DNA of 59,394 bases from Halocatena pleomorpha (GTDB lineage: Archaea; Halobacteriota; Halobacteria; Halobacteriales; Haloarculaceae), in contig NZ_RRCH01000009.1 in the NCBI RefSeq assembly GCF_003862495.1, positions 1-59,394 on the forward strand. The letters are read 5' to 3'. Of the stretch, positions 1 to 59,394 are shown in pieces. Made by a program: the position numbers and the translations under genes. Each line of letters opens with the position of its first letter. Position 1 is the first letter of the stretch. The notes beneath the pieces are model-generated. The model did no database searches, was not told where the DNA came from, and saw only the letters and a list, made by a program, of their open reading frames with translations.

Positions 1-2
1 AC

Positions 3-158
3 GGAGCGCTCGGGCACAACGCCAAGATAGCACTCGTCACTGACGAGCCACAGGACTACCTACTCGGTCGGCTCGGCCCGAACAAAAAATACGACGTCAT
101 TCCGTACGTCTGCCCTGAGTGTTCACTCACTCGGCTGTATGCGGATATTGACGAGTGA
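3..158 (+). CDS. C-terminal end of an unidentified protein (cut by window edge)
   Basis: An open frame enters from the left edge and stops with TGA at 156-158, giving the last 51 residues of a protein. The tail contains a CxxC pair (VCPEC) about 14 residues before the end, as in half of a zinc knuckle. Too little is present to name a family. The product is acidic at its end, in line with the rest of the window. The gene probably ends a separate unit, since about 180 bases lie before the next start. Confidence 0.6.
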   Translation, partial: GALGHNAKIALVTDEPQDYLLGRLGPNKKYDVIPYVCPECSLTRLYADIDE

Positions 159-340
159 GCGCACAGACAAGGTCATTATTACGACAATTATTACTACGTA
201 ATGACGTAGTCGTTATCCCTCGTCTCGTGTTGCCAAGCCACCAATCACCGGCAAACCTCCGTGCAGAGCGAGTCGGTTAAGACGTTCTCGTGGTTTCACA
301 CCACAATGCGAACCGCCCTAGCCGTGACGGAGGTGGATCG

Positions 341-871
341 ATGAGTGAACGAATGGTTCCGAGAGCACACACCGTTCGTCTGGAACTCGACGACGAACCG
401 GGCAAGCTGTTGAACGCGCTCGACCCGATCGCTGAACACGGTGGTAATCTTCTGTCGATCTTCCACGAGCGGGGGAACCGAACGCCACGGGGACAGATTC
501 CTGTCGAAGTCGACGTTGAAGCGACGCCGGAACGCTTCGATCGGATCGTCAGCACGCTGCGCGAAACAGGAGTGAACGTTGTTCAGGCCGGTGCGGAACG
601 ATACAGCGAGGAGCTTACCGTGCTCTTGGTCGGGCGTCTGATTGAGACGGACCTCTCGGACACGCTCACGCAGTTCGAACACTGTTCGAGCGCGTCGGTG
701 GCTGATGTGTCGCTTACGGTAGCGGACGAAACTGATGAAGTTTCGAGCGCTCGTATCCGGCTCGCAGCGCACGCCGGAGAGACCGACCGCGCGCTGGCAG
801 CGATCCATGAGGTAGCTGCGGAGAAGGATCTCACAGTGATCTCTCCGCTCACGAGGGGTGATTCTGGATGA
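341..871 (+). CDS. ACT-domain protein, likely regulatory partner of homoserine dehydrogenase
   Basis: 176 residues. The N-terminal half reads as an ACT fold: VRLELDDEPGKLLNALDPIA followed by GGNLLSIFHER, the usual beta strand, Gly-Lys-Leu turn and helix. The second half looks like a more divergent ACT-like module. The start at 341 is chosen because a strong Shine-Dalgarno GGAGGTG (329-335) lies just upstream; an open frame extends to 290 but lacks such support. Its stop overlaps the start of hom as ATGA, so the two are almost certainly co-translated. Many homoserine dehydrogenases carry a C-terminal ACT domain that senses threonine. The dehydrogenase here lacks one, so I infer that this protein supplies amino-acid feedback in trans. 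Confidence 0.85.
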   Translation: MSERMVPRAHTVRLELDDEPGKLLNALDPIAEHGGNLLSIFHERGNRTPRGQIPVEVDVEATPERFDRIVSTLRETGVNVVQAGAERYSEELTVLLVGRLIETDLSDTLTQFEHCSSASVADVSLTVADETDEVSSARIRLAAHAGETDRALAAIHEVAAEKDLTVISPLTRGDSG

Positions 872-1809
872 AACTGGCGATCATGGGTGCGGGTGCCGTT
901 GGGGCGTCGGTCGCGGAGCTTGCAAGCACATACGGCCACGAGGTAACGGCGATCGCTGATTCGAATAGCGCAGCGATCGACCCGACCGGACTCGACACCG
1001 ACGCCGTCCTCACGAGCAAACGAACGTCGGGAGCCGTCGGAGACGACGATCCTGACGCCGTGCTTGCGGGAACGTACGATGTGCTCGTCGAGGCAACGCC
1101 GACGACCCTCGGTGACGCCAACCCGGGATACAACCACACCGTCGAGGCACTGGAACGAGACCGCCACGTCGTGTTGGCGAACAAAGGACCGATCGCTGAG
1201 CGCTACGACGAAATCCGTACGAGCGAACGAGACAGCGACGGACGCGTGCTCTTCGACGCTACCGTTGGGGGTGCGATCCCTGTTCTCACGACGATCGGAG
1301 ATCTCGGTCGATCGAACGTTACCGCCGTCCGGGGCGTTCTTAACGGCACGGCCAACTTCATCCTTTCACGGATGGCCGCCGAATCCCTCGATTACGAGCA
1401 CGTACTCGCGGAAGCGCAGGATCTCGGTGTGGCGGAGGCTGATCCGACGTTCGATGTGGATGGGACCGACGCGGCGCTAAAATGTGTCATTCTTGCAAAC
1501 GTCCTCTTCGACGGCGGATACGCCCTGTCCGACGCGTCCGTCACGGGCATTCGAGAGATTCCGGGTACCGCCCTCCAACTGGCCGCAGAGGACGGCAGAA
1601 CGATCCGGCTTATCGGGGAAGTCATCGACGACGAAATCTGTGTCGAGCCGCGACTGGTGCCAGAAACCGGGACGCTCGCCGTCTCTGGCACCCAAAACAT
1701 CGTTCAACTCCACACCGAACACGCGGGTCGGCTGAACATCAGTGGCCGCGGCGCGGGTGGACACGAAACTGCCACCGCCGTACTCGGAGATATCAACCGG
1801 CTGAGCTAG
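868..1809 (+). CDS. hom: Homoserine dehydrogenase
   Basis: 313 residues, the short form without an ACT tail. Reduces aspartate semialdehyde to homoserine for threonine and methionine synthesis. The N-terminus has the Rossmann motif GAGAVGASVAE. The middle has the family segment LANKGPIAERYDEI, then VLNGTANFILSRM, then EAQDLGVAEADPTFDVDGTDAALK, which contains the substrate and catalytic Asp/Lys region. It overlaps the upstream ACT gene by 4 nt, which ties regulation to catalysis. Threonine synthase lies far away at 46.3 kb, so the pathway is dispersed. Confidence 0.95.
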   Translation: MKLAIMGAGAVGASVAELASTYGHEVTAIADSNSAAIDPTGLDTDAVLTSKRTSGAVGDDDPDAVLAGTYDVLVEATPTTLGDANPGYNHTVEALERDRHVVLANKGPIAERYDEIRTSERDSDGRVLFDATVGGAIPVLTTIGDLGRSNVTAVRGVLNGTANFILSRMAAESLDYEHVLAEAQDLGVAEADPTFDVDGTDAALKCVILANVLFDGGYALSDASVTGIREIPGTALQLAAEDGRTIRLIGEVIDDEICVEPRLVPETGTLAVSGTQNIVQLHTEHAGRLNISGRGAGGHETATAVLGDINRLS

Positions 1810-1910
1810 GGTAGCTCCACCACAAAATCCGAACGGGGCGACACTACTGATCAATCGTGGTATGATCTGTCAAACCGCTGTACGCGAAGGGAACGAGTGG
1901 GCTATGCTTT

Positions 1911-1925
1911 CGAAATCGTTTTATG
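1911..1925 (+). promoter_or_regulatory. Candidate BRE/TATA promoter of EF-1A
   Basis: A purine-rich CGAAATCG is followed directly by TTTTATG, matching an archaeal BRE plus TATA box. Transcription would start near 1950, leaving a short leader before the ATG at 1974. It lies in the 164-base gap after hom. Assigned by eye only. Confidence 0.4.
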
Positions 1926-1973
1926 AGGTTCACCCGGTAGTAACCCCTACAGCGCTTTGCGCGTGAGATATCA

Positions 1974-3239
1974 ATGGCAGACAAACCGCACCAGAATTTA
2001 GCGATCATCGGTCACGTCGACCACGGCAAAAGCACGCTCGTCGGTCGACTGCTGTTCGAGACAGGGAGCGTTCCCGAGCACGTAATCGAGCAGTACCGAG
2101 AAGAGGCAGAGGAGAAAGGCAAAGGCGGCTTCGAGTTCGCGTACGTGATGGACAACCTCGCTGAAGAGCGTGAGCGAGGCGTCACCATCGACATCGCCCA
2201 TCAGGAGTTCGACACCGACGATTACTACTTCACGATCGTGGACACGCCGGGCCACCGTGACTTCGTGAAGAACATGATCACGGGCGCGAGTCAGGCTGAC
2301 AACGCCGTGCTCGTCGTCGCTGCTGACGACGGCGTTCAGCCGCAGACACAGGAGCACGTTTTCCTCTCGCGCACCCTTGGCATCGGCGAACTCGTCATTG
2401 CCGTCAACAAAATGGACCTCGTCGACTACAGCGAAGAGGATTACGAACAGGTCCAAGAGGAAGTCAAGCAACTCCTCAAACAGGTCCAGTTCAACGCCGA
2501 CAACACCACGTTCATCCCGACCTCGGCGTTCGAGGGCGACAACGTGGCGGAGCTGTCGGACAACACGCCGTGGTACGACGGGCAGACGATCCTCGATGCG
2601 CTCAACGACCTGCCGGAGGTCGAGCCACCGACGGACGCCCCGCTTCGGCTTCCGATCCAGGACGTATACACGATCGACGGGATCGGGACGGTGCCGGTCG
2701 GCCGCGTCGAAACCGGTATCATCGAGCCCGGCGAGAACGTCACGTTCCAGCCCAGCGACGCGGGCGGTGAGGTGAAAACCGTCGAGATGCACCACGAAGA
2801 GGTGCCCAAAGCAGAGCCTGGCGACAACGTCGGGTTCAACGTCCGGGGTATCGGCAAAGACGACATCCGCCGCGGTGATGTCTGTGGCCCAGCCGCCGAT
2901 CCCCCATCCGTCGCTGACACCTTCCAGGCACAGGTCGTCGTCATGCAACACCCCAGCGTGATCACCGCCGGTTACACGCCGGTGTTCCACGCCCACACGG
3001 CACAGGTCGCGTGTACCATCGAATCGCTCGACACGAAACTCGATCCGGCGAGCGGTGAAGTCGAGGAAGAGAATCCCGACTTCATCAAAAGCGGAGACGC
3101 GGCCGTCGTCACGGTCCGTCCCCAGAAGCCGCTGTCGCTCGAACCGTCGTCGGAGATCCCCGAACTCGGGAGCTTCGCCATCCGCGACATGGGTCAGACC
3201 ATCGCCGCTGGCAAGGTCCTGAGCGTCGAGGAGCGCTAA
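1974..3239 (+). CDS. tef1a: Translation elongation factor EF-1 alpha (aEF1A)
   Basis: 421 residues, the normal archaeal length. Delivers aminoacyl-tRNA to the ribosome as a GTPase. All G motifs are visible: GHVDHGKST (residues 13-21), the switch I region after [20 protein letters not shown], and TSAFEGDN in the G5 region. Domains 2 and 3 follow, with [14 protein letters not shown] and the ending [20 protein letters not shown]. The S10 gene starts 5 nt after the stop, the usual tuf-rpsJ order in archaea. A 428-codon antisense frame over this gene is a codon-bias shadow. Confidence 0.98.
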
Positions 3240-3244
3240 TATAG

Positions 3245-3553
3245 ATGCAGCAAGCACGCGTTCGGCTGGCGGGGACCAGCCCAAACGACCTCGACACCAT
3301 CTGTGACGATGTCCGAGAGATCGCCGAGAAGACCGGCGTCAGTCTCTCGGGTCCGGTGCCACTTCCGACGAAAACGCTCGGTGTCCCATGCCGAAAATCA
3401 CCCGACGGTGAGGGCACGGCGACGTGGGAGCACTGGGAGATGCGTGTTCACAAACGGCTTATCGACATCGACGCCGACGAACGCGCGCTCCGACAGCTGA
3501 TGCGGATTCAGGTTCCGAACGACGTCAGTATCGAGATCGTCCTCGAAGACTGA
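3245..3553 (+). CDS. rps10: Small ribosomal subunit protein S10 (uS10)
   Basis: 102 residues, the standard archaeal S10 length. Begins with [17 protein letters not shown] and contains the conserved [19 protein letters not shown] segment and the [20 protein letters not shown] helix. Sits in the 30S head and contacts 16S rRNA and uS14. It is separated from EF-1A by only 5 nt, so the two genes form one transcription unit. tRNA-Ala follows on the same strand about 95 nt later. Confidence 0.97.
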
Positions 3554-3647
3554 AGACCCCAAACGGGTCCACATCGGCATCTCACGCGCTCGGCTTTCGC
3601 GCGTGAACGGAAACGGTTAAAGGTAGGCGGTGGCTTGGTCGTACTGT

Positions 3648-3719
3648 GGGCTCGTAGATCAGTGGCAGATCGCTTCCTTCGCAAGGAAGAGGCCCTGGGT
3701 TCAAATCCCAGCGAGTCCA
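3648..3719 (+). tRNA. tRNA-Ala (anticodon CGC)
   Basis: A complete cloverleaf of 72 nt. The acceptor GGGCTCG pairs with CGAGTCC and includes the G3-U70 wobble that marks alanine tRNAs. The anticodon arm is CTTCC, loop TTCGCAA, GGAAG, so the anticodon is CGC. The T arm is CTGGG, TTCAAAT, CCCAG, with discriminator A. CCA is not encoded. The last 20 nt of this gene begin the 118-bp tandem repeat that follows. Confidence 0.97.
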
Positions 3720-3977
3720 TGAACGAGTGGAGTTTTATGGAGCGAGTGAATGGTGAGATGGATTTGAGCCAGCGAGTCGCAGCACCCGACCGGTGGGAGG
3801 GTGATCGTCTCGCCCAGTTCAAATCCCAGCGAGTCCATGAACGAGTGGAGTTTTATGGAGCGAGTGAATGGTGAGATGGATTTGAGCCAGCGAGTCGCAG
3901 CACCCGACCGGTGGGAGGGTGATCGTCTCGCCCAGTTCAAATCCCAGCGAGTCCATGAGCGAGCGGAGTTTTATGGA
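3700..3977 (+). repeat. 118-bp tandem repeat containing the 3' end of tRNA-Ala
   Basis: Copy 1 is 3700-3817, copy 2 is 3818-3935, and a partial, slightly diverged copy 3 is 3936 to about 3977. Copies 1 and 2 look identical by eye. Each copy begins with the final 20 nt of tRNA-Ala (T loop, T stem, 3' acceptor strand, discriminator). The tRNA end therefore occurs three times: in the tRNA itself, at 3818-3837 and at 3936-3955. The remaining 98 bp are not coding: 118 is not a multiple of three and no frame is conserved. Such 3' tRNA duplications are what integrase attachment sites leave behind, but replication slippage would give the same tandem form. No integrase gene is visible nearby. Confidence 0.85.
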
Positions 3978-4019
3978 ATGAATAGTTGACGAGCAGATGG
4001 TACGTTGCAGTCGGACTGA

Positions 4020-5633
4020 TTAACAGGGATAGATTTTGATATCGTCGACGTGAACCTCCTTTTCGGTCGTCCAGATCGCCAATCGCCAGCCACCACTGTG
4101 ATCGGTGCCGATATCAGCACGCGGACAACCGAAGGGGGCGTAGATCCGTGTCCACGTGTCATCAACGGTCCACGACGTATCAAATTTTTTATCAGAAAAA
4201 TCGTCGGTCGTGAACGAATCCACTCGCGTTCGGACAGTTGCCGTTTGTCCGGTTGGAGCTTTGGCGTGGAAATCAAGCATTCCAGCCGGGAATATCGGAG
4301 CGAGTGTAATCCGCCGCTCGGAAAGACCGTTCGTCCGTTTTCCACTGATGTTCGATCCCATCGCCCAGTAGTTGCTACCCGTTTTCCCGCCGTCGGTGCG
4401 GACGGTCGGGGACGCGCCGTACGAACCCCAGACACCGTCCTCCCACGTGGAAGCAAAGGAAGCGTCGGAGTCGTTGACGATGTTGCCAGCCGGGAGATCC
4501 CACGGAATCAACAAGCCGCCCGTCGATGTCGCTAAGTCGAGTGCGCCGGCCGCTCGCCTTTGAGCGGCGTAATCAAGGATCGCTTCCATTCGGTTCCAGT
4601 CCTTGATATTATGTGTGTGAAAGAAAAACCGGAGTCGATCGGTCGTTTTCGTGAGCCTATCGATGATCTGCTTCGCTTCTGCCGCTGTCATGTCGTCGTC
4701 TTCGATCTTGATCGACGCCGCGCCGTGATGAGCGACGTTGCCAACCGCGCGCGGCCCATCCGAGGCTGGAGCGGCGTACCCGTGACCGCTCGCCGCGAAC
4801 GCCGTCCGAGTCATATACGATTTCGCGTTGTCGATCTGGCTGGTGTTGATTCCTGATCCCTTGCGGGGCATCATGTGCTGGACCGGAAATCCCATCTCCT
4901 CTAATGCACGCTTTTGATCGAGCAGAATCCGTTCCAAATCACCTAAATCATCGACATGCTCGTCCAAGTGACCGCCATCAGCTGTGTAGAGACCAACTTC
5001 ACAGCCGTGCATCATCATCTCGATCAGTTGGGACCGTTCCAATCCAGTTCCAATCCGATCCGGTGTGGCCGCCATCATCCACGGAATCCCTCGCTTTTTC
5101 ATCCGAGGAAATGTTTCAGTGTACTCCGCTGGATAGCTCCCTTCGGAGTGAAACATCAAAACCGGTGTCGATTTGTGTACTGGATACGACGCGAGATGCT
5201 TCGGCATCTGCATGGGCCAACTCGCCCACCGAGCGTCGGAAACACGTCCCGCAGCAAAATCACTGAGCGCGTGACCGAACACTGAACGCTCTTTGATGCG
5301 CTCGTGGACCGTGCGGATCGGTGCGAGTGGCTCAGCTTTCGTACCGAGTGGCACCTTGTACCACTCCGTGCCCTCCGCGGGCCACTCGTAGACTCCACCG
5401 TCAGTGATCGCAAACGCCGGCGTCTCCTTGGGTGGTGTGGGAAGCTCTGCTTTCGTCCGTTTGCGAATGATCGAGTCGTAAATCGCAGACGCGTCGTAAC
5501 TCATCGTGAGTCCAGTATCGGATGGAGGGGCGGAATCATCACTAGTTAGCTGATAATACCCACCAGCCGCTGCGATTGTCGCGAGGAGTCCCAAAAAATT
5601 TCGTTTACTTACTTTTGTGTAAAGTGATTTCAT
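4020..5633 (-). CDS. Exported polysaccharide-deacetylase-like protein with C-terminal beta-sandwich-like region
   Basis: 537 residues from the chosen ATG at 5633, which begins MKSLYTKVSKRNFLG and a hydrophobic run. This is a signal or anchor with a KR in place of the Tat RR. An upstream in-frame start (5687) would bury the signal. Residues around 145-380 resemble a NodB-type barrel: TPVLMFHSEGSYP, then KKRGIPWMMAATPDRIG, a helix with LIEMMMHGCEVGLYTADGGH, and later FFFHTHNIKDW. The canonical Asp-Asp metal motif is not seen, so activity is uncertain. The last 140 residues (from about SFASTWEDGVW) look like a carbohydrate-binding beta sandwich. It neighbours a second exported glycan-type protein on the same strand. 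Function is inferred. Confidence 0.7.
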   Translation of the reverse strand: MKSLYTKVSKRNFLGLLATIAAAGGYYQLTSDDSAPPSDTGLTMSYDASAIYDSIIRKRTKAELPTPPKETPAFAITDGGVYEWPAEGTEWYKVPLGTKAEPLAPIRTVHERIKERSVFGHALSDFAAGRVSDARWASWPMQMPKHLASYPVHKSTPVLMFHSEGSYPAEYTETFPRMKKRGIPWMMAATPDRIGTGLERSQLIEMMMHGCEVGLYTADGGHLDEHVDDLGDLERILLDQKRALEEMGFPVQHMMPRKGSGINTSQIDNAKSYMTRTAFAASGHGYAAPASDGPRAVGNVAHHGAASIKIEDDDMTAAEAKQIIDRLTKTTDRLRFFFHTHNIKDWNRMEAILDYAAQRRAAGALDLATSTGGLLIPWDLPAGNIVNDSDASFASTWEDGVWGSYGASPTVRTDGGKTGSNYWAMGSNISGKRTNGLSERRITLAPIFPAGMLDFHAKAPTGQTATVRTRVDSFTTDDFSDKKFDTSWTVDDTWTRIYAPFGCPRADIGTDHSGGWRLAIWTTEKEVHVDDIKIYPC

Positions 5634-5783
5634 AACCACGTTAAAACCAACGTAATAGAGCAATAAATATATTCTATGTTGGTACAAAATATTGTAATCT
5701 ATATAATTAATTGTATAGCGTGTGCTACAGTAACAATTTGCATCCTTGCGGTTCAGATGGTCACTATGAGTGAATGGGGAACG

Positions 5784-6929
5784 TCAGACCGGCGGGAGAT
5801 CGATGATACCGATGGTCCACTGGTCGTCAAGTGATTCTTGAGCGCGGACGCCGTCGACGGCACAGCGCCAGCCCTTCTCCGGGCCGCGCCACCACGGATC
5901 GAACGTGTGCATCCCATTGTTCGCCCACCCGGTGCCGAACTCTTCAAGGACGGGAGAGCCGGCCACTTCCCGATCGGTGTACGTAGACGGGGACAATTCA
6001 GTCACCTCACAACACCGGACGGCGTCGCCGTAGTTCTCCACCAGATCTTGGAAGTACAGAAACAGTCGTCCGTCGTGGACGATCGGCCGGCCGCCCTGAC
6101 GGGCGGCATCCCGGCGATCAGTGACCACGGGGTTTCGTTCATGGGGTGTCCACCCCTCGCGTTCGAGATCTGTGGAGTGATAGATCATCACCTGTTCATT
6201 GCCCCGGTCGGTGAACAGCCACCACCGGCCGTCGTACCGAATGAACGTCGGATCGTGGGGATAGTAATCGACATCGATCGCGTTGCCGATGTGGGTCCAG
6301 TCAGTCGGAAACCGATCGGCCTTGTACAGTTCCACCTTCTGGCCCGTCGGCGGACACATGTAGTAGCTCCCCTTGTATTTCCACACCAGCGGAAACGACG
6401 TGTGATACTGCTTTTCCAGCACCACCTGATCGTACGTCCACGTCAGCCCGTCCGGACTGGTGGCGTGCCCGATCGGCGCGTCCGGTTCTCGGTCGCTGTT
6501 CAAAATCTCGAAAAACATGTGCCACTCACCCGACTCAACGAACAAAAACGGATCCGCCACGTACTCCACGTCGCCGTAATCCGTTACGTCGCTCCCCGAC
6601 AGCACTGGCTGGGCCGCCGACGGTTGAACACGTTGGCCTGTCGGCGGCGCGGCCGTCACTGAAGCGTGAGGCAGGTGCGGAATCGTCTCACCCGTGTAGG
6701 AGGACACTGCGTTGGCTGCGGTTTTAGTGCCGGAATCGGCTGTCTTTACCACGGATCCCGTCTGTGTTGAGGTTCCAAATCTATCGGTGCTATTCGGTGT
6801 CGATCCGTCCGTTGGGGCAACTGTGTCGGTCGATGGCGTCGAAGCAAAGTCCGTTCCTGACTGTTGACAGCCAGCACTGCCAGCGATAAGAGCGGTACTA
6901 TAGAGAAATCGTCGTCGAGTACAGTTCAT
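5784..6929 (-). CDS. Tat lipoprotein with glycosidase-like beta-propeller (GINT1_N-like)
   Basis: 381 residues. The N-terminus has RRRFLYSTALIAGSAGC, a twin-arginine signal ending in a lipobox, so the protein should be anchored outside the cell. A Ser/Thr-rich linker runs to about residue 110. The rest shows repeated propeller blades: VADPFLFVESGEWHMFFE, IGHATSPDGLTW, HDPTFIRYDGRWWLFTDR and GGRPIVHDGRLFLYFQD. This pattern is shared by GH43-like enzymes and the N-terminal domain of glucosamine inositolphosphorylceramide transferase-like proteins. The glycan substrate is unknown. It probably works with the deacetylase-like neighbour downstream. Confidence 0.75.
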   Translation of the reverse strand: MNCTRRRFLYSTALIAGSAGCQQSGTDFASTPSTDTVAPTDGSTPNSTDRFGTSTQTGSVVKTADSGTKTAANAVSSYTGETIPHLPHASVTAAPPTGQRVQPSAAQPVLSGSDVTDYGDVEYVADPFLFVESGEWHMFFEILNSDREPDAPIGHATSPDGLTWTYDQVVLEKQYHTSFPLVWKYKGSYYMCPPTGQKVELYKADRFPTDWTHIGNAIDVDYYPHDPTFIRYDGRWWLFTDRGNEQVMIYHSTDLEREGWTPHERNPVVTDRRDAARQGGRPIVHDGRLFLYFQDLVENYGDAVRCCEVTELSPSTYTDREVAGSPVLEEFGTGWANNGMHTFDPWWRGPEKGWRCAVDGVRAQESLDDQWTIGIIDLPPV

Positions 6930-6959
6930 TTTTATAATTTCCTATGTAATAAAATTATA

Positions 6960-7925
6960 CTACTTGTCTTGCTCGTTCGGACAGCCAGTATCGGGGGCAT
7001 CAGCGGTTGCGGATTGCTGTTGATCGTTGGCACGCTCCGTTTCGTCAGCGTCGTCAGCGTTACTGTCGGCACCGTCTTGGGAAGTTCCGTCCGTTTCGTC
7101 AGCGTTCTCTCCGTCGGTTTTAGCCGAGTCGCCATCACTGCCAGTGTCACCGCCACCACTACCGTCGTCACTGCCAGTGTCTTCTTCGTCGTTGGGATTG
7201 TCTTCAAGTTCGTCTGAGTCCGGCGGATACACGTACAGTTCGAGGGTCCTATCGGCTCCGTCAATCGTGATCTCCTTGTTGTTCGATCGCCAGATCTCAT
7301 CTCGGTACTCGCTGGCCGCCGAAACAGTGTACGCACCGTCTTCTAGTTCAAACGACGCTTGAACGTACGTCGGAGCACCATCAACAGGCTCGGTTGTTTT
7401 CGTCGTTCCATTCACGGTTACATCACCGCTAACGATGTCCGCGTCGCTTGATTCGACGAGATAGACGGAGAGACTGTGAGATTCTGTAGCAGGAGCGTCG
7501 TCAAGTTCGTCTGAGTCAGGGGGGGACAGAAGCAGTGAGACGGACTCATCCGCTCCATCGATCGTGACCGCCTGGTCCTTGGCGCGCCACGTCTCGCCTT
7601 GAAAGTCACTCTCTCCCGATACAGTGTACGTACCGTTTTCCAGTTCGAACGTCGTCAGAATCTTGGCGGGGTCCCCATCCACAGGGGCCGTCGTCTTGGT
7701 CCGGCCGTCGACTGTAACGTCACCGCTAACGATGTCCGCACTATTGGAGGCGATCAGTCCGACGGTAAGAGTATGGGTCTCTGTCTCGTTGTTGGTTGCG
7801 CCATCAGTCTGAGCTAATCCTGTTGCTGTTCCTCCAATTCCTAATGTGGAAGCAACAAGACTGGTTTTGAGAATACTCCGGCGTGTGGTACGTCTCTCGA
7901 TAGCATCGATAGGATCCGATGTCAT
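6960..7925 (-). CDS. Tat-exported surface protein with a duplicated beta domain and acidic tail
   Basis: 321 residues. The Tat signal RRTTRRSILKTSLVASTLG is followed by two copies of a domain of about 90 residues. Each has [HL]TVxLxxSxxADIVSGDVTV, KTT.PVDG, FELE[ND]G.YTVS, an ETW/EIW motif, and ends in PPDSDEL.D. The final 85 residues are low-complexity Gly/Asp/Ser/Asn, typical of a haloarchaeal surface spacer, and end with a single Cys. I do not recognise the domain family. The start lies at the far end of a three-gene run of exported proteins, all on the minus strand. Confidence 0.75.
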   Translation of the reverse strand: MTSDPIDAIERRTTRRSILKTSLVASTLGIGGTATGLAQTDGATNNETETHTLTVGLIASNSADIVSGDVTVDGRTKTTAPVDGDPAKILTTFELENGTYTVSGESDFQGETWRAKDQAVTIDGADESVSLLLSPPDSDELDDAPATESHSLSVYLVESSDADIVSGDVTVNGTTKTTEPVDGAPTYVQASFELEDGAYTVSAASEYRDEIWRSNNKEITIDGADRTLELYVYPPDSDELEDNPNDEEDTGSDDGSGGGDTGSDGDSAKTDGENADETDGTSQDGADSNADDADETERANDQQQSATADAPDTGCPNEQDK

Positions 7926-8392
7926 ATACGACGATCAGAAATTTCAGAACCGTCGGCATAAGCTTCGTGGCCATTGATAATAATCACGTCACATGTGAAA
8001 GATCGTCAACTAGAGAATGGTTATGAAACCATCATTACGCGGATCAACTCGGGTTTGCCGCGATTTTCATGTCTCCGCTGAGCACCGATTTTGTGCCGGC
8101 GCGTGCGGGCTATAGACGGAGAATCGCTGAAGATGACCCTCGACAAACGCCCAATACTACCCGACCGAACGTCTGGTTTTTGGTCAAAATACAACCTTAT
8201 ACACCCCCGTATTCTGCAGTAAATGAGACGTTCGTGCTATTACAGAATCTAAAAACAAATATTATCAACTCAAAGCTTATGTACTGTCGTTCCATGCTGT
8301 TTTAACGTGAAACACGATACGAGTGTAGAGAGAATCAGAGTAAAGGTAGACGAATATCAACAAAGTACGCGAAATCACACGGAGGTACGCAA
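7926..8392. other. Intergenic region between divergent surface-protein and amt genes
   Basis: 467 bases without a convincing gene. It must hold divergent promoters: for the minus-strand surface protein and for amt on the plus strand. An AT-rich stretch around 8240-8285 could carry the amt promoter. A clear Shine-Dalgarno GGAGGT is at 8381-8386, 6 nt before the amt ATG. A 78-codon frame at 8069-8305 has no recognisable composition or ribosome site and I do not call it. Confidence 0.5.
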
Positions 8393-10075
8393 ATGAACGA
8401 GTTGCTACTGCAGATCGATCCGACAGCGGTGACCGAGGCAGTTAATTACACGTGGGTCCTGACAGTGACATTTCTCATTTTCTTCATGCACGCTGGTTTT
8501 GCGATGTTAGAGGCCGGTCAGGTGCGTTCGAAAAACGTTGCCAACCAGTTGACGAAGAACATGCTCACGTGGAGCGTCGGCGTCATCGTGTTCTTTCTTG
8601 TCGGAGCAGGGGTCGAAGCGTTCACCGCAGCACTGACGGGAGGAGGGACACCCGGTAGCTTCTTTGCCATCTTCTCGCCCGAAAGCACGCTGGGGTGGAT
8701 CGATTGGCTGTTCGGTGCAGTGTTTGCAATGACCGCCGCAACGATCGTCAGCGGCGCGGTCGCGGGTCGCATGAAGCTACGGGCGTACATCACGTACACA
8801 GTGCTGTTAGCAGCAGTGATCTACCCGGTTGTGACAGGACTCACGTGGGCTGGCGGCTGGCTAGACACCATCGGCTTTGCCGACTTCGCAGGCGGAATGA
8901 TCGTTCACGGGATGGGTGGCATCGCGGGGCTTACCGCCGCGTGGATCGTCGGTCCTCGGATCGATCGGTTCAACGAAGATGGCACTGCGACCGTTATTCC
9001 TGGCCACTCGATCACGTTTGCGGTGTTAGGGACGTTGATTCTCTGTTTCGGCTGGTACGGATTCAACGTCGGAACGGCGGCGGCGCCACTGTCTGCAGGG
9101 GCCGCCAGCCTTGCTGACTTCGAATACGTGGGTCGTGTGGCACTCACAACGACGCTTGGGATGGCTGCAGGTGCCATCGGTGCAGGCGGAGTCTCGCTCA
9201 TAAAGACGAAGAAGGTCGATACGCTGTACGTCGCAAACGGCATGCTGGCCGGATTAGTCGGCATCACGAGCAACACGAACCTGATTACGTGGTACGGAGC
9301 GTTGTTCATCGGTGGTATCGCGGGGGCACAGCTGCCGATCGTGTTCGAAGCGATCGAAAAACGGCTGAACATCGACGACGTGTGCGCAGTCTTTTCGGTT
9401 CACGGCAGCGCGGGCGTCATCGGTGCGCTGCTAGTCGGCGTTCCGATACTAACTGTTCCCGACGCAGGCGTGAGCCTCACGAATCAGTTGATCGGGGTGG
9501 CCCTCATCACCGGCTGGACCGTGCTCACCACGTCGCTGATCTTCGGTGCACTCAAAGCTGTTGGACAGATCCGGGTCTCTCAGGCACACGAATACGACGG
9601 TCTCGACATCAGTGAACATGGCGTAGAAACGTATCCGGAGTTCGGACCGGAAGAAACGCCAGCAACCGACGGAAGCGGCGTCGCCTCAGGAGGGAGTTCG
9701 CTGCGAACGGACGGCGGACAACCCGACGGAGATGAAATCAAATTGGTCATGGCGTACGTCCGTCCAGATAAGCTCGCCGCGATCAAACGGGCGCTCGCAG
9801 ATGTCGGTGCGCCGTCACTCACGGTGACGAACGTCTCTGGTCGTGGTTCACAGCCCGCCAAAAAGGGGCAGTGGCGCGGCGAAGAGTACACCGTCGATCT
9901 CCACCAGAAGGTGAAAATCGAGTGCGTCGTCGCTGATATCCCAGCTGACGATGTCGCTGACGCGATCTGTGAAGCTGCGAGAACGGGGAACCCTGGCGAT
10001 GGAAAGGTGTTCGTCGTTCCTATCGAGTCGGCCATCCAGATACGGACCGGAAACAGCGGACAGGACGCAGTCTAA
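8393..10075 (+). CDS. amt: Ammonium transporter with fused C-terminal PII signalling domain
   Basis: 560 residues. Residues 1-405 are an Amt/Mep channel with about eleven membrane helices: [19 protein letters not shown] near the start, then [26 protein letters not shown] and the late [18 protein letters not shown] Gly/Ser/Glu linker of about 40 residues follows. The last 115 residues are a complete PII (GlnB/GlnK) domain: [20 protein letters not shown], a T-loop with RGEEYTVD keeping the regulatory Tyr, then [19 protein letters not shown]. In most prokaryotes GlnK is a separate protein that plugs Amt when nitrogen is plentiful; here both are one chain. GGAGGT precedes the ATG. The Lrp-type gene downstream is only 34 nt away. 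Confidence 0.95.
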
Positions 10076-10109
10076 GCCGTGGAAACTGAAGCGATACGAT
10101 TCCACCGTT

Positions 10110-10589
10110 ATGACGAACGACATCGATAGTCGGGACAGACGCATCATCAACGCGCTCCAACGCGATGGCCGCGCAGACGTGTTGGACGTTGCAGAGCGAA
10201 CAAATCTCCCAGCGACGACCGTTCAGAAACGGCTGAAACACCTCACAGAAACCGACATCATCACGGGGTATGAGTCCCGAATCGATTACGGTCAGCTTGG
10301 CTATGAGCTGACCGTGATCTTCAAAATCGACGTGAACGGCCCGGTTGATGGATTCATGCACGATCTAAGAAACGATCCGCACGTCGTCAGCCTCTATGAA
10401 ATCACCGGCGAATTCGACGTGCTTGCGATCGGAACGTTCCCCGACACAGCAACGATGAACGAACGAATACGAACGATTCTGAGCAGTCCAGACATCCGCG
10501 CTGGACGAACGAACATTGTCACCAACACTGTCCGTGAGAACGACCCGGTCGAAATCGAAGAGGCGGAGCCGACCCGCGGGAACGATTGA
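10110..10589 (+). CDS. Lrp/AsnC-family transcriptional regulator
   Basis: 159 residues. N-terminal winged helix-turn-helix (RRIINALQRDGRADVLDVAE, then LPATTVQKRLKHL) and a C-terminal RAM/ACT-like ligand domain (LTVIFKIDVNG to ITGEFDVLAIG). The frame is open upstream to 9951 inside amt, but the ATG at 10110 gives the canonical family start just before the HTH. It lies 34 nt after amt-PII and is likely co-transcribed, so a role in nitrogen-responsive control is plausible but inferred. Converges with the NarK-like gene. Confidence 0.9.
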   Translation: MTNDIDSRDRRIINALQRDGRADVLDVAERTNLPATTVQKRLKHLTETDIITGYESRIDYGQLGYELTVIFKIDVNGPVDGFMHDLRNDPHVVSLYEITGEFDVLAIGTFPDTATMNERIRTILSSPDIRAGRTNIVTNTVRENDPVEIEEAEPTRGND

Positions 10590-10694
10590 TCATCGACTCT
10601 ACGGCCGGAGTAGTGGCTCCGTCTCCGCGACACGTCATTGGAAGCACAATCAGCCCGTCAACCGACAACGAAAAAATAGTAGGCGCAACCGAAC

Positions 10695-12035
10695 TCAGTC
10701 GGTGCTGTGAGGTGTCTCGTCTTCGACGTGGTGATCAGGCGCATTCGACGACGTGATCTCGATCACGCCGTCGATGTGTGCTCGGGCAGCACGGGCTGGT
10801 TGCGCTACCCACGCGTTCACGAGAATGATCGGGAGCAGACAGACCGCGATGATCAGGTAGCCGGTATGAATGTACCCAGCCGTGGCAGCAGTCGAGTAGA
10901 TCAGCGGGAAGCTGATGCCGCCAAGCGTACCGATACCGCCGACGATGCCCGCCGCTGTGCCTGATCGGTGCGGGAACATGGCGGGCACCTGTGCGAAGAT
11001 CGCACCGCCAGTGATCCCACAACACATTCCCAGACAGACTGCGACCGCGATAGTGAACCGGAGTAGCCCAGTTCGTCCAGCGACGGCAAATACGCTTATC
11101 ATCACGACGACAGACATTAAACAGACGACTGTCCACTGTTCGCGGTACCGACCTCGGAAGACGGGCAGAATGTTTCGTTCACGGCGAACGAGTACGTCAC
11201 TAATCCACCCACCCAACGGTCGCAGCGTGCCAGCACTCAGCGAGAACATTGCCGCGAACGTACTCGCAAGGACGAGATCCGATCCAAACCCCTCTCGGAA
11301 GTACGTCGGCAACCAGCCGTTAAGCGAGAGGACGATACCGAAGCTTGCTAAGTAGGCGAGTGCGAGCGCGATGATGCCGTACCGGGTGGCAGTGTGAGCC
11401 CATGATCTGACGGTCGCACTCTCGCGTGTTTGAGCCGCGCGTTTGTTCGTGGCGGCGTCTTCACCAAACAGGGCGTACGCGATCGACATCAAGACGGCGA
11501 GACAGCCGGTATAAAAGAAGGCCGCACGCCAATCGGTCGCAAACAACGGTCCAGACCAGTCGTTGAAGATCCGTGGCAAAACGAGAGCACCAGCGCCAGC
11601 GCCAGCGTTGCCAACCCCGGCGTAGATGCCCTCAGCGGTGCCGAGTTGGTTTTCGGGAAACCACTGCGCCACGTGCTGAATCCCAATAACGAACGCGATC
11701 CCTGCTGAGCCGACGACGAGGCGAGTGAGGAAAAACACCGTGTACGTCTGAGCGAACGCACTCACCACCGAAGCCAGACCGACGTAAGCGAGGACAGTGG
11801 TGAACACCGTCGACGCCCCGAAGCGATCGGTGAGCCACCCCGTAACGATACGACCCGGCGGGGCAAGCCACACTGCAGCACTCGCAAGCAGTCCGATCTC
11901 ACCTAACGACAGTCCGAACGACGCGGCGATCGGACCCGTGAACGGAGAAAACGAAAACCACACCAGAAACGCGAGATTGAACGCGACGGTCGCAAGCACC
12001 AGCGTCCGCCATTTGGTCATCGACACCAGACTCAT
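10695..12035 (-). CDS. narK: MFS transporter, NarK nitrate/nitrite-porter type
   Basis: 446 residues, about twelve membrane helices. NNP-family features include the GWLTDRFGA loop 2-3 motif, [23 protein letters not shown] with [10 protein letters not shown] in helix 5, [15 protein letters not shown], and a second glycine-rich run [13 protein letters not shown]. The cytoplasmic tail is acidic and His-rich. A ribosome site GGAGGGGTG precedes the ATG at 12035; a second in-frame ATG lies 15 nt inside. Nitrate specificity is inferred from the family. No nitrate reductase is present here. The nearby ammonium transporter gives a nitrogen context. Confidence 0.8.
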
Positions 12036-12394
12036 TCGTCCACACCCCTCCGTTTAACGGCGACCCGAGACGGGCGATCGCAGACGCGACTCGGCTGAAG
12101 AGGTCCATCACCCACCGTATACCGGACGCACACCGTATCGATCAAATCACTCATCCGTTTGTTGGTACGTCTGGCTGCGGTTGCTGTGTCACGTTTCTAA
12201 ACATGCGAGCAGTTATACTCAACACCACTCCTATTTTCTGATCTTTCTGCATCGACTCTCACTACAACCCCAGTTATTAAAACAGTGTTTGTTAAAATAT
12301 TGAATTCCTTTGCTTAGGAGATGGACGAGCCGTAAATCTGTGCCACCACACTAGATCCAAATCTCTTAACGCGCCGACCGGCTTTTTGTACGCA
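12036..12394. other. Divergent promoter region between narK and pdaD
   Basis: 359 bases with no gene. The left part is GC-rich leader for narK. The middle (about 12200-12310) is AT-rich, with an 11-nt inverted repeat AAACA-G-TGTTT near 12281-12291. On the right, CTCTTAAC at about 12363-12370 sits roughly 28 nt before the pdaD ATG, fitting a TATA box of a leaderless transcript. Confidence 0.5.
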
Positions 12395-12871
12395 ATGGGA
12401 CTCATCCGTGTCGTGTGGGGGAGCGCGTCCGCACCGACAGCGATGGCGTCGTACGATGGGGCACTCGCGGACGCAAACGTTCACAACTACAACCTGGTTC
12501 AGGTGTCTTCGGTCATACCGGACGACGCAGCCATCGAAGCGGTGGGAGTCGCGCCGGATCTCGGACCGGTGGGTGAGCAACTGACTGTGGTGGAAGCACG
12601 ACAAACCGTCGTGGACGGCCGGGCCGTCGCAGGACTTGGATGGACGACCGAACCGTCGGGTCGCGGAATCTTCTATGAAACCAGCGGCACCGATTCCGAT
12701 GACGTTCGGTCTGACCTCAATCAAGGACTCGATGCCGGACAGGCACTTCGTGACGGGCAGTTCACTGACAGGGGTCAGAAGATCGTGACAGCCCCGAGCG
12801 ACACTGGAGACGGGGAATACACAACAGCGATCGTGCTGGCGGTGTATGGCGAGAGCACGCCATTAGTGTGA
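12395..12871 (+). CDS. pdaD: Pyruvoyl-dependent arginine decarboxylase
   Basis: 158 residues. Converts arginine to agmatine, which archaea need for agmatidine in tRNA-Ile and for polyamines. The proenzyme self-cleaves before a serine to form the pyruvoyl group; the matching site is seen in NLVQVSSVIP. The glycine-rich start (IRVVWGSASAPTAMASYDGAL) and the C-terminal ALRDGQFTDRGQKIV also fit. The ATG at 12395 is preferred over the TTG at 12386, because a TATA-like CTCTTAAC lies about 28 nt upstream of the ATG. Confidence 0.92.
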   Translation: MGLIRVVWGSASAPTAMASYDGALADANVHNYNLVQVSSVIPDDAAIEAVGVAPDLGPVGEQLTVVEARQTVVDGRAVAGLGWTTEPSGRGIFYETSGTDSDDVRSDLNQGLDAGQALRDGQFTDRGQKIVTAPSDTGDGEYTTAIVLAVYGESTPLV

Positions 12872-12908
12872 CCCACACGCTTATCGATGGGCGAGACGTT
12901 CGTCATTC

Positions 12909-13523
12909 ATGAGCGATCCGACGCTTTTTCACCTCCACTTCAACACGCCTGACGTTACCGTGGCTGCCGAGCGCCTCGCTGACGCGGGGCTTCAGTTGCA
13001 GCGACGATTCGGAAGCGTTCGTGGGGACAGCATTGCATTGGGTCCCGACGACAGAACGCCCGACGATTTTCGATTGAAACTACAGACCCATCAGTACGGA
13101 GCCGTGAACATCACGCTTGCCCCGGGGCAGCAGCCCCGTTTCGATCACTTTGGCCTGCAAGTGGCAGATATCGATGAGGTCTGTGCCAACGCGGAATCTC
13201 GTGGCTGGTCGGTGCGTTCGAACGATCGGCGCACGTTCGTTATGACGCCGTGGGGATTTCGAGTCGAAATTCACCCGACGGCGGGCGATGTAGTGGCAGA
13301 ACTCGACGAGTCGGCCGTGGCACGCCTCGACAACGTCGTCCTGCGTGTACCCGCTGTATCCCCCGTTCGGAAGGCGTTCAAAGACGTGTTCGAAAGCGTC
13401 CCCGAACTACGGATCGAATCGGGGGAGGAGCCGTGGATACACTCGTTTGCGATCGACGAAAACCGAACGACGACAACGATACCGGTACGGACTCTCCTCG
13501 ATGAAGAGGACACGCCGACTTGA
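12909..13523 (+). CDS. VOC/glyoxalase-fold protein
   Basis: 204 residues. The first 130 look like a vicinal-oxygen-chelate module pair: HLHFNTPDVTVAAERLADAGL, then FDHFGLQVADIDEVCANAESRGWSV and TPWGFRVEIHP. The metal positions of glyoxalase (His and Glu) are partly kept. The last 70 residues contain a third half-module, RLDNVVLRVPAVSPVRKAFKDVF. No substrate can be assigned. It lies 37 nt after pdaD on the same strand and may share its transcript. The stop codon overlaps the edge of a transposon-end-like hairpin. Confidence 0.75.
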   Translation: MSDPTLFHLHFNTPDVTVAAERLADAGLQLQRRFGSVRGDSIALGPDDRTPDDFRLKLQTHQYGAVNITLAPGQQPRFDHFGLQVADIDEVCANAESRGWSVRSNDRRTFVMTPWGFRVEIHPTAGDVVAELDESAVARLDNVVLRVPAVSPVRKAFKDVFESVPELRIESGEEPWIHSFAIDENRTTTTIPVRTLLDEEDTPT

Positions 13524-13570
13524 CATCTGCCCCGCTCAGAAGACCGGGGCGTTAGCCTTCAGTCCTCCAA
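13519..13570. mobile_element. Hairpin resembling the right end of an IS200/IS605 (TnpB-type) element
   Basis: Right at the stop of the VOC gene stands CTTGACATCTGCCCCGCTC, then a loop, then CGGGGC. The perfect stem GCCCCG/CGGGGC spans 13529-13550. Haloarchaeal TnpB-type elements commonly end with a similar GACATCCTCCCC plus hairpin. No tnpB, tnpA or left end is present, so this is at most a relic. It could also simply be a terminator for the upstream gene. Confidence 0.35.
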
Positions 13571-13672
13571 AACCATCAGTTACGTTTGCTATCTGTACCG
13601 AAAACAGTCCGTTGCTAGCGGGGTTTCGCTAATCAGCATCATTTATGTTCTCTCTGCTCCTGGAACGGTCGA

Positions 13673-14005
13673 ATGCACGGCAACACACCATACACGGGTC
13701 CCTCTGAAGACGCTGATCTCTCTAGCGAACAGCTCCGAGCGCTCCAAAGCGACGTAGCGAGCGTGACCGAACAGACTCGCGCGCTACTCCCTGACGAATT
13801 CGTCGTTGGCTCAGAACTCACAAGCCGAACCGACGGCACGCACGGAACTGTGAGTGTGCAGCCGCCCGTGGGCCGAGTCATCTCGACCGGCGTCCCCACG
13901 GACGCCTCGGATGAAACACACAGTGATCTTGCCCATGAACTCGCCGCTGGAGCAGCTCTTCAAGTCAAACGCGCCATCTCCGATGTCGATCCGACTGCCG
14001 GATAA
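13673..14005 (+). CDS. Small conserved haloarchaeal protein (DUF5811-like)
   Basis: 110 residues, acidic, no membrane segments or cysteines. It has the look of a haloarchaea-specific family I recall as DUF5811: a short NTPYTGP start, a helix LSSEQLRALQSDVASVTEQTRALLP, FVVGSELT, then VSVQPPVGRVIS and a C-terminal helix DLAHELAAGAALQVKRAI. The function is unknown. Stands alone between the VOC gene and the aIF5B cluster, and converges with the small membrane gene to its right. Confidence 0.75.
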   Translation: MHGNTPYTGPSEDADLSSEQLRALQSDVASVTEQTRALLPDEFVVGSELTSRTDGTHGTVSVQPPVGRVISTGVPTDASDETHSDLAHELAAGAALQVKRAISDVDPTAG

Positions 14006-14020
14006 TCGGGCGACCATCGA

Positions 14021-14209
14021 TCATCCAACCGTTTCCGGGGGATCGATAAACAGCGCGTAGCCGAGCACCCCAAGCGATGGGATTCCACCGGCGACTAGCC
14101 CAAACGTCGCAGAAATCGACGACACGACGCTCACGACCGCCCCCACGACCATCGGAAGCATCATCACTGCAAGCACTGCGTCATACGTGTGCAGCGACGC
14201 ATCGATCAT
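14021..14209 (-). CDS. Small two-helix membrane protein
   Basis: 62 residues. Two hydrophobic helices (about residues 11-32 and 36-55) joined by a short turn with Gly, ending in DPPETVG. Same strand as aIF5B and 62 nt after its stop, so possibly co-transcribed. Length and hydrophobicity suggest a genuine haloarchaeal small membrane protein. No function can be given. Confidence 0.6.
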   Translation of the reverse strand: MIDASLHTYDAVLAVMMLPMVVGAVVSVVSSISATFGLVAGGIPSLGVLGYALFIDPPETVG

Positions 14210-14271
14210 GACATCTCAATGCATCGAACCCGATCTAATTAATAGTTATTACCGATAGTGGAGATCGAGCG

Positions 14272-16086
14272 TTACTTCCCCCAGAAGGGATCGACGTTAC
14301 GGCGTTTGTTGAGGTATCTCGTCAACGCTTCTCGTTCGTCGGCCGGGATATCCTCTCGGAGTTCCTGTTCGAGGATCTTGGCGTGTTTTTCGGGGAGTTC
14401 CGTCCACAGTTCATCACCTTCCTTTATCTGTCGTCCGACGGTCGGCCCATCAATGGAGACGCTAACGCTTTCTCCCGCTCGTGCCGTATCGAGATCTTCA
14501 CCCTGCGATTGGATGCCCTTGAGAATGCCGACGCGTTCGGGATCGTTTCCGTTGAACACGACGACGGGCGAATTCCGATGAAGCGTGCCCGAGAGCACTT
14601 CTACGCCGACCACGGCCGGATTCGACTGTCGAAACACGTGGTCTTTGAGGATACGGAACGTACACGGGCGCATGATGTTCTCAAGGACGGTGTCCTGCTG
14701 AGCACGCTCAATCTCCGCGACGTACTCCTCGTACTCTTCGACCAGCTGGTATATCACATCGTCTTGGAACACACGGATATCTTCGTGGTCAGCGCGGTCG
14801 GCGGCGTCAGAGAGGACATCGACGTTGAACCCGAGAATGGCTCGGTTTTGTCGCTCATCTGCGGTGGAGGCAACGGCTATGTCTCGGGCAGCCACATCAC
14901 CGACTTCGGCGCGAACGATCGGGATGTCTGTCTCCTGAAGCGTGTTAGCGATCGCTTCGAGGCTTCCAAGCGTGTCGGCTTTGACCACGATGCCGTTCTC
15001 GTCGGTTTCGACCGCGATCTCAGCTAGCTCGGCTTCGACTTCATCCGTAACGGAATCAAGCGTCTGATCGCGGACGACACGAACAGGGGCACCGGCGATG
15101 GCGTCGTCCAGATCCGGCGCTGCGATCTTCACACCGGCTGCTGCGCTCAGCTCATCGGTCCGCTCAAACTGCTTTTCGGTCCTGATCTCCGACAGAACAC
15201 GAGGCTGAAGCAGCGCGCGTACGTCGGTCTCGATCGTCCGGTTCGTCGCGCCGACCACGATGGTGTCGTCTGTTCGGATCGTCCCGTCGTACAGAACTAC
15301 GTCCAGCGTCGTCCCGAACCCTCGTTCCTCGGTTACTTCGAGCACCGTTCCGGATCCCGGTCCCGTGGTGTCGATCTCCATCTCCTCTTTCATATAGCGC
15401 TGTGAGAGACCCATGAGAACGGTGAGCAGGTCGGGAATTCCCTCGCCGGTCAGGGCACTGAGCGGCACGAGTCCGGCGTTGTGCTGGAAATCACGGACCT
15501 GCCAGTACATATCAGAAGAAATGTCGTTGTCACTCAGTTCACCGATGAGCGAGTAGAGCCGTTCATCGAGTCGCTCACGCGTGCGATCGGACTGAGCGTC
15601 AAGGCTGGCCTGAATTGGGCCGTCCTCCTGCGTGTTCCAACCGGGAATCGTGTCGATCTTGTTAGCAGCGACGACGAACGGGGTTTGGGTGCGTTTGAGG
15701 ATGTCGAGCGCCTCAATAGTTTGGGGTTGAAACCCGTCCTTCACGTCGATAACGAGGATGGCGATGTCGGCCAGCGCGCCACCCCGCGAGCGAAGCGTCG
15801 AAAACGAGTGGTGGCCGGGCGTGTCGATGAACAACAACCCTGGAAGATCGAAGTCGTCGGGATCGACCAATCCACCAGCGATATCAGAAATCACATCGAG
15901 CGGCACGGCAGTCGCGCCGATGTGCTGAGTGATCGCGCCAGACTCACCCTGCGTGACTGCCGATCCCCGTATCGTGTCGAGGAGACTCGTTTTGCCGTGA
16001 TCGACGTGACCAAGAACGGCGACGATAGGCGTCCGCAATCCACCAGAACCAGAGCTTGTATCGGTATTGGTATCCGTATCAGACAT
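14272..16086 (-). CDS. infB: Translation initiation factor aIF5B (IF-2)
   Basis: 604 residues, the archaeal length. A GTPase that promotes joining of ribosomal subunits with initiator tRNA. Motifs: GHVDHGKTSLLD (G1), the switch I Thr in GAITQHIGAT, DTPGHHSF (G3), ANKIDTIPG (G4), then beta-barrel domain II and the C-terminal IF2 domain (VLENIMRPCTFRILKDHVFRQSNP). I prefer the ATG at 16086 (MSDTDTNT) over the in-frame GTG at 16095. Divergent from PRC-barrel and Nob1. Confidence 0.97.
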   Translation of the reverse strand: MSDTDTNTDTSSGSGGLRTPIVAVLGHVDHGKTSLLDTIRGSAVTQGESGAITQHIGATAVPLDVISDIAGGLVDPDDFDLPGLLFIDTPGHHSFSTLRSRGGALADIAILVIDVKDGFQPQTIEALDILKRTQTPFVVAANKIDTIPGWNTQEDGPIQASLDAQSDRTRERLDERLYSLIGELSDNDISSDMYWQVRDFQHNAGLVPLSALTGEGIPDLLTVLMGLSQRYMKEEMEIDTTGPGSGTVLEVTEERGFGTTLDVVLYDGTIRTDDTIVVGATNRTIETDVRALLQPRVLSEIRTEKQFERTDELSAAAGVKIAAPDLDDAIAGAPVRVVRDQTLDSVTDEVEAELAEIAVETDENGIVVKADTLGSLEAIANTLQETDIPIVRAEVGDVAARDIAVASTADERQNRAILGFNVDVLSDAADRADHEDIRVFQDDVIYQLVEEYEEYVAEIERAQQDTVLENIMRPCTFRILKDHVFRQSNPAVVGVEVLSGTLHRNSPVVVFNGNDPERVGILKGIQSQGEDLDTARAGESVSVSIDGPTVGRQIKEGDELWTELPEKHAKILEQELREDIPADEREALTRYLNKRRNVDPFWGK

Positions 16087-16196
16087 GGAACTCACCCGGA
16101 GAGAACTCCTTGTGAGTGTCTATCCGCCTGCGGGGTTAAGTCTTAAGAAGCATCTGCCGTATGAAAACTTCGACTGCCACCCGGCCGAACGGTTCC

Positions 16197-16210
16197 CTCG
16201 TCTTTATATG
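16197..16210 (+). promoter_or_regulatory. Candidate TATA promoter for the PRC-barrel/nob1 pair
   Basis: CTCGTC then TTTATATG (16203-16210) lies about 25-30 nt before the ATG at 16234, the spacing expected for a leaderless haloarchaeal transcript. Assigned by eye. Confidence 0.5.
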
Positions 16211-16233
16211 TTATCCTCCGGTATGACGAATAT

Positions 16234-16470
16234 ATGCCCACGATCCTCGCCGAGAACCTTTCGGAGAAGGCGATTACCGGTTCGGACGGCACACACATCG
16301 GGATACTACATAACATCACGATGGACGTCGAAAACGGACAGCTCGAAAATCTCATTGTCGATCCCAGGGCGGACGGCAATGAGAACTTCGCAACCGACGA
16401 CTACGGGCACTATCTCATCCCCGTGGACCGGGTGACGGCCGTCAAAGACCACGTTATCGTTCGCCGCTAA
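16234..16470 (+). CDS. PRC-barrel domain protein
   Basis: 78 residues, a single PRC-barrel: the strand pair LAENLSEKAITGSDGTHIGILHNITMDVENGQL, then LIVDP, and the ending YLIPVDRVTAVKDHVIVRR. Archaeal PRC-barrel proteins are linked to RNA processing and ribosome maturation; the domain also occurs in RimM. It lies 5 nt before nob1, which supports a link to rRNA maturation. Probably transcribed leaderless from the TATA-like box at 16203. Confidence 0.9.
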   Translation: MPTILAENLSEKAITGSDGTHIGILHNITMDVENGQLENLIVDPRADGNENFATDDYGHYLIPVDRVTAVKDHVIVRR

Positions 16471-16475
16471 AATAA

Positions 16476-16931
16476 ATGCGAGTTCTTGACGCTTCGGCAT
16501 TCATCAAGGAGTACAACGCTACTGGACGAACAGCCACGGTGCCCCGCGTCCGCGAGGAACTCACCGCGGAGAGCGGCTATCGGTTCGACGCGCTCGAAGG
16601 GAGCGGTATGCACGTTCACGTTCCTGATACGACGGCGATCGAGCACGTCGAACGCACGGCGCGCGACACCGGCGATCTCGACGAGCTTTCAGAAACGGAC
16701 GTTCGGCTGCTCGCCGCGACGCTCGAACTCGATGGAACGCTCGTTACCGACGATTACGCGATGCAAAACGTCGCTGAGAAGCTCTCTGTCGGGATTGATT
16801 CGATCGATCAGGAAGGTATCACTGAGGAACGCGACTGGCAGTTCCAATGTGTCGGCTGTGGCCGGGTGTACGACGACGATCCCGAGCGCTGCCCGATCTG
16901 TGGCAGCGAGTGTACGAGAAAGCGACCATAG
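16476..16931 (+). CDS. nob1: rRNA maturation endonuclease Nob1
   Basis: 151 residues. PIN nuclease domain in residues 1-115 with acidic active-site residues (RVLDASAFI at the start, SETDVRLLAATLEL, LVTDDYAM), followed by a zinc ribbon CVGCGRVYDD...CPICGSEC. This is the standard archaeal Nob1 arrangement, which cuts the 3' end of pre-16S rRNA. A 5-nt gap to the PRC-barrel gene indicates one operon. Confidence 0.95.
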   Translation: MRVLDASAFIKEYNATGRTATVPRVREELTAESGYRFDALEGSGMHVHVPDTTAIEHVERTARDTGDLDELSETDVRLLAATLELDGTLVTDDYAMQNVAEKLSVGIDSIDQEGITEERDWQFQCVGCGRVYDDDPERCPICGSECTRKRP

Positions 16932-17071
16932 CTGATCTGTCGTCGTATCTAAGTATCGACGCGATGAACAAGGTGTATGGTCGAGAGGAACGCTTCCAGT
17001 GGAGCTATCAGCTGTCTGTGGTGCTCACAAGATGTGATCCGAACTGATCGAACTCAGTCAGTGAGACAACG

Positions 17072-18181
17072 ATGAACATCGCGGTGATCGGGGGCGGCGC
17101 TGTCGGCGTCACTGTCGCGTTCGAACTCACGAAGCAAAACGTCGACGTGACCGTCTACGAACGCGGATCGATCGGTGATGGAAGCGCGAGCAGCGGCCGC
17201 GCGGCTGGGGTCTGTTATGACGCGTACGCAGGGCCGATCGACGCCACAGTCGGTAAGCAGGCGCTCACCCGATTTCGGGAGTGGTCCCGAGCGGGTCGGA
17301 TCGAATTCACGTCGCGTCCGTACGTCTGGCTCGCCCGTGCGGGCGATGCACAGCGAGCTGCTGCTATCCGCGAGCAGGTGCCCCGAATGCAAGAACACGG
17401 CCGGAACGTCTCGGTCGTCTCGGTCGATGAGCTTGCGGATCGCTATCCCGCGCTCAGAGTCGATGACATCGCTGTCGCGGCGATCGCTGAAAACGCTGGC
17501 TACACGGATCCAGCGGCGTACACTCGATCAATCGCTGCCGCAGCGGATCAAGCGGGTGCAACGATCTACACCGAAACGCCAGCCACACTCCGATCGGAAA
17601 CGGTGATCGAAACGTCGACCGGCCGTGAGTCGTTCGACGCGGTGCTCGTCGCCGCTGGAGCGCACACGAAGCGCGTACTTGCCGACGCAGACGTTCAAAT
17701 CCCGCTCAAACCCTACCGTGTCCAGGCGCTCACCACCGCATCGACTGCGATTGACGTGCCGATGCTGTTCGACGCTACAGGCGGGTACTACCTCCGGCCA
17801 CACGAGGGAGGTTTGCTCGTCGGAGATGGCACCGAACCGATTGAGCGCGATCCTGACGACTGGAGTCGCTCGGCTGATGGGTGGTTCATCGAGGCGGTCG
17901 ATTCGTACACGGAAACCGCGATCGGACGGACACTCGATACAAGCAACGCGTGGGCCGGGCTGTGCACCGCCACGCCCGACGGCGATCCGCTGTTGGGCGA
18001 GCGACGACCGGGGCTGTTCGTCGCTGCTGGCTGGCAGGGCCACGGGTTCATGCGCTCGCCCGCGATCGGGGAGCGTATCGCTGCGCAATTGGTGGGTGGC
18101 GACGGGATCGACGCGTTCGATCCGACACGGTTCGAGGGCACGGAGTCGTTCGAAATCGTCGAAGGGATGGATATCGAGTGA
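17072..18181 (+). CDS. FAD-dependent amino-acid/sarcosine-oxidase-like oxidoreductase (DAO family)
   Basis: 369 residues. The N-terminus MNIAVIGGGAVGVTVAFELTKQNVDVTVYE is the ADP-binding fold with the acidic residue that holds the FAD ribose. Later segments fit the DAO family: DAVLVAAGAHTKRVL, GGYYLRPHEGGLLVGDG, and near the C-terminus GLFVAAGWQGHGFMRSPAIGE. The substrate could be glycine, sarcosine or another amine and cannot be settled here. Stands alone, with about 140 bases upstream after nob1; converges with the aldo/keto reductase across a 263-base gap that holds no gene. Confidence 0.85.
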   Translation: MNIAVIGGGAVGVTVAFELTKQNVDVTVYERGSIGDGSASSGRAAGVCYDAYAGPIDATVGKQALTRFREWSRAGRIEFTSRPYVWLARAGDAQRAAAIREQVPRMQEHGRNVSVVSVDELADRYPALRVDDIAVAAIAENAGYTDPAAYTRSIAAAADQAGATIYTETPATLRSETVIETSTGRESFDAVLVAAGAHTKRVLADADVQIPLKPYRVQALTTASTAIDVPMLFDATGGYYLRPHEGGLLVGDGTEPIERDPDDWSRSADGWFIEAVDSYTETAIGRTLDTSNAWAGLCTATPDGDPLLGERRPGLFVAAGWQGHGFMRSPAIGERIAAQLVGGDGIDAFDPTRFEGTESFEIVEGMDIE

Positions 18182-18444
18182 TCGCTATGAGAAGCCGTCG
18201 GTTTCGGAGTAGTGGCGGTTAACGACGAGCGGCACGAACTCGAATCGGGAACCCTCCACATTCGGAAGTCACCCGATTTGTTCGACGGACGCCTGAAACG
18301 CCGACGTGCGGGCGATCGCGTTGAGATCCTGTGCTGTTCTTTCGACGTTGCGTCCAAGATTGTCAGCGATATCGAACCACCACTCGTCTTGGACTGTGTA
18401 ATGTGTTCCCCGTAGGATCGATCAGATTCCGGTGTCGTCGCCAC

Positions 18445-19428
18445 TCACACCAGTGACGGCGTTGCTTTCGCCTTCGCCAGTCGATCGAACTGATCTTGTG
18501 ACAGCGACAGCTCAGCAGCACTGAGATTTTCGGTGAGCTGATCGGTCGTTCGCGCGCCAACAATGGGGGCACAGACCTGCGGGTGATCACACAGCCACGC
18601 GAGCGAGACCTGTGCTGGCGTGGCGTTGAGTTCGTCGGCTACCTCGGTGACGACATCAAGCGCCTCGAAGTTCTCGTCAGTGAGATACCGATCAGCGAAC
18701 TGGTCGGACTGTGCGCCGCGTGTCTGTTCGGGGACGCGGTCACCACGCCGGTATTTGCCGGTGAGAAAGCCACCGGCCAGCGGACTCCACGGACAGCATT
18801 CGATCCCGTAGCGCTCACACATGTCGAGATACGACGGTTCGACCTCACGGTTGATGAGATTATAACGAGGCTGGGCGATCGTGAATGGCTCGTAACCACG
18901 TTTGTCCGCGATCTCGTTGGCTTCGACCACCCGCCACGCCTGCGGTTCGAACGTGGACGTACCGAGATAATTCACTTTTCCGTCCCGGACGAACCCGTTC
19001 AGCGTGCGCATGAACTCCTCAGGCGGTGTCTGCTCATCGAATCGGTGGGTGTACAGAACATCGAGGTAGTCGGTGCCGAGTCGGTCGAGAATCCGATCGA
19101 TCTGCCGACGGAGGTGTTTTCGGCTGAGACCTTGCCCATTGGGATCGTTCTCACGGGTCGGCCAGTACACCTTCGAGGCGATGACGAACTGCTCTCGATC
19201 GCGCGCTTCGAGCCAGTCACCGATCCACTGCTCGCTTTTTCCATCGCCGTACATGTCGGCGGTGTCAATGAAGTTCCCACCGTGCTCCGCGTACAGATCG
19301 AGCAACTCGTGGGCACGCTCGCGGTCGACTTCAACCGTGCCGGCGTCAGTTTCGCGTCCGAACCGCCACGTCCCAAACGAAAGCGCGCTCACCGTCGTTC
19401 CTGTCTGGCCGAGTGAAACCGTTTCCAT
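18445..19428 (-). CDS. Aldo/keto reductase
   Basis: 327 residues, the typical AKR length. Catalytic tetrad regions are visible: Asp and Tyr in DTADMYGDG, Lys in VIASKVYWP, His in LDVLYTHRFD. The NADP-binding end PIVGARTTDQLTENL is also typical. The sequence resembles the oxidoreductase group called voltage-gated-potassium-beta-like or YajO-like. The substrate is unknown. Separated by 63 nt from the ACT regulator that precedes it on the same strand. Confidence 0.93.
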   Translation of the reverse strand: METVSLGQTGTTVSALSFGTWRFGRETDAGTVEVDRERAHELLDLYAEHGGNFIDTADMYGDGKSEQWIGDWLEARDREQFVIASKVYWPTRENDPNGQGLSRKHLRRQIDRILDRLGTDYLDVLYTHRFDEQTPPEEFMRTLNGFVRDGKVNYLGTSTFEPQAWRVVEANEIADKRGYEPFTIAQPRYNLINREVEPSYLDMCERYGIECCPWSPLAGGFLTGKYRRGDRVPEQTRGAQSDQFADRYLTDENFEALDVVTEVADELNATPAQVSLAWLCDHPQVCAPIVGARTTDQLTENLSAAELSLSQDQFDRLAKAKATPSLV

Positions 19429-19491
19429 GAAAACACCCAGCGGTGCGATCGACTTAATCCGAACGGGAGCGTGATCGCCCGTCGGAGTCCG

Positions 19492-19995
19492 TCATTCGAT
19501 CTCGATACGGCGAACGAACGGGAGCGCCCGGACATCGTTGATGAGATCGCCGGGCAGTTCCACGTCGGTGATGATCGTGAGTGATGGTGTGTCCGCGAAC
19601 TCCGGATCGGTGGTGAAAAGCTGTCGAATCGTGATATCCCGCGCGGCAATCTGGTCGGTTACGTCGATGATGATTCCCGATTCGCTGGCGTCGTCAACGT
19701 ACACAGTCAAAACGGTCAGATCAAGCACTGGGGCCAGATCCTTCAGCGACGCGACGGCGGAGATGTTCTGAAAGATCCGTCGCAGCTCCTCGTCTTCGAG
19801 GAGTTCATCGGTCGTGGCGTCGACGACGCGACGATCCACGTCGATCTCTCGGGCGATCCCCGTGTTCGGAATCTCGATCCCGCCTGAGACAACACGGCCA
19901 TCGTCGTTCACCGAAAATCCTCGTTCGAGCAGCAGCCGAACGACCGCCTGCTGACTCGGACTGTTCTCGAACTTCTGCATGATCTCATCGAACAT
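19492..19995 (-). CDS. ACT-domain regulator of amino-acid metabolism with N-terminal HTH-like region
   Basis: 167 residues from the ATG at 19995, which lies 1 nt after the hisB stop; longer in-frame starts run into hisB. Residues 1-90 form a helical DNA-binding-like part (SPSQQAVVRLLLERGFSVNDDGRV...LLEDEELRRIFQNIS). Residues 90-167 are an ACT-like domain (DLTVLTVYVDDASESGIIIDVTDQIAARDITI). This matches the archaeal family annotated as an ACT-containing regulator of amino-acid metabolism. Translational coupling with hisB suggests a link to histidine synthesis, by inference. Confidence 0.8.
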   Translation of the reverse strand: MFDEIMQKFENSPSQQAVVRLLLERGFSVNDDGRVVSGGIEIPNTGIAREIDVDRRVVDATTDELLEDEELRRIFQNISAVASLKDLAPVLDLTVLTVYVDDASESGIIIDVTDQIAARDITIRQLFTTDPEFADTPSLTIITDVELPGDLINDVRALPFVRRIEIE

Positions 19996-19996
19996 A

Positions 19997-20584
19997 TTAC
20001 AGTTCCCCTTTCGTGCTCGGCGTGTCCGATCGGCGCTCGTCAATCCGGGTAGCGTCATCGAGCGCCCGGCCAAGGCATTTGAACAACGCCTCGATCTCGT
20101 GATGGGCGTTCTCACCTTCGACACTCGTGTGCAGTGTCAACCCGCCGTTCATTGCGAGCGAGCGGGCGAAATGAGCTGCCATCTGGCTCGTCATCTCCCC
20201 CACCTGCTGCTGGGAAAACGTTCCCTCGAACTGAAACCACGGGCGACCGCTCACGTCAAGCACGATGCTCCCGACGGCTTCGTCCAATGGGACGCGCCGA
20301 TCTGCGAAGCGGACGATCCCGCGTTTGTCACCGAGCGCCTCTTCGAACGCGTCTCCGAGCGTGATAGCGACATCCTCTATCGTATGATGGTCGTCGATCG
20401 CAAGGTCGCCATCACAGCGGACCGTGAGATCGAACAGTCCGTGTTTGGCAAACGATTCGAGCATGTGATCGAAAAACCCGATGCCGGTGTCAATGGTTGC
20501 CTCGCCATCGCCGTCGATAGCAAGTGTGAGTTCGATCGCGGTTTCCGCTGTTTCCCGAGTGACGGCCGCACTCCGATCGCCCAT
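19997..20584 (-). CDS. hisB: Imidazoleglycerol-phosphate dehydratase
   Basis: 195 residues. Sixth step of histidine synthesis. Both metal-binding His clusters are visible: [14 protein letters not shown] with DDHHTIEDV, and [18 protein letters not shown]. The start at 20584 ([12 protein letters not shown]) matches where the family begins; ATG 20590 and GTG 20593 are also in frame. No other his gene is in the window. The stop is followed after 1 nt by the ACT-regulator ATG. Confidence 0.96.
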
Positions 20585-21026
20585 GCCCATCACTTCCCGT
20601 GCACGTACAAGCCGGTTGCGCTGTCAATGTGCACGCAAGCACGAGAAGGGTACCGGAGCTAGTCCGTGATTGACGGTGTGGCTTCTCGTGGGGGTCTCGC
20701 CAGCAACCGGATACTGGACGGTCACAAGACGAACATTCGCGTTCTCACCCACGAGACCGACCGTGTCTAATCCGTTGCACGAGGGAACGATACGCGGACA
20801 CTTCTGATAACTGACTTCCATAATGAAGTGCAGCTAACAGCACTCGCAATTTATTTCACTACTCAAACATAATTTGTATTGTATTACAATAGATATATTC
20901 CATATCATAATTAATGAAACAACAGTGTTAAGATACTACCTCTACTGTCCGGGCGTGTAGAACGTTCACGATGGATATGCTATCCATCGAGATCGTCGGT
21001 GGAGAAAACATCCCGAACTACAACAC
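20585..21026. other. Intergenic region between divergent hisB and a lipoprotein gene
   Basis: 442 bases. The left half is GC-rich and carries a 65-codon minus-strand frame (20624-20821) with no family resemblance; I do not call it. The right half (about 20825-20945) is very AT-rich and probably contains the promoter of the lipoprotein at 21027. Confidence 0.45.
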
Positions 21027-21707
21027 ATGACAGACAAAATCCTAACGCGACGGAAGCTCCTCGGTACAACCTCCGTCGCTCTTTTCGGAGGGATTTCCGG
21101 CTGTGGCAGTATTCTGGAAAATATGAACGCCACGGCACCAGAATCGGAATCGAACTCGAATCCCTCGGCGGACATAGGACCACAGGCCACACCGGAGCCG
21201 CCCGCCGTATCGGAACCGACAACGACGGAAGCGACAGTCGCATCGCAGTCGGCAGACACCTCGGAATCGACTTCAAGCGGAGACGCTGCCGAACGGACAC
21301 CAGGGGGATCGTGGACGCCTCCAGAGACGCCCCACAAGCCAACGGAGGACAAACGCGACGGTCGTATCAACGATGTCGACATCATCAACAAAAAGGCGTC
21401 CGGCGGAGGATACAGCAATTTCGACCTGCAGGTCGGTGCCAACACGTGGATGAAGGACGTGGATCCCGAGCCGGAAGTGGACGGCGACCCGTATTTTGCC
21501 GTCGAAATCAACGGGACGCTCGTCGCCCGGACCGACCTCGTGCCGTTCAGAAAGCAAGGTTCGTTCAAAGTGCCGGTCGATCAGGGCGCGCTCCAACAGT
21601 TCGCACCTGGGACGCTCAAAATCCGCATCCTGTTGCTCGATATCGACAAACAGACCGACGATCTGTACGGCGAGTGGACCGATACGATCAAATATCAGCC
21701 GGCGTAA
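21027..21707 (+). CDS. Tat lipoprotein of unknown function
   Basis: 226 residues. TRRKLLGTTSVALFGGISGCG is a twin-arginine signal with lipobox. A Ser/Thr/Pro/Glu-rich spacer runs to about residue 100. The C-terminal 115 residues form a compact beta-rich domain (GRINDVDIINKKASGGGY, FAVEINGTLVARTDLVPFRKQGSF, LKIRILLLDIDKQTDDLYG) that reads like a C2- or immunoglobulin-type sandwich. I do not know the family. It is single, with an AT-rich promoter region upstream and tRNA-Pro downstream on the other strand. Confidence 0.75.
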   Translation: MTDKILTRRKLLGTTSVALFGGISGCGSILENMNATAPESESNSNPSADIGPQATPEPPAVSEPTTTEATVASQSADTSESTSSGDAAERTPGGSWTPPETPHKPTEDKRDGRINDVDIINKKASGGGYSNFDLQVGANTWMKDVDPEPEVDGDPYFAVEINGTLVARTDLVPFRKQGSFKVPVDQGALQQFAPGTLKIRILLLDIDKQTDDLYGEWTDTIKYQPA

Positions 21708-21820
21708 AGTGGCGTTCGTTCCGTATTGTTTCTGTCTCGACAGGCTTGTCTATCTGTATCGAATGAAATAGAGAGCGACGCGCTCAGAGAGATCTGAGAA
21801 CGTGGCGGTGCGGGCAGAAA

Positions 21821-21893
21821 TGGGCCGGCGCAGATTCGAACTGCGGTTACGGCCACCCGAAGGCCGAAGGATACCAAGCTACCCCACCGGCCC
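21821..21893 (-). tRNA. tRNA-Pro (anticodon CGG)
   Basis: 73 nt on the minus strand. Acceptor GGGCCGG pairs with CCGGCCC, discriminator A. Anticodon arm CGGCC, loop TTCGGGT, GGCCG gives CGG. T arm GCAG, TTCGAAT, CTGC. No intron and no encoded CCA. Confidence 0.96.
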
Positions 21894-21949
21894 GCATTCC
21901 ATACTGGGAGTACTGTACTGTTAACGCTTCCGGGTTCGATCGACAGCAG

Positions 21950-22546
21950 TCAAAACTCCGTGTAGCCGTTCGTGTCGAGACAGTGGTGAGCGACGGTGAT
22001 CGCTTGGTCGGCATGTAATCGACGAGGGCCGAGGCGCACGCGCTGGGTTGCCGTCTCCGAGAGGAGTGTCGCCTCAGTTTCAGTGAAATCACGGTGGTCT
22101 GAGAGAACGAACACCGGATCAGTTGGGAGATCGGACGCCCCGATCGGCTGTCCGTCCTCGTGGAGTTCGATCACGGTTCCCTCCTCAGCGGCGTTCGTGA
22201 GTGTGGTCTCGACGCCGACCCGAGAGAGATACACGCCGGGAGAGGGGTTCGCTTCCATGTGGCCGATCGCACGGTCGCGGTGTTCGAGTGTGGACTTGAT
22301 GCGTGCGGCAGTGCTCCGTTCGTCGGGATGAAGTCCGCGGAGTTCGCTTCCCTCAAACCGGATCGTGTACGAATCGGAGAGCACCACTCGACACCGAACG
22401 TCCGAACGAATCGAATGAGAGAGGAGAAACGCCCCCGTGACACACCGACAAAGTACGTCCAATCGCCCCGCGCCACCCGCCGTGTCATCGAGCGAGAAAT
22501 CGGGTGTCGTCGGCACCTCGTGACCGATGATGATGAACTGCCGCAT
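21950..22546 (-). CDS. trmY: tRNA (pseudouridine-54-N1)-methyltransferase
   Basis: 198 residues of the SPOUT superfamily. Makes N1-methylpseudouridine at tRNA position 54, the archaeal counterpart of ribothymidine. Starts MRQFIIIGHEVPTTPDFSLDD as in the family. The trefoil-knot part is VFVLSDHRDFTETEATLL, and the tail RVRLGPRRLHADQAITVAHHCLD keeps the LGP knot and ends the fold. The ATG at 22546 is the canonical start; the longer frame to 22600 is not. Lies just upstream of a tRNA gene on the same strand. Confidence 0.93.
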   Translation of the reverse strand: MRQFIIIGHEVPTTPDFSLDDTAGGAGRLDVLCRCVTGAFLLSHSIRSDVRCRVVLSDSYTIRFEGSELRGLHPDERSTAARIKSTLEHRDRAIGHMEANPSPGVYLSRVGVETTLTNAAEEGTVIELHEDGQPIGASDLPTDPVFVLSDHRDFTETEATLLSETATQRVRLGPRRLHADQAITVAHHCLDTNGYTEF

Positions 22547-22596
22547 ACGGTCTCTGACGCCGCAATCGATATACGTCCGTCGGCTCCTGTAGGCTG

Positions 22597-23649
22597 TCAC
22601 TTCACTGCCCGGATCGCAGAGCGATACACGGAAAGGGGCTGTGTCCCGATGATGGTTTTCGACTGGTCGGATGCTGGATTGTAAACGTAAAACGCGGGCG
22701 TGCCGGTAATCGACGCCTGATCGGCCGCGTCGACCGCCGCGTCGATATCCGAAGCGAACGCGTCGCTGTGGGTATCGTGAACGGTCTCGACTGCGTTAGC
22801 GTCGATACCGACCTCCGTGGCTATTTCGAGCAGATTCTTGGTGTTGGCCCACCCGCTCCCAGCTTTTCGTTGGCGTTCGAACACGGTTTGATGCCACTGC
22901 CAGAACTGGGCGGGATCGGTGTCCGCAACCGTCTTCCATACCGCTTTCGAGAGCATCGCTGCTGGCCACGAATTCTGTCCGATATTCGGTAGTTCGAGAA
23001 ACACAAACCGTGTGCGGCCGCGCTGTACCTCCGTGCGAATGAGCTTGGGATGAATCGATGTTGCAAACTGACTACAGAACTCACAGAGATAATCACTCCA
23101 GTAGAGGATCTCAACCGGTGCGTGATCAGTTCCCATCACCGGATAGCGACTCCGATCTACCCCGAATTTCGCTGTGCCTGATCCCACCGAGAGATACGGA
23201 TGCTCTCGATGGGACGGCGTCGATGTAGTCGTGGGTTGAGTCGTCGTTCGCTGAGAGGGTGTGGTCGTGGGTTGAGTCGTCGTTCGCTGAGAGGGTGTGG
23301 TCGTGGGTCGAGTTGTCGTTCGCTTGGAGGGTGGAGTTGTTGGCGTGAGTGATTTGGTCTCCGTCGAAGCGGGACTCGGTGTGGTTGTCGGTCGAGTCGT
23401 CTTCCGTGGGGTCGGAGTGGACGAAGTCGTTTCCACCACCGCCGTCGGCGGCTCCGGTGTCGATCGCCGTGGCGTGGCGTTGATTAGCGGTGGATGGTCT
23501 GGATCGTTTCTCGTAGGCGGACTCCCTGTCTCTGTTGATTGTGGTGGATCTCCATTCTCATCGGACTGGCCAAGACAACCGGCCGTCACACCCATGAGTG
23601 TGATCGTGGTGTTTCGAAGGAGTGCCCGCCGTGTCGTGTCTGATCTCAT
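22597..23649 (-). CDS. Tat lipoprotein with DsbA/thioredoxin-like domain on a Thr/Pro-rich stalk
   Basis: 350 residues. TRRALLRNTTITLMGVTAGC is a Tat signal plus lipobox. Residues 22-145 are a Thr/Pro/Ser stalk with a repeated 12-residue unit, likely O-glycosylated. Residues 150-350 are a DsbA-like thioredoxin fold: PVEILYWSDYLCEFCSQFA carries the CxxC active site, then RFVFLELPNIGQ, and the cis-Pro loop ASITGTPAFYVYNP. It should act in disulfide chemistry outside the membrane. The ending QPLSVYRSAIRAVK is family-like. Separate from the sugar operon upstream. Confidence 0.88.
   Translation of the reverse strand: MRSDTTRRALLRNTTITLMGVTAGCLGQSDENGDPPQSTETGSPPTRNDPDHPPLINATPRRSTPEPPTAVVETTSSTPTPRKTTRPTTTPSPASTETKSLTPTTPPSKRTTTRPTTTPSQRTTTQPTTTPSQRTTTQPTTTSTPSHREHPYLSVGSGTAKFGVDRSRYPVMGTDHAPVEILYWSDYLCEFCSQFATSIHPKLIRTEVQRGRTRFVFLELPNIGQNSWPAAMLSKAVWKTVADTDPAQFWQWHQTVFERQRKAGSGWANTKNLLEIATEVGIDANAVETVHDTHSDAFASDIDAAVDAADQASITGTPAFYVYNPASDQSKTIIGTQPLSVYRSAIRAVK
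23231..23302 (-). repeat. 36-bp tandem repeat encoding the lipoprotein stalk
   Basis: Two exact 36-bp units (23231-23266 and 23267-23302) followed by a diverged third, encoding RTTTQPTTTPSQ repeats. The unit length is a multiple of three, so copy number can change without breaking the gene. Confidence 0.85.
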
Positions 23650-23817
23650 AATTTAGCTATATGTCAATAACAGTACTGTGCCCGACTCGCTTGACAGTGC
23701 GCTACGATGCTTATCACATGAGGAGATGTGGTAATATACGTTGCGAGTTCATCCCATATATTACAAAACGGGCAGAATAACATTCAAACAGTAATCCACT
23801 GCTGGTGTTCAACGGCG

Positions 23818-24786
23818 TTACGTTCGGAATGCGGTGCGGATGGCGTCCTCAACAGTTCGTTCAGCCTGCCATCCCAACTGTTCACGCACGTCCGTGGTGT
23901 CAACAGTAAACGTCTCGGTGAGTGTCTCCCCGCTTCGGGGATTTTCAATCAGTTCGATGTCAGGATCGAGACCGCGTTCCTCGCGAGCGATCTGTTGGAC
24001 CGACTCAGCGATCTCCCTCACGCTCGGTGTTTCCTCGCTGCCGATCGCGTACCGTTTGACACCCGTTTCGCCGTCGTTCAGTCGGGTGAAGAGCTGTTCA
24101 GCACACAGGACGTACAACTGCGCGATATCGAGAACGTGAACGTAATTTCGGACCTGTGTCCCGGGTTCGTACACCGTGAGCGGTTCGCCCGCCAGAGCAC
24201 GATTGACGAAGAAATTGAGCACGACCGGTTTCGAAACGGTGGTGCCGTCGATCTCGTGTGCGCCATACACGTTCGAGATCATCAACAGGTGTGCCGGGAA
24301 CGACCCATCAGCGAACGTCTCGATGGCTCGTTCACCGAGGATCTTCGAGCGGCCATACCAGTTCAGGGGGGTCCGGGGCGCGTCGGTGGTGATCGGAAAC
24401 GTCGTTGGATCGCCAATCACGGCCATGCTGAAGGGGAACGCGAGTGCCGCTCCCGTTGTGTGACACCACCAAGCAACGTTGTTCGTCCCCTGAACGTTCA
24501 CCTCGTAAGCGACATCGGGGGACGCATCACAGTCCTCGACGCCGCTGAGGGCTGCGAGATGGAGTACCACGTCGGCACCGTCCAACGCGTCTGCAAGCTC
24601 CGACCGATGACGAATATCGACGTGCTGAACGTCGACATCTCCAATCTGTCGGATTGTTCCGCTGTGAAAGTTATCGAGAGCGGTGATCTGCCAGTCGGGG
24701 TGTACTTCCTGTAGTCGTCTGACGACACAACTGCCGGTGTAGCCTGCCGCGCCTGTGATAGCGACGTGCGGGGTTGTTGTTTTCAT
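23818..24786 (-). CDS. NAD-dependent sugar epimerase/dehydratase (extended SDR)
   Basis: 322 residues. N-terminal NAD motif TGAAGYTGSCVVRRL, then DVVLHLAALSGVED, and the catalytic YGRSK (YxxxK). The SDR Ser/Thr region reads PFSMAVIGD. The C-terminal substrate region has VRNYVHVLDIAQLYVLCAE. It is the last gene of a three-epimerase operon, starting 1 nt... after the upstream gene's stop codon region. A GalE- or dTDP-glucose-dehydratase-like role is possible; the nucleotide sugar is not determined. Confidence 0.88.
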   Translation of the reverse strand: MKTTTPHVAITGAAGYTGSCVVRRLQEVHPDWQITALDNFHSGTIRQIGDVDVQHVDIRHRSELADALDGADVVLHLAALSGVEDCDASPDVAYEVNVQGTNNVAWWCHTTGAALAFPFSMAVIGDPTTFPITTDAPRTPLNWYGRSKILGERAIETFADGSFPAHLLMISNVYGAHEIDGTTVSKPVVLNFFVNRALAGEPLTVYEPGTQVRNYVHVLDIAQLYVLCAEQLFTRLNDGETGVKRYAIGSEETPSVREIAESVQQIAREERGLDPDIELIENPRSGETLTETFTVDTTDVREQLGWQAERTVEDAIRTAFRT

Positions 24787-24787
24787 G

Positions 24788-25738
24788 TTACTGTAACAAT
24801 GGTTGCGCTTGGATGTCTGTGAATTTCCGAATAAGATCCTGAATGCCTTCCCGAAGCGTCCAATCAGTGGTAAAGTCCGTTTCGGCTAACCGGTCGAAAC
24901 TGACGTGATAAGAAGGACCGGGGTGTTCGTCCGCACGATAGGCCACGTCTACAGCCCCGGCTTCCTCGTCAATGAGCGCTGCCACGTCCCGGATGCGGTA
25001 GTTTTCGGTGTCATTTCCGACGTTGTAGACGGTGTGAGTCCACTCATCAGGATGGATCGCCGCATGGGCGTACGCACGAGCGGCGTCACAAACATGGATG
25101 AACGGCCGCCAGTTCGAGCCGTCGCCGTAAACTGTCAGTGCTCGATCCGTTAGCGCCTGAAAGACGAACCGGTTGACGACGAGATTGAACCGAACTCCCG
25201 GCGCAGCACCGTAGTTCGTCGCCATTCGAAGCGCCGTTCGATCGAATCCGAACCGGTTTCCGAGAGTCGAAAGCAACTGTTCGGCAGCGAGCTTTGACTC
25301 CGCGTAGGGATTGATCGGCTCGGGATCGGTCGTTTCATCCAGTTCCATGCCAGTCGCTCGACCGTAGACGTTACACGAGGAAGCGAGCACAACGTTGTCG
25401 ACGCCGAGTTTCCCCGCAGTCTCAAGGACAGTCTCGGTTCCGTCGCGGTTGATCGATAGCGTCTCCTCGCGCCGGTCGTGTGTACTCTCCGCGCCGGTGA
25501 TCGCCGCGAGATGGATCACGACATCACAGCCATCCATCGCGTGCTCGACGGTTTCGGCGTCGCGGACATCACCACGAACGAAGTCGACCGATCCGGTGAG
25601 TGACGACAGCAGCGTTCGCGGCGAGCCTGTCGATAGATCGTCTAACACGACGACGCGGTCGGTCCGGTCGTTTCGGTCCAGTAACCCGACCAGCGCGCTA
25701 CCGATATATCCACAGCCACCCGTGACGAGGACGTTCAT
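24788..25738 (-). CDS. NAD-dependent sugar epimerase (extended SDR)
   Basis: 316 residues. TGGCGYIGSALVGLLDR is the NAD motif; VVIHLAAITGAEST, SSCNVYGRATGM (Ser region) and YAESK (YxxxK) follow; WRPFIHVCDAARAYAHA is the substrate-side motif of GalE/RmlB-like enzymes. It overlaps the upstream SQD1-like gene by 4 nt (ATGA) and is followed after 1 nt by the third epimerase, so the three are translated as a block. The exact sugar is unknown. Confidence 0.88.
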   Translation of the reverse strand: MNVLVTGGCGYIGSALVGLLDRNDRTDRVVVLDDLSTGSPRTLLSSLTGSVDFVRGDVRDAETVEHAMDGCDVVIHLAAITGAESTHDRREETLSINRDGTETVLETAGKLGVDNVVLASSCNVYGRATGMELDETTDPEPINPYAESKLAAEQLLSTLGNRFGFDRTALRMATNYGAAPGVRFNLVVNRFVFQALTDRALTVYGDGSNWRPFIHVCDAARAYAHAAIHPDEWTHTVYNVGNDTENYRIRDVAALIDEEAGAVDVAYRADEHPGPSYHVSFDRLAETDFTTDWTLREGIQDLIRKFTDIQAQPLLQ

Positions 25739-26904
25739 TCTTCGAGTACGTCGGGAAGGAAGCGATCCTCATGGGAGACGATCGTCTCCCGGTGGTCGGT
25801 AAGCGTTCGGAGAATGTCGCGCACGCCGCTCTCGAAGCTCTGGCGCTGGTCACCGATGAGTTCCATATACCGGTCGTTGTCGATCTCCATGGCGTGTTCT
25901 TCGTCCTCTTCCCGGGGATTTTCGACGTGCGTCACGTCGACATCGATGTCGAACTCGTCTGCTACGTCGGCGATCGTGTTGGCGATCTCGACGATGCTGA
26001 TCGGGCGCGTCGTCTGATTGTACACGACGTGTTCGCCGGGCCGTTCGGTGTGATCGGTGAGCGCGAGCTGAGCCAACCCCTCAACTGCGTCTTCGAGGCT
26101 GACGAACGGCTTGCGCTGCTCGCCCTTCCCATACACCGTGAGTGGATAGCCAGCGACTGCTTGCGCACAGAACCGGTGGGCGACGACACCGAAGTAGTAG
26201 TCGAAGTCGAACCGTGTGTTCAGTCGGTCGTCGGCCTGCGTCTCCTCAGTTTCGGTGCCGTAGGTGATCGCTGTTCGAACGTCGCTAATCGGCAGCCCGA
26301 ACTGTTTGTGCGCGAGCCGCAGGTTGGCCGCGTCGTGACATTTCGTCAGATGATACCAGCTCCCCGCCATCGCCGGGAACGGCACCGAATCACGCCGTCC
26401 CTCGTGTTCCATCACCGCCCCTCCTTCGGGGATGGGGAAGTCGGGCGCGCCGTAGACACCGGTCGTGGTGGTTTCGATGAAATGGGTGTCAGTCATCTCC
26501 TGCTCGTGAAGTCCCCACACCAGGTTCCGCGTGGCTTGCAAGTTGTTGTGCTGGGTGTAGTTCGCCCGCTCACCGTTGATCTGTGAGTACGGTGCAGAGG
26601 GTTGGGCTGCCGTGTGGACGACGACACTCGGTTCGTGGGTCGTAAGCAACCGATCGACGAACGCCCGGTCGGTAAGATCTCCCTCGACAAATGAGAGGTT
26701 GCGAACATCGTGGGTGTTTCGCGCCTCCGCAAGACGGTCATCCATGTCGCTGATGGGAGCAGCGCTCTTCGATCCGACCGACTGTACCCACTCGCGGCGG
26801 CCAAAGTTATCCACGAGGACGACCCGCTCGTCCGTTCGACGCGCAATCCGAAGCCCCGTTGGCCACCCGATGTATCCGTCACCGCCCGTAACGATGATGC
26901 TCAT
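25735..26904 (-). CDS. UDP-sulfoquinovose synthase-like epimerase (SQD1/Agl3 family)
   Basis: 389 residues, first gene of the operon. Several signatures fit SQD1/Agl3 rather than general epimerases: GGDGYIGWPTGLRIA with the Trp, AQPSAPYSQINGERANYTQ followed by HNN, TTTTGVYGAPDFPIPEG, the catalytic WYHLTKCHD (YxxxK), LTVYGKGEQRKPF, and the late VENPREEDEEHAMEIDND. SQD1 adds sulfite to UDP-glucose to give the head group of sulfolipids and sulfated glycans. No sulfolipid synthase or glycosyltransferase lies next to it, so the final product is unknown. Confidence 0.8.
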   Translation of the reverse strand: MSIIVTGGDGYIGWPTGLRIARRTDERVVLVDNFGRREWVQSVGSKSAAPISDMDDRLAEARNTHDVRNLSFVEGDLTDRAFVDRLLTTHEPSVVVHTAAQPSAPYSQINGERANYTQHNNLQATRNLVWGLHEQEMTDTHFIETTTTGVYGAPDFPIPEGGAVMEHEGRRDSVPFPAMAGSWYHLTKCHDAANLRLAHKQFGLPISDVRTAITYGTETEETQADDRLNTRFDFDYYFGVVAHRFCAQAVAGYPLTVYGKGEQRKPFVSLEDAVEGLAQLALTDHTERPGEHVVYNQTTRPISIVEIANTIADVADEFDIDVDVTHVENPREEDEEHAMEIDNDRYMELIGDQRQSFESGVRDILRTLTDHRETIVSHEDRFLPDVLEE

Positions 26905-27025
26905 GAGTTACTCAGTTAGCGAGTAACTCTCTTGTGCCAAGTAGCTTTCCGTTTGGCACAGCGCACCAGACAGCAAACACAAACACTACTGTGGTTGAGT
27001 GTGACACAGAATCAACTGGTATGGA

Positions 27026-28378
27026 ATGACAGATCAACCCCGGGACGCAGATGGCTCATCGCTTGGCGAGAGCAGCATAACAGAGATCGATTGGACGTTT
27101 TCAGGAGCTGATACGCGGCGATTGACCCACGGAATGCATTCGTATCCGGCTCGGATGATCCCACAGATCCCGGCGACGGTGCTCGCTCATTTCAAGCGCA
27201 AGGGTGTGATTCGAGAGGGCGATACAGTGTATGATCCGTTCTCAGGATCGGGAACAACGGCGGTGGAGGGCCGACTGGCCGGTTTGCACGCCGAAGCGAA
27301 CGACATCAATCCGTTGGCGTGTCTGTTGACGCTGGCTAAGTCCCGACCGATCGATCCGGAGCCGCTAGAAACTGCATGTTCGGAGCTGACTGACGGACTG
27401 AAAGATGAATTACGGGAGGTGCGATCGGCGTGGGAGACTGGCGACTGTGACCTAGATTCATCGGCGGTGCGAGAGGGGTGGTTTCCCGAGCCGCAACTGT
27501 ACGAGTTGGTCGCCATACGCAACCGGATCGACGAGCTTCGTGATGAATTGGCCGAAACGATGTCATCGGCGGTTGCTGAAAACACAACACGATTCCTGCG
27601 GGTCGCGCTGTCAGTGACGGTCAGGCGGGTGAGCTACCAGCGCAACGGCGAGTACAAACGGTATCGGATGCCACCAGAAGACCGTGCTGATCACGACCCA
27701 AACGTGTATACACTCTTCGTGGAACTGCTCCGGGAGAATGCCGAGCGGATGCGATCGTACAGTCGACGCGTCGATCGTACCACGACAACGACCGTTCACT
27801 ATGCGGACGCGCGTCTTGCGCGGGCGATCGAGGACAACAGTGCGGACATCGTCATCACTTCGCCGCCGTACGGTGATCATCCGACAACCGTGGCGTACGG
27901 TCAGTTCTCACAAGATCCCGCTATCATCGCGGATCAGCGGGGCTATGAAGAGATGCGAGCCGTCGACAAAACCGGACTCGGTGGCGCGCACGGTCTGGAA
28001 CCGGTTGCTGCACTCGAACGCTATTCTCCCTCACTGGAGAGTACGCTCAACGCGCTCCGGAAACGAGACGGACGAGCGACCGACGCGCTATCGTTCTTCA
28101 GTGATTTGTACGCCGTGATCGAACAGGTGCGGCGGGTTCTCAAATCCGGACAGCCCGTGGTGTGGGTGCTGGCCAACCGGACCATGAGTCGGGTACCGAT
28201 CCCGACGCATCTCATCGCCACGGAGCTGTGTGAACAGTTCGGCTTCGAACGAGAGCACGTCATCCCTCGTGAGATTCCGACGAAAACGCTTCCATGGGAG
28301 AACGCCCCCGAGAACGTCGCTGGACGAACTGGCGAGATGATGGCCTCCGAGTACGTGGTCATTATGCGCTGTCCGTGA
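27026..28378 (+). CDS. Solitary DNA methyltransferase, N4-cytosine type (SPPY motif)
   Basis: 450 residues. The AdoMet-binding motif DPFSGSGTTAVEGRLAG (residues 70-87) precedes the catalytic motif TSPPYGDHPTTVAYG (about residue 281), a permuted order. SPPY is typical of N4-cytosine methylases. The early HSYPARMIPQIPA block is common in this group. No endonuclease or specificity gene lies nearby, so it appears to be an orphan. Haloarchaea are known to carry orphan CTAG methylases; specificity here is not shown. An ATG at 27021 is out of frame; 27026 is the start. Confidence 0.88.
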   Translation: MTDQPRDADGSSLGESSITEIDWTFSGADTRRLTHGMHSYPARMIPQIPATVLAHFKRKGVIREGDTVYDPFSGSGTTAVEGRLAGLHAEANDINPLACLLTLAKSRPIDPEPLETACSELTDGLKDELREVRSAWETGDCDLDSSAVREGWFPEPQLYELVAIRNRIDELRDELAETMSSAVAENTTRFLRVALSVTVRRVSYQRNGEYKRYRMPPEDRADHDPNVYTLFVELLRENAERMRSYSRRVDRTTTTTVHYADARLARAIEDNSADIVITSPPYGDHPTTVAYGQFSQDPAIIADQRGYEEMRAVDKTGLGGAHGLEPVAALERYSPSLESTLNALRKRDGRATDALSFFSDLYAVIEQVRRVLKSGQPVVWVLANRTMSRVPIPTHLIATELCEQFGFEREHVIPREIPTKTLPWENAPENVAGRTGEMMASEYVVIMRCP

Positions 28379-28763
28379 ACAACGAGGTTCGTTACGGCAC
28401 GACAGCGATGCGGGAATCTCCTGAACGTCACAGCATCGATTGTCATAAGACTGTGATGACCCCTCATAGATCAATTTGTATATACAACTGATGAACGATG
28501 GACTGCCGAAATCGGCTGTGATTGTGGAACCGTTCGCCTGACGATTACCCGCTCCGCTCTGCCTTATTTTTTCAATCAGCCATCATTTATAACGTCGGTC
28601 GCAGCAGATTTCGATCGAAAATATTAATAGAGAAATGTATGTTGTAGTGTGTATACACTTCGATGATGTGTCCTCGCTGCATGTCGATGAGTATCTGTTG
28701 TACCGTGTCGAGTTGGGAAGCGGTTGTACAGTCTATCTGGTGTTTGCGGGTCTCTACTAGCAA
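28379..28763. other. AT-rich upstream region of the DUF1102-like gene
   Basis: 385 bases between the methyltransferase and the large exported protein. The stretch 28560-28640 is much richer in A and T than the flanking genes and contains GAAAATATTAAT, a promoter candidate. The only frame of note is the 41-codon one at 28635-28760. Confidence 0.45.
28635..28760 (+). CDS. Possible 41-residue small ORF before the DUF1102-like gene
   Basis: ATG at 28635 to TAG at 28758-28760, 18 nt before the next start. The product begins MYVVVCIHFDDVSSLHVDEY and has balanced composition, unlike the low-complexity spurious frames here. It may be a leader peptide, a fragment, or chance. An AT-rich TATA-like stretch just before it (about 28616-28628) would place the transcript start inside it, which argues against translation. 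Confidence 0.2.
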   Translation: MYVVVCIHFDDVSSLHVDEYLLYRVELGSGCTVYLVFAGLY

Positions 28764-28778
28764 ATGGGGAGGTACTCG

Positions 28779-30806
28779 ATGATGCGTATGCGCCGAGTTG
28801 CGATCGTGTTGATGGCGATCGGAATCGTGACGAGCGCGATCTACGCGACGGGTGCGTTTTCGGGGCTACTGGTCTCTCGGGACGCGAGTGTGTCGGTGAC
28901 CGGCGACGGATCGGGGTATCTAGGGTTGAAACCCGCCTCTGGTCAGAACGGGGCGTACGCCCGCTACGGTGACGGCGGACAGTTGCGGCTCACGCTGAGC
29001 GAAGCAGTTTCCACGGAGAACGCCTCGGGTGAGGGACTCAATCCGGGGGCGGTGACGACCGTCGAGAACGTGTTCACGATCACCAATCAGGGCACCCAGC
29101 CCATAGGACTGTGGCTGATGGACGGAAGTGATGCCGTAACGTTCACAGTCGACGGCCAGTCGATCGAAGGACAGAGAAACGCGATCGCTCTCGGGACAGG
29201 TGACACTAAGCCGGTAGGCGTCGAGATCGATACGCGTAACGCCGATGTGAATCAGAACCTGCTGGAATCAGTGACGTTCAACGCGAGTACCGATGTGAAC
29301 GGTCAAGGGGGGCCCGGTCAGGATGGTGGAGGCTCCGGTGGAGCAGAGCCGAATGAATCGAGAAATAATGATGATCAGACCGAGCAACCACAACCGACGC
29401 CAACACAGACGCCTGAGGCAAACGAGGAGGGCGGATTCAACCCACTCGATCCTGATGACTACGCCGAAGCCGGTGACGATCTCCTCAAAATGACCGGTGA
29501 CTTCTTCAACGGCGTGGCCAGCTGGGGCCGTCAACAACTCCTCGAAAAGTTGTCGTACGTCACAAACCAACCGATTGATGCGCTGAAATCGCTGGGCGAA
29601 ACGGCGTGGAACACGCTGATGGGATTTTTCCTTGGGGAGATCGGGATGCCTGGGGGGAGCTTCGAGGCTCAAGAGTCAAATTCAGTCTTCTATCTTGGTG
29701 GCTCAATGCTGGCGGTCTTTAACCCTATAACGGATAGTGTCGCTGGCATTCGGGATTTGGCCGCCCACCTTGTCAAAAAGCAGGCCCTCTACGCCGCTAT
29801 CGAGGCGGTGGGACTCCTGCCAGGCGGGGGCGTGGTCGAAGACCTCACAGACCTCAAAAAGATCACTGAAACGTGGGTGACGAATTTCCCACAGAAAGCA
29901 AGCAGAAAGCTACAACCACTCTCAGATATGGTCTTGAAACATCTGTCCCCGAGCGCCCAACGACCGATTGAGGACATCTTCACAAAGCATACGAAAGCAC
30001 TTCCGCCCGCTATAGACGATCTTGCGAAGCGGGACGATCTCGTTGGCTACACCACCAGTCGAATGGACCGACTGCGCAACAGTGAGGGATTCACCAATAC
30101 TGATATCAAGCGTCTCGCAGACAGGAACGCCGATCTCAGGATGGTTGAGGGACTCAGTAAGAACGGTGTCTCTAATACAAATATCAAGGCACTTAGCAAA
30201 ACAGATGCAAATCTCGAAGTCGCTAGACGGCTTAGTAACCGGGGCTTCTCCGGTGACGGACTCGTCTATATCGCCAAATACGGAGGCGAAACCAACCCGA
30301 AACTCACACTCGAACGGGCTGAGGAACTCAAAAACATCGGCTACAAAGGAGAGGACATCGTAGCCATCTCCAGAAACGCCCAGAGCAGTTATCTCTTCAG
30401 TCCTCAACTACCCTTTGCAAAGAAGGTGAGGGGATCACACGCATATAAGGCCCAAAATCCAGCCAAAGAAGCCGTTACCACCAACCAGCTCCGCAAACTC
30501 CGCGAGCAAGACGTTCCATCCGGGCACGTTAGCCACTACGTCGAGAACGGGTACAGTCTCAAACTGGTGCATTATCTCAGCAAGAAAGGACACTCCTCCG
30601 GTCGGATTAGGAGCCTCTTCTTAGGATCACCCGAGAAAGTCAAACGACGTATGGGAGAAGGAAGATTCCTTCGAGATTATGGTTCAGCGGGTGCTAGTAT
30701 AGTCAAGGATACGTACGGATGGTGTAATATGGAACAGAAACGGGGTGAAATCGTACTGCCCTGTGGGTATCTTCCCTATCAAAACCAATCAGGAGGACAC
30801 AACTGA
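28779..30806 (+). CDS. Large exported protein: DUF1102-like domain fused to toxin-like helical C-terminus
   Basis: 675 residues. GGAGGT at 28768-28773 selects the ATG at 28779. Residues 1-25 are a membrane signal ending in ATGAFS, then a DUF1102-like beta domain to about 180 (SVSVTGDGSGYLGL, LNPGAVTTVENVFTITNQGT). A Gly/Gln/Pro/Glu linker (185-240) leads to a hydrophobic part with GIRDLAAHLVKKQALYAAIE and LLPGGGVVEDL, reminiscent of pre-toxin regions of bacterial polymorphic toxins. Residues about 425-530 hold four helical repeats of about 27 residues (LxxxGF/VSNTNIKxL). The last 130 residues, basic with three Cys... or fewer, are unrecognised and could be the effector. The C-terminal half is AT-richer than the N-terminal half. 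A toxin role is inferred only. Confidence 0.75.
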   Translation: MMRMRRVAIVLMAIGIVTSAIYATGAFSGLLVSRDASVSVTGDGSGYLGLKPASGQNGAYARYGDGGQLRLTLSEAVSTENASGEGLNPGAVTTVENVFTITNQGTQPIGLWLMDGSDAVTFTVDGQSIEGQRNAIALGTGDTKPVGVEIDTRNADVNQNLLESVTFNASTDVNGQGGPGQDGGGSGGAEPNESRNNDDQTEQPQPTPTQTPEANEEGGFNPLDPDDYAEAGDDLLKMTGDFFNGVASWGRQQLLEKLSYVTNQPIDALKSLGETAWNTLMGFFLGEIGMPGGSFEAQESNSVFYLGGSMLAVFNPITDSVAGIRDLAAHLVKKQALYAAIEAVGLLPGGGVVEDLTDLKKITETWVTNFPQKASRKLQPLSDMVLKHLSPSAQRPIEDIFTKHTKALPPAIDDLAKRDDLVGYTTSRMDRLRNSEGFTNTDIKRLADRNADLRMVEGLSKNGVSNTNIKALSKTDANLEVARRLSNRGFSGDGLVYIAKYGGETNPKLTLERAEELKNIGYKGEDIVAISRNAQSSYLFSPQLPFAKKVRGSHAYKAQNPAKEAVTTNQLRKLREQDVPSGHVSHYVENGYSLKLVHYLSKKGHSSGRIRSLFLGSPEKVKRRMGEGRFLRDYGSAGASIVKDTYGWCNMEQKRGEIVLPCGYLPYQNQSGGHN

Positions 30807-30844
30807 CGAATTCCTTGCTAGTTGTATTGAAGAGAGAATTCTAA

Positions 30845-31108
30845 TCAAAACTTCTGTTCGTCCCGATCGGATCGATAGGACCTTACCAATTCCCCGATTA
30901 TCACATATACAATATAGCATAATATATATGTTATAAAATATGCCATACCAGCTGGCGTTGAGAATCGGCCAAGTTCGTATCGTTCAGCGAATATCGGAGA
31001 GAGATCTATTAAAGCCGGTCTTATTGCCCCTTCAAATAACGTCATTGCCACAATACCAATAAGTACTGCTTTTCCCAACTTAATTGCTTTCTCTTTATTA
31101 TCTGTCAT
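30845..31108 (-). CDS. Small membrane protein facing the toxin-like gene (possible immunity protein)
   Basis: 87 residues. Short charged N-terminus (TDNKEKAIKLGKA), one hydrophobic helix at about 11-27, a polar loop with FAERYELGRFSTP, a second long helix (MAYFITYILCYIVYVIIGEL) and a charged tail RSYRSDRDEQKF. No family recognised. Base composition is strikingly AT-rich compared with the core genes, suggesting recent acquisition. Its 3' end is 38 bp from the end of the convergent toxin-like gene. Membrane immunity proteins of this size are common in toxin systems, but they usually lie on the same strand as the toxin. Confidence 0.6.
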   Translation of the reverse strand: MTDNKEKAIKLGKAVLIGIVAMTLFEGAIRPALIDLSPIFAERYELGRFSTPAGMAYFITYILCYIVYVIIGELVRSYRSDRDEQKF

Positions 31109-31860
31109 AACTAAACCTATGGTTTATTATATAGTGATTATGAACATACTTTTATGCTTTCCATATACATAACTACAATACATTATTCACAATACATGAC
31201 GAAGCGTATGGTGTCGTATTTTAGTAGTTTACGGCCCAGTATATAATGGTTTGGGAAATCCATCTTATCACTCACAGCAGTTTATCGATTAGAGTCGGAT
31301 ATATCCATACTTTACTACCCCCATATGATAATATTACATAACAGTCCATACAGTCCTAAAATCTCCTTTGGTTACTCAGAATTTCGGCATGCTTAGTGTA
31401 CGCCGTTCTTAGTAGTCTTGTACATACGAAGAGAAACCCGACCGTTGCTGTTGACGAAGAGATAATACAAGAAGTGGATGAACTTGGTTGTTGAGTGCGA
31501 CAATTTTGGAGTGGGTCACTCCAAGATCGTTGGGACTCTCCTTACAGCCAATATTCAATCCGAATCAGGTCACGCTAATAAGATACAGTGGATAATATTT
31601 TGAGGAGATTCACTTCAACAATTTAGATGTATGATAGAACAATTTAGGATATCGTCCCGGACATGATCCAACATTCACGGAGGTCGACACGACCGCCCCG
31701 ATCTACGCACTGATGGATATCTTCCACTATTTTATTCCCTTTGGTGGTTCAAAGAAAACCTAGAATCCATCTTTCCTCCTTAATTTCAGCGTTTTGTATG
31801 AAGAGCCAGCACTGCCATCCCATCCACCGATGTTTTTCCTCAACACGTAGAATCACCTAT
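31109..31860. other. AT-rich gap with gene debris
   Basis: About 750 bases with no intact gene, the least GC-rich stretch in the window. Short coding-like pieces are visible in the plus direction: one near 31395-31490 ending ...VAVDEEIIQEVDELG and one at 31638-31763. Many stop codons interrupt them. This looks like decayed accessory DNA next to the toxin-like locus. I find no terminal repeats or transposase. Confidence 0.5.
31638..31763 (+). pseudogene. C-terminal gene remnant
   Basis: A frame open from a stop at 31635 to TAG at 31761-31763 with no start codon at its head. Its 41 codons read NNLGYRPGHDPTFTEVDTTA, then an aromatic stretch IYALMDIFHYFIPFGG and SKKT. Composition is protein-like. 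I do not recognise the family. Likely the tail of a gene whose front has been lost. Confidence 0.35.
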
Positions 31861-32361
31861 ATGACGGTCACCGTTCGATCAGCGACGAAGCGAGACATTG
31901 ACGCGATCCAGCGGGTAGCCCGTTCGTCGTGGCAGGCGTCTCACGCCCCTCTCGTCGGGACAGAGGCGTCTCTCTCGTTTTTCGAACAGGAGTACGACAA
32001 AGCACGGATTCGCGCGAAAATCACGAACGACGCCGGCCAGTTCGAGGTCGCCGTAGATGACGACGGCGTCGTCGGATTCGTGGCAGCGGTCCCCTTAAAC
32101 CAATCACCACTGCTGTTCGGGTTGAGTTGGTTGTACGTTCACCCCGACCGCTGGGGCGAAGGGATCGGACAGCAGCTACACACCACCGTACAGCAAGCGA
32201 TCGAACGAGCGGGCGGCGAACGGATCCGATTGGGTGTCCTCGCGGAAAACGAACGCGCGATCAGATTTTACGAACACGCGGGCTACACCCATCAGGACGA
32301 CTACTACGACGACCGGATTAAAGCACGGGGGCGTCTGTACGTGAAAGAACTCACTCGATAA
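31861..32361 (+). CDS. GNAT-family N-acetyltransferase
   Basis: 166 residues. MTVTVRSATKRDIDAIQRVA is the usual GNAT start; LSWLYVHPDRWGEGIGQQLH is motif A, binding acetyl-CoA through RWGEGIG; VLAENERAIRFYEHAGY is motif B. The ATG at 31861 is chosen; the frame extends upstream to 31741 into non-coding debris. The acceptor substrate is unknown. The last 11 bases overlap the end of argF on the opposite strand. Confidence 0.92.
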   Translation: MTVTVRSATKRDIDAIQRVARSSWQASHAPLVGTEASLSFFEQEYDKARIRAKITNDAGQFEVAVDDDGVVGFVAAVPLNQSPLLFGLSWLYVHPDRWGEGIGQQLHTTVQQAIERAGGERIRLGVLAENERAIRFYEHAGYTHQDDYYDDRIKARGRLYVKELTR

Positions 32362-33235
32362 GCGTGGTCAACAGCGCGTTCTGAGCGTGGAGTCGGTTCT
32401 CAGCCTGATCCCAGACGAGCGCACGATCGCTTTCAAGCACGCTGTCGGTGATCTCTTCGCCCCGGTGAGCGGGCAGACAATGTAACACCGCCTGACCATC
32501 CAGCAGCGACTCGTTGAGTTGGTAGCCGTCGAACGCCTGTAACTTCGCTTCGCGTTCATCCTCTTGACCCATGCTCACCCACACATCGGTATACACCACG
32601 TCGGCACCGTCAACAGCCGCACTCGGATCGGTTGTCACCTCAACCGTGCCGTCGAACTCGGCCGCTCGGTCAAGCACGTCCTCACCGACGCCGTAGCCCG
32701 CGGGCGTAGCGATCGTGAGATCAATGCCAACCATCGCACAGCCGACGACAAACGACCGGGCGACATTGTTGCCATCACCAACCCACGCGGCTTGCACATC
32801 GAACGACTCGAACGCTTCACGGATCGTCAGCAGGTCAGCGACCGTCTGGCACGGGTGGGCGTCGTCAGTCAACCCGTTGATCACGGGCACGTTCGCGTGT
32901 TCGGCCATCTCGACAGCGTCGGCGTGATCGAACACCCGCACCATGATGGCGTCGACGTATCTGGAAAGCGTCCGGGCGGTGTCTGACAGCGGCTCGCCGC
33001 GACCGAGTTGTGTGTCGTCGGGACTGAGAAAGATGGCGTGGCCACCGAGCTGTGTCATGCCTGTCTCGAAGGAAATGCGCGTGCGTGTGCTCTCCTTTTC
33101 GAACAGCATGGCGAGCGTCCTGTTTGTGAGCTGTCCGTCTGGATCGGTTGCCTTCAACTCAGCAGCACGATCGAGTACGTCGAGTAACTCTGTCGGTGTG
33201 AAGGCGTCGACATCGAGGAAATGTGTTGTGGACAT
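32351..33235 (-). CDS. argF: Ornithine carbamoyltransferase
   Basis: 294 residues. Makes citrulline from ornithine and carbamoyl phosphate. The carbamoyl-phosphate site is EKESTRTRISFETGMTQLGG (STRTR), the ornithine side has HPCQTVADLLTI, and the C-terminal HCLPAHRGEEIT is the catalytic Cys loop. Start at 33235 is canonical. It begins 1 nt after argE and is the last gene of the arginine run; it overlaps the convergent GNAT gene by 11 nt. Confidence 0.97.
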   Translation of the reverse strand: MSTTHFLDVDAFTPTELLDVLDRAAELKATDPDGQLTNRTLAMLFEKESTRTRISFETGMTQLGGHAIFLSPDDTQLGRGEPLSDTARTLSRYVDAIMVRVFDHADAVEMAEHANVPVINGLTDDAHPCQTVADLLTIREAFESFDVQAAWVGDGNNVARSFVVGCAMVGIDLTIATPAGYGVGEDVLDRAAEFDGTVEVTTDPSAAVDGADVVYTDVWVSMGQEDEREAKLQAFDGYQLNESLLDGQAVLHCLPAHRGEEITDSVLESDRALVWDQAENRLHAQNALLTTLIE

Positions 33236-33236
33236 A

Positions 33237-34301
33237 TCAATCACCGTTGAGCGTGGTTCCGACGGCTTCGAGCACTGCGATGGAACGATCGAAAGCAGGA
33301 AGTGGAAGATGCTCGTTCGGTGCGTGATCGAGCTCCGAGTCACCTGGGCCGTAGGTGATCATCGGACAGTTCCATTCGCTTGCGAAGATGTTCATGTCGC
33401 TGGTCCCCGTTTTGCGGAGGAGTCTCGGTTCGCCGTCCTGTTTGCGGATGCCGACCCGGAAGGCCCGCGCAACGTCGGTTCGAGGCTCCATCATGACGGG
33501 GGGAACGTCATCGTACCAGCGGATCGTTCCGCCGTTGAGCTGTGCGTCCGCGATCTCTCGGACTTCCGCGACGGTGTAGGACGGCGGCACCCTGAACTGA
33601 ACATCCATCGAGGTTTCGACCGACAGCCCGTCGTCGTTGGTGCCGCCCTTGATGTCGATTGGTTTGCACGTGACCCGTTCGAACACGGGCGTCCACTCAT
33701 CGGGATCGAACGCCGCTTCGACGCGCTGCCACCAGTCCATCGCGTCCTGAATCGCGTTGTTCTCCGGGCGCGAGGTGTGTCCAGACTCGCTTGTTGCGAC
33801 GTACGTTCCGGCCAGCAGCCCCCGGTAGCCGAGAGTGATACCGTTCCAGCCGCTGGGTTCGCCGTTGATGACCGCGTCGGGTGCGTCTCGATCGGTGATG
33901 AGATGACGCGCACCCCGCGAATCGATCTCCTCGCCAACGACGCCGACGAAACTCAGTCCCGTTCGAACGGCGGCGACAGCCATCGCAACCAACGGTCCTT
34001 TCGCGTCAACGCTGCCGCGACCCCACAGCGCTAGTTCGTCAGTCGCTTCGGCGGTATCGATCCGGACAGGGATCTCGCCGGGAACGGTGTCGATGTGAGA
34101 CGTGAGAAGCGCGCTGTCGTCTCCGGGTGCACGGACGTTCCCAACCGCGTCGATCCACACCTCCCGACCGTGGTTTTCGAAGTAACTGGCCAGTCGTTCT
34201 GCACAGGCGGCTTCCTCGCCCGAGACCGACTGAATGGAAACGATCTCTTCGAGCAACTCGCGCGGTGTCGTGTCGGTGGAGACCGTCGTGCCGGCACTCA
34301 T
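33237..34301 (-). CDS. argE: [LysW]-ornithine/lysine hydrolase (M20 peptidase family)
   Basis: 354 residues. Releases ornithine (or lysine) from the LysW carrier. Metal ligands of the M20 family: LLTSHIDTVPGEIP (His-x-Asp), GRGSVDAKGPLVAM (Asp), VVGEEIDSRGARHL (Glu-Glu) and, near the end, LDHAPNEHLPL. Close to archaeal LysK/ArgE rather than the bacterial acetylornithine deacetylase, which agrees with the LysW operon. 4-nt gap to argD. Confidence 0.9.
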   Translation of the reverse strand: MSAGTTVSTDTTPRELLEEIVSIQSVSGEEAACAERLASYFENHGREVWIDAVGNVRAPGDDSALLTSHIDTVPGEIPVRIDTAEATDELALWGRGSVDAKGPLVAMAVAAVRTGLSFVGVVGEEIDSRGARHLITDRDAPDAVINGEPSGWNGITLGYRGLLAGTYVATSESGHTSRPENNAIQDAMDWWQRVEAAFDPDEWTPVFERVTCKPIDIKGGTNDDGLSVETSMDVQFRVPPSYTVAEVREIADAQLNGGTIRWYDDVPPVMMEPRTDVARAFRVGIRKQDGEPRLLRKTGTSDMNIFASEWNCPMITYGPGDSELDHAPNEHLPLPAFDRSIAVLEAVGTTLNGD

Positions 34302-34305
34302 TCGA

Positions 34306-35436
34306 TCAGAGCACCTCCGTGAGTGCGTTCACGACGTGGTCGGCGTGATCATGATCGACGATCAACGGCGGGAGTAGTCGGAGCACCGACCGGCCGGCCG
34401 GCAGCGCCAGTATGCCGTGTTCGAGCGCGAGCGTCGGTAACAGTCGGTTTGCACCTTGTTTCACCTCGACGCCGATCATGAGTCCTTGTCCACGGATATC
34501 GCGCACGTCCGCGCCGACAGCCGTTTGTAGCTCCTCAACGATCGACGCTCCGATATCTGCGGCGTGGTCGGCAAGCTGTTCGTCTTCGATCACATCGAGC
34601 GTCGCGGTTGCGGCCGCACAGACGACGGGACCGCCGCTGAACGTCGAACCATGGTTGCCAGCGTCCTCTGCGATCCAGTCCCGACAGAGCGTCGCGCCGA
34701 TCGGCAGTCCGCTGGCGAGTCCCTTGGCCGTCGTCAGGATGTCGGGGACGACGCCCGCCTGTTCAGTCGCCCACATGGTTCCGGTCCGTCCGAGACCCGT
34801 TTGGATCTCATCAAGCACCAGAGCCGCACCGGTGTCTGCTGTCGCCTCGCGGGCTGCTTGCAGATATCCCTCGGGGGCGGGATTGATGCCACCCTCGCCC
34901 TGAATCGGTTCGAGGAGCACAGCCGCGGTCTCCTCGTCAACAGCGGCGTCAAGTGCGGCTGCGTCACCGTAGGGAACGAACTCGAAGTCTCCCGCCAGCG
35001 GTTCGAACGCCTCTTTGTACTTTTGTTTCCACGTTGCAGCGAGCGCACCGAGCGTCCGTCCGTGAAAGCCGCGTTTCGTAGCGACAATCTTTGAGCGACC
35101 GGTCGCACTCCGGGCGAACTTGATGGCAGCCTCGTTGGCTTCCGTGCCCGAATTGCAGAGCCACACGTTCCTGATATCGCCTGGTGCACTCGCTGCGAGC
35201 GCACCGTGAAGCTCATCCCGAACGTCGAGTGGGTATGATCCCTGCACGTACAGCAGCTGTTCAGTCTGCTGTTGAATCGCGTCGACAACCGCCGGATGAC
35301 AGTGACCGGTTGGCGTCACGGCGTAGCTCGCGCCGAAATCTAAATACTCGGTGCCGTCAGCGTCGTACAGATACGGTCCCGATCCGCTGTCGATGCGTAT
35401 CGGTTTCTCGCTGAAAACGAATCCATTTCCTGTCAT
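34306..35436 (-). CDS. argD: [LysW]-glutamate/aminoadipate semialdehyde aminotransferase
   Basis: 376 residues, PLP class III aminotransferase. Converts LysW-bound glutamate semialdehyde to LysW-ornithine. The PLP lysine is in LTTAKGLASGLPIGA, the Asp in LVLDEIQTGLGRTG; LCNSGTEANEAAIKFAR binds the phosphate. Likely dual-specific if the organism also used the AAA lysine route, but I see no AAA genes here. Separated by 1 nt from argB. Confidence 0.95.
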   Translation of the reverse strand: MTGNGFVFSEKPIRIDSGSGPYLYDADGTEYLDFGASYAVTPTGHCHPAVVDAIQQQTEQLLYVQGSYPLDVRDELHGALAASAPGDIRNVWLCNSGTEANEAAIKFARSATGRSKIVATKRGFHGRTLGALAATWKQKYKEAFEPLAGDFEFVPYGDAAALDAAVDEETAAVLLEPIQGEGGINPAPEGYLQAAREATADTGAALVLDEIQTGLGRTGTMWATEQAGVVPDILTTAKGLASGLPIGATLCRDWIAEDAGNHGSTFSGGPVVCAAATATLDVIEDEQLADHAADIGASIVEELQTAVGADVRDIRGQGLMIGVEVKQGANRLLPTLALEHGILALPAGRSVLRLLPPLIVDHDHADHVVNALTEVL

Positions 35437-35437
35437 A

Positions 35438-36259
35438 TTACAGAGCCTCCGGCGTGATCAGCGTGCCGTTGGTCTCGTCAAGCGCCTCGCTGATCGGACG
35501 CTCGGTGTTCGCACTGGCGATCGTCGCGGTCGTTGCCCCGTTTTCGAGTGCTTCGGTCGCAGCCATCACTTTCCGGCTCATGAATCCCTCTGCGGCCGCA
35601 GTGAGCGTTTCGTAGGTGGGCGGCGAATCGACGCGGTCGATCACCGACGACTCGTCATCGACATCCGCGAGCACCCCCGGCACGTCAGTGAGTACAACGA
35701 GATCGCCGGAGAGCGCGCCAGCCACCGCGGCAGCTGCTCGGTCGGCGTCGGTGTTCACCGCGACGCCGTCGTCAGCCAACATCGGGACCGTCACGACGGG
35801 GGTGTGTCCAGTCTCAAGCAGCGTTTCGAGGAGGTCGCTGTTCACGTTCTCGATGCGTCCGGAGTGGTCACCGCGACGGATCTTCTTCTTCCCGTCTTCG
35901 AGCACCCGGACCGCTGATTTTCTGGCACCAGTCAGCAAGCCGCCGTCGACGCCCGACAGGCCGACCGCGTCCACGCCTTCGTTTTGGAGTCCAACGACGA
36001 GATCCGTGTTGAGCTGTCCGGGGAGCACCATCGAGAACACCTCCATCGTGCGCTCGTCAGTGAACCGGCCGACGACACCCGAGGGCGTTTCGACGTACTC
36101 GGGAGATTCTCCGAGTGCTTCGAGTGTGTCGTCAACGGCGGTTGAACCGCCGTGCACGACGACGACCTGTGTTCCGCCTTCGACCAACGAGGCGACATCC
36201 GAAAGCGCGCCGTCGGGATCGACGGCACGCGCGCCGCCGATCTTGACAACGACCGTCAC
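35438..36259 (-). CDS. argB: [LysW]-glutamate/aminoadipate kinase
   Basis: 273 residues of the amino acid kinase family. Phosphorylates the gamma-carboxylate of LysW-glutamate. VVVKIGGA (Lys and Gly-Gly), VVVVHGGSTAVDDTLEALG, and VPMLADDGVAVNTDADRAAAAVAGAL are the family motifs. I start at GTG 36259 because GAGGGTGG lies just before it; GTG 36268 is also in frame and would overlap that site. Follows argC by 31 nt. Confidence 0.93.
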   Translation of the reverse strand: MTVVVKIGGARAVDPDGALSDVASLVEGGTQVVVVHGGSTAVDDTLEALGESPEYVETPSGVVGRFTDERTMEVFSMVLPGQLNTDLVVGLQNEGVDAVGLSGVDGGLLTGARKSAVRVLEDGKKKIRRGDHSGRIENVNSDLLETLLETGHTPVVTVPMLADDGVAVNTDADRAAAAVAGALSGDLVVLTDVPGVLADVDDESSVIDRVDSPPTYETLTAAAEGFMSRKVMAATEALENGATTATIASANTERPISEALDETNGTLITPEAL

Positions 36260-36290
36260 GCCGACCACCCTCGAATGCGGATCGACCCGT

Positions 36291-37328
36291 TCATGGTTCC
36301 CCCACGGGATGCAGTCCCCGGAAGTCGAGTCCGGCAGTCTCTTCGAAGCCGAGCGCGACGTTGGCCGCGTGGACCGCTTGCCCGGCCGATCCCTTCATCA
36401 TGTTGTCGATGGCCGAGAAGACGACGATGCGGCCGTTGGCGGGGTCGAGTTCGAAACCGACCTCGGCGGTGTTCGTGCCCGCAACGGCTTTCGGTTCGGG
36501 ATACCGATACACGCCACCTCCACCGGCGACGAGTTCCACGAACGGCTCGTCCTCATACTGCTCGCGGTACGCGCCCCAGAGATCGCCCTTCGTGACTGGC
36601 TCGTCAGGGAACACGTGACACGTCGCGCTCGCGCCCCGCACCATCTCCACCGCGTGCACGGTGAAGCTCACCGAGCCGATGAACTGCTCGATCTCGGCTT
36701 CGTGGCGGTGCCCGGTCGGCGCGTACGGTCGAACCACACCAGAGCGCTCGGCGTGCGATGAGGCAGTGCCGCCACCGGCCCCGCCCTCCGACGAGCCGAC
36801 TTTCACGTCGACAACTGTTTGCTCGGTGCCGGATAGGATGTCAGACTCGACTAATGGTAACAGCCCGAGGATCGTCGCCGTCGCGTTACAGCCACCCGCA
36901 GCGATCAGGTCGGCTCCCGAAAGACGATCGTGAGGAGTCAGCTCGGGCAGCGCATACACCGACTCCGAGAGGAGTTCCGGTCGGCTGTGGCCGTCGTAGT
37001 ACTCCTCATACTGATCGTCGCTATCCAATCGGAAATCCGCGCTCAGATCCACGACCGTCCCGGCAGCCTCCCGGAACGCGTCGATGTGTTCCATCGAGAC
37101 ACCGTGAGGTGTCGCTGCGAACAGGACATCGACGCTCTGTAGCTCCTCAGGCGTGCTAAACCGGAGATCCACCCCGCGGAGATTCGGATGAACGTGCCCG
37201 ATCGTTTTGCGTTCGTACTGGCGGCTCGTCGCTTGCACCACCTCAAACTCGGGGTGACCGGCGAGCAACCGGAGGAGTTCACCACCCGTGAATCCGCTTG
37301 CGCCCACGACAGTTGCCGTGGTGCTCAT
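36291..37328 (-). CDS. argC: [LysW]-glutamyl/aminoadipyl-phosphate reductase
   Basis: 345 residues. Reduces the acyl phosphate to the semialdehyde. VVGASGFTGGELLRLLAGHP is the NADPH fold, and AAGGCNATATILGLLPL contains the active-site Cys (GCNAT). HRHEAEIEQ and the EMVRG substrate loops are also visible. The ATG at 37328 overlaps the argX stop, so the two are translationally coupled. A longer frame to 37367 lies inside argX and is not the start. Confidence 0.95.
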   Translation of the reverse strand: MSTTATVVGASGFTGGELLRLLAGHPEFEVVQATSRQYERKTIGHVHPNLRGVDLRFSTPEELQSVDVLFAATPHGVSMEHIDAFREAAGTVVDLSADFRLDSDDQYEEYYDGHSRPELLSESVYALPELTPHDRLSGADLIAAGGCNATATILGLLPLVESDILSGTEQTVVDVKVGSSEGGAGGGTASSHAERSGVVRPYAPTGHRHEAEIEQFIGSVSFTVHAVEMVRGASATCHVFPDEPVTKGDLWGAYREQYEDEPFVELVAGGGGVYRYPEPKAVAGTNTAEVGFELDPANGRIVVFSAIDNMMKGSAGQAVHAANVALGFEETAGLDFRGLHPVGEP

Positions 37329-38191
37329 CAGGCGACCACCTCCTGGGTAGCTTTCTCTTCGAGCCAATCGACGACTGTCCCCGGTACGTCGGTCGAGACA
37401 ACCTCATCGAGGGCTTTGAACTCAACGGTGTGGTTCACCTCATGCACCGTGTACGATCCCGAGTTGGTTTCCATCAGATCGATCCCCAGCAATCCCCCGC
37501 CGACAGCGTCACTCGCACGGGCAACGAGACCGCGGGCCGTTTCGTCCAGTTCGAACTCGGTGGTGTCAGCGCCTTTAGCGGCGTTCGTCAGCCAGTGGTC
37601 CGACGACCGAACCATCGCCGCGACCGGCGTGCCGTCGACGGCCACCACGCGGATGTCTCGATCTGGCTTCTCGACGAATTCTTGGATGTAAAACACCTTG
37701 TGCTCGTAATGGCCGAGCGTCGCTTTGTGCTCCAGAATGGCCTCCGCAGCACTGCGAGAATCGATCTTCGCCATCAACCGTCCCCATGATCCCACAACGG
37801 GTTTCAACACACAGGGGTAACCGAACGACTCGATGATCTCCAGTGCAGTCTCTTTCGTGAACGCCACTTCCGTCCGTGGCGTGGGAACCCCGGCGTTTTC
37901 GAGCACGAGGCTGTTTTGGGCCTTGTCGGCACACACTGCCGCCGTCTCTGGGGTGTTCACGATCGGAACGTCGTAGCTATCGATAAAGCGAGACGCGTAC
38001 ACGCTGCGACTCGTGGCTAAACACCGATCGACGATCAGATCGCACGCCGATAGCGCCGCTGGCGGTTCGGAAAGACCGAACTGGAGCTTTCGAACGTCGA
38101 GTTTCGTGACTTCGTGATCACGCTCTCGAAGCTCGTTCAACAGGAGCTTTTCGTCGCGGCGAATCCGGGAATAGAGTACACCGATATTCAT
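37328..38191 (-). CDS. argX: Glutamate/aminoadipate-[LysW] ligase (ATP-grasp)
   Basis: 287 residues. Attaches the alpha-amino group of glutamate (or aminoadipate) to the C-terminal Glu of LysW. RimK-like ATP-grasp with YPCVLKPVVGSWGRLMAKI, FYIQEFVEKPDRDIRV and the metal-site segment LGIDLMETNSGSYTVHEVNHTVEFK. Lies 42 nt after lysW, its protein substrate. Family members in archaea may serve both lysine and arginine; the surrounding complete arginine set favours ArgX. Confidence 0.93.
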   Translation of the reverse strand: MNIGVLYSRIRRDEKLLLNELRERDHEVTKLDVRKLQFGLSEPPAALSACDLIVDRCLATSRSVYASRFIDSYDVPIVNTPETAAVCADKAQNSLVLENAGVPTPRTEVAFTKETALEIIESFGYPCVLKPVVGSWGRLMAKIDSRSAAEAILEHKATLGHYEHKVFYIQEFVEKPDRDIRVVAVDGTPVAAMVRSSDHWLTNAAKGADTTEFELDETARGLVARASDAVGGGLLGIDLMETNSGSYTVHEVNHTVEFKALDEVVSTDVPGTVVDWLEEKATQEVVA

Positions 38192-38233
38192 AGCTTTAGT
38201 TGCAACAGCGACTGTGTGCCGACTCTCAACACC

Positions 38234-38398
38234 TTATTCGCCCCAGTCTTCTTCTAGTTCGGGCGCGGTGTCGAGCGTCACGGGGTCGGTCTCGATGACC
38301 TCCAGCTCGCTTCCACACGTGCCACAGTCGATGATCTCTCCTGCCTCAACGTCATCGTGGAGCGATACGCTCGCTCCACATTCGATGCATTCTGCCAT
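38234..38398 (-). CDS. lysW: LysW amino-group carrier protein
   Basis: 54 residues, shorter than most ORF cut-offs. Begins MAECIECGASVSLHDDVEAG and has a zinc ribbon with two pairs, CIECG and CGTCG, followed by an acidic stretch. It ends in EEDWGE, the conserved C-terminal tail whose last Glu carries the substrate. LysW shields the amino group during ornithine and lysine synthesis, the job acetylation does in bacteria. It sits directly before argX, as in Thermus and Sulfolobus. 174 bases separate it from argH. Confidence 0.96.
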   Translation of the reverse strand: MAECIECGASVSLHDDVEAGEIIDCGTCGSELEVIETDPVTLDTAPELEEDWGE

Positions 38399-38572
38399 GT
38401 GGAATACACTCAGCGACGTATATACTTAAACCCATCGAAAATACCATATATCATTAATAACCCATACCCCACTCTATCCGTGTTGTGAGACTTCAACCGC
38501 TCGTTTCCTGATTGTATATCACGGATTTGTTATTCGTCCCCAGAGGGGGACGGGATCGGTGGTCGTCGTCGG

Positions 38573-40048
38573 TCACACATGGCTGTGAACCACCTCTGTA
38601 AGCGTTTCGTGTGCCTGTTCGAGCACCGAGCACTGATGGTCGAGCGTCTCACGGTCGACGTCGAGTGCGTCGGCGGTGATATCAAGTTGCGCAGCGACCG
38701 CTGACGGGGCAGGACCACCGCGTGAATCACGGTTTTCGACGCTGTGGACAGGATCGAGCAGTGCACGCAGTTCTTCGCGTGTGAGGTATGTTTCGAGCGG
38801 CTCATCCAGTACGTCTGCCGCGGCGGCTTCGATCGCGTCGACACTGCCACCGTGTTGGGCGGCCTCTGCGAGGATCGCGTGCGCCGTCCGGAAGGGGAGA
38901 CCACACATTGCGAGCCTGTCGGCAACGGCCGTCGCTGTTGTGAAGCCCTCGCCGGCGGCGTCAGCGAGCAGAGAGTCGTTCCACGCCGTGGACGCGACCG
39001 CGCCGGCTGCCACGTCAGTCGCTTCGGTGACAGCGTCGACCGTCGACCACGCGTGACCGCTCGCACGCTGGAGATCAATGTTGTACGCTCTCGGAAGTCC
39101 TTTGAGCGTCGTGAGTAGCCCATCGAGTCCGGCGCTGGCCGTACCGGCTGTTGCCCGCACGAGTTCGAGCGTGTCAGGATTTTTCTTCTGGGGCATGATC
39201 GAGGAAGTCGAGGCGTACTCGTTCGAGAGATCGACGTACCCCTTGTTAGCGAAAACGATCAGGTCTTCTGCCAGTCCCGAGAGATGGGTCGCAAGTCCAG
39301 CGAGTGCCGCCGTGCTGTCGAGCAGGAAATCCCGTGCGGACGCGGCGTCCATCGAGTTCTCAACGATACCCGCAAAGCCGAGTAGTTCGGCGGTCCGCTC
39401 CCGGTCGATCGGAAACGGTGTGCCAGCGAACGCAGCACCGCCCAACGGCGAGCGATTCGTGCGGTCGTAGGCTGCCAGTAACCGCTCGGTGTCGCGGGCG
39501 ATCGCGCGCTCATACGACAGCGCCCAGTGAGCGACCGTCGTCGGTTGGGCGGGTTGGAGATGCGTGAACCCGGGCATCACGGTGTCACCGTGCTCACGGG
39601 CCACGTTCTCTAAGGCCGACCGGAGCGCGAGCGTCGCGGAAACGCTATCGAGCAGATCCTCGCGCAACCGGTAGCGAAGACACGTCGCAACCTCATCGTT
39701 GCGGCTACGGGCGGTGTGCATCTTGCCACCCACCGGACCGACCTGTTCGATGACGGCCGACTCGATGGCTTCGTGAACATCCTCGCCATCAGGTAGTGAG
39801 TTGTGGCCGTCGAGCGCGATCGCTTCGAGCGCGGTGAGGATCTCACTGGCTTCCGACCGCTCGATGATCCCTTGCTCAGCGAGCATCACGACGTGCGCGC
39901 GGTCGACAGCGATGTCCGCCTCGAAGATGCGTTCATCGGCCGCTAGCGAGGAGAGGAATTCCCGTGCCGGTCCGCCGCTGAACCGATCACCACGGACTGC
40001 CGTCCCCGCTCGGTCGAGAGACGCGTCGTTCGATGGGGTTTCAGACAT
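38573..40048 (-). CDS. argH: Argininosuccinate lyase
   Basis: 491 residues. Splits argininosuccinate into arginine and fumarate. The signature of the superfamily is SSIMPQKKNPDTLELVR; other motifs are TARSRNDEVATCLR and GFTHLQPAQPTTVAHW. The start overlaps the argG stop by 1 nt (TAATG). Full-length and apparently intact. Confidence 0.97.
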   Translation of the reverse strand: MSETPSNDASLDRAGTAVRGDRFSGGPAREFLSSLAADERIFEADIAVDRAHVVMLAEQGIIERSEASEILTALEAIALDGHNSLPDGEDVHEAIESAVIEQVGPVGGKMHTARSRNDEVATCLRYRLREDLLDSVSATLALRSALENVAREHGDTVMPGFTHLQPAQPTTVAHWALSYERAIARDTERLLAAYDRTNRSPLGGAAFAGTPFPIDRERTAELLGFAGIVENSMDAASARDFLLDSTAALAGLATHLSGLAEDLIVFANKGYVDLSNEYASTSSIMPQKKNPDTLELVRATAGTASAGLDGLLTTLKGLPRAYNIDLQRASGHAWSTVDAVTEATDVAAGAVASTAWNDSLLADAAGEGFTTATAVADRLAMCGLPFRTAHAILAEAAQHGGSVDAIEAAAADVLDEPLETYLTREELRALLDPVHSVENRDSRGGPAPSAVAAQLDITADALDVDRETLDHQCSVLEQAHETLTEVVHSHV

Positions 40049-41286
40049 TATACGTCAGTGCCACCGTCCATGAGTGCTTCGGGCACATCCGTCTCTTCGG
40101 TCGCAGCGCGAGCAAGCCGGTCCTGATAGCCGTGATACTTCGCTACGCCCGTCGCGTCGGCCTGTTCGATTCCATCGACGGTTTCGGTGTTGAACGACGC
40201 TGCGGATTCAGAGTACACTGCGTACTCGCTCTCGCGGGCAACCGGACGCGCGTGTCCGCCGTCGAGTTTTACGGTGACGGTGCCGGTCACGCGTTGTTGG
40301 GTCGCGTCGATGAAGCCCGACAGCGCGTCGACCAGCGGAGCGGACAACAGGCCTTGGTAGGCCTTCTCGCTCCACTGCTGATCGATGCTCGTCTTCGTCG
40401 AGCGTTCTTCTTGGGTCAACACCAATCCTTCAAGCGCGTCATGTGCAGCCAACAACACCGTGGCGGCCGGGTGCTCGTAGTTCTCCCGGACTTTCAGTCC
40501 GAGCATCCGATCTTCCATCATATCCGTCCGACCGATGCCGTGGCTTCCTGCAAGCGCGTTCAGGCGTTCGATCAGTTCGATGGCGTCGAGTTGTTCGCCG
40601 TCAACGCTGACGGCGTAGCCGTCTTCGAAACCGATTTCGACGAGTTCGCTGTCGGTTCCACTGGGAGGGTCAGTCCACTCGTAGATCTCTTCGGGCGGTA
40701 CGTAGCTCGGATCCTCAAGATCGTCGCCCTCGATCGACCGACTCCAGAGGTTCGTATCGATGCTCCACGCGCCCTCGTTGCCGCCTTCGACCGGCAAGTC
40801 GCGCTTGGCCGCGTACTCAATCTCGTACTCGCGGGTCAGTCCAAGTTCACGCACGGGCGCGATGACGTTCAATTCCGAATCACGCCAGACCGCTTCGAAC
40901 CGAAGTTGATCGTTTCCTTTCCCCGTACAGCCGTGGGCTACGGCGTCACAGCCCTCCTCACGGGCCACATCGAGTATCGCAGAGGCGATAACTGGACGGG
41001 CCAACGCCGTACCGAGTGGATAGCCTTGGTAGTCCGCGTTCGCCCGGACCGACTGCAAGCAGAGTTCCGCGAACTCCTCGCGGGCGTCCACGACGAAGTG
41101 TTCGAGTCCCAGTGCGTCAGCGGTCTCTCGTGCTTCTGCGAATTCGGTATCCGGTTGGCCCACATCGACTGTTACCCCGATCACCTCATCGTAGTCGTAT
41201 TCCTCTTCGAGCAGCGGTACGCAAACGGTCGTATCAAGTCCGCCCGAGAACGCGAGCGCAACTGTATTGGTATCGTTTTCTGACAT
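40048..41286 (-). CDS. argG: Argininosuccinate synthase
   Basis: 412 residues, first gene of the arginine run. Joins citrulline and aspartate using ATP. The PP-loop is LAFSGGLDTTVCVPLL; HGCTGKGNDQLRFE and EGGNEGAWSIDTNLWSRS are family motifs. Upstream (minus strand) lie about 350 untranslated bases with the hairpin array, and a TATA-like CTATACTAC near 41360. Confidence 0.97.
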   Translation of the reverse strand: MSENDTNTVALAFSGGLDTTVCVPLLEEEYDYDEVIGVTVDVGQPDTEFAEARETADALGLEHFVVDAREEFAELCLQSVRANADYQGYPLGTALARPVIASAILDVAREEGCDAVAHGCTGKGNDQLRFEAVWRDSELNVIAPVRELGLTREYEIEYAAKRDLPVEGGNEGAWSIDTNLWSRSIEGDDLEDPSYVPPEEIYEWTDPPSGTDSELVEIGFEDGYAVSVDGEQLDAIELIERLNALAGSHGIGRTDMMEDRMLGLKVRENYEHPAATVLLAAHDALEGLVLTQEERSTKTSIDQQWSEKAYQGLLSAPLVDALSGFIDATQQRVTGTVTVKLDGGHARPVARESEYAVYSESAASFNTETVDGIEQADATGVAKYHGYQDRLARAATEETDVPEALMDGGTDV

Positions 41287-41370
41287 TGGTGGTATTTGGT
41301 GTGTCTACTGGATCCTCTCGACAGTGATTGAAACGCGATTCGACGCCGATCAGGAGAAGTGTAGTATAGT

Positions 41371-41479
41371 CGGGCCTAACGGCCCGGTCGTCGTCGTCGG
41401 GTTACGCCCGACTGCTCAAGGGACGAAGTCCCTCTCTGTCGTCGGACACAGTCCGACTGCCCGAGGCGCTCCGCGCCTC
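41371..41479. repeat. Array of five consecutive perfect hairpins upstream of argG
   Basis: Five different short inverted repeats stand in line: CGGGCC-taac-GGCCCG (41371-41386), GTCGGG-ttacg-CCCGAC (41396-41412), AGGGAC-gaa-GTCCCT (41419-41433), GTCGGAC-aca-GTCCGAC (41441-41457), GAGGCGC-tcc-GCGCCTC (41463-41479). Stems are 6-7 bp, loops 3-5 nt, spacers 6-9 nt. The stems differ from each other, so this is not one repeat copied. The 354-base gap (41287-41640) holds nothing else I can call; the array is 85-190 nt upstream of the argG start. It may be a structured leader RNA, a transposon-end relic, or a folded terminator region for the helicase side. Confidence 0.85.
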
Positions 41480-41640
41480 TTGGCCGGAAAACGAGATCGA
41501 GCCCACGGCTCAGCGCAGATGAGCAGTGATCGTGGGTCCCGGTTTGCATGTACACCTCGTTATTGGTAGAGCAGTATTAAACGCTTTCCGAACGGCAAGT
41601 ATTCTGTGTTGTGTGTTGTCGTAGCGTGTTCGAACGCGGC

Positions 41641-43814
41641 TTATGGCGTGGGCGGCTGCTCAGCCCACGCGTTCATATCGGTGTAAAAGTTCAACAGCGC
41701 GAACTTGAGCTTTTTCGGCGCAATGTCGATGGTCTCCGCGCGGTCTTCGGGAGGGAACGTCTCCGCGACGCTGTACTGTTGTAGCTCGTGTTTGGCTTGC
41801 GCGGTGTACCGTTCGTCGACGAGCAGTCGTGCGCCAAAATCCTCCGGCGACCGGACGACACGGCCGACCGCCTGTCGTGTTTTCCGAACCGTCGGCACCT
41901 CGACGGCGTACTCCCACCCCGGATCGTCTGTGGTGTTAGTGAATGCGTCCGCGTACGCCGATTCGACCGCCTTCATACGGTCGTCAAGACGGGGATAGGG
42001 AACGCCGACGACAACCACCGTCCGCGCGTCGTTGCCGTCAAAACTCACCCCTTCGGTGAGTGTTCCCCATAGCGATGTGAACAATACGCCGTTTTCGTCC
42101 GCCGTGAACGCCTCCTTTCGGCGTTCGACGCTGGTGCCTGCAGAATCGAGATAGAAAGTGGCGTCACCCGCAGGCGCGAGACGGTCGTGGTAGCGCTGTG
42201 CTTCGCGGTAGCTCGGGAAGAAACACAGCACGTTCCCCGGTGTGAACCTGATCGCGTCTTCGAGCACGCTGGTCACTCGTGTCTGTATTTCCTGTTCGTC
42301 ACGCCGACGAGCGAAGAGTGCGGGGGTGTTGACGGCGTAGGTCCGCCGTCGTTCTTCGGGAAACTGTGGACCGTACGCCATCCGCACGGACTCCTCCGAA
42401 TCGAGTCCGAGCACGGAAGCGAGAACGTCGAACGGGCGCAGTGTCGCGCTCATCAGGACGCTCGCGTGCAGTTCCTCGAACAGCGGTCGGGTGATCCGCT
42501 GAGGGAGACAGGTGTACAGCTCAGCGCGGCCGTACACCGTGTCGCTCGCTTGATCACGCCGCACGCTCACTACTGGATGCATCCCTTCCTCGTCGCTGTC
42601 CCGGAGCCAGTCATCGATGAACGTCGCTGCCGGCAGTACGTGACACTCCTTTCGCGTCTTCGTTTCGCCGTTCTTGTAGGACTGCTCGTACGCTCGATCG
42701 AGCGTAGTTCCGAGTTCGAGCGCCTGATCGAGGTCCTCGTGGATACCCGCACCGGTGTAGGCGTCCAAAAATGCGAGTGTGAGTTCGTCCCGACGGGCGT
42801 CGTTCGTGATCGAGAGGTCGTACCAGTCCTCTCCGACAGTCTCGCGTTCACCGAACGCCAAGCCGTCGTCATAAGTGGAAACGAGCGCGTCGTGGAACGC
42901 CTCGATAACGTTTTTCACAGGAGTGGATCGTGGATCGTCGACACCCTCCAGTTCCGAGAGCGCGCTCTCTAGGGTTCGTTCGGTCAGCGTCTGGGTCGCG
43001 TGCTCGCGGGCCGCGTCCTCGATGTTGTGAGCCTCATCGAAGACGACCACTACGTCGTCCGGATCTCGGCCCAGCCACCGGAAAAACTGCTCACGGATCA
43101 TCGGATCCAGCACGTGGTGATAATTACACACCACGAGATCAACGCCTTCGACGCCCTCCTTTAGGAGTTCGTATCCACACAGCCCGGCCTCGTTGGCGTA
43201 CTCGTATATCTCGTCGGGTGTTCGAACGTCCTCGAACAGCCATTCATAGAACGGCTCCGTCTCTGTGGTCAGATTGTTGTAGTAGTACTCACACGTGGAT
43301 TGCTCGCGTAGCTCTTCAACAGTATCGTCAAGAGCGTCGAGTTCGTCCATGACAGCGTTTCGTCCCGCTATGGCGTCCGAATCCGTGGCCGTATCGCGCA
43401 GTTCACGCTCGGCTTCTGCCAACTCGTCGCGGTCGGTCTCGGCCTCAACTAACTCCCGAGTGGTGTCTCGGAGTGCCTGACACTCCTCGTACCCGACATC
43501 GATATGGCACATGTCGAGTTTTCCGCGGAAACGACCGCACGAATCGGCTCTTGTTGAATAATTGCTCTGGCTTCCTCGATGAACTGACGGGTCTGCTGGT
43601 GGACGTTCGTCGTGATGATGACCGTCTTGTTCGCCGTACGCGCGTACTCTAACGCCGGTGTGAGTGCTGCGAGCGTCTTTCCAGTTCCGCACGCCCCCTC
43701 AAACAGCACGTTTTGACCATCCGAAAGCGCCTCGTTGATGGTCGCCATCGCTTCCTGCTGATGGTCGTACGGCGTTTCGTACGGGAAGAACTTGAGATAC
43801 GACGGATTCGACAC
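41641..43814 (-). pseudogene. XPD/Rad3-type DNA helicase with a single-base frameshift
   Basis: Reads as 724 residues if one base is restored. The N-terminal part (43814 to about 43530) has the Walker A box EGACGTGKTLAAL; the rest, in a different frame, has FRGKLDMCHIDVGYEECQ, three further Cys of the Fe-S cluster (STCEYY, AGLCGYE), the DEAH box VVVFDEAHNIEDAA, and late motifs VGVPYPRLDDRMKAVE and KTRQAVGRVVRSPED. The break lies at 43523-43535, in a short T run on the coding strand; a fourth T gives VVFRGK as in relatives. Either the gene is dead or the assembly dropped a base in a homopolymer. Confidence 0.9.
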
Positions 43815-43999
43815 TACCAGCCATTGCTCGCTCTCGGTGAAAAACGTTCGCGGTTTGGAGCCTCACGTGCGTGACAACGGTTGACTCCCACACTGCACAG
43901 CGCGTGTATCGCTCAGAACATTCAATAGAACAAGAAAGTGCAGTGCTTACGTTCGTGTTCTATTAACGTCCCCCGGACCCTGATGTGTCATATTTGTCA

Positions 44000-45013
44000 T
44001 TAGAACGAAAACAGGCCGGGATAGTCATTGATGAGTCCATCGACGCCAGCGGCAGCCAGTTGGGCGGCTTGGTACCACGTTTCTACGGTGTAGACGTTCA
44101 CAGACCTGCCTTCGGCGTGGGCAACCGCAACAAGGTCGATATCCGCGAACGGTCCACCAGTGTAGTAGTCGTCTCCGAAGAACGGAGTGTTTTTGATCAT
44201 GTTCCGTGGCGGATGGATGGCCTCACAGTCGTATCGACGCGTTACGTCCAAACCATCCGGGATCGAATCCCAGAACAAGAACGCGATGGGAAGTGACGGT
44301 TCGATCTCTCGGACGGTTGCGAGTGCCGCTTCGTAAAACGAGGAGATGAGAAACCGGTGATCGTGGTCGGAGAGGATCGAGAGCACGTCCTCGGTGAACG
44401 GCCGCCACAGCTCCTTTTGTCGTTCAAGCGCCGTCTCGTCCAGCGACGCTCCCATGCGAAGATCGAAGGAGCCGGGATTTTTGAACTCGACGTTGACACC
44501 GACGCGGGACGGAACGGCTGCCAGCAGTTCACCCAACAGCGGTATCGTCTCGCCGCTTTCGAGCACTTCTGCTTCGAGTACTGTCTCTGTCGGCGTCTCC
44601 CAGACGACACCAGAGGCGTCGGTGAGTCCTTGCTCGCCACCGTCGCGGCCAGCGAGCCGATCGTCGTGAAAAACGACCACATCCCCGTCCGCCGTCGGCA
44701 TGACATCGATCTCGATCATCTCCGCGCCGATTCCGGGACGCCTACCACGTTGCTCGCTGCCGTAGTTTTGTGGTGTGGTGTCGTTCGTTGCAGAACTGGG
44801 GGAAAGCCCCGATGATAGCCGCGCCGCGAGCACCGTGTTCTCCGGATACGCCCCGGCAAACCCCCGGTGAGCGATGATCGACGGCGCGGTCCGTTGCTCA
44901 CCGCGCCCATCTCCCTGTGCGGCAACCGTCTCGGTCCCCCCGAATCGCGTTCCCGCCATGGTCATTCCCGCTCCTACTACGAACTGACGCCGATTTAGAC
45001 TCGGTGATTGCAT
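44000..45013 (-). CDS. Tat-exported glycerophosphodiester phosphodiesterase
   Basis: 337 residues from the ATG at 45013, which gives the Tat signal NRRQFVVGAGMTMAG. The GDPD fold follows: IAHRGFAGAYPENT, then EMIEIDVMPTADGDVVVFHDD (the Glu, Asp and His catalytic residues), EFKNPGSF, and the C-terminal VNVYTVETWYQAAQLAAAGVDGLINDYP. Hydrolyses glycerophosphodiesters released from lipids. A Ser/Gly-rich insert of about 25 residues sits between the first two motifs. Confidence 0.92.
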   Translation of the reverse strand: MQSPSLNRRQFVVGAGMTMAGTRFGGTETVAAQGDGRGEQRTAPSIIAHRGFAGAYPENTVLAARLSSGLSPSSATNDTTPQNYGSEQRGRRPGIGAEMIEIDVMPTADGDVVVFHDDRLAGRDGGEQGLTDASGVVWETPTETVLEAEVLESGETIPLLGELLAAVPSRVGVNVEFKNPGSFDLRMGASLDETALERQKELWRPFTEDVLSILSDHDHRFLISSFYEAALATVREIEPSLPIAFLFWDSIPDGLDVTRRYDCEAIHPPRNMIKNTPFFGDDYYTGGPFADIDLVAVAHAEGRSVNVYTVETWYQAAQLAAAGVDGLINDYPGLFSF

Positions 45014-45227
45014 CACATACAAAGCGACGAAGACCAACTATTCAACTATTTATATTATTGTATGGTATAGATATATTTTATATTGAACGGAGGAAGTTGA
45101 TATAGGGTGGAATATAGTTGATTGTTATGAGCATGCGTGCTCTCGGACGACTACTAACTATGGAAGAGATACTCACGTACCACCTTCAGATGTGAATCTC
45201 AATACCTATCAATATACAATGACATTA

Positions 45228-46196
45228 TTATCTACATGTTTCGCTGAGATTTTGACTCACAACAGACGTTCCGACCATCTCTGAATCTCGAACTGCGATT
45301 GCCGTTACCTGATACCATTTGGGTGATGTTTCTCCAGAGACGTTCGTCAGATTCGCTTGTGATTGCAGATCGTAAATCGGTGCGATAACGAGGTGTGAGC
45401 GTGTTACCGATGAATCATTAATCCGATTAACTGTCGTCAGATTGCCCCACGCCGGTCCGCACTGGTGGGAGACGGACGTTGTGAGGTGTCCACGGGTTGG
45501 TTTCTCGGTCGTCCACGTAACGGCTGCGTGAGTGTCGTTGACGCGCTCAACCGTGACATCAGGGGAGCCGATTCCCGACACCATATCGATCGTTGCGGCC
45601 GTTCCCGCAATGCCGGCTGCTCCGACGACCACTCCGATCACGACTCCGACTGCGACGCTTGTTTTCCATATTCGTCCATCTGATTTGTAATACGCCAGTC
45701 CGTGTTCTCGGACTGTTCGGAGAACGGAAACGCCGACGATACCCCCACAAAGAAGGAAGGCGAGCACACACGACGCGTAGATCGTAAACGGACCAACCAA
45801 GCCGTACAAAGGGTTTCCGGGGAGTGGATAGAACGGTTGCATTCCGGAAGAATGAGTAAACACATCGAGGGTAACGTGCAGCCACGTCCCGGAAACGCTC
45901 GCAAGCGTGACCGATTTCGCTGACACAGGTCGGGAACTAACGCGTCGAGCGATCTCAGGAAATCGGCGGGCGAATAGAAGTACGCAACCCGCAAAAACGA
46001 GCGCGACAGCGGTTGCGCCGAGATAGGTGTCGTGCAACGGTCCATGCGTTGGTCCTCGAATAATTCCCAAGAACGCGAGCGCCGCGCGTACATCGAGTAT
46101 CACGCTCGCAACGAGAAACGTCCCTAGATCCATACGCCGCCGGAGGAGATAGCCGAACAGAAGCGTCGGGCCGAAATGAAACGGGGTGAGTGGCAT
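45228..46196 (-). CDS. Membrane protein with extracellular beta-sandwich (Fn3-like) domain
   Basis: 322 residues. Residues 1-200 have about five membrane helices and start MPLTPFHFGPTLLFGYLLRRRMDLG, with THGPLHDTYLGA and HVTLDVFTHSSG, as in membrane-bound metal-dependent-hydrolase-like proteins. Residues 205-322 are outside and resemble an Fn3 or phosphatase-N-terminal sandwich (SPDVTVERVNDTHAAVTWTT). The combination is unusual to me. The function is unknown. The 200-base AT-rich gap on its 3' side holds no gene. Confidence 0.7.
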   Translation of the reverse strand: MPLTPFHFGPTLLFGYLLRRRMDLGTFLVASVILDVRAALAFLGIIRGPTHGPLHDTYLGATAVALVFAGCVLLFARRFPEIARRVSSRPVSAKSVTLASVSGTWLHVTLDVFTHSSGMQPFYPLPGNPLYGLVGPFTIYASCVLAFLLCGGIVGVSVLRTVREHGLAYYKSDGRIWKTSVAVGVVIGVVVGAAGIAGTAATIDMVSGIGSPDVTVERVNDTHAAVTWTTEKPTRGHLTTSVSHQCGPAWGNLTTVNRINDSSVTRSHLVIAPIYDLQSQANLTNVSGETSPKWYQVTAIAVRDSEMVGTSVVSQNLSETCR

Positions 46197-46321
46197 GCGT
46201 ACTGTTCTTCCAACAGATATTTGTTATAATTTTCCATTCACATTCCGTGTCTCAGGCATGGAGACGGCTACACGCAGTTCAGACCGCCTTGTTTTTATCT
46301 CTCATGGGCCAACCGTCGACA

Positions 46322-47569
46322 ATGGCAAACCTACAGCTGTCAGAACGGGTCCCCGCAGCGGCGGAGGATGGGGTGTGGTTAGAGTGCATTGAGACGGGCG
46401 AGACGTACGCCCCGTTCGAATCGATCCGGTACACGAGCGACGTGGACGGATTACTCGAAGTTCGGTACGCCGACTATCCGGGATTCGACGCGTTTTCGGG
46501 GCGCGGCGTCTGGCGGTACGCTGACGCGTTGCCGTTCGAGGAAGGCGTCTCCGTGCCGGAGGGTGACACGCCGTTACATTACGTGCCACGGCTGGAGTCC
46601 GATATCGGTGTTAACAGCCTGCGTATCAAGCACGAGGGGATGAATCCGACCGGGAGTTTCAAGGACCGAGGCATGACCGTTGGAGTGCAGGCGGCCCGAC
46701 GATTGGGCGTCGAGCGGTTGGTGTGTGCGAGCACGGGCAACACGAGCGCGGCACTCGCGGCGTATGGCGCTCGGGCAGGCATGGAGACGCTCGTGTTGCT
46801 TCCTGAGGGCAAAGTCGCGGCCGGGAAAGTCGCACAGGCCAGCCTCCACGGCGCACGCATTCTCGAAGTCGACGGGAATTTCGACGACTGCCTCGACATT
46901 GTCCGTGAGCTGGCCGAGCGAGGCGAGGCGTACCTGTTGAATTCGCTCAACCCGTTCCGGCTCGAAGGGCAGAAGACGATCGGGTTCGAGATCCTTGAAC
47001 GGTTCTACGAAGACAACGGTCGGTTCCCCGATCGGATCGTGCTCCCGGTCGGCAACGCGGGCAACACGGCCGCCCTGTACAAGGCGTTCCGTGAACTCGT
47101 GGCGGCAGGCGCGATCGATCGATCGGAGATGCCGACGTTGACCGGTGTGCAAGCCGACGGCGCTGCACCGATGGTCGAAGCGATCGAGAACGACCGCGAT
47201 TCGGTCCAGCGCTGGACAGACGTTGAAACGCGAGCCACGGCCATCCGAATCGGAAACCCTGTGAATGCACCGAAAGCCCTGCCTGGAATCCGCGAAACCG
47301 GGGGAACTGCCGTGGCCGTCAGTGACGAGGCGATCACCGACGCTCAGCAGGAGCTTGCGGAAAACGGGATCGGTGTTGAACCCGCCAGTGCCGCCAGCGT
47401 CGCCGGGCTCCGCAAACTCCGCCATCAGGGCGTGATCGACGCCGATGAGGATGTCGTCTGTCTCACGACCGGGCATCTACTGAAAGACCCTGACGCTGCT
47501 GTCGCTGCCGGGAACGATCCCGAACCAGTTCCGAACGACGCTGACGCCGTGCTCGATCACGTCGTATAA
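46322..47569 (+). CDS. thrC: Threonine synthase
   Basis: 415 residues from the ATG at 46322; the longer frame to 46190 has a poor, Phe-rich front. Converts phosphohomoserine to threonine, the step following hom at 0.9 kb in this pathway. PLP lysine in NPTGSFKDRGMTVGV; STGNTSAALAAYGA and LPVGNAGNTAALYKAF hold the cofactor phosphate. Single gene. Confidence 0.95.
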   Translation: MANLQLSERVPAAAEDGVWLECIETGETYAPFESIRYTSDVDGLLEVRYADYPGFDAFSGRGVWRYADALPFEEGVSVPEGDTPLHYVPRLESDIGVNSLRIKHEGMNPTGSFKDRGMTVGVQAARRLGVERLVCASTGNTSAALAAYGARAGMETLVLLPEGKVAAGKVAQASLHGARILEVDGNFDDCLDIVRELAERGEAYLLNSLNPFRLEGQKTIGFEILERFYEDNGRFPDRIVLPVGNAGNTAALYKAFRELVAAGAIDRSEMPTLTGVQADGAAPMVEAIENDRDSVQRWTDVETRATAIRIGNPVNAPKALPGIRETGGTAVAVSDEAITDAQQELAENGIGVEPASAASVAGLRKLRHQGVIDADEDVVCLTTGHLLKDPDAAVAAGNDPEPVPNDADAVLDHVV

Positions 47570-47622
47570 ACTGTAAGCGGATCAGTATCGATCTCTCCTC
47601 GGAGGAACGTAGGCCAATTTAT

Positions 47623-48081
47623 ATGATCGTTCGTGGAAACTCTCGGACGATGGTGTCACCACATCCAGAGTGGGATGATTGTACGGGGGGGTTACTCGAT
47701 CAGGACACGAAGATCGGGGTAAGCCCTGTCAACGCATGGTTTGACGAGTACAGCACAGTGGTTCGTCCCGCCGATGCAGGAGAGGGAAACGCGTACTCGG
47801 TACGGGTGTACCATGGACCGGACCGCGAAACCCACAACGACGTCGTTGTGTTCCGAGACGCGAGACCGGCCTGGGAGTTCGCCCATCTTCTCACGCATTA
47901 CTTCGCTCACACTACTGATCCAAAAACGGCTACAAACCACCTCATTCGTTCCGAACGGGGATCGACGGACGATCAATGGAATCAGAGCCAAGCCGTCGAA
48001 GATCTCGGTGCTGAGGAAGTCCTTGAAAAGCTGTTGTCTCCGAATCCGATCCCCGAGGCAATGGACGGGATTCTCAGCTGA
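47623..48081 (+). CDS. Hypothetical acidic protein
   Basis: 152 residues, start at 47623 or 47650. No family recognised. Composition is acidic, no membrane helix. Contains WEFAHLLTHYFAHTTDPKTA, suggesting an alpha-beta domain. A purine run GGAGGA at 47601 lies 16 nt upstream, too far for an ideal ribosome site. Weak evidence, but it fills the space between thrC and the cupin gene with plausible codon use. Confidence 0.5.
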   Translation: MIVRGNSRTMVSPHPEWDDCTGGLLDQDTKIGVSPVNAWFDEYSTVVRPADAGEGNAYSVRVYHGPDRETHNDVVVFRDARPAWEFAHLLTHYFAHTTDPKTATNHLIRSERGSTDDQWNQSQAVEDLGAEEVLEKLLSPNPIPEAMDGILS

Positions 48082-48117
48082 GTAAGACAGCTTGGGATCA
48101 CAGAATAGAGCGTTCAC

Positions 48118-48492
48118 TTACACGAGTTCGATCGCGTCGTCGCCGTCGGGGACCGCACAGATAAACGCGCCTTCTTCGTCTCCGTCGTTTCGGTACCAGT
48201 GGACAACGCCGGCCGGAATGAACAGGGAGTCTCCTGGGGACACTGTGAACTCCTCCTCAGCCAGCCCGACGACGTACTCACCGGCGAGCACGTACTGTTC
48301 GTGCTCGATCTCGTTGGTGTGTTTCGGAACGGTTGCACCGGGTTCAAGCGTGAATCGCCGGATTGCGAGGTTCGGCGCGCCCTGTTCGGGACCGATCAGT
48401 ACACCCTTCGCCATGCCGTCGGCAGCACTGACCTCGGTGTATTCGATCTCCGCACCACGGCGAACGTATGGCTGTCGTGAATCCTCGCTCAT
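48118..48492 (-). CDS. Cupin-domain protein
   Basis: 124 residues, a single small cupin. Motif 1 is PKHTNEIEHEQYVLAGE with His, His and Glu; motif 2 is PGDSLFIPAGVVHWYRN with the second His. Metal-binding is therefore expected. The substrate is unknown. Adjacent to the CinA-like gene, 39 nt from its 3' end. Confidence 0.9.
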   Translation of the reverse strand: MSEDSRQPYVRRGAEIEYTEVSAADGMAKGVLIGPEQGAPNLAIRRFTLEPGATVPKHTNEIEHEQYVLAGEYVVGLAEEEFTVSPGDSLFIPAGVVHWYRNDGDEEGAFICAVPDGDDAIELV

Positions 48493-48531
48493 ACCAGTTC
48501 ATCGGCTGCGGTCGGTGATATACTGTGGGCA

Positions 48532-49260
48532 TCACTCCCTGTCAGTGTCGATCGTCACGTGCGCTTGAAACCACTCGGCCGCGCGGTCGAGTTCGTTCGC
48601 ATCCGTCCCAGTGAGCTGTAATCGGTTGTGACCCGCCTGATTGTCCGGATAACAGCCGACACTCACGTCGAACTGATCACGAGCATCGGTGAGCGTCTCG
48701 ATGAGCCTCGATTCGGGATCCGTGGTGTATAGGGTTCGTCGTCGGATCGTTCCCGAGAACTCGGCCGCGATCGACGCAAACATCGCTTGCATCTCCTTGG
48801 GAATGCCGGGCAACACGTAGACGTTCTCCATGACACAGCCCGGTGACAGTCCCGGTTCATTCACGAGTGCTCGTGCACCAGCCGGAAGCGCGGCTTCGTC
48901 CTCGATGTCCACATCGATGTCGAGATCCGGGTTGCTACGCTCGAATTCTGCCACCGTCTGTTCGATATCCGTCTGGGCGAGTTCGTTCGGTTCGAGTGGC
49001 TGTTCGAACGCGCGGGCGACGCTTTCCATAGTCACATCGTCGGGTGTCTGCCCGAGACCACCGGTGACGATGACGGCGTCGAACGAGTCGCTGAACGACC
49101 GAACGAATGCCGTGATAACATCGCTCTCGTCCGGCACGACGAGAATACGCTTGACTGCAACACCGCGAGCCGACAGTTCACTGGCGAGCCACGTCGCGTT
49201 CGTGTTCTCGGTGTCCCCCGAGAGAAGCTCATCGCCCACCGTGAGGAGCGCAACGTCCAT
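48532..49260 (-). CDS. CinA/MoaB-like molybdopterin-binding domain protein
   Basis: 242 residues. LLTVGDELLSGDTENTNATWLASEL at the start and DAVIVTGGLGQTPDDVTMESVARAF are the MPT-binding (MogA/CinA N-terminal) motifs; NVYVLPGIPKEMQAMF is the third. The C-terminal deamidase domain of bacterial CinA is absent, which is usual in archaea. The exact role, in NAD salvage or molybdopterin handling, is not clear. Confidence 0.9.
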   Translation of the reverse strand: MDVALLTVGDELLSGDTENTNATWLASELSARGVAVKRILVVPDESDVITAFVRSFSDSFDAVIVTGGLGQTPDDVTMESVARAFEQPLEPNELAQTDIEQTVAEFERSNPDLDIDVDIEDEAALPAGARALVNEPGLSPGCVMENVYVLPGIPKEMQAMFASIAAEFSGTIRRRTLYTTDPESRLIETLTDARDQFDVSVGCYPDNQAGHNRLQLTGTDANELDRAAEWFQAHVTIDTDRE

Positions 49261-49329
49261 GTTGGAACCTCGTGTTTCGACACGTTATGTGTTGTTTTCG
49301 AGCGAGCCGTTTCGCTCCCAGTTGAACGA

Positions 49330-49812
49330 TCACGTCGTCACACGGTTTCGGTTGACATCGAGGAAAAACAGGAGATCGTTGATCGGGCGATCGTCGCTGA
49401 CTTTCGAAAGCCCGCAGGGTCGAAACGACTCCTCGTACTCTAACACGCTGTTGACCTGTTCGGGTTCGAGATCGAGTGAGTCGTCGTAGTCGGTGACCGT
49501 GAACACGCTGAGTGCTCCCGCGTCGTCCCAGTAGGCCTTATCGAAGTACGTGGTCTGTGCTTTCGCACCGATCGCCCCGAATCCGACGTACCGTTCCGTG
49601 TCCGATCGATACACGAGTAATGGATCGCCGGACTCCATCGACTTCCAGTACTGTTTGTTCCGGGTGCGATCGCTATCGACTGTCTCGGTTCGAACACCGA
49701 GGACGCGAGCGAAAAGCGGAAAGTCGAGCGAACGTTCGCTCCACTCCGTTAGATCGACCTTCGATTCAAGCGTCTTGATGAACGGTGGTTTCACGGGAAC
49801 GATCCACATCAT
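49330..49812 (-). CDS. Hypothetical protein, possibly PUA/EVE-like
   Basis: 160 residues from the ATG at 49812; the frame continues to 49932 but that stretch is AT-rich and unlike the rest. Contains SGDPLLVYRSDTERYVGFGAIGAK, a beta pair with GxG that recalls EVE/PUA-like modified-base binders, and ends in a short helix with NDLLFFLDVNR. The family assignment is a guess. It lies just downstream of the HNH nuclease gene on the same strand, with the two separated by 132 nt. Confidence 0.55.
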   Translation of the reverse strand: MMWIVPVKPPFIKTLESKVDLTEWSERSLDFPLFARVLGVRTETVDSDRTRNKQYWKSMESGDPLLVYRSDTERYVGFGAIGAKAQTTYFDKAYWDDAGALSVFTVTDYDDSLDLEPEQVNSVLEYEESFRPCGLSKVSDDRPINDLLFFLDVNRNRVTT

Positions 49813-49944
49813 TTCCAGATGTACACCATCTCTACGGATAAAATACCGTATTACAATATTTGAAAGTATCGAGCGATATAGCGGAATATTCATCAATAAA
49901 CGTGTGAAACTCTGATTAGTGATATCAACCACTGCACTTTCCGG

Positions 49945-50772
49945 TCAACAGGGAGAGTTGCTTTCCATCCCGATCAGGAAGCGAAGTCTCGATTTCGATA
50001 TCTTCCCGAAATCGGCTCTCCGATGGCAATCGATGCAGAGCGACGCAACGTTCTCAAGGTGGTGTGCGTCCTCCTTGTGATGGTTCTTCGATTCGATGAA
50101 TGCTCGAACCGGGATGATGTGGTGCACGTCCGGATTTCGTCCGATCGCTTCTTCGGTCTTCGAACAAACGACACACGAGAAATCGTCTCGCTCTAACGCC
50201 TGTTGGCGAACGCTATTCCACCCTTTTCCGTACGGTTCGTTGCCCCCACCCTTCCAGTTCGGATGCCCGTCGCCGGTAAAGGACTCGGAAAGCCACGTGC
50301 TCCGACAGTCCTCACTGCAGACGGTTACGTCTCCCGTGATCCCGCTCGGATATCGCTCAACAGTGGCGTTGCACACCGCACACGCGAGCTCGCGCTTGCC
50401 ACCGTTCCACCGCGGATGCTCCTCGCCTTTCAGGACAGGAATCGATCGCCATTCCTCGTTTTCGACGCACGAAGAGCAATACAGTCCTTTTTTCTCCGAT
50501 GGGTAGTACTCAAACTCATCGCCACAGAGTTCACACTCGGTTGTCTCTTTCCCGTCGTGATAGTTCGGGTTATTCTCTCCTCTAAACGAAACGGATTCAC
50601 GCCGGCATTCTTCTGAGCAGTATTTCTTTTCGTGCTCGCAGTGAAACTCGTGACCGCAGTTGCTACACGTTCTGTTGGGTAGCAGTGCATCATGGGCAGC
50701 ACTGTGGTGAACGCCGAGTCCGCGCCTGCTATCGAATTCGTCTCCACAAACAGGACACGCATGTTCTGTCAT
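49945..50772 (-). CDS. HNH endonuclease with multiple zinc-binding modules
   Basis: 275 residues. N-terminal C2H2-like finger (CPVCGDEFDSRRGLGVHHSAAH), then three Cys-rich modules (CSNCGHEF, CELCGDEFEYY, CAVCNATVERYP). Each is followed by a G-x-x-HP-x-W-x-GG type linker (GENNPNYHDG, GEEHPRWNGG, GDGHPNWKGG). The C-terminal nuclease is FSCVVCSKTEEAIGRNPDVHHIIPVRAF...ENVASLCIDCHRRAD (HNH). The zinc modules probably read DNA. Such free-standing nucleases behave like homing endonucleases. It lies 88 nt from tRNA-His. Confidence 0.88.
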   Translation of the reverse strand: MTEHACPVCGDEFDSRRGLGVHHSAAHDALLPNRTCSNCGHEFHCEHEKKYCSEECRRESVSFRGENNPNYHDGKETTECELCGDEFEYYPSEKKGLYCSSCVENEEWRSIPVLKGEEHPRWNGGKRELACAVCNATVERYPSGITGDVTVCSEDCRSTWLSESFTGDGHPNWKGGGNEPYGKGWNSVRQQALERDDFSCVVCSKTEEAIGRNPDVHHIIPVRAFIESKNHHKEDAHHLENVASLCIDCHRRADFGKISKSRLRFLIGMESNSPC

Positions 50773-50859
50773 GAGCCGTTTGGCTACCCGTTCCGGGATA
50801 AATGTATGTCAGAAACATAGCGCGATACCTCTCACGGTAGAAGTGTAAAATCACTAACA

Positions 50860-50932
50860 GTCCGGGCGCGGAAATCGAATCCGCGTCTCAGGCTCCACAA
50901 GCCTGAAGGATAACCATTACCCCAGCCCGGAC
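50860..50932 (-). tRNA. tRNA-His (anticodon GTG)
   Basis: 73 nt, minus strand. The 5' G-1 is encoded and pairs with discriminator C73, as required of histidine tRNAs. Acceptor TCCGGGC pairs with GCCCGGA. Anticodon arm CAGGC, loop TTGTGGA, GCCTG gives GTG. T arm GCGGA, TTCGATT, TCCGC. Confidence 0.96.
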
Positions 50933-50967
50933 ACAGTACATAGTACCCGGGGGAGATTTGATATAGG

Positions 50968-53900
50968 TTACGACTCCTTGGTGTGATCGAGGACGGCCGC
51001 TGTTTTTTCAATCGGGTGAGGCGGTTTTTCGTCGGTGTGATCGGCCAGTTGAGTGCGACAGGAGGTACCAGGGGCGACGACGGTTCCCTCTGCGCCGTCG
51101 ATCTGCTCGTAGAGGATAGTAGCGATGGCTTTGCTCATCGAGTAATGCTCGGCTTCGTAGCCGAAGCTGCCGGCCATGCCACAACAGCCACTATCAAGCG
51201 GTTCGACGGCGTATCCCAGCCGCCGAAGCACACCGACCGCGTGGTGGTCCTTTTTCGTGGCCTTTTGGTGACAGTGACCGTGGTACACAAGCTGTTCGTC
51301 GGTATCGGCCGTGGGAAGCGACGCGTCGAGATTGTGGGTGTCGAGATACTCCATCACGCCGTAGCTGTTCTGGGCGACTCGGTGGGTTTGGGAATCGGTG
51401 AGCAGATCGAGATAATCGAGTTGGAACATCACCGCGTCAGAGGGTTCGACAGCGACGACATCCCAGCCGTCATCGATGTGGGGGGCGAGCGCCTCGACGT
51501 TCCGGCGAGCGATGTCGCGGGCACGGTCGATGAAGCCTTTCGAGAAGGGAGGGCGACCGGTTCCCCGCACGTCAGGCAGTTGGAGACGGACACCGGCGGC
51601 TTCGAGCACACGGACCGCTGCACGTCCCGTTTCGGGGTGGGTGTAGTTCGTGTACGTGTCCGGAAACAACACGGCGTTTCGGGTGGCGTTCGATTCTGAC
51701 ACGCGCGGACCACGGTTCTCGAACCAGTCGGTGAAGCTCTCGCGGTGGAACGTCGGTAGTTCGCGCTCGCTGGCGATCCCAAGCGTCTTCTCTGCGAGGA
51801 GATTCGCGCCTGGCAACTGCGTCGCCCAGTTCGAGAGGGGTGCAACCGTGCTTCCTATCGCAGCGATCGTTTCGACGTTCGCAAACAACCGATCACGCAG
51901 ACTGGGACCGTGGCGTTCGTGGTGTTCGTGTTCAACTTCTGCCTTCAGCTTCGCCATATCCACTTCGCTGGGACAGTCCCGGAGACAGCCCTTGCAGCCG
52001 ATACACACGTCCATCACTTCGTGGAGAAATTCGTCGGTGAACTGTTCGTCAGGATCGAGATCTCCGCTCATCGCTGCTCGGAGCATGTTCGCCCGCCCGC
52101 GCGTCGATTGGATTTCCTCTTGGGAAGCCCGGTAGGTGGGGCACATCACGCCGCCAGTCGTGGATTGGTGCCCCCGACAGCCGCCACAGCCGTGACACAG
52201 CTCCGTCATCCCCTGTAACTCGTTTTCGGTGTGCCACTCCAGCGACGGCTCGAATCCAGCGTTGAACTCGTAGGATGGATCGAACCGGAGGTTGTCGCTC
52301 ATATCGAGATCGCCGCAGACGCTGCCGGGATTGAGCAGCCAGTCGGGATCGAAGGCGGTTTTCAACGCCCGGAACACCGACCACAAGCGCTCCCCGTACA
52401 GTTTCCGGTTCCATTGCGTGCGCGCTCGGCCATCACCGTGTTCGCCGGAGACGCTCCCGCCGTATTCGACGACCAGATCAGTAATTTCGTCCGCAATGGA
52501 GACCATTCGATCGACGCCGTCGATCGTTTTGGTGCTGATGAGCGGGCGAATGTGAAGCACCCCCGGCCCGGCATGGGCGTAGTAACTGGCGAACGTGTCG
52601 TGGTCGTTGAGAATCGACTGGACATCCGACACGAACGCCGGCAGCTTCTCGACAGGGATTGCGGTGTCTTCAATGAACGAGGCGTGTTTTTCGTCGGTGG
52701 TGCGCGAAAGGAGGATTGGCAATCCGGATTTACGCATCTTCCAGAACGTGGCGCGCCGGTCGGCGTCGTGTGCCTCTAAGGCGTGGCGTGCGAGACGATC
52801 GGCGCGATCCGCGCCGTCCGCCACGCGGTCATCGATGAGATCAGCCACTTGCCGGCGGCCGTCAGCGTCGCTGTCGGCGTAAAACTCGATCAACAGCACC
52901 GAATCCGTTGAGTCGGGGAGCAACTCGACAACGTCTCCGAACTCTTCGGTGTTGCGCGCGAGATCCAACAACACATCGTCCATCACCTCGACTGCAGCGG
53001 GGTCGTGATCAAGCACTCGATCGACATCCGAGACCGCATCAAGCACGGAATCGTAGGTGAGCAGCGCGACCGACTTCGTTTCCGGTCGGGGTTCGAGCGC
53101 GACGGTCGCCTCGGTCACGATGGCGAGCGTCCCCTCGCTGCCGGCAAGCAACCGGGCGAGGTTAACCGATCCAGTCTGTGCCTCCTCAATGAGCATATCG
53201 AGGTTGTATCCCGAGACGTTTCGCTTCAGATCGGGGTAGCGGTGCTCGATTTCCTCGGCGTGATTGTCGATCACATCGAGTACAGCCCCGAAGATCCGTT
53301 CGCGGAGATCACCGTCCGAGTCAGCCTCCGTCCGAAGCGTGTCGATCGACACGGCACCGAGTCGCGTAACGGTTCCGTCAGCGAGGACGACTTCACACTC
53401 CTCGATGTAGGCGTCTGTTTTCCCGTACACCAGCGAGTGAGATCCCGTCGAGTTGTTGCCGATCGCGCCACCGAGGGCGCTCTTGTCTCCCCACGCCGGA
53501 TCGGGAGCGAACTTCAACCCGTGGGGTTCGAGTTGCTCGTTGAGAGCCCCGAGGATCGCGCCGGGCTGTGCGGTTGCAGTTTGGGATTCGGGATCAACGG
53601 TGAGTACTGCGTCCATATACCGCGTGAAATCGAGGACGACCGCCTCGTTGACCGCTTGTCCCGCCAGACTCGTTCCGCCACCCCGCGGGAGCACCGGAAT
53701 CGTCTGTTCGGCACAGTACTCCATTACGGCGGCCACGTCGTCGGTCGAACGCGGAAAAACAACGCCGATCGGCACCACCTCGTAGGCACTGGCGTCGGTC
53801 GCGTACAACTGGCGTGAATACGTGTCAAACCGAACGTCGCCGGCGACGAGGTCGTCGAGATTGTCGTGCAACTCCGGCCGCTCGATCTCCTCGCTCGTAT

Positions 53901-53982
53901 AATCGTAGTTACCCGCCATACTCGGATCGATGTCCGAGTCCACGCCGACGTGACGTTCCTGTGGCTGTGATTGACGGTTCAT
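50968..53982 (-). CDS. FAD- and Fe-S-containing dehydrogenase (D-lactate/2-hydroxyacid dehydrogenase type)
   Basis: 1004 residues from the ATG at 53982. The N-terminal half is a GlcD/Dld-type FAD domain: VLPRGGGTSLAGQAV and GAIGNNSTGSHSLVYGK bind FAD, and GSVSGEHGDGRART is in the C-terminal cap. The next part holds a two-cluster ferredoxin-like region: LCHGCGGCRGHQST, MCPTYRAS, CIGCKGCLRDCPSEVD. The end has CCG-type motifs, HCHQKATKKDH and LDSGCCGMAGSFGYE. This merges the GlcD, GlcF and GlpC roles in one chain and should pass electrons from a hydroxyacid to the quinone pool. Substrate is not certain. Confidence 0.9.
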   Translation of the reverse strand: MNRQSQPQERHVGVDSDIDPSMAGNYDYTSEEIERPELHDNLDDLVAGDVRFDTYSRQLYATDASAYEVVPIGVVFPRSTDDVAAVMEYCAEQTIPVLPRGGGTSLAGQAVNEAVVLDFTRYMDAVLTVDPESQTATAQPGAILGALNEQLEPHGLKFAPDPAWGDKSALGGAIGNNSTGSHSLVYGKTDAYIEECEVVLADGTVTRLGAVSIDTLRTEADSDGDLRERIFGAVLDVIDNHAEEIEHRYPDLKRNVSGYNLDMLIEEAQTGSVNLARLLAGSEGTLAIVTEATVALEPRPETKSVALLTYDSVLDAVSDVDRVLDHDPAAVEVMDDVLLDLARNTEEFGDVVELLPDSTDSVLLIEFYADSDADGRRQVADLIDDRVADGADRADRLARHALEAHDADRRATFWKMRKSGLPILLSRTTDEKHASFIEDTAIPVEKLPAFVSDVQSILNDHDTFASYYAHAGPGVLHIRPLISTKTIDGVDRMVSIADEITDLVVEYGGSVSGEHGDGRARTQWNRKLYGERLWSVFRALKTAFDPDWLLNPGSVCGDLDMSDNLRFDPSYEFNAGFEPSLEWHTENELQGMTELCHGCGGCRGHQSTTGGVMCPTYRASQEEIQSTRGRANMLRAAMSGDLDPDEQFTDEFLHEVMDVCIGCKGCLRDCPSEVDMAKLKAEVEHEHHERHGPSLRDRLFANVETIAAIGSTVAPLSNWATQLPGANLLAEKTLGIASERELPTFHRESFTDWFENRGPRVSESNATRNAVLFPDTYTNYTHPETGRAAVRVLEAAGVRLQLPDVRGTGRPPFSKGFIDRARDIARRNVEALAPHIDDGWDVVAVEPSDAVMFQLDYLDLLTDSQTHRVAQNSYGVMEYLDTHNLDASLPTADTDEQLVYHGHCHQKATKKDHHAVGVLRRLGYAVEPLDSGCCGMAGSFGYEAEHYSMSKAIATILYEQIDGAEGTVVAPGTSCRTQLADHTDEKPPHPIEKTAAVLDHTKES

Positions 53983-54101
53983 CACGTCGAGATACACAGG
54001 CCTGACAGTTAACACACTGTCTCCCGTCGTCTGCGATCAACGTTATCGTTCGGTGACGTCATTCCGGTTCTCTTAATCGGTCGGCGGACGTTCATCCACC
54101 G

Positions 54102-54809
54102 ATGAGTGAAAACGATCCGGTGCAAGACGACACGACCACGGATGAACGAGGATCCGAGAAGCCGGATATGGACGATCACCCAGACGAAGCAGCCCAACGA
54201 TCTACGACAGACGAATCGACGGACGAAACCGAATCGGAGACGGAGACGGAATCGGGGTCTGACGAAGCGGGCGAAACGGAGGACGGCCCTTCCGAAGAAC
54301 TCATTGAGCGCGTCGAAAACAGCGATCCTGCGGAGGTTGCCGTAGAGATCGAATCGCTCCGCGAGCAGATCGATGAGCACGAGCAGACTATCGAGGAGTT
54401 GGAATCGAGCCTCAAGCGCAAGCAGGCGGATTTCAAAAATTACAAAAAGCGGATGAAAAAGCGCCGCGAACAGGAGCGAAAACGCGCGACGGAGGACCTC
54501 GTTACCCGTCTCGTCGATGTCCGTGACAACCTCAAACGCGGACTCGATCAGGACGGCGACATCCGGGAGGGGATCGAGTCCACACTCAACCAGTTCGATC
54601 ACGTGCTCGAAGGGGAAAACGTCGAAGAGATCACGCCCGAACCTGGTGAGGAAGTCGATCCCCAGCGCCACGAGGTGTTGATGCGCGTCGACTCCGAACA
54701 ACCGGCCGACGCAATCGACGACGTTCACCGGCCCGGCTACAAGATGGCCGGGAAAATCATCCGTGAGGCCCAGGTCACCGTCAGTGACGGGAAATCGGAC
54801 GAGGAGTAG
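54102..54809 (+). CDS. grpE: GrpE nucleotide-exchange factor
   Basis: 235 residues. The first 65 are an acidic Glu/Thr/Ser tail typical of haloarchaea; a long coiled coil follows (LREQIDEHEQTIEELESSLKRKQADFKNYKKRMKKRREQE). The C-terminal beta domain includes DVHRPGYKMAGKIIREAQVTVS, the GrpE signature. Resets DnaK by ADP release. dnaK is not in the window. Divergent from the large dehydrogenase. Confidence 0.95.
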   Translation: MSENDPVQDDTTTDERGSEKPDMDDHPDEAAQRSTTDESTDETESETETESGSDEAGETEDGPSEELIERVENSDPAEVAVEIESLREQIDEHEQTIEELESSLKRKQADFKNYKKRMKKRREQERKRATEDLVTRLVDVRDNLKRGLDQDGDIREGIESTLNQFDHVLEGENVEEITPEPGEEVDPQRHEVLMRVDSEQPADAIDDVHRPGYKMAGKIIREAQVTVSDGKSDEE

Positions 54810-54894
54810 GACACACGACACTGTTGGCTACCTCGTTCAGTAGCTGATAGCGCGGATCGACAGTCCCAAGCGGTTTCCGTTCGAATAACTCGTG

Positions 54895-55230
54895 ATGACG
54901 GAGGAACCGGTCGATCCCAGCCAGATCGGCGAACGCGACGCGCCACCGGTCGAGGAAAAACCGTACAAGATCATCTTCGAAGCGAACAAATGCATCGCCG
55001 CGGGCAAATGCGCTGAAGTGTCTGACAATTGGGAGATGGAGCTATCGAGCGGCATCGCCAAGCCCCAAACGTACTTCTTCGAAGACGACGAACTCGCTCA
55101 CAACGTGCGTGCCGCAGAGGTGTGTCCGGCAAAGAAAGATAAAGGCGTGATTCACGTGATCGATCGACGGACCAACACGGAGATCGCGCCCGATCCACAC
55201 GGCGACGGCACGCTGAGCGTCGAATGGTGA
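54895..55230 (+). CDS. [3Fe-4S]-type ferredoxin
   Basis: 111 residues. The cluster site reads C-IAAGK-C (C-x5-C), then a distal VCPAKK. The middle Cys of a normal CxxCxxC motif is replaced, leaving three ligands, so a [3Fe-4S] cluster is expected, as in P450-linked ferredoxins. A 25-residue acidic front and an acidic tail flank the core. ATG 54895 is preferred over GTG 54892. Lies after grpE with an 85-nt gap. Partner unknown. Confidence 0.85.
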   Translation: MTEEPVDPSQIGERDAPPVEEKPYKIIFEANKCIAAGKCAEVSDNWEMELSSGIAKPQTYFFEDDELAHNVRAAEVCPAKKDKGVIHVIDRRTNTEIAPDPHGDGTLSVEW

Positions 55231-55289
55231 GTGGTTCACTCGGTGTCGGACCGAAACCACTTTTCGTGTGACCGACGACATCCGAATGC

Positions 55290-55374
55290 GCGGAGGTGGC
55301 CGAGTCAGGCCAAAGGCGGCGGACTTAAGATCCGCTCTCGTAGGAGTTCGTGGGTTCGAATCCCTCCCTCCGCA
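55290..55374 (+). tRNA. tRNA-Leu (anticodon TAA)
   Basis: 85 nt with the long variable arm of type II tRNAs (TCTCGTAGGAG). Acceptor GCGGAGG pairs with CCTCCGC, discriminator A. Anticodon arm GCGGA, loop CTTAAGA, TCCGC gives TAA. T arm GTGGG, TTCGAAT, CCCTC-like. No intron. Confidence 0.96.
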
Positions 55375-55443
55375 TGAAACATCGAAATCCCCGCGTTTAC
55401 GATGGTTCAGGGTGTGGACCTGTTCATAGGCCAGATCCGATTC

Positions 55444-55632
55444 ATGCCAGCACAACCAACGTTCGAACTGTATCAGGACACGATCGATGAGTGGCGGTGG
55501 CGACTTATTGCTTCGAATGGCAAGATCATTGCTGATAGCGGCGGCGGATACGTCTCCAAGCAGGGTGCAAAGCGTGGTATCGAGAGTGTGAAAAACAACG
55601 CTCCGAGCGCGGACGTGGTCGTGTGTGATTGA
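55444..55632 (+). CDS. DUF1508 / YegP-like small protein (HVO_2922 type)
   Basis: 62 residues from the ATG at 55444; the upstream extension to 55402 is not conserved in feel. The single YegP repeat reads FELYQDTIDEWRWRLIASNGKIIADSGGGYVSKQGAKRGIESVK, ending in AD-VVVCD. Such one-repeat forms dimerise. The function is unknown. Placed between tRNA-Leu and the exchanger; the following 248 bases hold no gene. Confidence 0.88.
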   Translation: MPAQPTFELYQDTIDEWRWRLIASNGKIIADSGGGYVSKQGAKRGIESVKNNAPSADVVVCD

Positions 55633-55880
55633 TCGTCCATCTTCGTCCGAATCGCCCGTATACCGGGGTCTGATCCGCTCTCGTGCGTGAATCATCCATT
55701 CACCGCCTTCAGTGACGATCCACCAGTAGAGACTGTCTCGGCCGTGGTTTCGGGATCGCTGACGATATCTTGTGGTTTTTGGTCGTATCCAGTCACTTTT
55801 TACACGTACTCCATGGATTGGGATCAGACATGTTCGCAGTGGTGGACGAAGGTGCCGGGCGGTAGTGACTGGAGGCAACC

Positions 55881-57185
55881 ATGAAACGTCAGGTGATCGG
55901 TGCGATCGCGGGGGCTGTCGGGCTGACCATCCCGTGGCTCGTTCTCTGGATAGCTGGACTGGAACACAGTATACCGACGGGCGCGGTCGTCGCGGTGAGC
56001 GGCCTGGCGGTTCTTGGCGGCTCGTTTTTACTCGCGTGGGGGGCTGAAACTGCCGAGAAAGACGTTCCGCGAGCGTTTGCCATCGCGGTGCTTGCGGTGT
56101 TAGCCGTCGCACCCGAGTACGCTGTGGACGCCCTGTATGCGTGGAATGCGGGCGCGTTCGCCGGAACGCCACAGGGAACGGAATCCGCCCACCTTGCGGT
56201 CGCCAACATGACGGGCGCCAACCGGATCCTCATCGGGATCGGCTGGTCCGGAATCACGCTATTCACCATCTACCGGGCGCACAAAACGGGCGATCCAGCC
56301 GTCGAGCGACGCTCCGGTGTCCTCACTGATACGCTGTCGCTCGATCGGGACATCAATCTCGAAATCACGTTTCTGTTTCTCGCAACGCTCTGGGCGCTCA
56401 TCGTGCCGATCAACGGTGGGATCGACGCCCTCGATATGGCGGTTCTCGTCGGTCTGTACATCGCGTACATCGTCGTCATTCTCCGGGGAGATGTGGACAT
56501 TCCCGAAGAACACGGCGGCGTTCCCGGTGCACTCCAACAAAACCCGAAACGGTACCGCATCGCCATCGTGTTGTCGTTGTTCGCTTACTCCGGGCTGATC
56601 ATCTTCACCGCGGTCGAGCCGTTCGCCCACGGACTCGAACAGATCGGGGAGTCAGTCGGGATCCCTTCGTTTTTCATGATCCAGTGGATCGCGCCGCTGG
56701 CCTCCGAATCACCGGAACTCATCGTCGTCGCGTATCTGGTGAACAAAGCCCGCTCGACGGCTGGCTTTTCGGCGTTGATCTCCTCGAAGCTCAATCAGTG
56801 GACGCTCCTCATCGGGACCCTCGTCCTCGTGTATTCGATCGCGTTCGGTCAGTACGGAAAGCTCCCGTTCGATCACAAACAGGCGGGTGAGATCTGGCTG
56901 ACCGCAGCCCAGTCGTTCTTCGCGTTGAGCCTCCTCATCAACTTTGAGATTTCGGCTCGGGAAGCGATCACGCTGTTAGTGCTGTTCGTCTCGCAGGTCG
57001 TGCTCGAATTTCTCATGATTCAAGAACTGGTTTGGCTGCCGCTGTCGAGCTACGAGCTGTTGCTTGTGTTCAGTGGTATCTACGTCGTTTTGGGCAGCAT
57101 TCTGTTGGTTGCCCGGCGGCACGCACTCAAACGGTTGTTCCAACGAAGCGCAAAAACGATCCGAAAGGCCACGCCGCTCGGTTAG
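55881..57185 (+). CDS. Sodium/calcium exchanger family transporter
   Basis: 434 residues, about eleven membrane helices. Two inverted repeats contain the ion-binding motifs: VLAVAPEYAVDALYAW in the first and WIAPLASESPELIVVAYLV in the second, with Ala-Pro-Glu and Ser-Pro-Glu cores. A basic loop between helices 5 and 6 separates the halves. Cation specificity (Ca or another) is not certain. Confidence 0.9.
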   Translation: MKRQVIGAIAGAVGLTIPWLVLWIAGLEHSIPTGAVVAVSGLAVLGGSFLLAWGAETAEKDVPRAFAIAVLAVLAVAPEYAVDALYAWNAGAFAGTPQGTESAHLAVANMTGANRILIGIGWSGITLFTIYRAHKTGDPAVERRSGVLTDTLSLDRDINLEITFLFLATLWALIVPINGGIDALDMAVLVGLYIAYIVVILRGDVDIPEEHGGVPGALQQNPKRYRIAIVLSLFAYSGLIIFTAVEPFAHGLEQIGESVGIPSFFMIQWIAPLASESPELIVVAYLVNKARSTAGFSALISSKLNQWTLLIGTLVLVYSIAFGQYGKLPFDHKQAGEIWLTAAQSFFALSLLINFEISAREAITLLVLFVSQVVLEFLMIQELVWLPLSSYELLLVFSGIYVVLGSILLVARRHALKRLFQRSAKTIRKATPLG

Positions 57186-57260
57186 GGCGACTGAGAGCCG
57201 GTAACAGCCGATTGCAGAGTGAACACAACGTCTTTTCGTCTCGATGATGTACGACGCTCT

Positions 57261-57770
57261 ATGAGTACGGATGCGGCGGTTCGTCGTGCGTTCGAGCGCC
57301 ACGAGACCTACGCTGACGCCGATGAAGGGTTCGTTGTGGAAACGACGGTGTTCGACAGCCGCGTTGTAATTGAAACGTCGGACGAAACGGTATACACGCT
57401 AACCATCCGAACGCCGACGTTAGCGAGTGCTGTCGAGGAAGACGTTGGCGACAACTTGCTCGATGGCTGGTTCGAAACGTTCGAACGCCGGGTTGCAGAC
57501 GCCTCGAAAGCTGTTCGTGCGGACATCGAACTCACGGCTGACGTGCACTCAGAAGAAGGTGAGGCGATTGTCACGCTCCAGTTCCCGTTCGAGAAAGCCG
57601 AACGCGCGCCAGCCGTAGTACAAGCGATGACCGAGTACGTCGAGGGGACCTACGTCGAGGGCGTCGTTCCGGGGTTCACGTATCGTCCGCCTGTCTCTGG
57701 TCTGCTCGCCAACGCGACCCACTCCGAAGAGACGGACCACGACCAGGGTGGGGGACCGCTCCCGCTGTGA
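57261..57770 (+). CDS. Conserved haloarchaeal protein (DUF5813-like)
   Basis: 169 residues from ATG 57261. Acidic, no membrane helix. It matches a haloarchaeal family I recall as DUF5813: RRAFERHETYADADEGFVVETT at the start, DGWFETFERRVADASKA, and the C-terminal YVEGTYVEGVVPGFTYRPPV. The function is unknown. Converges with trkA. Confidence 0.8.
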   Translation: MSTDAAVRRAFERHETYADADEGFVVETTVFDSRVVIETSDETVYTLTIRTPTLASAVEEDVGDNLLDGWFETFERRVADASKAVRADIELTADVHSEEGEAIVTLQFPFEKAERAPAVVQAMTEYVEGTYVEGVVPGFTYRPPVSGLLANATHSEETDHDQGGGPLPL

Positions 57771-57803
57771 ACGTCTGCTGTAAGCATTCTGTGAGTGACA
57801 CCC

Positions 57804-58493
57804 TCAGGCCACAGGGGCGGGACTGGACGGTGTCGTGTTTTCGCCCACGATGATGCGACGAACGTCACCCAGCACCTCAAAGTGCGCGATGACGATGAGC
57901 CGATCACCGAGTTCAAGCGATTCGTCTTCCATCGGGAGATCGATCGACTCGCCGGCTTTGCCAAAGCCGAGCACCTGTGCGTTGGCAGGTAGTTCCAGTT
58001 CAGAGAGGGTGTACCCCCGCATTGGGGATTCTTCAGTGATTGTGAATTCGGTGAGCTGTATCTCCTTTGCGATGTCAGCGATCGCGCGGATGTTGCCGCC
58101 CAGAAGGGCGTTTTTGGCAGCGATCGCTCCGAGTCGTTCCGGATAGATGACCATATCGATCTCGGAACCGTACTTCCGGCAGAGCATCTCGTATTTGTCG
58201 TTATCGACGCGAAGAACGGTTCGGCAGTCGTTGGCCTTAGCGATCAAGCATGTGATGAGGTTCACCGTTACATCGCCAGTGAGCGCAGCCACGCCGTCAG
58301 CACCTTCAAGATTCAACCCGAGCAAGTCGTCTTCGGTGCTGCCATCACCCTGAACGACATCGAACCCTTCCTTTCTCAGCTTATCAACCCGTTCAGACCG
58401 CCGTTCGAGGATCGTTGCGTCGTGATCTTCCGCTTCGAGTACTCGTGCTGTCCGCGTTCCAACGCGACCCCCGCCAACGATAACAAAGCGCAT
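57804..58493 (-). CDS. trkA: TrkA-like potassium uptake regulator (RCK: TrkA-N plus TrkA-C)
   Basis: 229 residues from ATG 58493. RCK N domain: MRFVIVGGGRVGTRTARVLEAE binds NAD(H), then ILERRSERVDKL and VVQGDGSTEDDL. The C-terminal TrkA-C part is SPMRGYTLSELELPANAQVLGFG, closing with ESLELGDRLIVIAHFE. It gates a Trk/Ktr channel in the cell membrane. The channel gene is not in the window. Confidence 0.93.
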   Translation of the reverse strand: MRFVIVGGGRVGTRTARVLEAEDHDATILERRSERVDKLRKEGFDVVQGDGSTEDDLLGLNLEGADGVAALTGDVTVNLITCLIAKANDCRTVLRVDNDKYEMLCRKYGSEIDMVIYPERLGAIAAKNALLGGNIRAIADIAKEIQLTEFTITEESPMRGYTLSELELPANAQVLGFGKAGESIDLPMEDESLELGDRLIVIAHFEVLGDVRRIIVGENTTPSSPAPVA

Positions 58494-58549
58494 GATTGCT
58501 CTATATTGAGCAAGATACATAATCCTGACCACCCACCTTTTTTCCGTGA

Positions 58550-58696
58550 GGGTGGCCGGAGCCACCCGACGCAAAAAAGATGGGGCAAAAAAAGCCGCTC
58601 GCTACCGCTCGCGGTGCTGCACCTTGCCCGCTTCCGCTCCGCCTCCGCGACCGCTTCCGCCCCGCCTCCGCGACCGCTTCCGCCCCGCTTCCGCCG
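58550..58696. repeat. Hairpin and 23-bp GC-rich tandem repeat
   Basis: GGGTGGC-cgga-GCCACCC (58550-58567) is a perfect stem, with T runs around it on the minus strand that could serve as terminators of the gene to the right. Then GCTTCCGC(T/C)CCGCCTCCGCGACC repeats twice (58630-58652, 58653-58675) with a third partial copy to about 58696. The two full copies differ by one base. No coding function seen. Confidence 0.7.
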
Positions 58697-58707
58697 TCTT
58701 TGTGTTT

Positions 58708-59314
58708 TTAGTCGTCGGCGTGGACGACTGGAGCTTTGTCCACGACATGCGCTACGTCGGGATACTGCTGTCTCAATCCGTCGAGATCGCCACGCTGGCG
58801 ATAGTGACAGTACTCCGCCAGCAGTGCGACCAGCGCGGCGGGCGCGCTCTCTGCCTCGGGTTGTTCGGTTATCTCCGTTGGCTCCTGATCATCCGCCGGG
58901 GTGTACACCGACTGCACGACCGTTTCGTCGCGCTGCTCATGGTAGCGCACCCGGCCGCCATTGTCGAACCAGCCGGTGGCGACCAGCTCACCCGTCGCTT
59001 CATAGCGCGTGATGTTCGCAATACCGGGTAGGTCGTCGTAGTTCAGCTGTGACCGACCAAGCCCGGCCGTCGCTAGAATCTCCTCGATCTGCGTGGCGTG
59101 GGCACAGCCTGTACTCCGGCACGGCTTGCATCACCAGAATCGAAGATTCTGGTTAGCAGCCAGAAGCCTTCGGCTTCTGGCGACACCACACGCCGTTTCC
59201 CACGTCCATCACGTAGTACAACTCCGCTTTCGAAATCCGGTCTCGATCATCAAGAGTCGAGATGTTCACCGATTCGCCCAGCCGATCCCAGAACTGAAAC
59301 ACTGGCAGCGTCAT
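58708..59314 (-). pseudogene. Gene of unknown family, split by a palindromic insert
   Basis: The front starts at ATG 59314, preceded by GGGGGG and AGGAG, and reads MTLPVFQFWDRLGESVNIST, LDDRDRISKAELYYVMDVG, then meets the palindromes and stops at 59153 with KPKASGC. The rest continues in another frame: ATQIEEILATAGLGRSQLNY, TRYEATGELVATGWFDNGG, and an acidic tail to the stop at 58708. The second part has no good start codon of its own. Both parts look like one protein of about 190 residues broken in the middle. Family not recognised; the hydrophilic, beta-rich text could come from a virus or plasmid. Confidence 0.55.
59133..59181. mobile_element. Two adjacent perfect palindromes inside a broken gene
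   Basis: ACCAGAATC-gaa-GATTCTGGT (59133-59153) and GCCAGAAGCC-ttc-GGCTTCTGGC (59159-59181), separated by 5 nt. They lie exactly where the reading frame of the surrounding gene is lost. They share the CCAGAA core. This fits a small hairpin element or the end of an IS200/IS605-type transposon, but no target duplication is evident. Confidence 0.5.
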
Positions 59315-59394
59315 CTCCTGCCCCCCGCGAACGAAGTTCCCGCGAGCACGGCGAGCGGGAGCCAACGAGTCGCAGCGCGAGCGGAGTGAGCGAC

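Follow-up and report, generated by a model that had tools for sequence, protein, structure and literature searches.

A putative arginine-responsive leader-peptide attenuator upstream of haloarchaeal argG, altered in Halocatena pleomorpha by a mobile palindromic repeat

The window analyzed here is a stretch of 59,394 nt from the haloarchaeon Halocatena pleomorpha (contig NZ_RRCH01000009.1). Its minus strand carries argG, the argininosuccinate synthase gene (40048..41286; NCBIfam TIGR00032, 446.8 bits), which is the first gene of an arginine run. Five inverted repeats are found 85-193 nt upstream of the argG start at 41286: at 41371-41386 (6-bp stem, 4-nt loop), 41396-41412 (6-bp stem, 5-nt loop), 41419-41433 (6-bp stem, 3-nt loop), 41441-41457 (7-bp stem, 3-nt loop) and 41463-41479 (7-bp stem, 3-nt loop), separated by spacers of 9, 6, 7 and 5 nt. 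A Rad3-like helicase ORF is the upstream neighbor of argG and has the same orientation. Because argG lies on the minus strand with the array between these two ORFs, the minus strand was taken as the sense strand of the array. A preliminary description of this DNA had placed five hairpins with short stems and 3-5-nt loops at 41371-41479, in front of the arginine run, and each of them was found there. Its spacing of 6-9 nt holds for the first three spacers but not for the fourth, and its distance of 85-190 nt from argG is nearly right.

When the window was simulated 40 times with a first-order Markov model, the largest cluster of such hairpins usually had two and never more than three members, versus the one cluster of five in the real sequence, and the region 41340-41580 folds with z = -3.4. 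The earlier impression that the array is too regular for chance is supported to this extent, but not the idea of a single regular design, as the five hairpins are two different things: the argG-proximal one differs in nature from the other four. At gathering score, an Rfam scan of the window returned three tRNAs only, and no known leader or riboswitch family.

The argG-proximal hairpin coincides with the end of a leader ORF on the minus strand (41376..41549; 57 codons plus TAG), which translates as MQTGTHDHCSSALSRGLDLVFRPRGAERLGQSDCVRRQRGTSSLEQSGVTRRRRPGR and has counterparts in other haloarchaeal argG leaders. The best TATA match in a blind search, TTTAATA (41575..41581, minus strand), begins 32 nt upstream of the leader ATG, a distance that fits a predicted leaderless start. 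The ORF ends in RRRRPGR-stop, four CGA (Arg) codons (41388..41399, minus strand) being followed by CCG GGC CGT TAG. The stop codon (41376-41378) occupies part of the loop and 3' arm of the terminal hairpin, CGGGCC-GTTA-GGCCCG (41371..41386, minus strand), after which comes a G-free tract, ACTATACTACACTTCTCCT, that is devoid of a U-run (41352..41370, minus strand). A minimum free energy fold of the leader RNA also contains a start-proximal stem (41498..41541, minus strand).

Upstream DNA was compared at 80 argG loci from other haloarchaea representing about 30 named genera. Leader ORFs were picked blindly, using no reading-frame information, by choosing the ATG preceded, at a distance of 27-36 nt, by the best TATA box, and 81 leaders were scored, namely that of the window, those of 79 loci with enough upstream sequence and that of genome G003. 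Nearly all argG leaders share a layout of TATA-like box, ATG, stem, CGA codon run and hairpin, with the ATG typically about 31 nt from the first base of the box. In 79 of 81 leaders, three or more of the last 10 codons of the blindly picked ORF encode Arg; argG leaders with at least four such codons number 60 of 80, versus 4.3 expected from shuffled DNA, although related species in the set make these counts non-independent events. The Arg share of the last 10 codons is 42%, compared with 15% and 4% in the other two frames and with 15% in base-shuffled ORFs, for which the highest of 200 shuffles reached 19%. Furthermore, CGA accounts for 70% of the Arg codons at leader ends, but for 2% of those in argG and 20% of those in window genes. 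A pattern combining the codon run and the hairpin was searched for in 117 genomes of the order, none of which contained more than one match, and 13 readable argG loci outside the haloarchaea revealed no convincing cognate leader.

Leader ORFs vary in length between 22 and 87 codons without ever leaving the frame of the codon run, and their N-terminal halves are unrelated except among close species. Because the N-termini are unrelated and the length is free, what appears to be conserved is the act of translating the Arg codons rather than a protein. Translation signals and a conserved C-terminus would be expected if the leader encoded a small functional protein, but this freedom of length, together with the unconserved N-terminal half and the absence of a Pfam match for the leader ORF product, makes such a protein extremely unlikely. 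In at least 15 of 79 leaders scored, a TATA-like box also stands directly before argG, so that in those cases the leader would be only one input rather than the sole control. In two loci of the same genus as the window (L053 and L054), a perfect 8-bp hairpin, ACTGACGA-GCA-TCGTCAGT, lies between the leader and argG, just before the gene.

Alignment of leader ends with MAFFT followed by RNAalifold predicted no structure, with gaps falling inside the hairpin, and hairpins were for this reason scored per sequence against shuffles. The best hairpin around the stop codon scored 15.8 on average versus 10.1 in shuffled sequences (sd of the mean 0.27). In 72 of 77 leaders, the stop codon is in contact with the hairpin loop. 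The preliminary description had suggested that relatives be compared for covarying stems, and this comparison showed the terminal hairpin to be retained with compensatory stem changes that keep the pairing (GGGCC/GGCCC, GGCCC/GGGCC, GGGGTC/GACCCC, GGGGC/GCCCC and GGGCCT/AGGCCC). Judged from these sequences, the constant member among the five hairpins is the one at 41371-41386. Across leaders, G makes up 2% of positions 10-20 after the leader stop, and no U-run of the kind required of a bacterial intrinsic terminator follows the terminal hairpin. The start-proximal stem is likewise general: in 76 of 77 leaders, five or more long-range pairs involve the first 25 nt. The folding z-score averages -2.2 for the leaders and reaches -5.5 for that of the window. 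Two conserved stems are thus present in argG leaders; the CGA run offers a weak alternative pairing, and no convincing mutually exclusive structure emerged.

Nucleotide conservation is high around CGACGACC and the hairpin, as would be anticipated if the hairpin and CGA run formed a DNA or RNA operator that binds a regulator, the open frame being incidental. Palindromic operators are known at some haloarchaeal genes. This explanation is nevertheless improbable, because the stem varies freely in sequence yet remains paired, because the start, frame and stop of the ORF survive large changes in length, including in-frame insertion of a repeat, and because matching amino-acid leaders occur at pheS and a second trpS (both described below).

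Hairpins 2-5 have a different origin. They form two tandem 45-nt copies (41390..41479, minus strand) of a dispersed palindromic repeat, lying in frame within the leader ORF, in which each unit consists of a hairpin, an NNGCA linker, a second hairpin and a GACNNN linker. BLAST of the array against its own genome returned only chance-level matches, and a covariance model was needed for this reason. The model, R1, which included the window among its training sequences, matched 41435-41479 with E 3e-13 and 41390-41434 with E 7e-13 in the window's own genome. Rows of the underlying alignment of repeat units were picked for perfect hairpins, and its pair counts were therefore not used as evidence. 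By this model the repeat is present in 34 of 39 genomes; the genome-wide search that had been proposed for such arrays yielded, at E 0.01, 13 copies in the window's genome, as well as 30 in G003 and 100 in G005. In-frame copies occur inside genes for PEP carboxylase (PEPcase, L245), an ABC transporter (L255) and a glycoside hydrolase (GH3, L251), and others lie beside tnpB-like ORFs (OrfB_IS605/Cas12f1-like) at L133 and L144.

The argG leaders of the same-genus loci L052, L053 and L054 lack hairpins 2-5, while that of L051 has a longer array and that of G003 a decayed remnant. The leader ORF is open in all of these and in the window, with lengths of 28, 29, 29, 42, 57 and 87 codons; since a full unit equals 15 codons, gain or loss of units preserves the frame. 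On sequence grounds, hairpins 2-5 are therefore read as copies of a mobile palindromic repeat acquired in this lineage by in-frame insertion into the leader ORF, which they lengthen; they are probably tolerated rather than needed. A CGACGAC linker of the repeat resembles the CGA run of the leader and, as a conjecture, may have guided insertion. The suggestion in the preliminary description of a hairpin-rich relic of a mobile element is in agreement with hairpins 2-5, which are dispersed, sometimes adjacent to tnpB and absent from argG of close relatives, but not with the terminal hairpin. Conversely, its structured leader RNA for sensing arginine or tRNA is consistent with the terminal hairpin and with the leader ORF, which it had not seen, but not with the other four hairpins.

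The strongly negative folding z-score of the window's leader and the longer array at L051 might suggest that all five hairpins form one functional leader structure of this lineage, either an RNA stabilizer or a protein-binding array. Nothing was found in support of the protein-binding array that had been proposed earlier. A control function of the array as a whole was to have been doubted if close relatives lacked it, as the three same-genus loci do. Together with its decay in G003 and the dispersal of the same units over genomes in unrelated genes, this makes a single functional array highly doubtful, and the separation of the terminal hairpin from the inserted repeat is preferred.

Several further features of the repeat were observed. 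Arrays inside ordinary-protein ORFs (L136, L245, L251 and L255) are read as E-G-x-S-P-S-G-S-R-T-x-S-G-D-like sequences. At L133, L137, L138, L141, L142, L144 and L145, a hairpin pair is bracketed by inverted flanks (e.g., CCACGTCGT/ACGACGTGG) and adjoins GGAGGATGTC; the pair, which has tnpB beside it at L133 and L144, may lie within a terminal palindrome of IS605-type elements. The 6-Mb genome G005 (L051, strain YIM A00010) has about 100 scored copies versus 3-30 in other genomes of the genus, and this represents a recent expansion. The CCAGAA palindromes that had been noted at 59.13-59.18 kb are a sister of the repeat located outside the argG leader (59133..59181, plus strand); they follow its layout in that a TAGCA linker connects two long, perfect hairpins, and a near copy occurs at L176 in the same genome.

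Amino-acid-specific leaders were also found at other haloarchaeal genes. Phe-rich ORFs, typically ending in GFGFFFA-stop, lie upstream of pheS in 27 of 44 loci versus 0.1 expected from shuffled DNA, and leader ORFs with a W-x-W motif precede a second, bacterial-type trpS in 4 of 6 loci versus 0.1 expected, the latter set being small and some gene starts uncertain. Cross-controls were flat, with no Phe-rich leaders at argG and no Trp-rich ones at pheS, and the other trpS showed no enrichment of Trp leaders. No convincing cognate leader was seen at hisG (23 readable loci), trpC (30) or argS (28). A few contig-edge loci, among them L307 and L323, were misplaced in the scans of other genes, and two pheS locus sets overlap only by relatedness, not by design.

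Among the pheS loci L324-L367, a leaderless-type uORF with a terminal Phe run is seen, for example, at L335, L351, L352 and L361. In several of these leaders, a start-proximal CCGAACCC is predicted to pair with GGGTTCGG of the Phe codons, while complementarity between the start and the region after the stop is hardly above that of shuffled sequences (19.0 versus 17.4). W-x-W uORFs (MVSTSHANCWRWHVSREVDSIAV and others) are found among the second trpS loci L369-L373, where the stem across the Trp codons varies in sequence and remains paired. The pheS uORF of H. denitrificans, MASEPKRGARASEPTTDGFGFFFLTA, has 26 aa, a mass of 2792 Da and a pI of 5.9. A transcription start site map of H. volcanii describes a long 5'-UTR at pheS with a 26-aa uORF of 2772 Da and pI 5.9; for a tryptophan-tRNA ligase it lists a uORF of 23 aa (Table 2), and its uORF transcripts have 5'-UTRs of 150-250 nt (PMC4983044). 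The same study does not list argG or mention attenuation, and its uORF table is without sequences (PMC4983044).

These leaders at pheS and the second trpS provide the strongest support for attenuation at argG. Taken with the conserved ORF, the leaderless-type start signals, the Arg codons, the frame and the hairpin, all of which are observed, they suggest a regulatory output that we infer: the argG leader is likely an arginine-responsive leader-peptide attenuator, altered in the H. pleomorpha lineage by a mobile palindromic repeat. The transcript would start at or just before the leader ATG, and a ribosome would translate the leader ORF. Under a shortage of charged tRNA-Arg, the ribosome would pause on the CGA run and hold open the 5' arm of the hairpin that follows, allowing argG to be expressed. 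When arginine is plentiful, it would reach the UAG inside the hairpin and leave, whereupon the hairpin would close and argG expression would fall; this sign of the arginine response is an assumption of the model. Because no U-run follows the hairpin, the off signal is expected to be factor-dependent or translational, operating either through a factor such as FttA/aCPSF1 acting on unprotected RNA or through argG translation. FttA prefers U-rich RNA and has been proposed to watch over coupling (PMC11616081).

A different use of the same ORF would be arginine-induced arrest, in which the nascent RRRRPGR and free arginine stall the ribosome near the stop in a peptide-dependent manner, rather than through codon starvation. 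C-terminal residues are indeed conserved besides the codons, and the stop has a fixed place within the hairpin. However, the residue order varies between leaders (RRRRPGR, RPRPGR, RPRRRAL and RRRRRGRF) while the choice of CGA codons is conserved, and the same logic recurs with other residues in the pheS and trpS leaders, so that arrest of this kind is unlikely. Codon-dependent attenuation is fairly probable as a general haloarchaeal mechanism as well, in which leaderless transcripts would carry leader peptides specific for Arg at argG, Phe at pheS and Trp at the second trpS, the argG version having its stop in the hairpin and no U-run.

Gene control in archaea has been described mostly at promoters, and the steering of transcription elongation by ribosomes is still posed as a hypothesis there (PMC11616081). 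A search of the open-access literature found no description of leader-peptide attenuation in archaea, which is not proof of novelty. If the present model is correct, ribosomes would control downstream expression in these organisms, and the conserved Arg leader and its Phe and Trp counterparts at tRNA-synthetase genes offer directly testable cases in the tractable Haloferax. Attenuation would also explain why small ORFs are found in the long 5'-UTRs published for pheS and a trpS of H. volcanii. In addition, the argG leader furnishes an example of a mobile palindromic repeat that appears to have entered a regulatory ORF with its frame unbroken.

Among known systems, the bacterial ribosome-mediated attenuators (trpL, hisL and the pheST leader) resemble the argG leader in having a short ORF with a run of cognate codons before the controlled gene. 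As in the haloarchaeal leaders, their hairpins are placed where a paused ribosome would change them, and both kinds precede a biosynthetic gene and two tRNA-synthetase genes, pheS and trpS. Actinobacterial leaders (PMC1262725) and the ilvB uORF of Corynebacterium (PMC10272879) belong to the same bacterial group. In contrast to these, the argG leader is archaeal, has a predicted leaderless ORF at a TATA promoter, bears its stop codon inside the hairpin and lacks a U-run terminator; by analogy, it would work like a bacterial leader-peptide attenuator, and it is not classed as a member of the bacterial group. The fungal arginine attenuator peptide (arg-2/CPA1 uORF) is similarly an Arg-related uORF before an arginine biosynthetic gene, but its sequence is unrelated to the argG leader. 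It has no Arg run and stalls ribosomes at high arginine. The H. volcanii pheS uORF is as long as the Phe leader of the present analysis and comes close to it in mass and pI, although no attenuation was proposed for the H. volcanii uORFs and argG is absent from their list (PMC4983044).

The repeat has its own parallels. Palindrome-associated elements (PATEs) of Haloquadratum are short, transposase-free palindromic repeats related to IS605 ends (PMC3119063). Like PATEs and IS605-type ends, the present repeat is a short haloarchaeal palindrome, and copies of it adjoin tnpB, but unlike PATEs it is built of tandem 45-nt two-hairpin units and is also found in frame inside genes. Rickettsia palindromic elements are in-frame palindromic insertions in protein genes, and in this respect they are similar to the repeat described here; it differs from them in its 15-codon tandem unit and its host organism, and no kinship in sequence is claimed.
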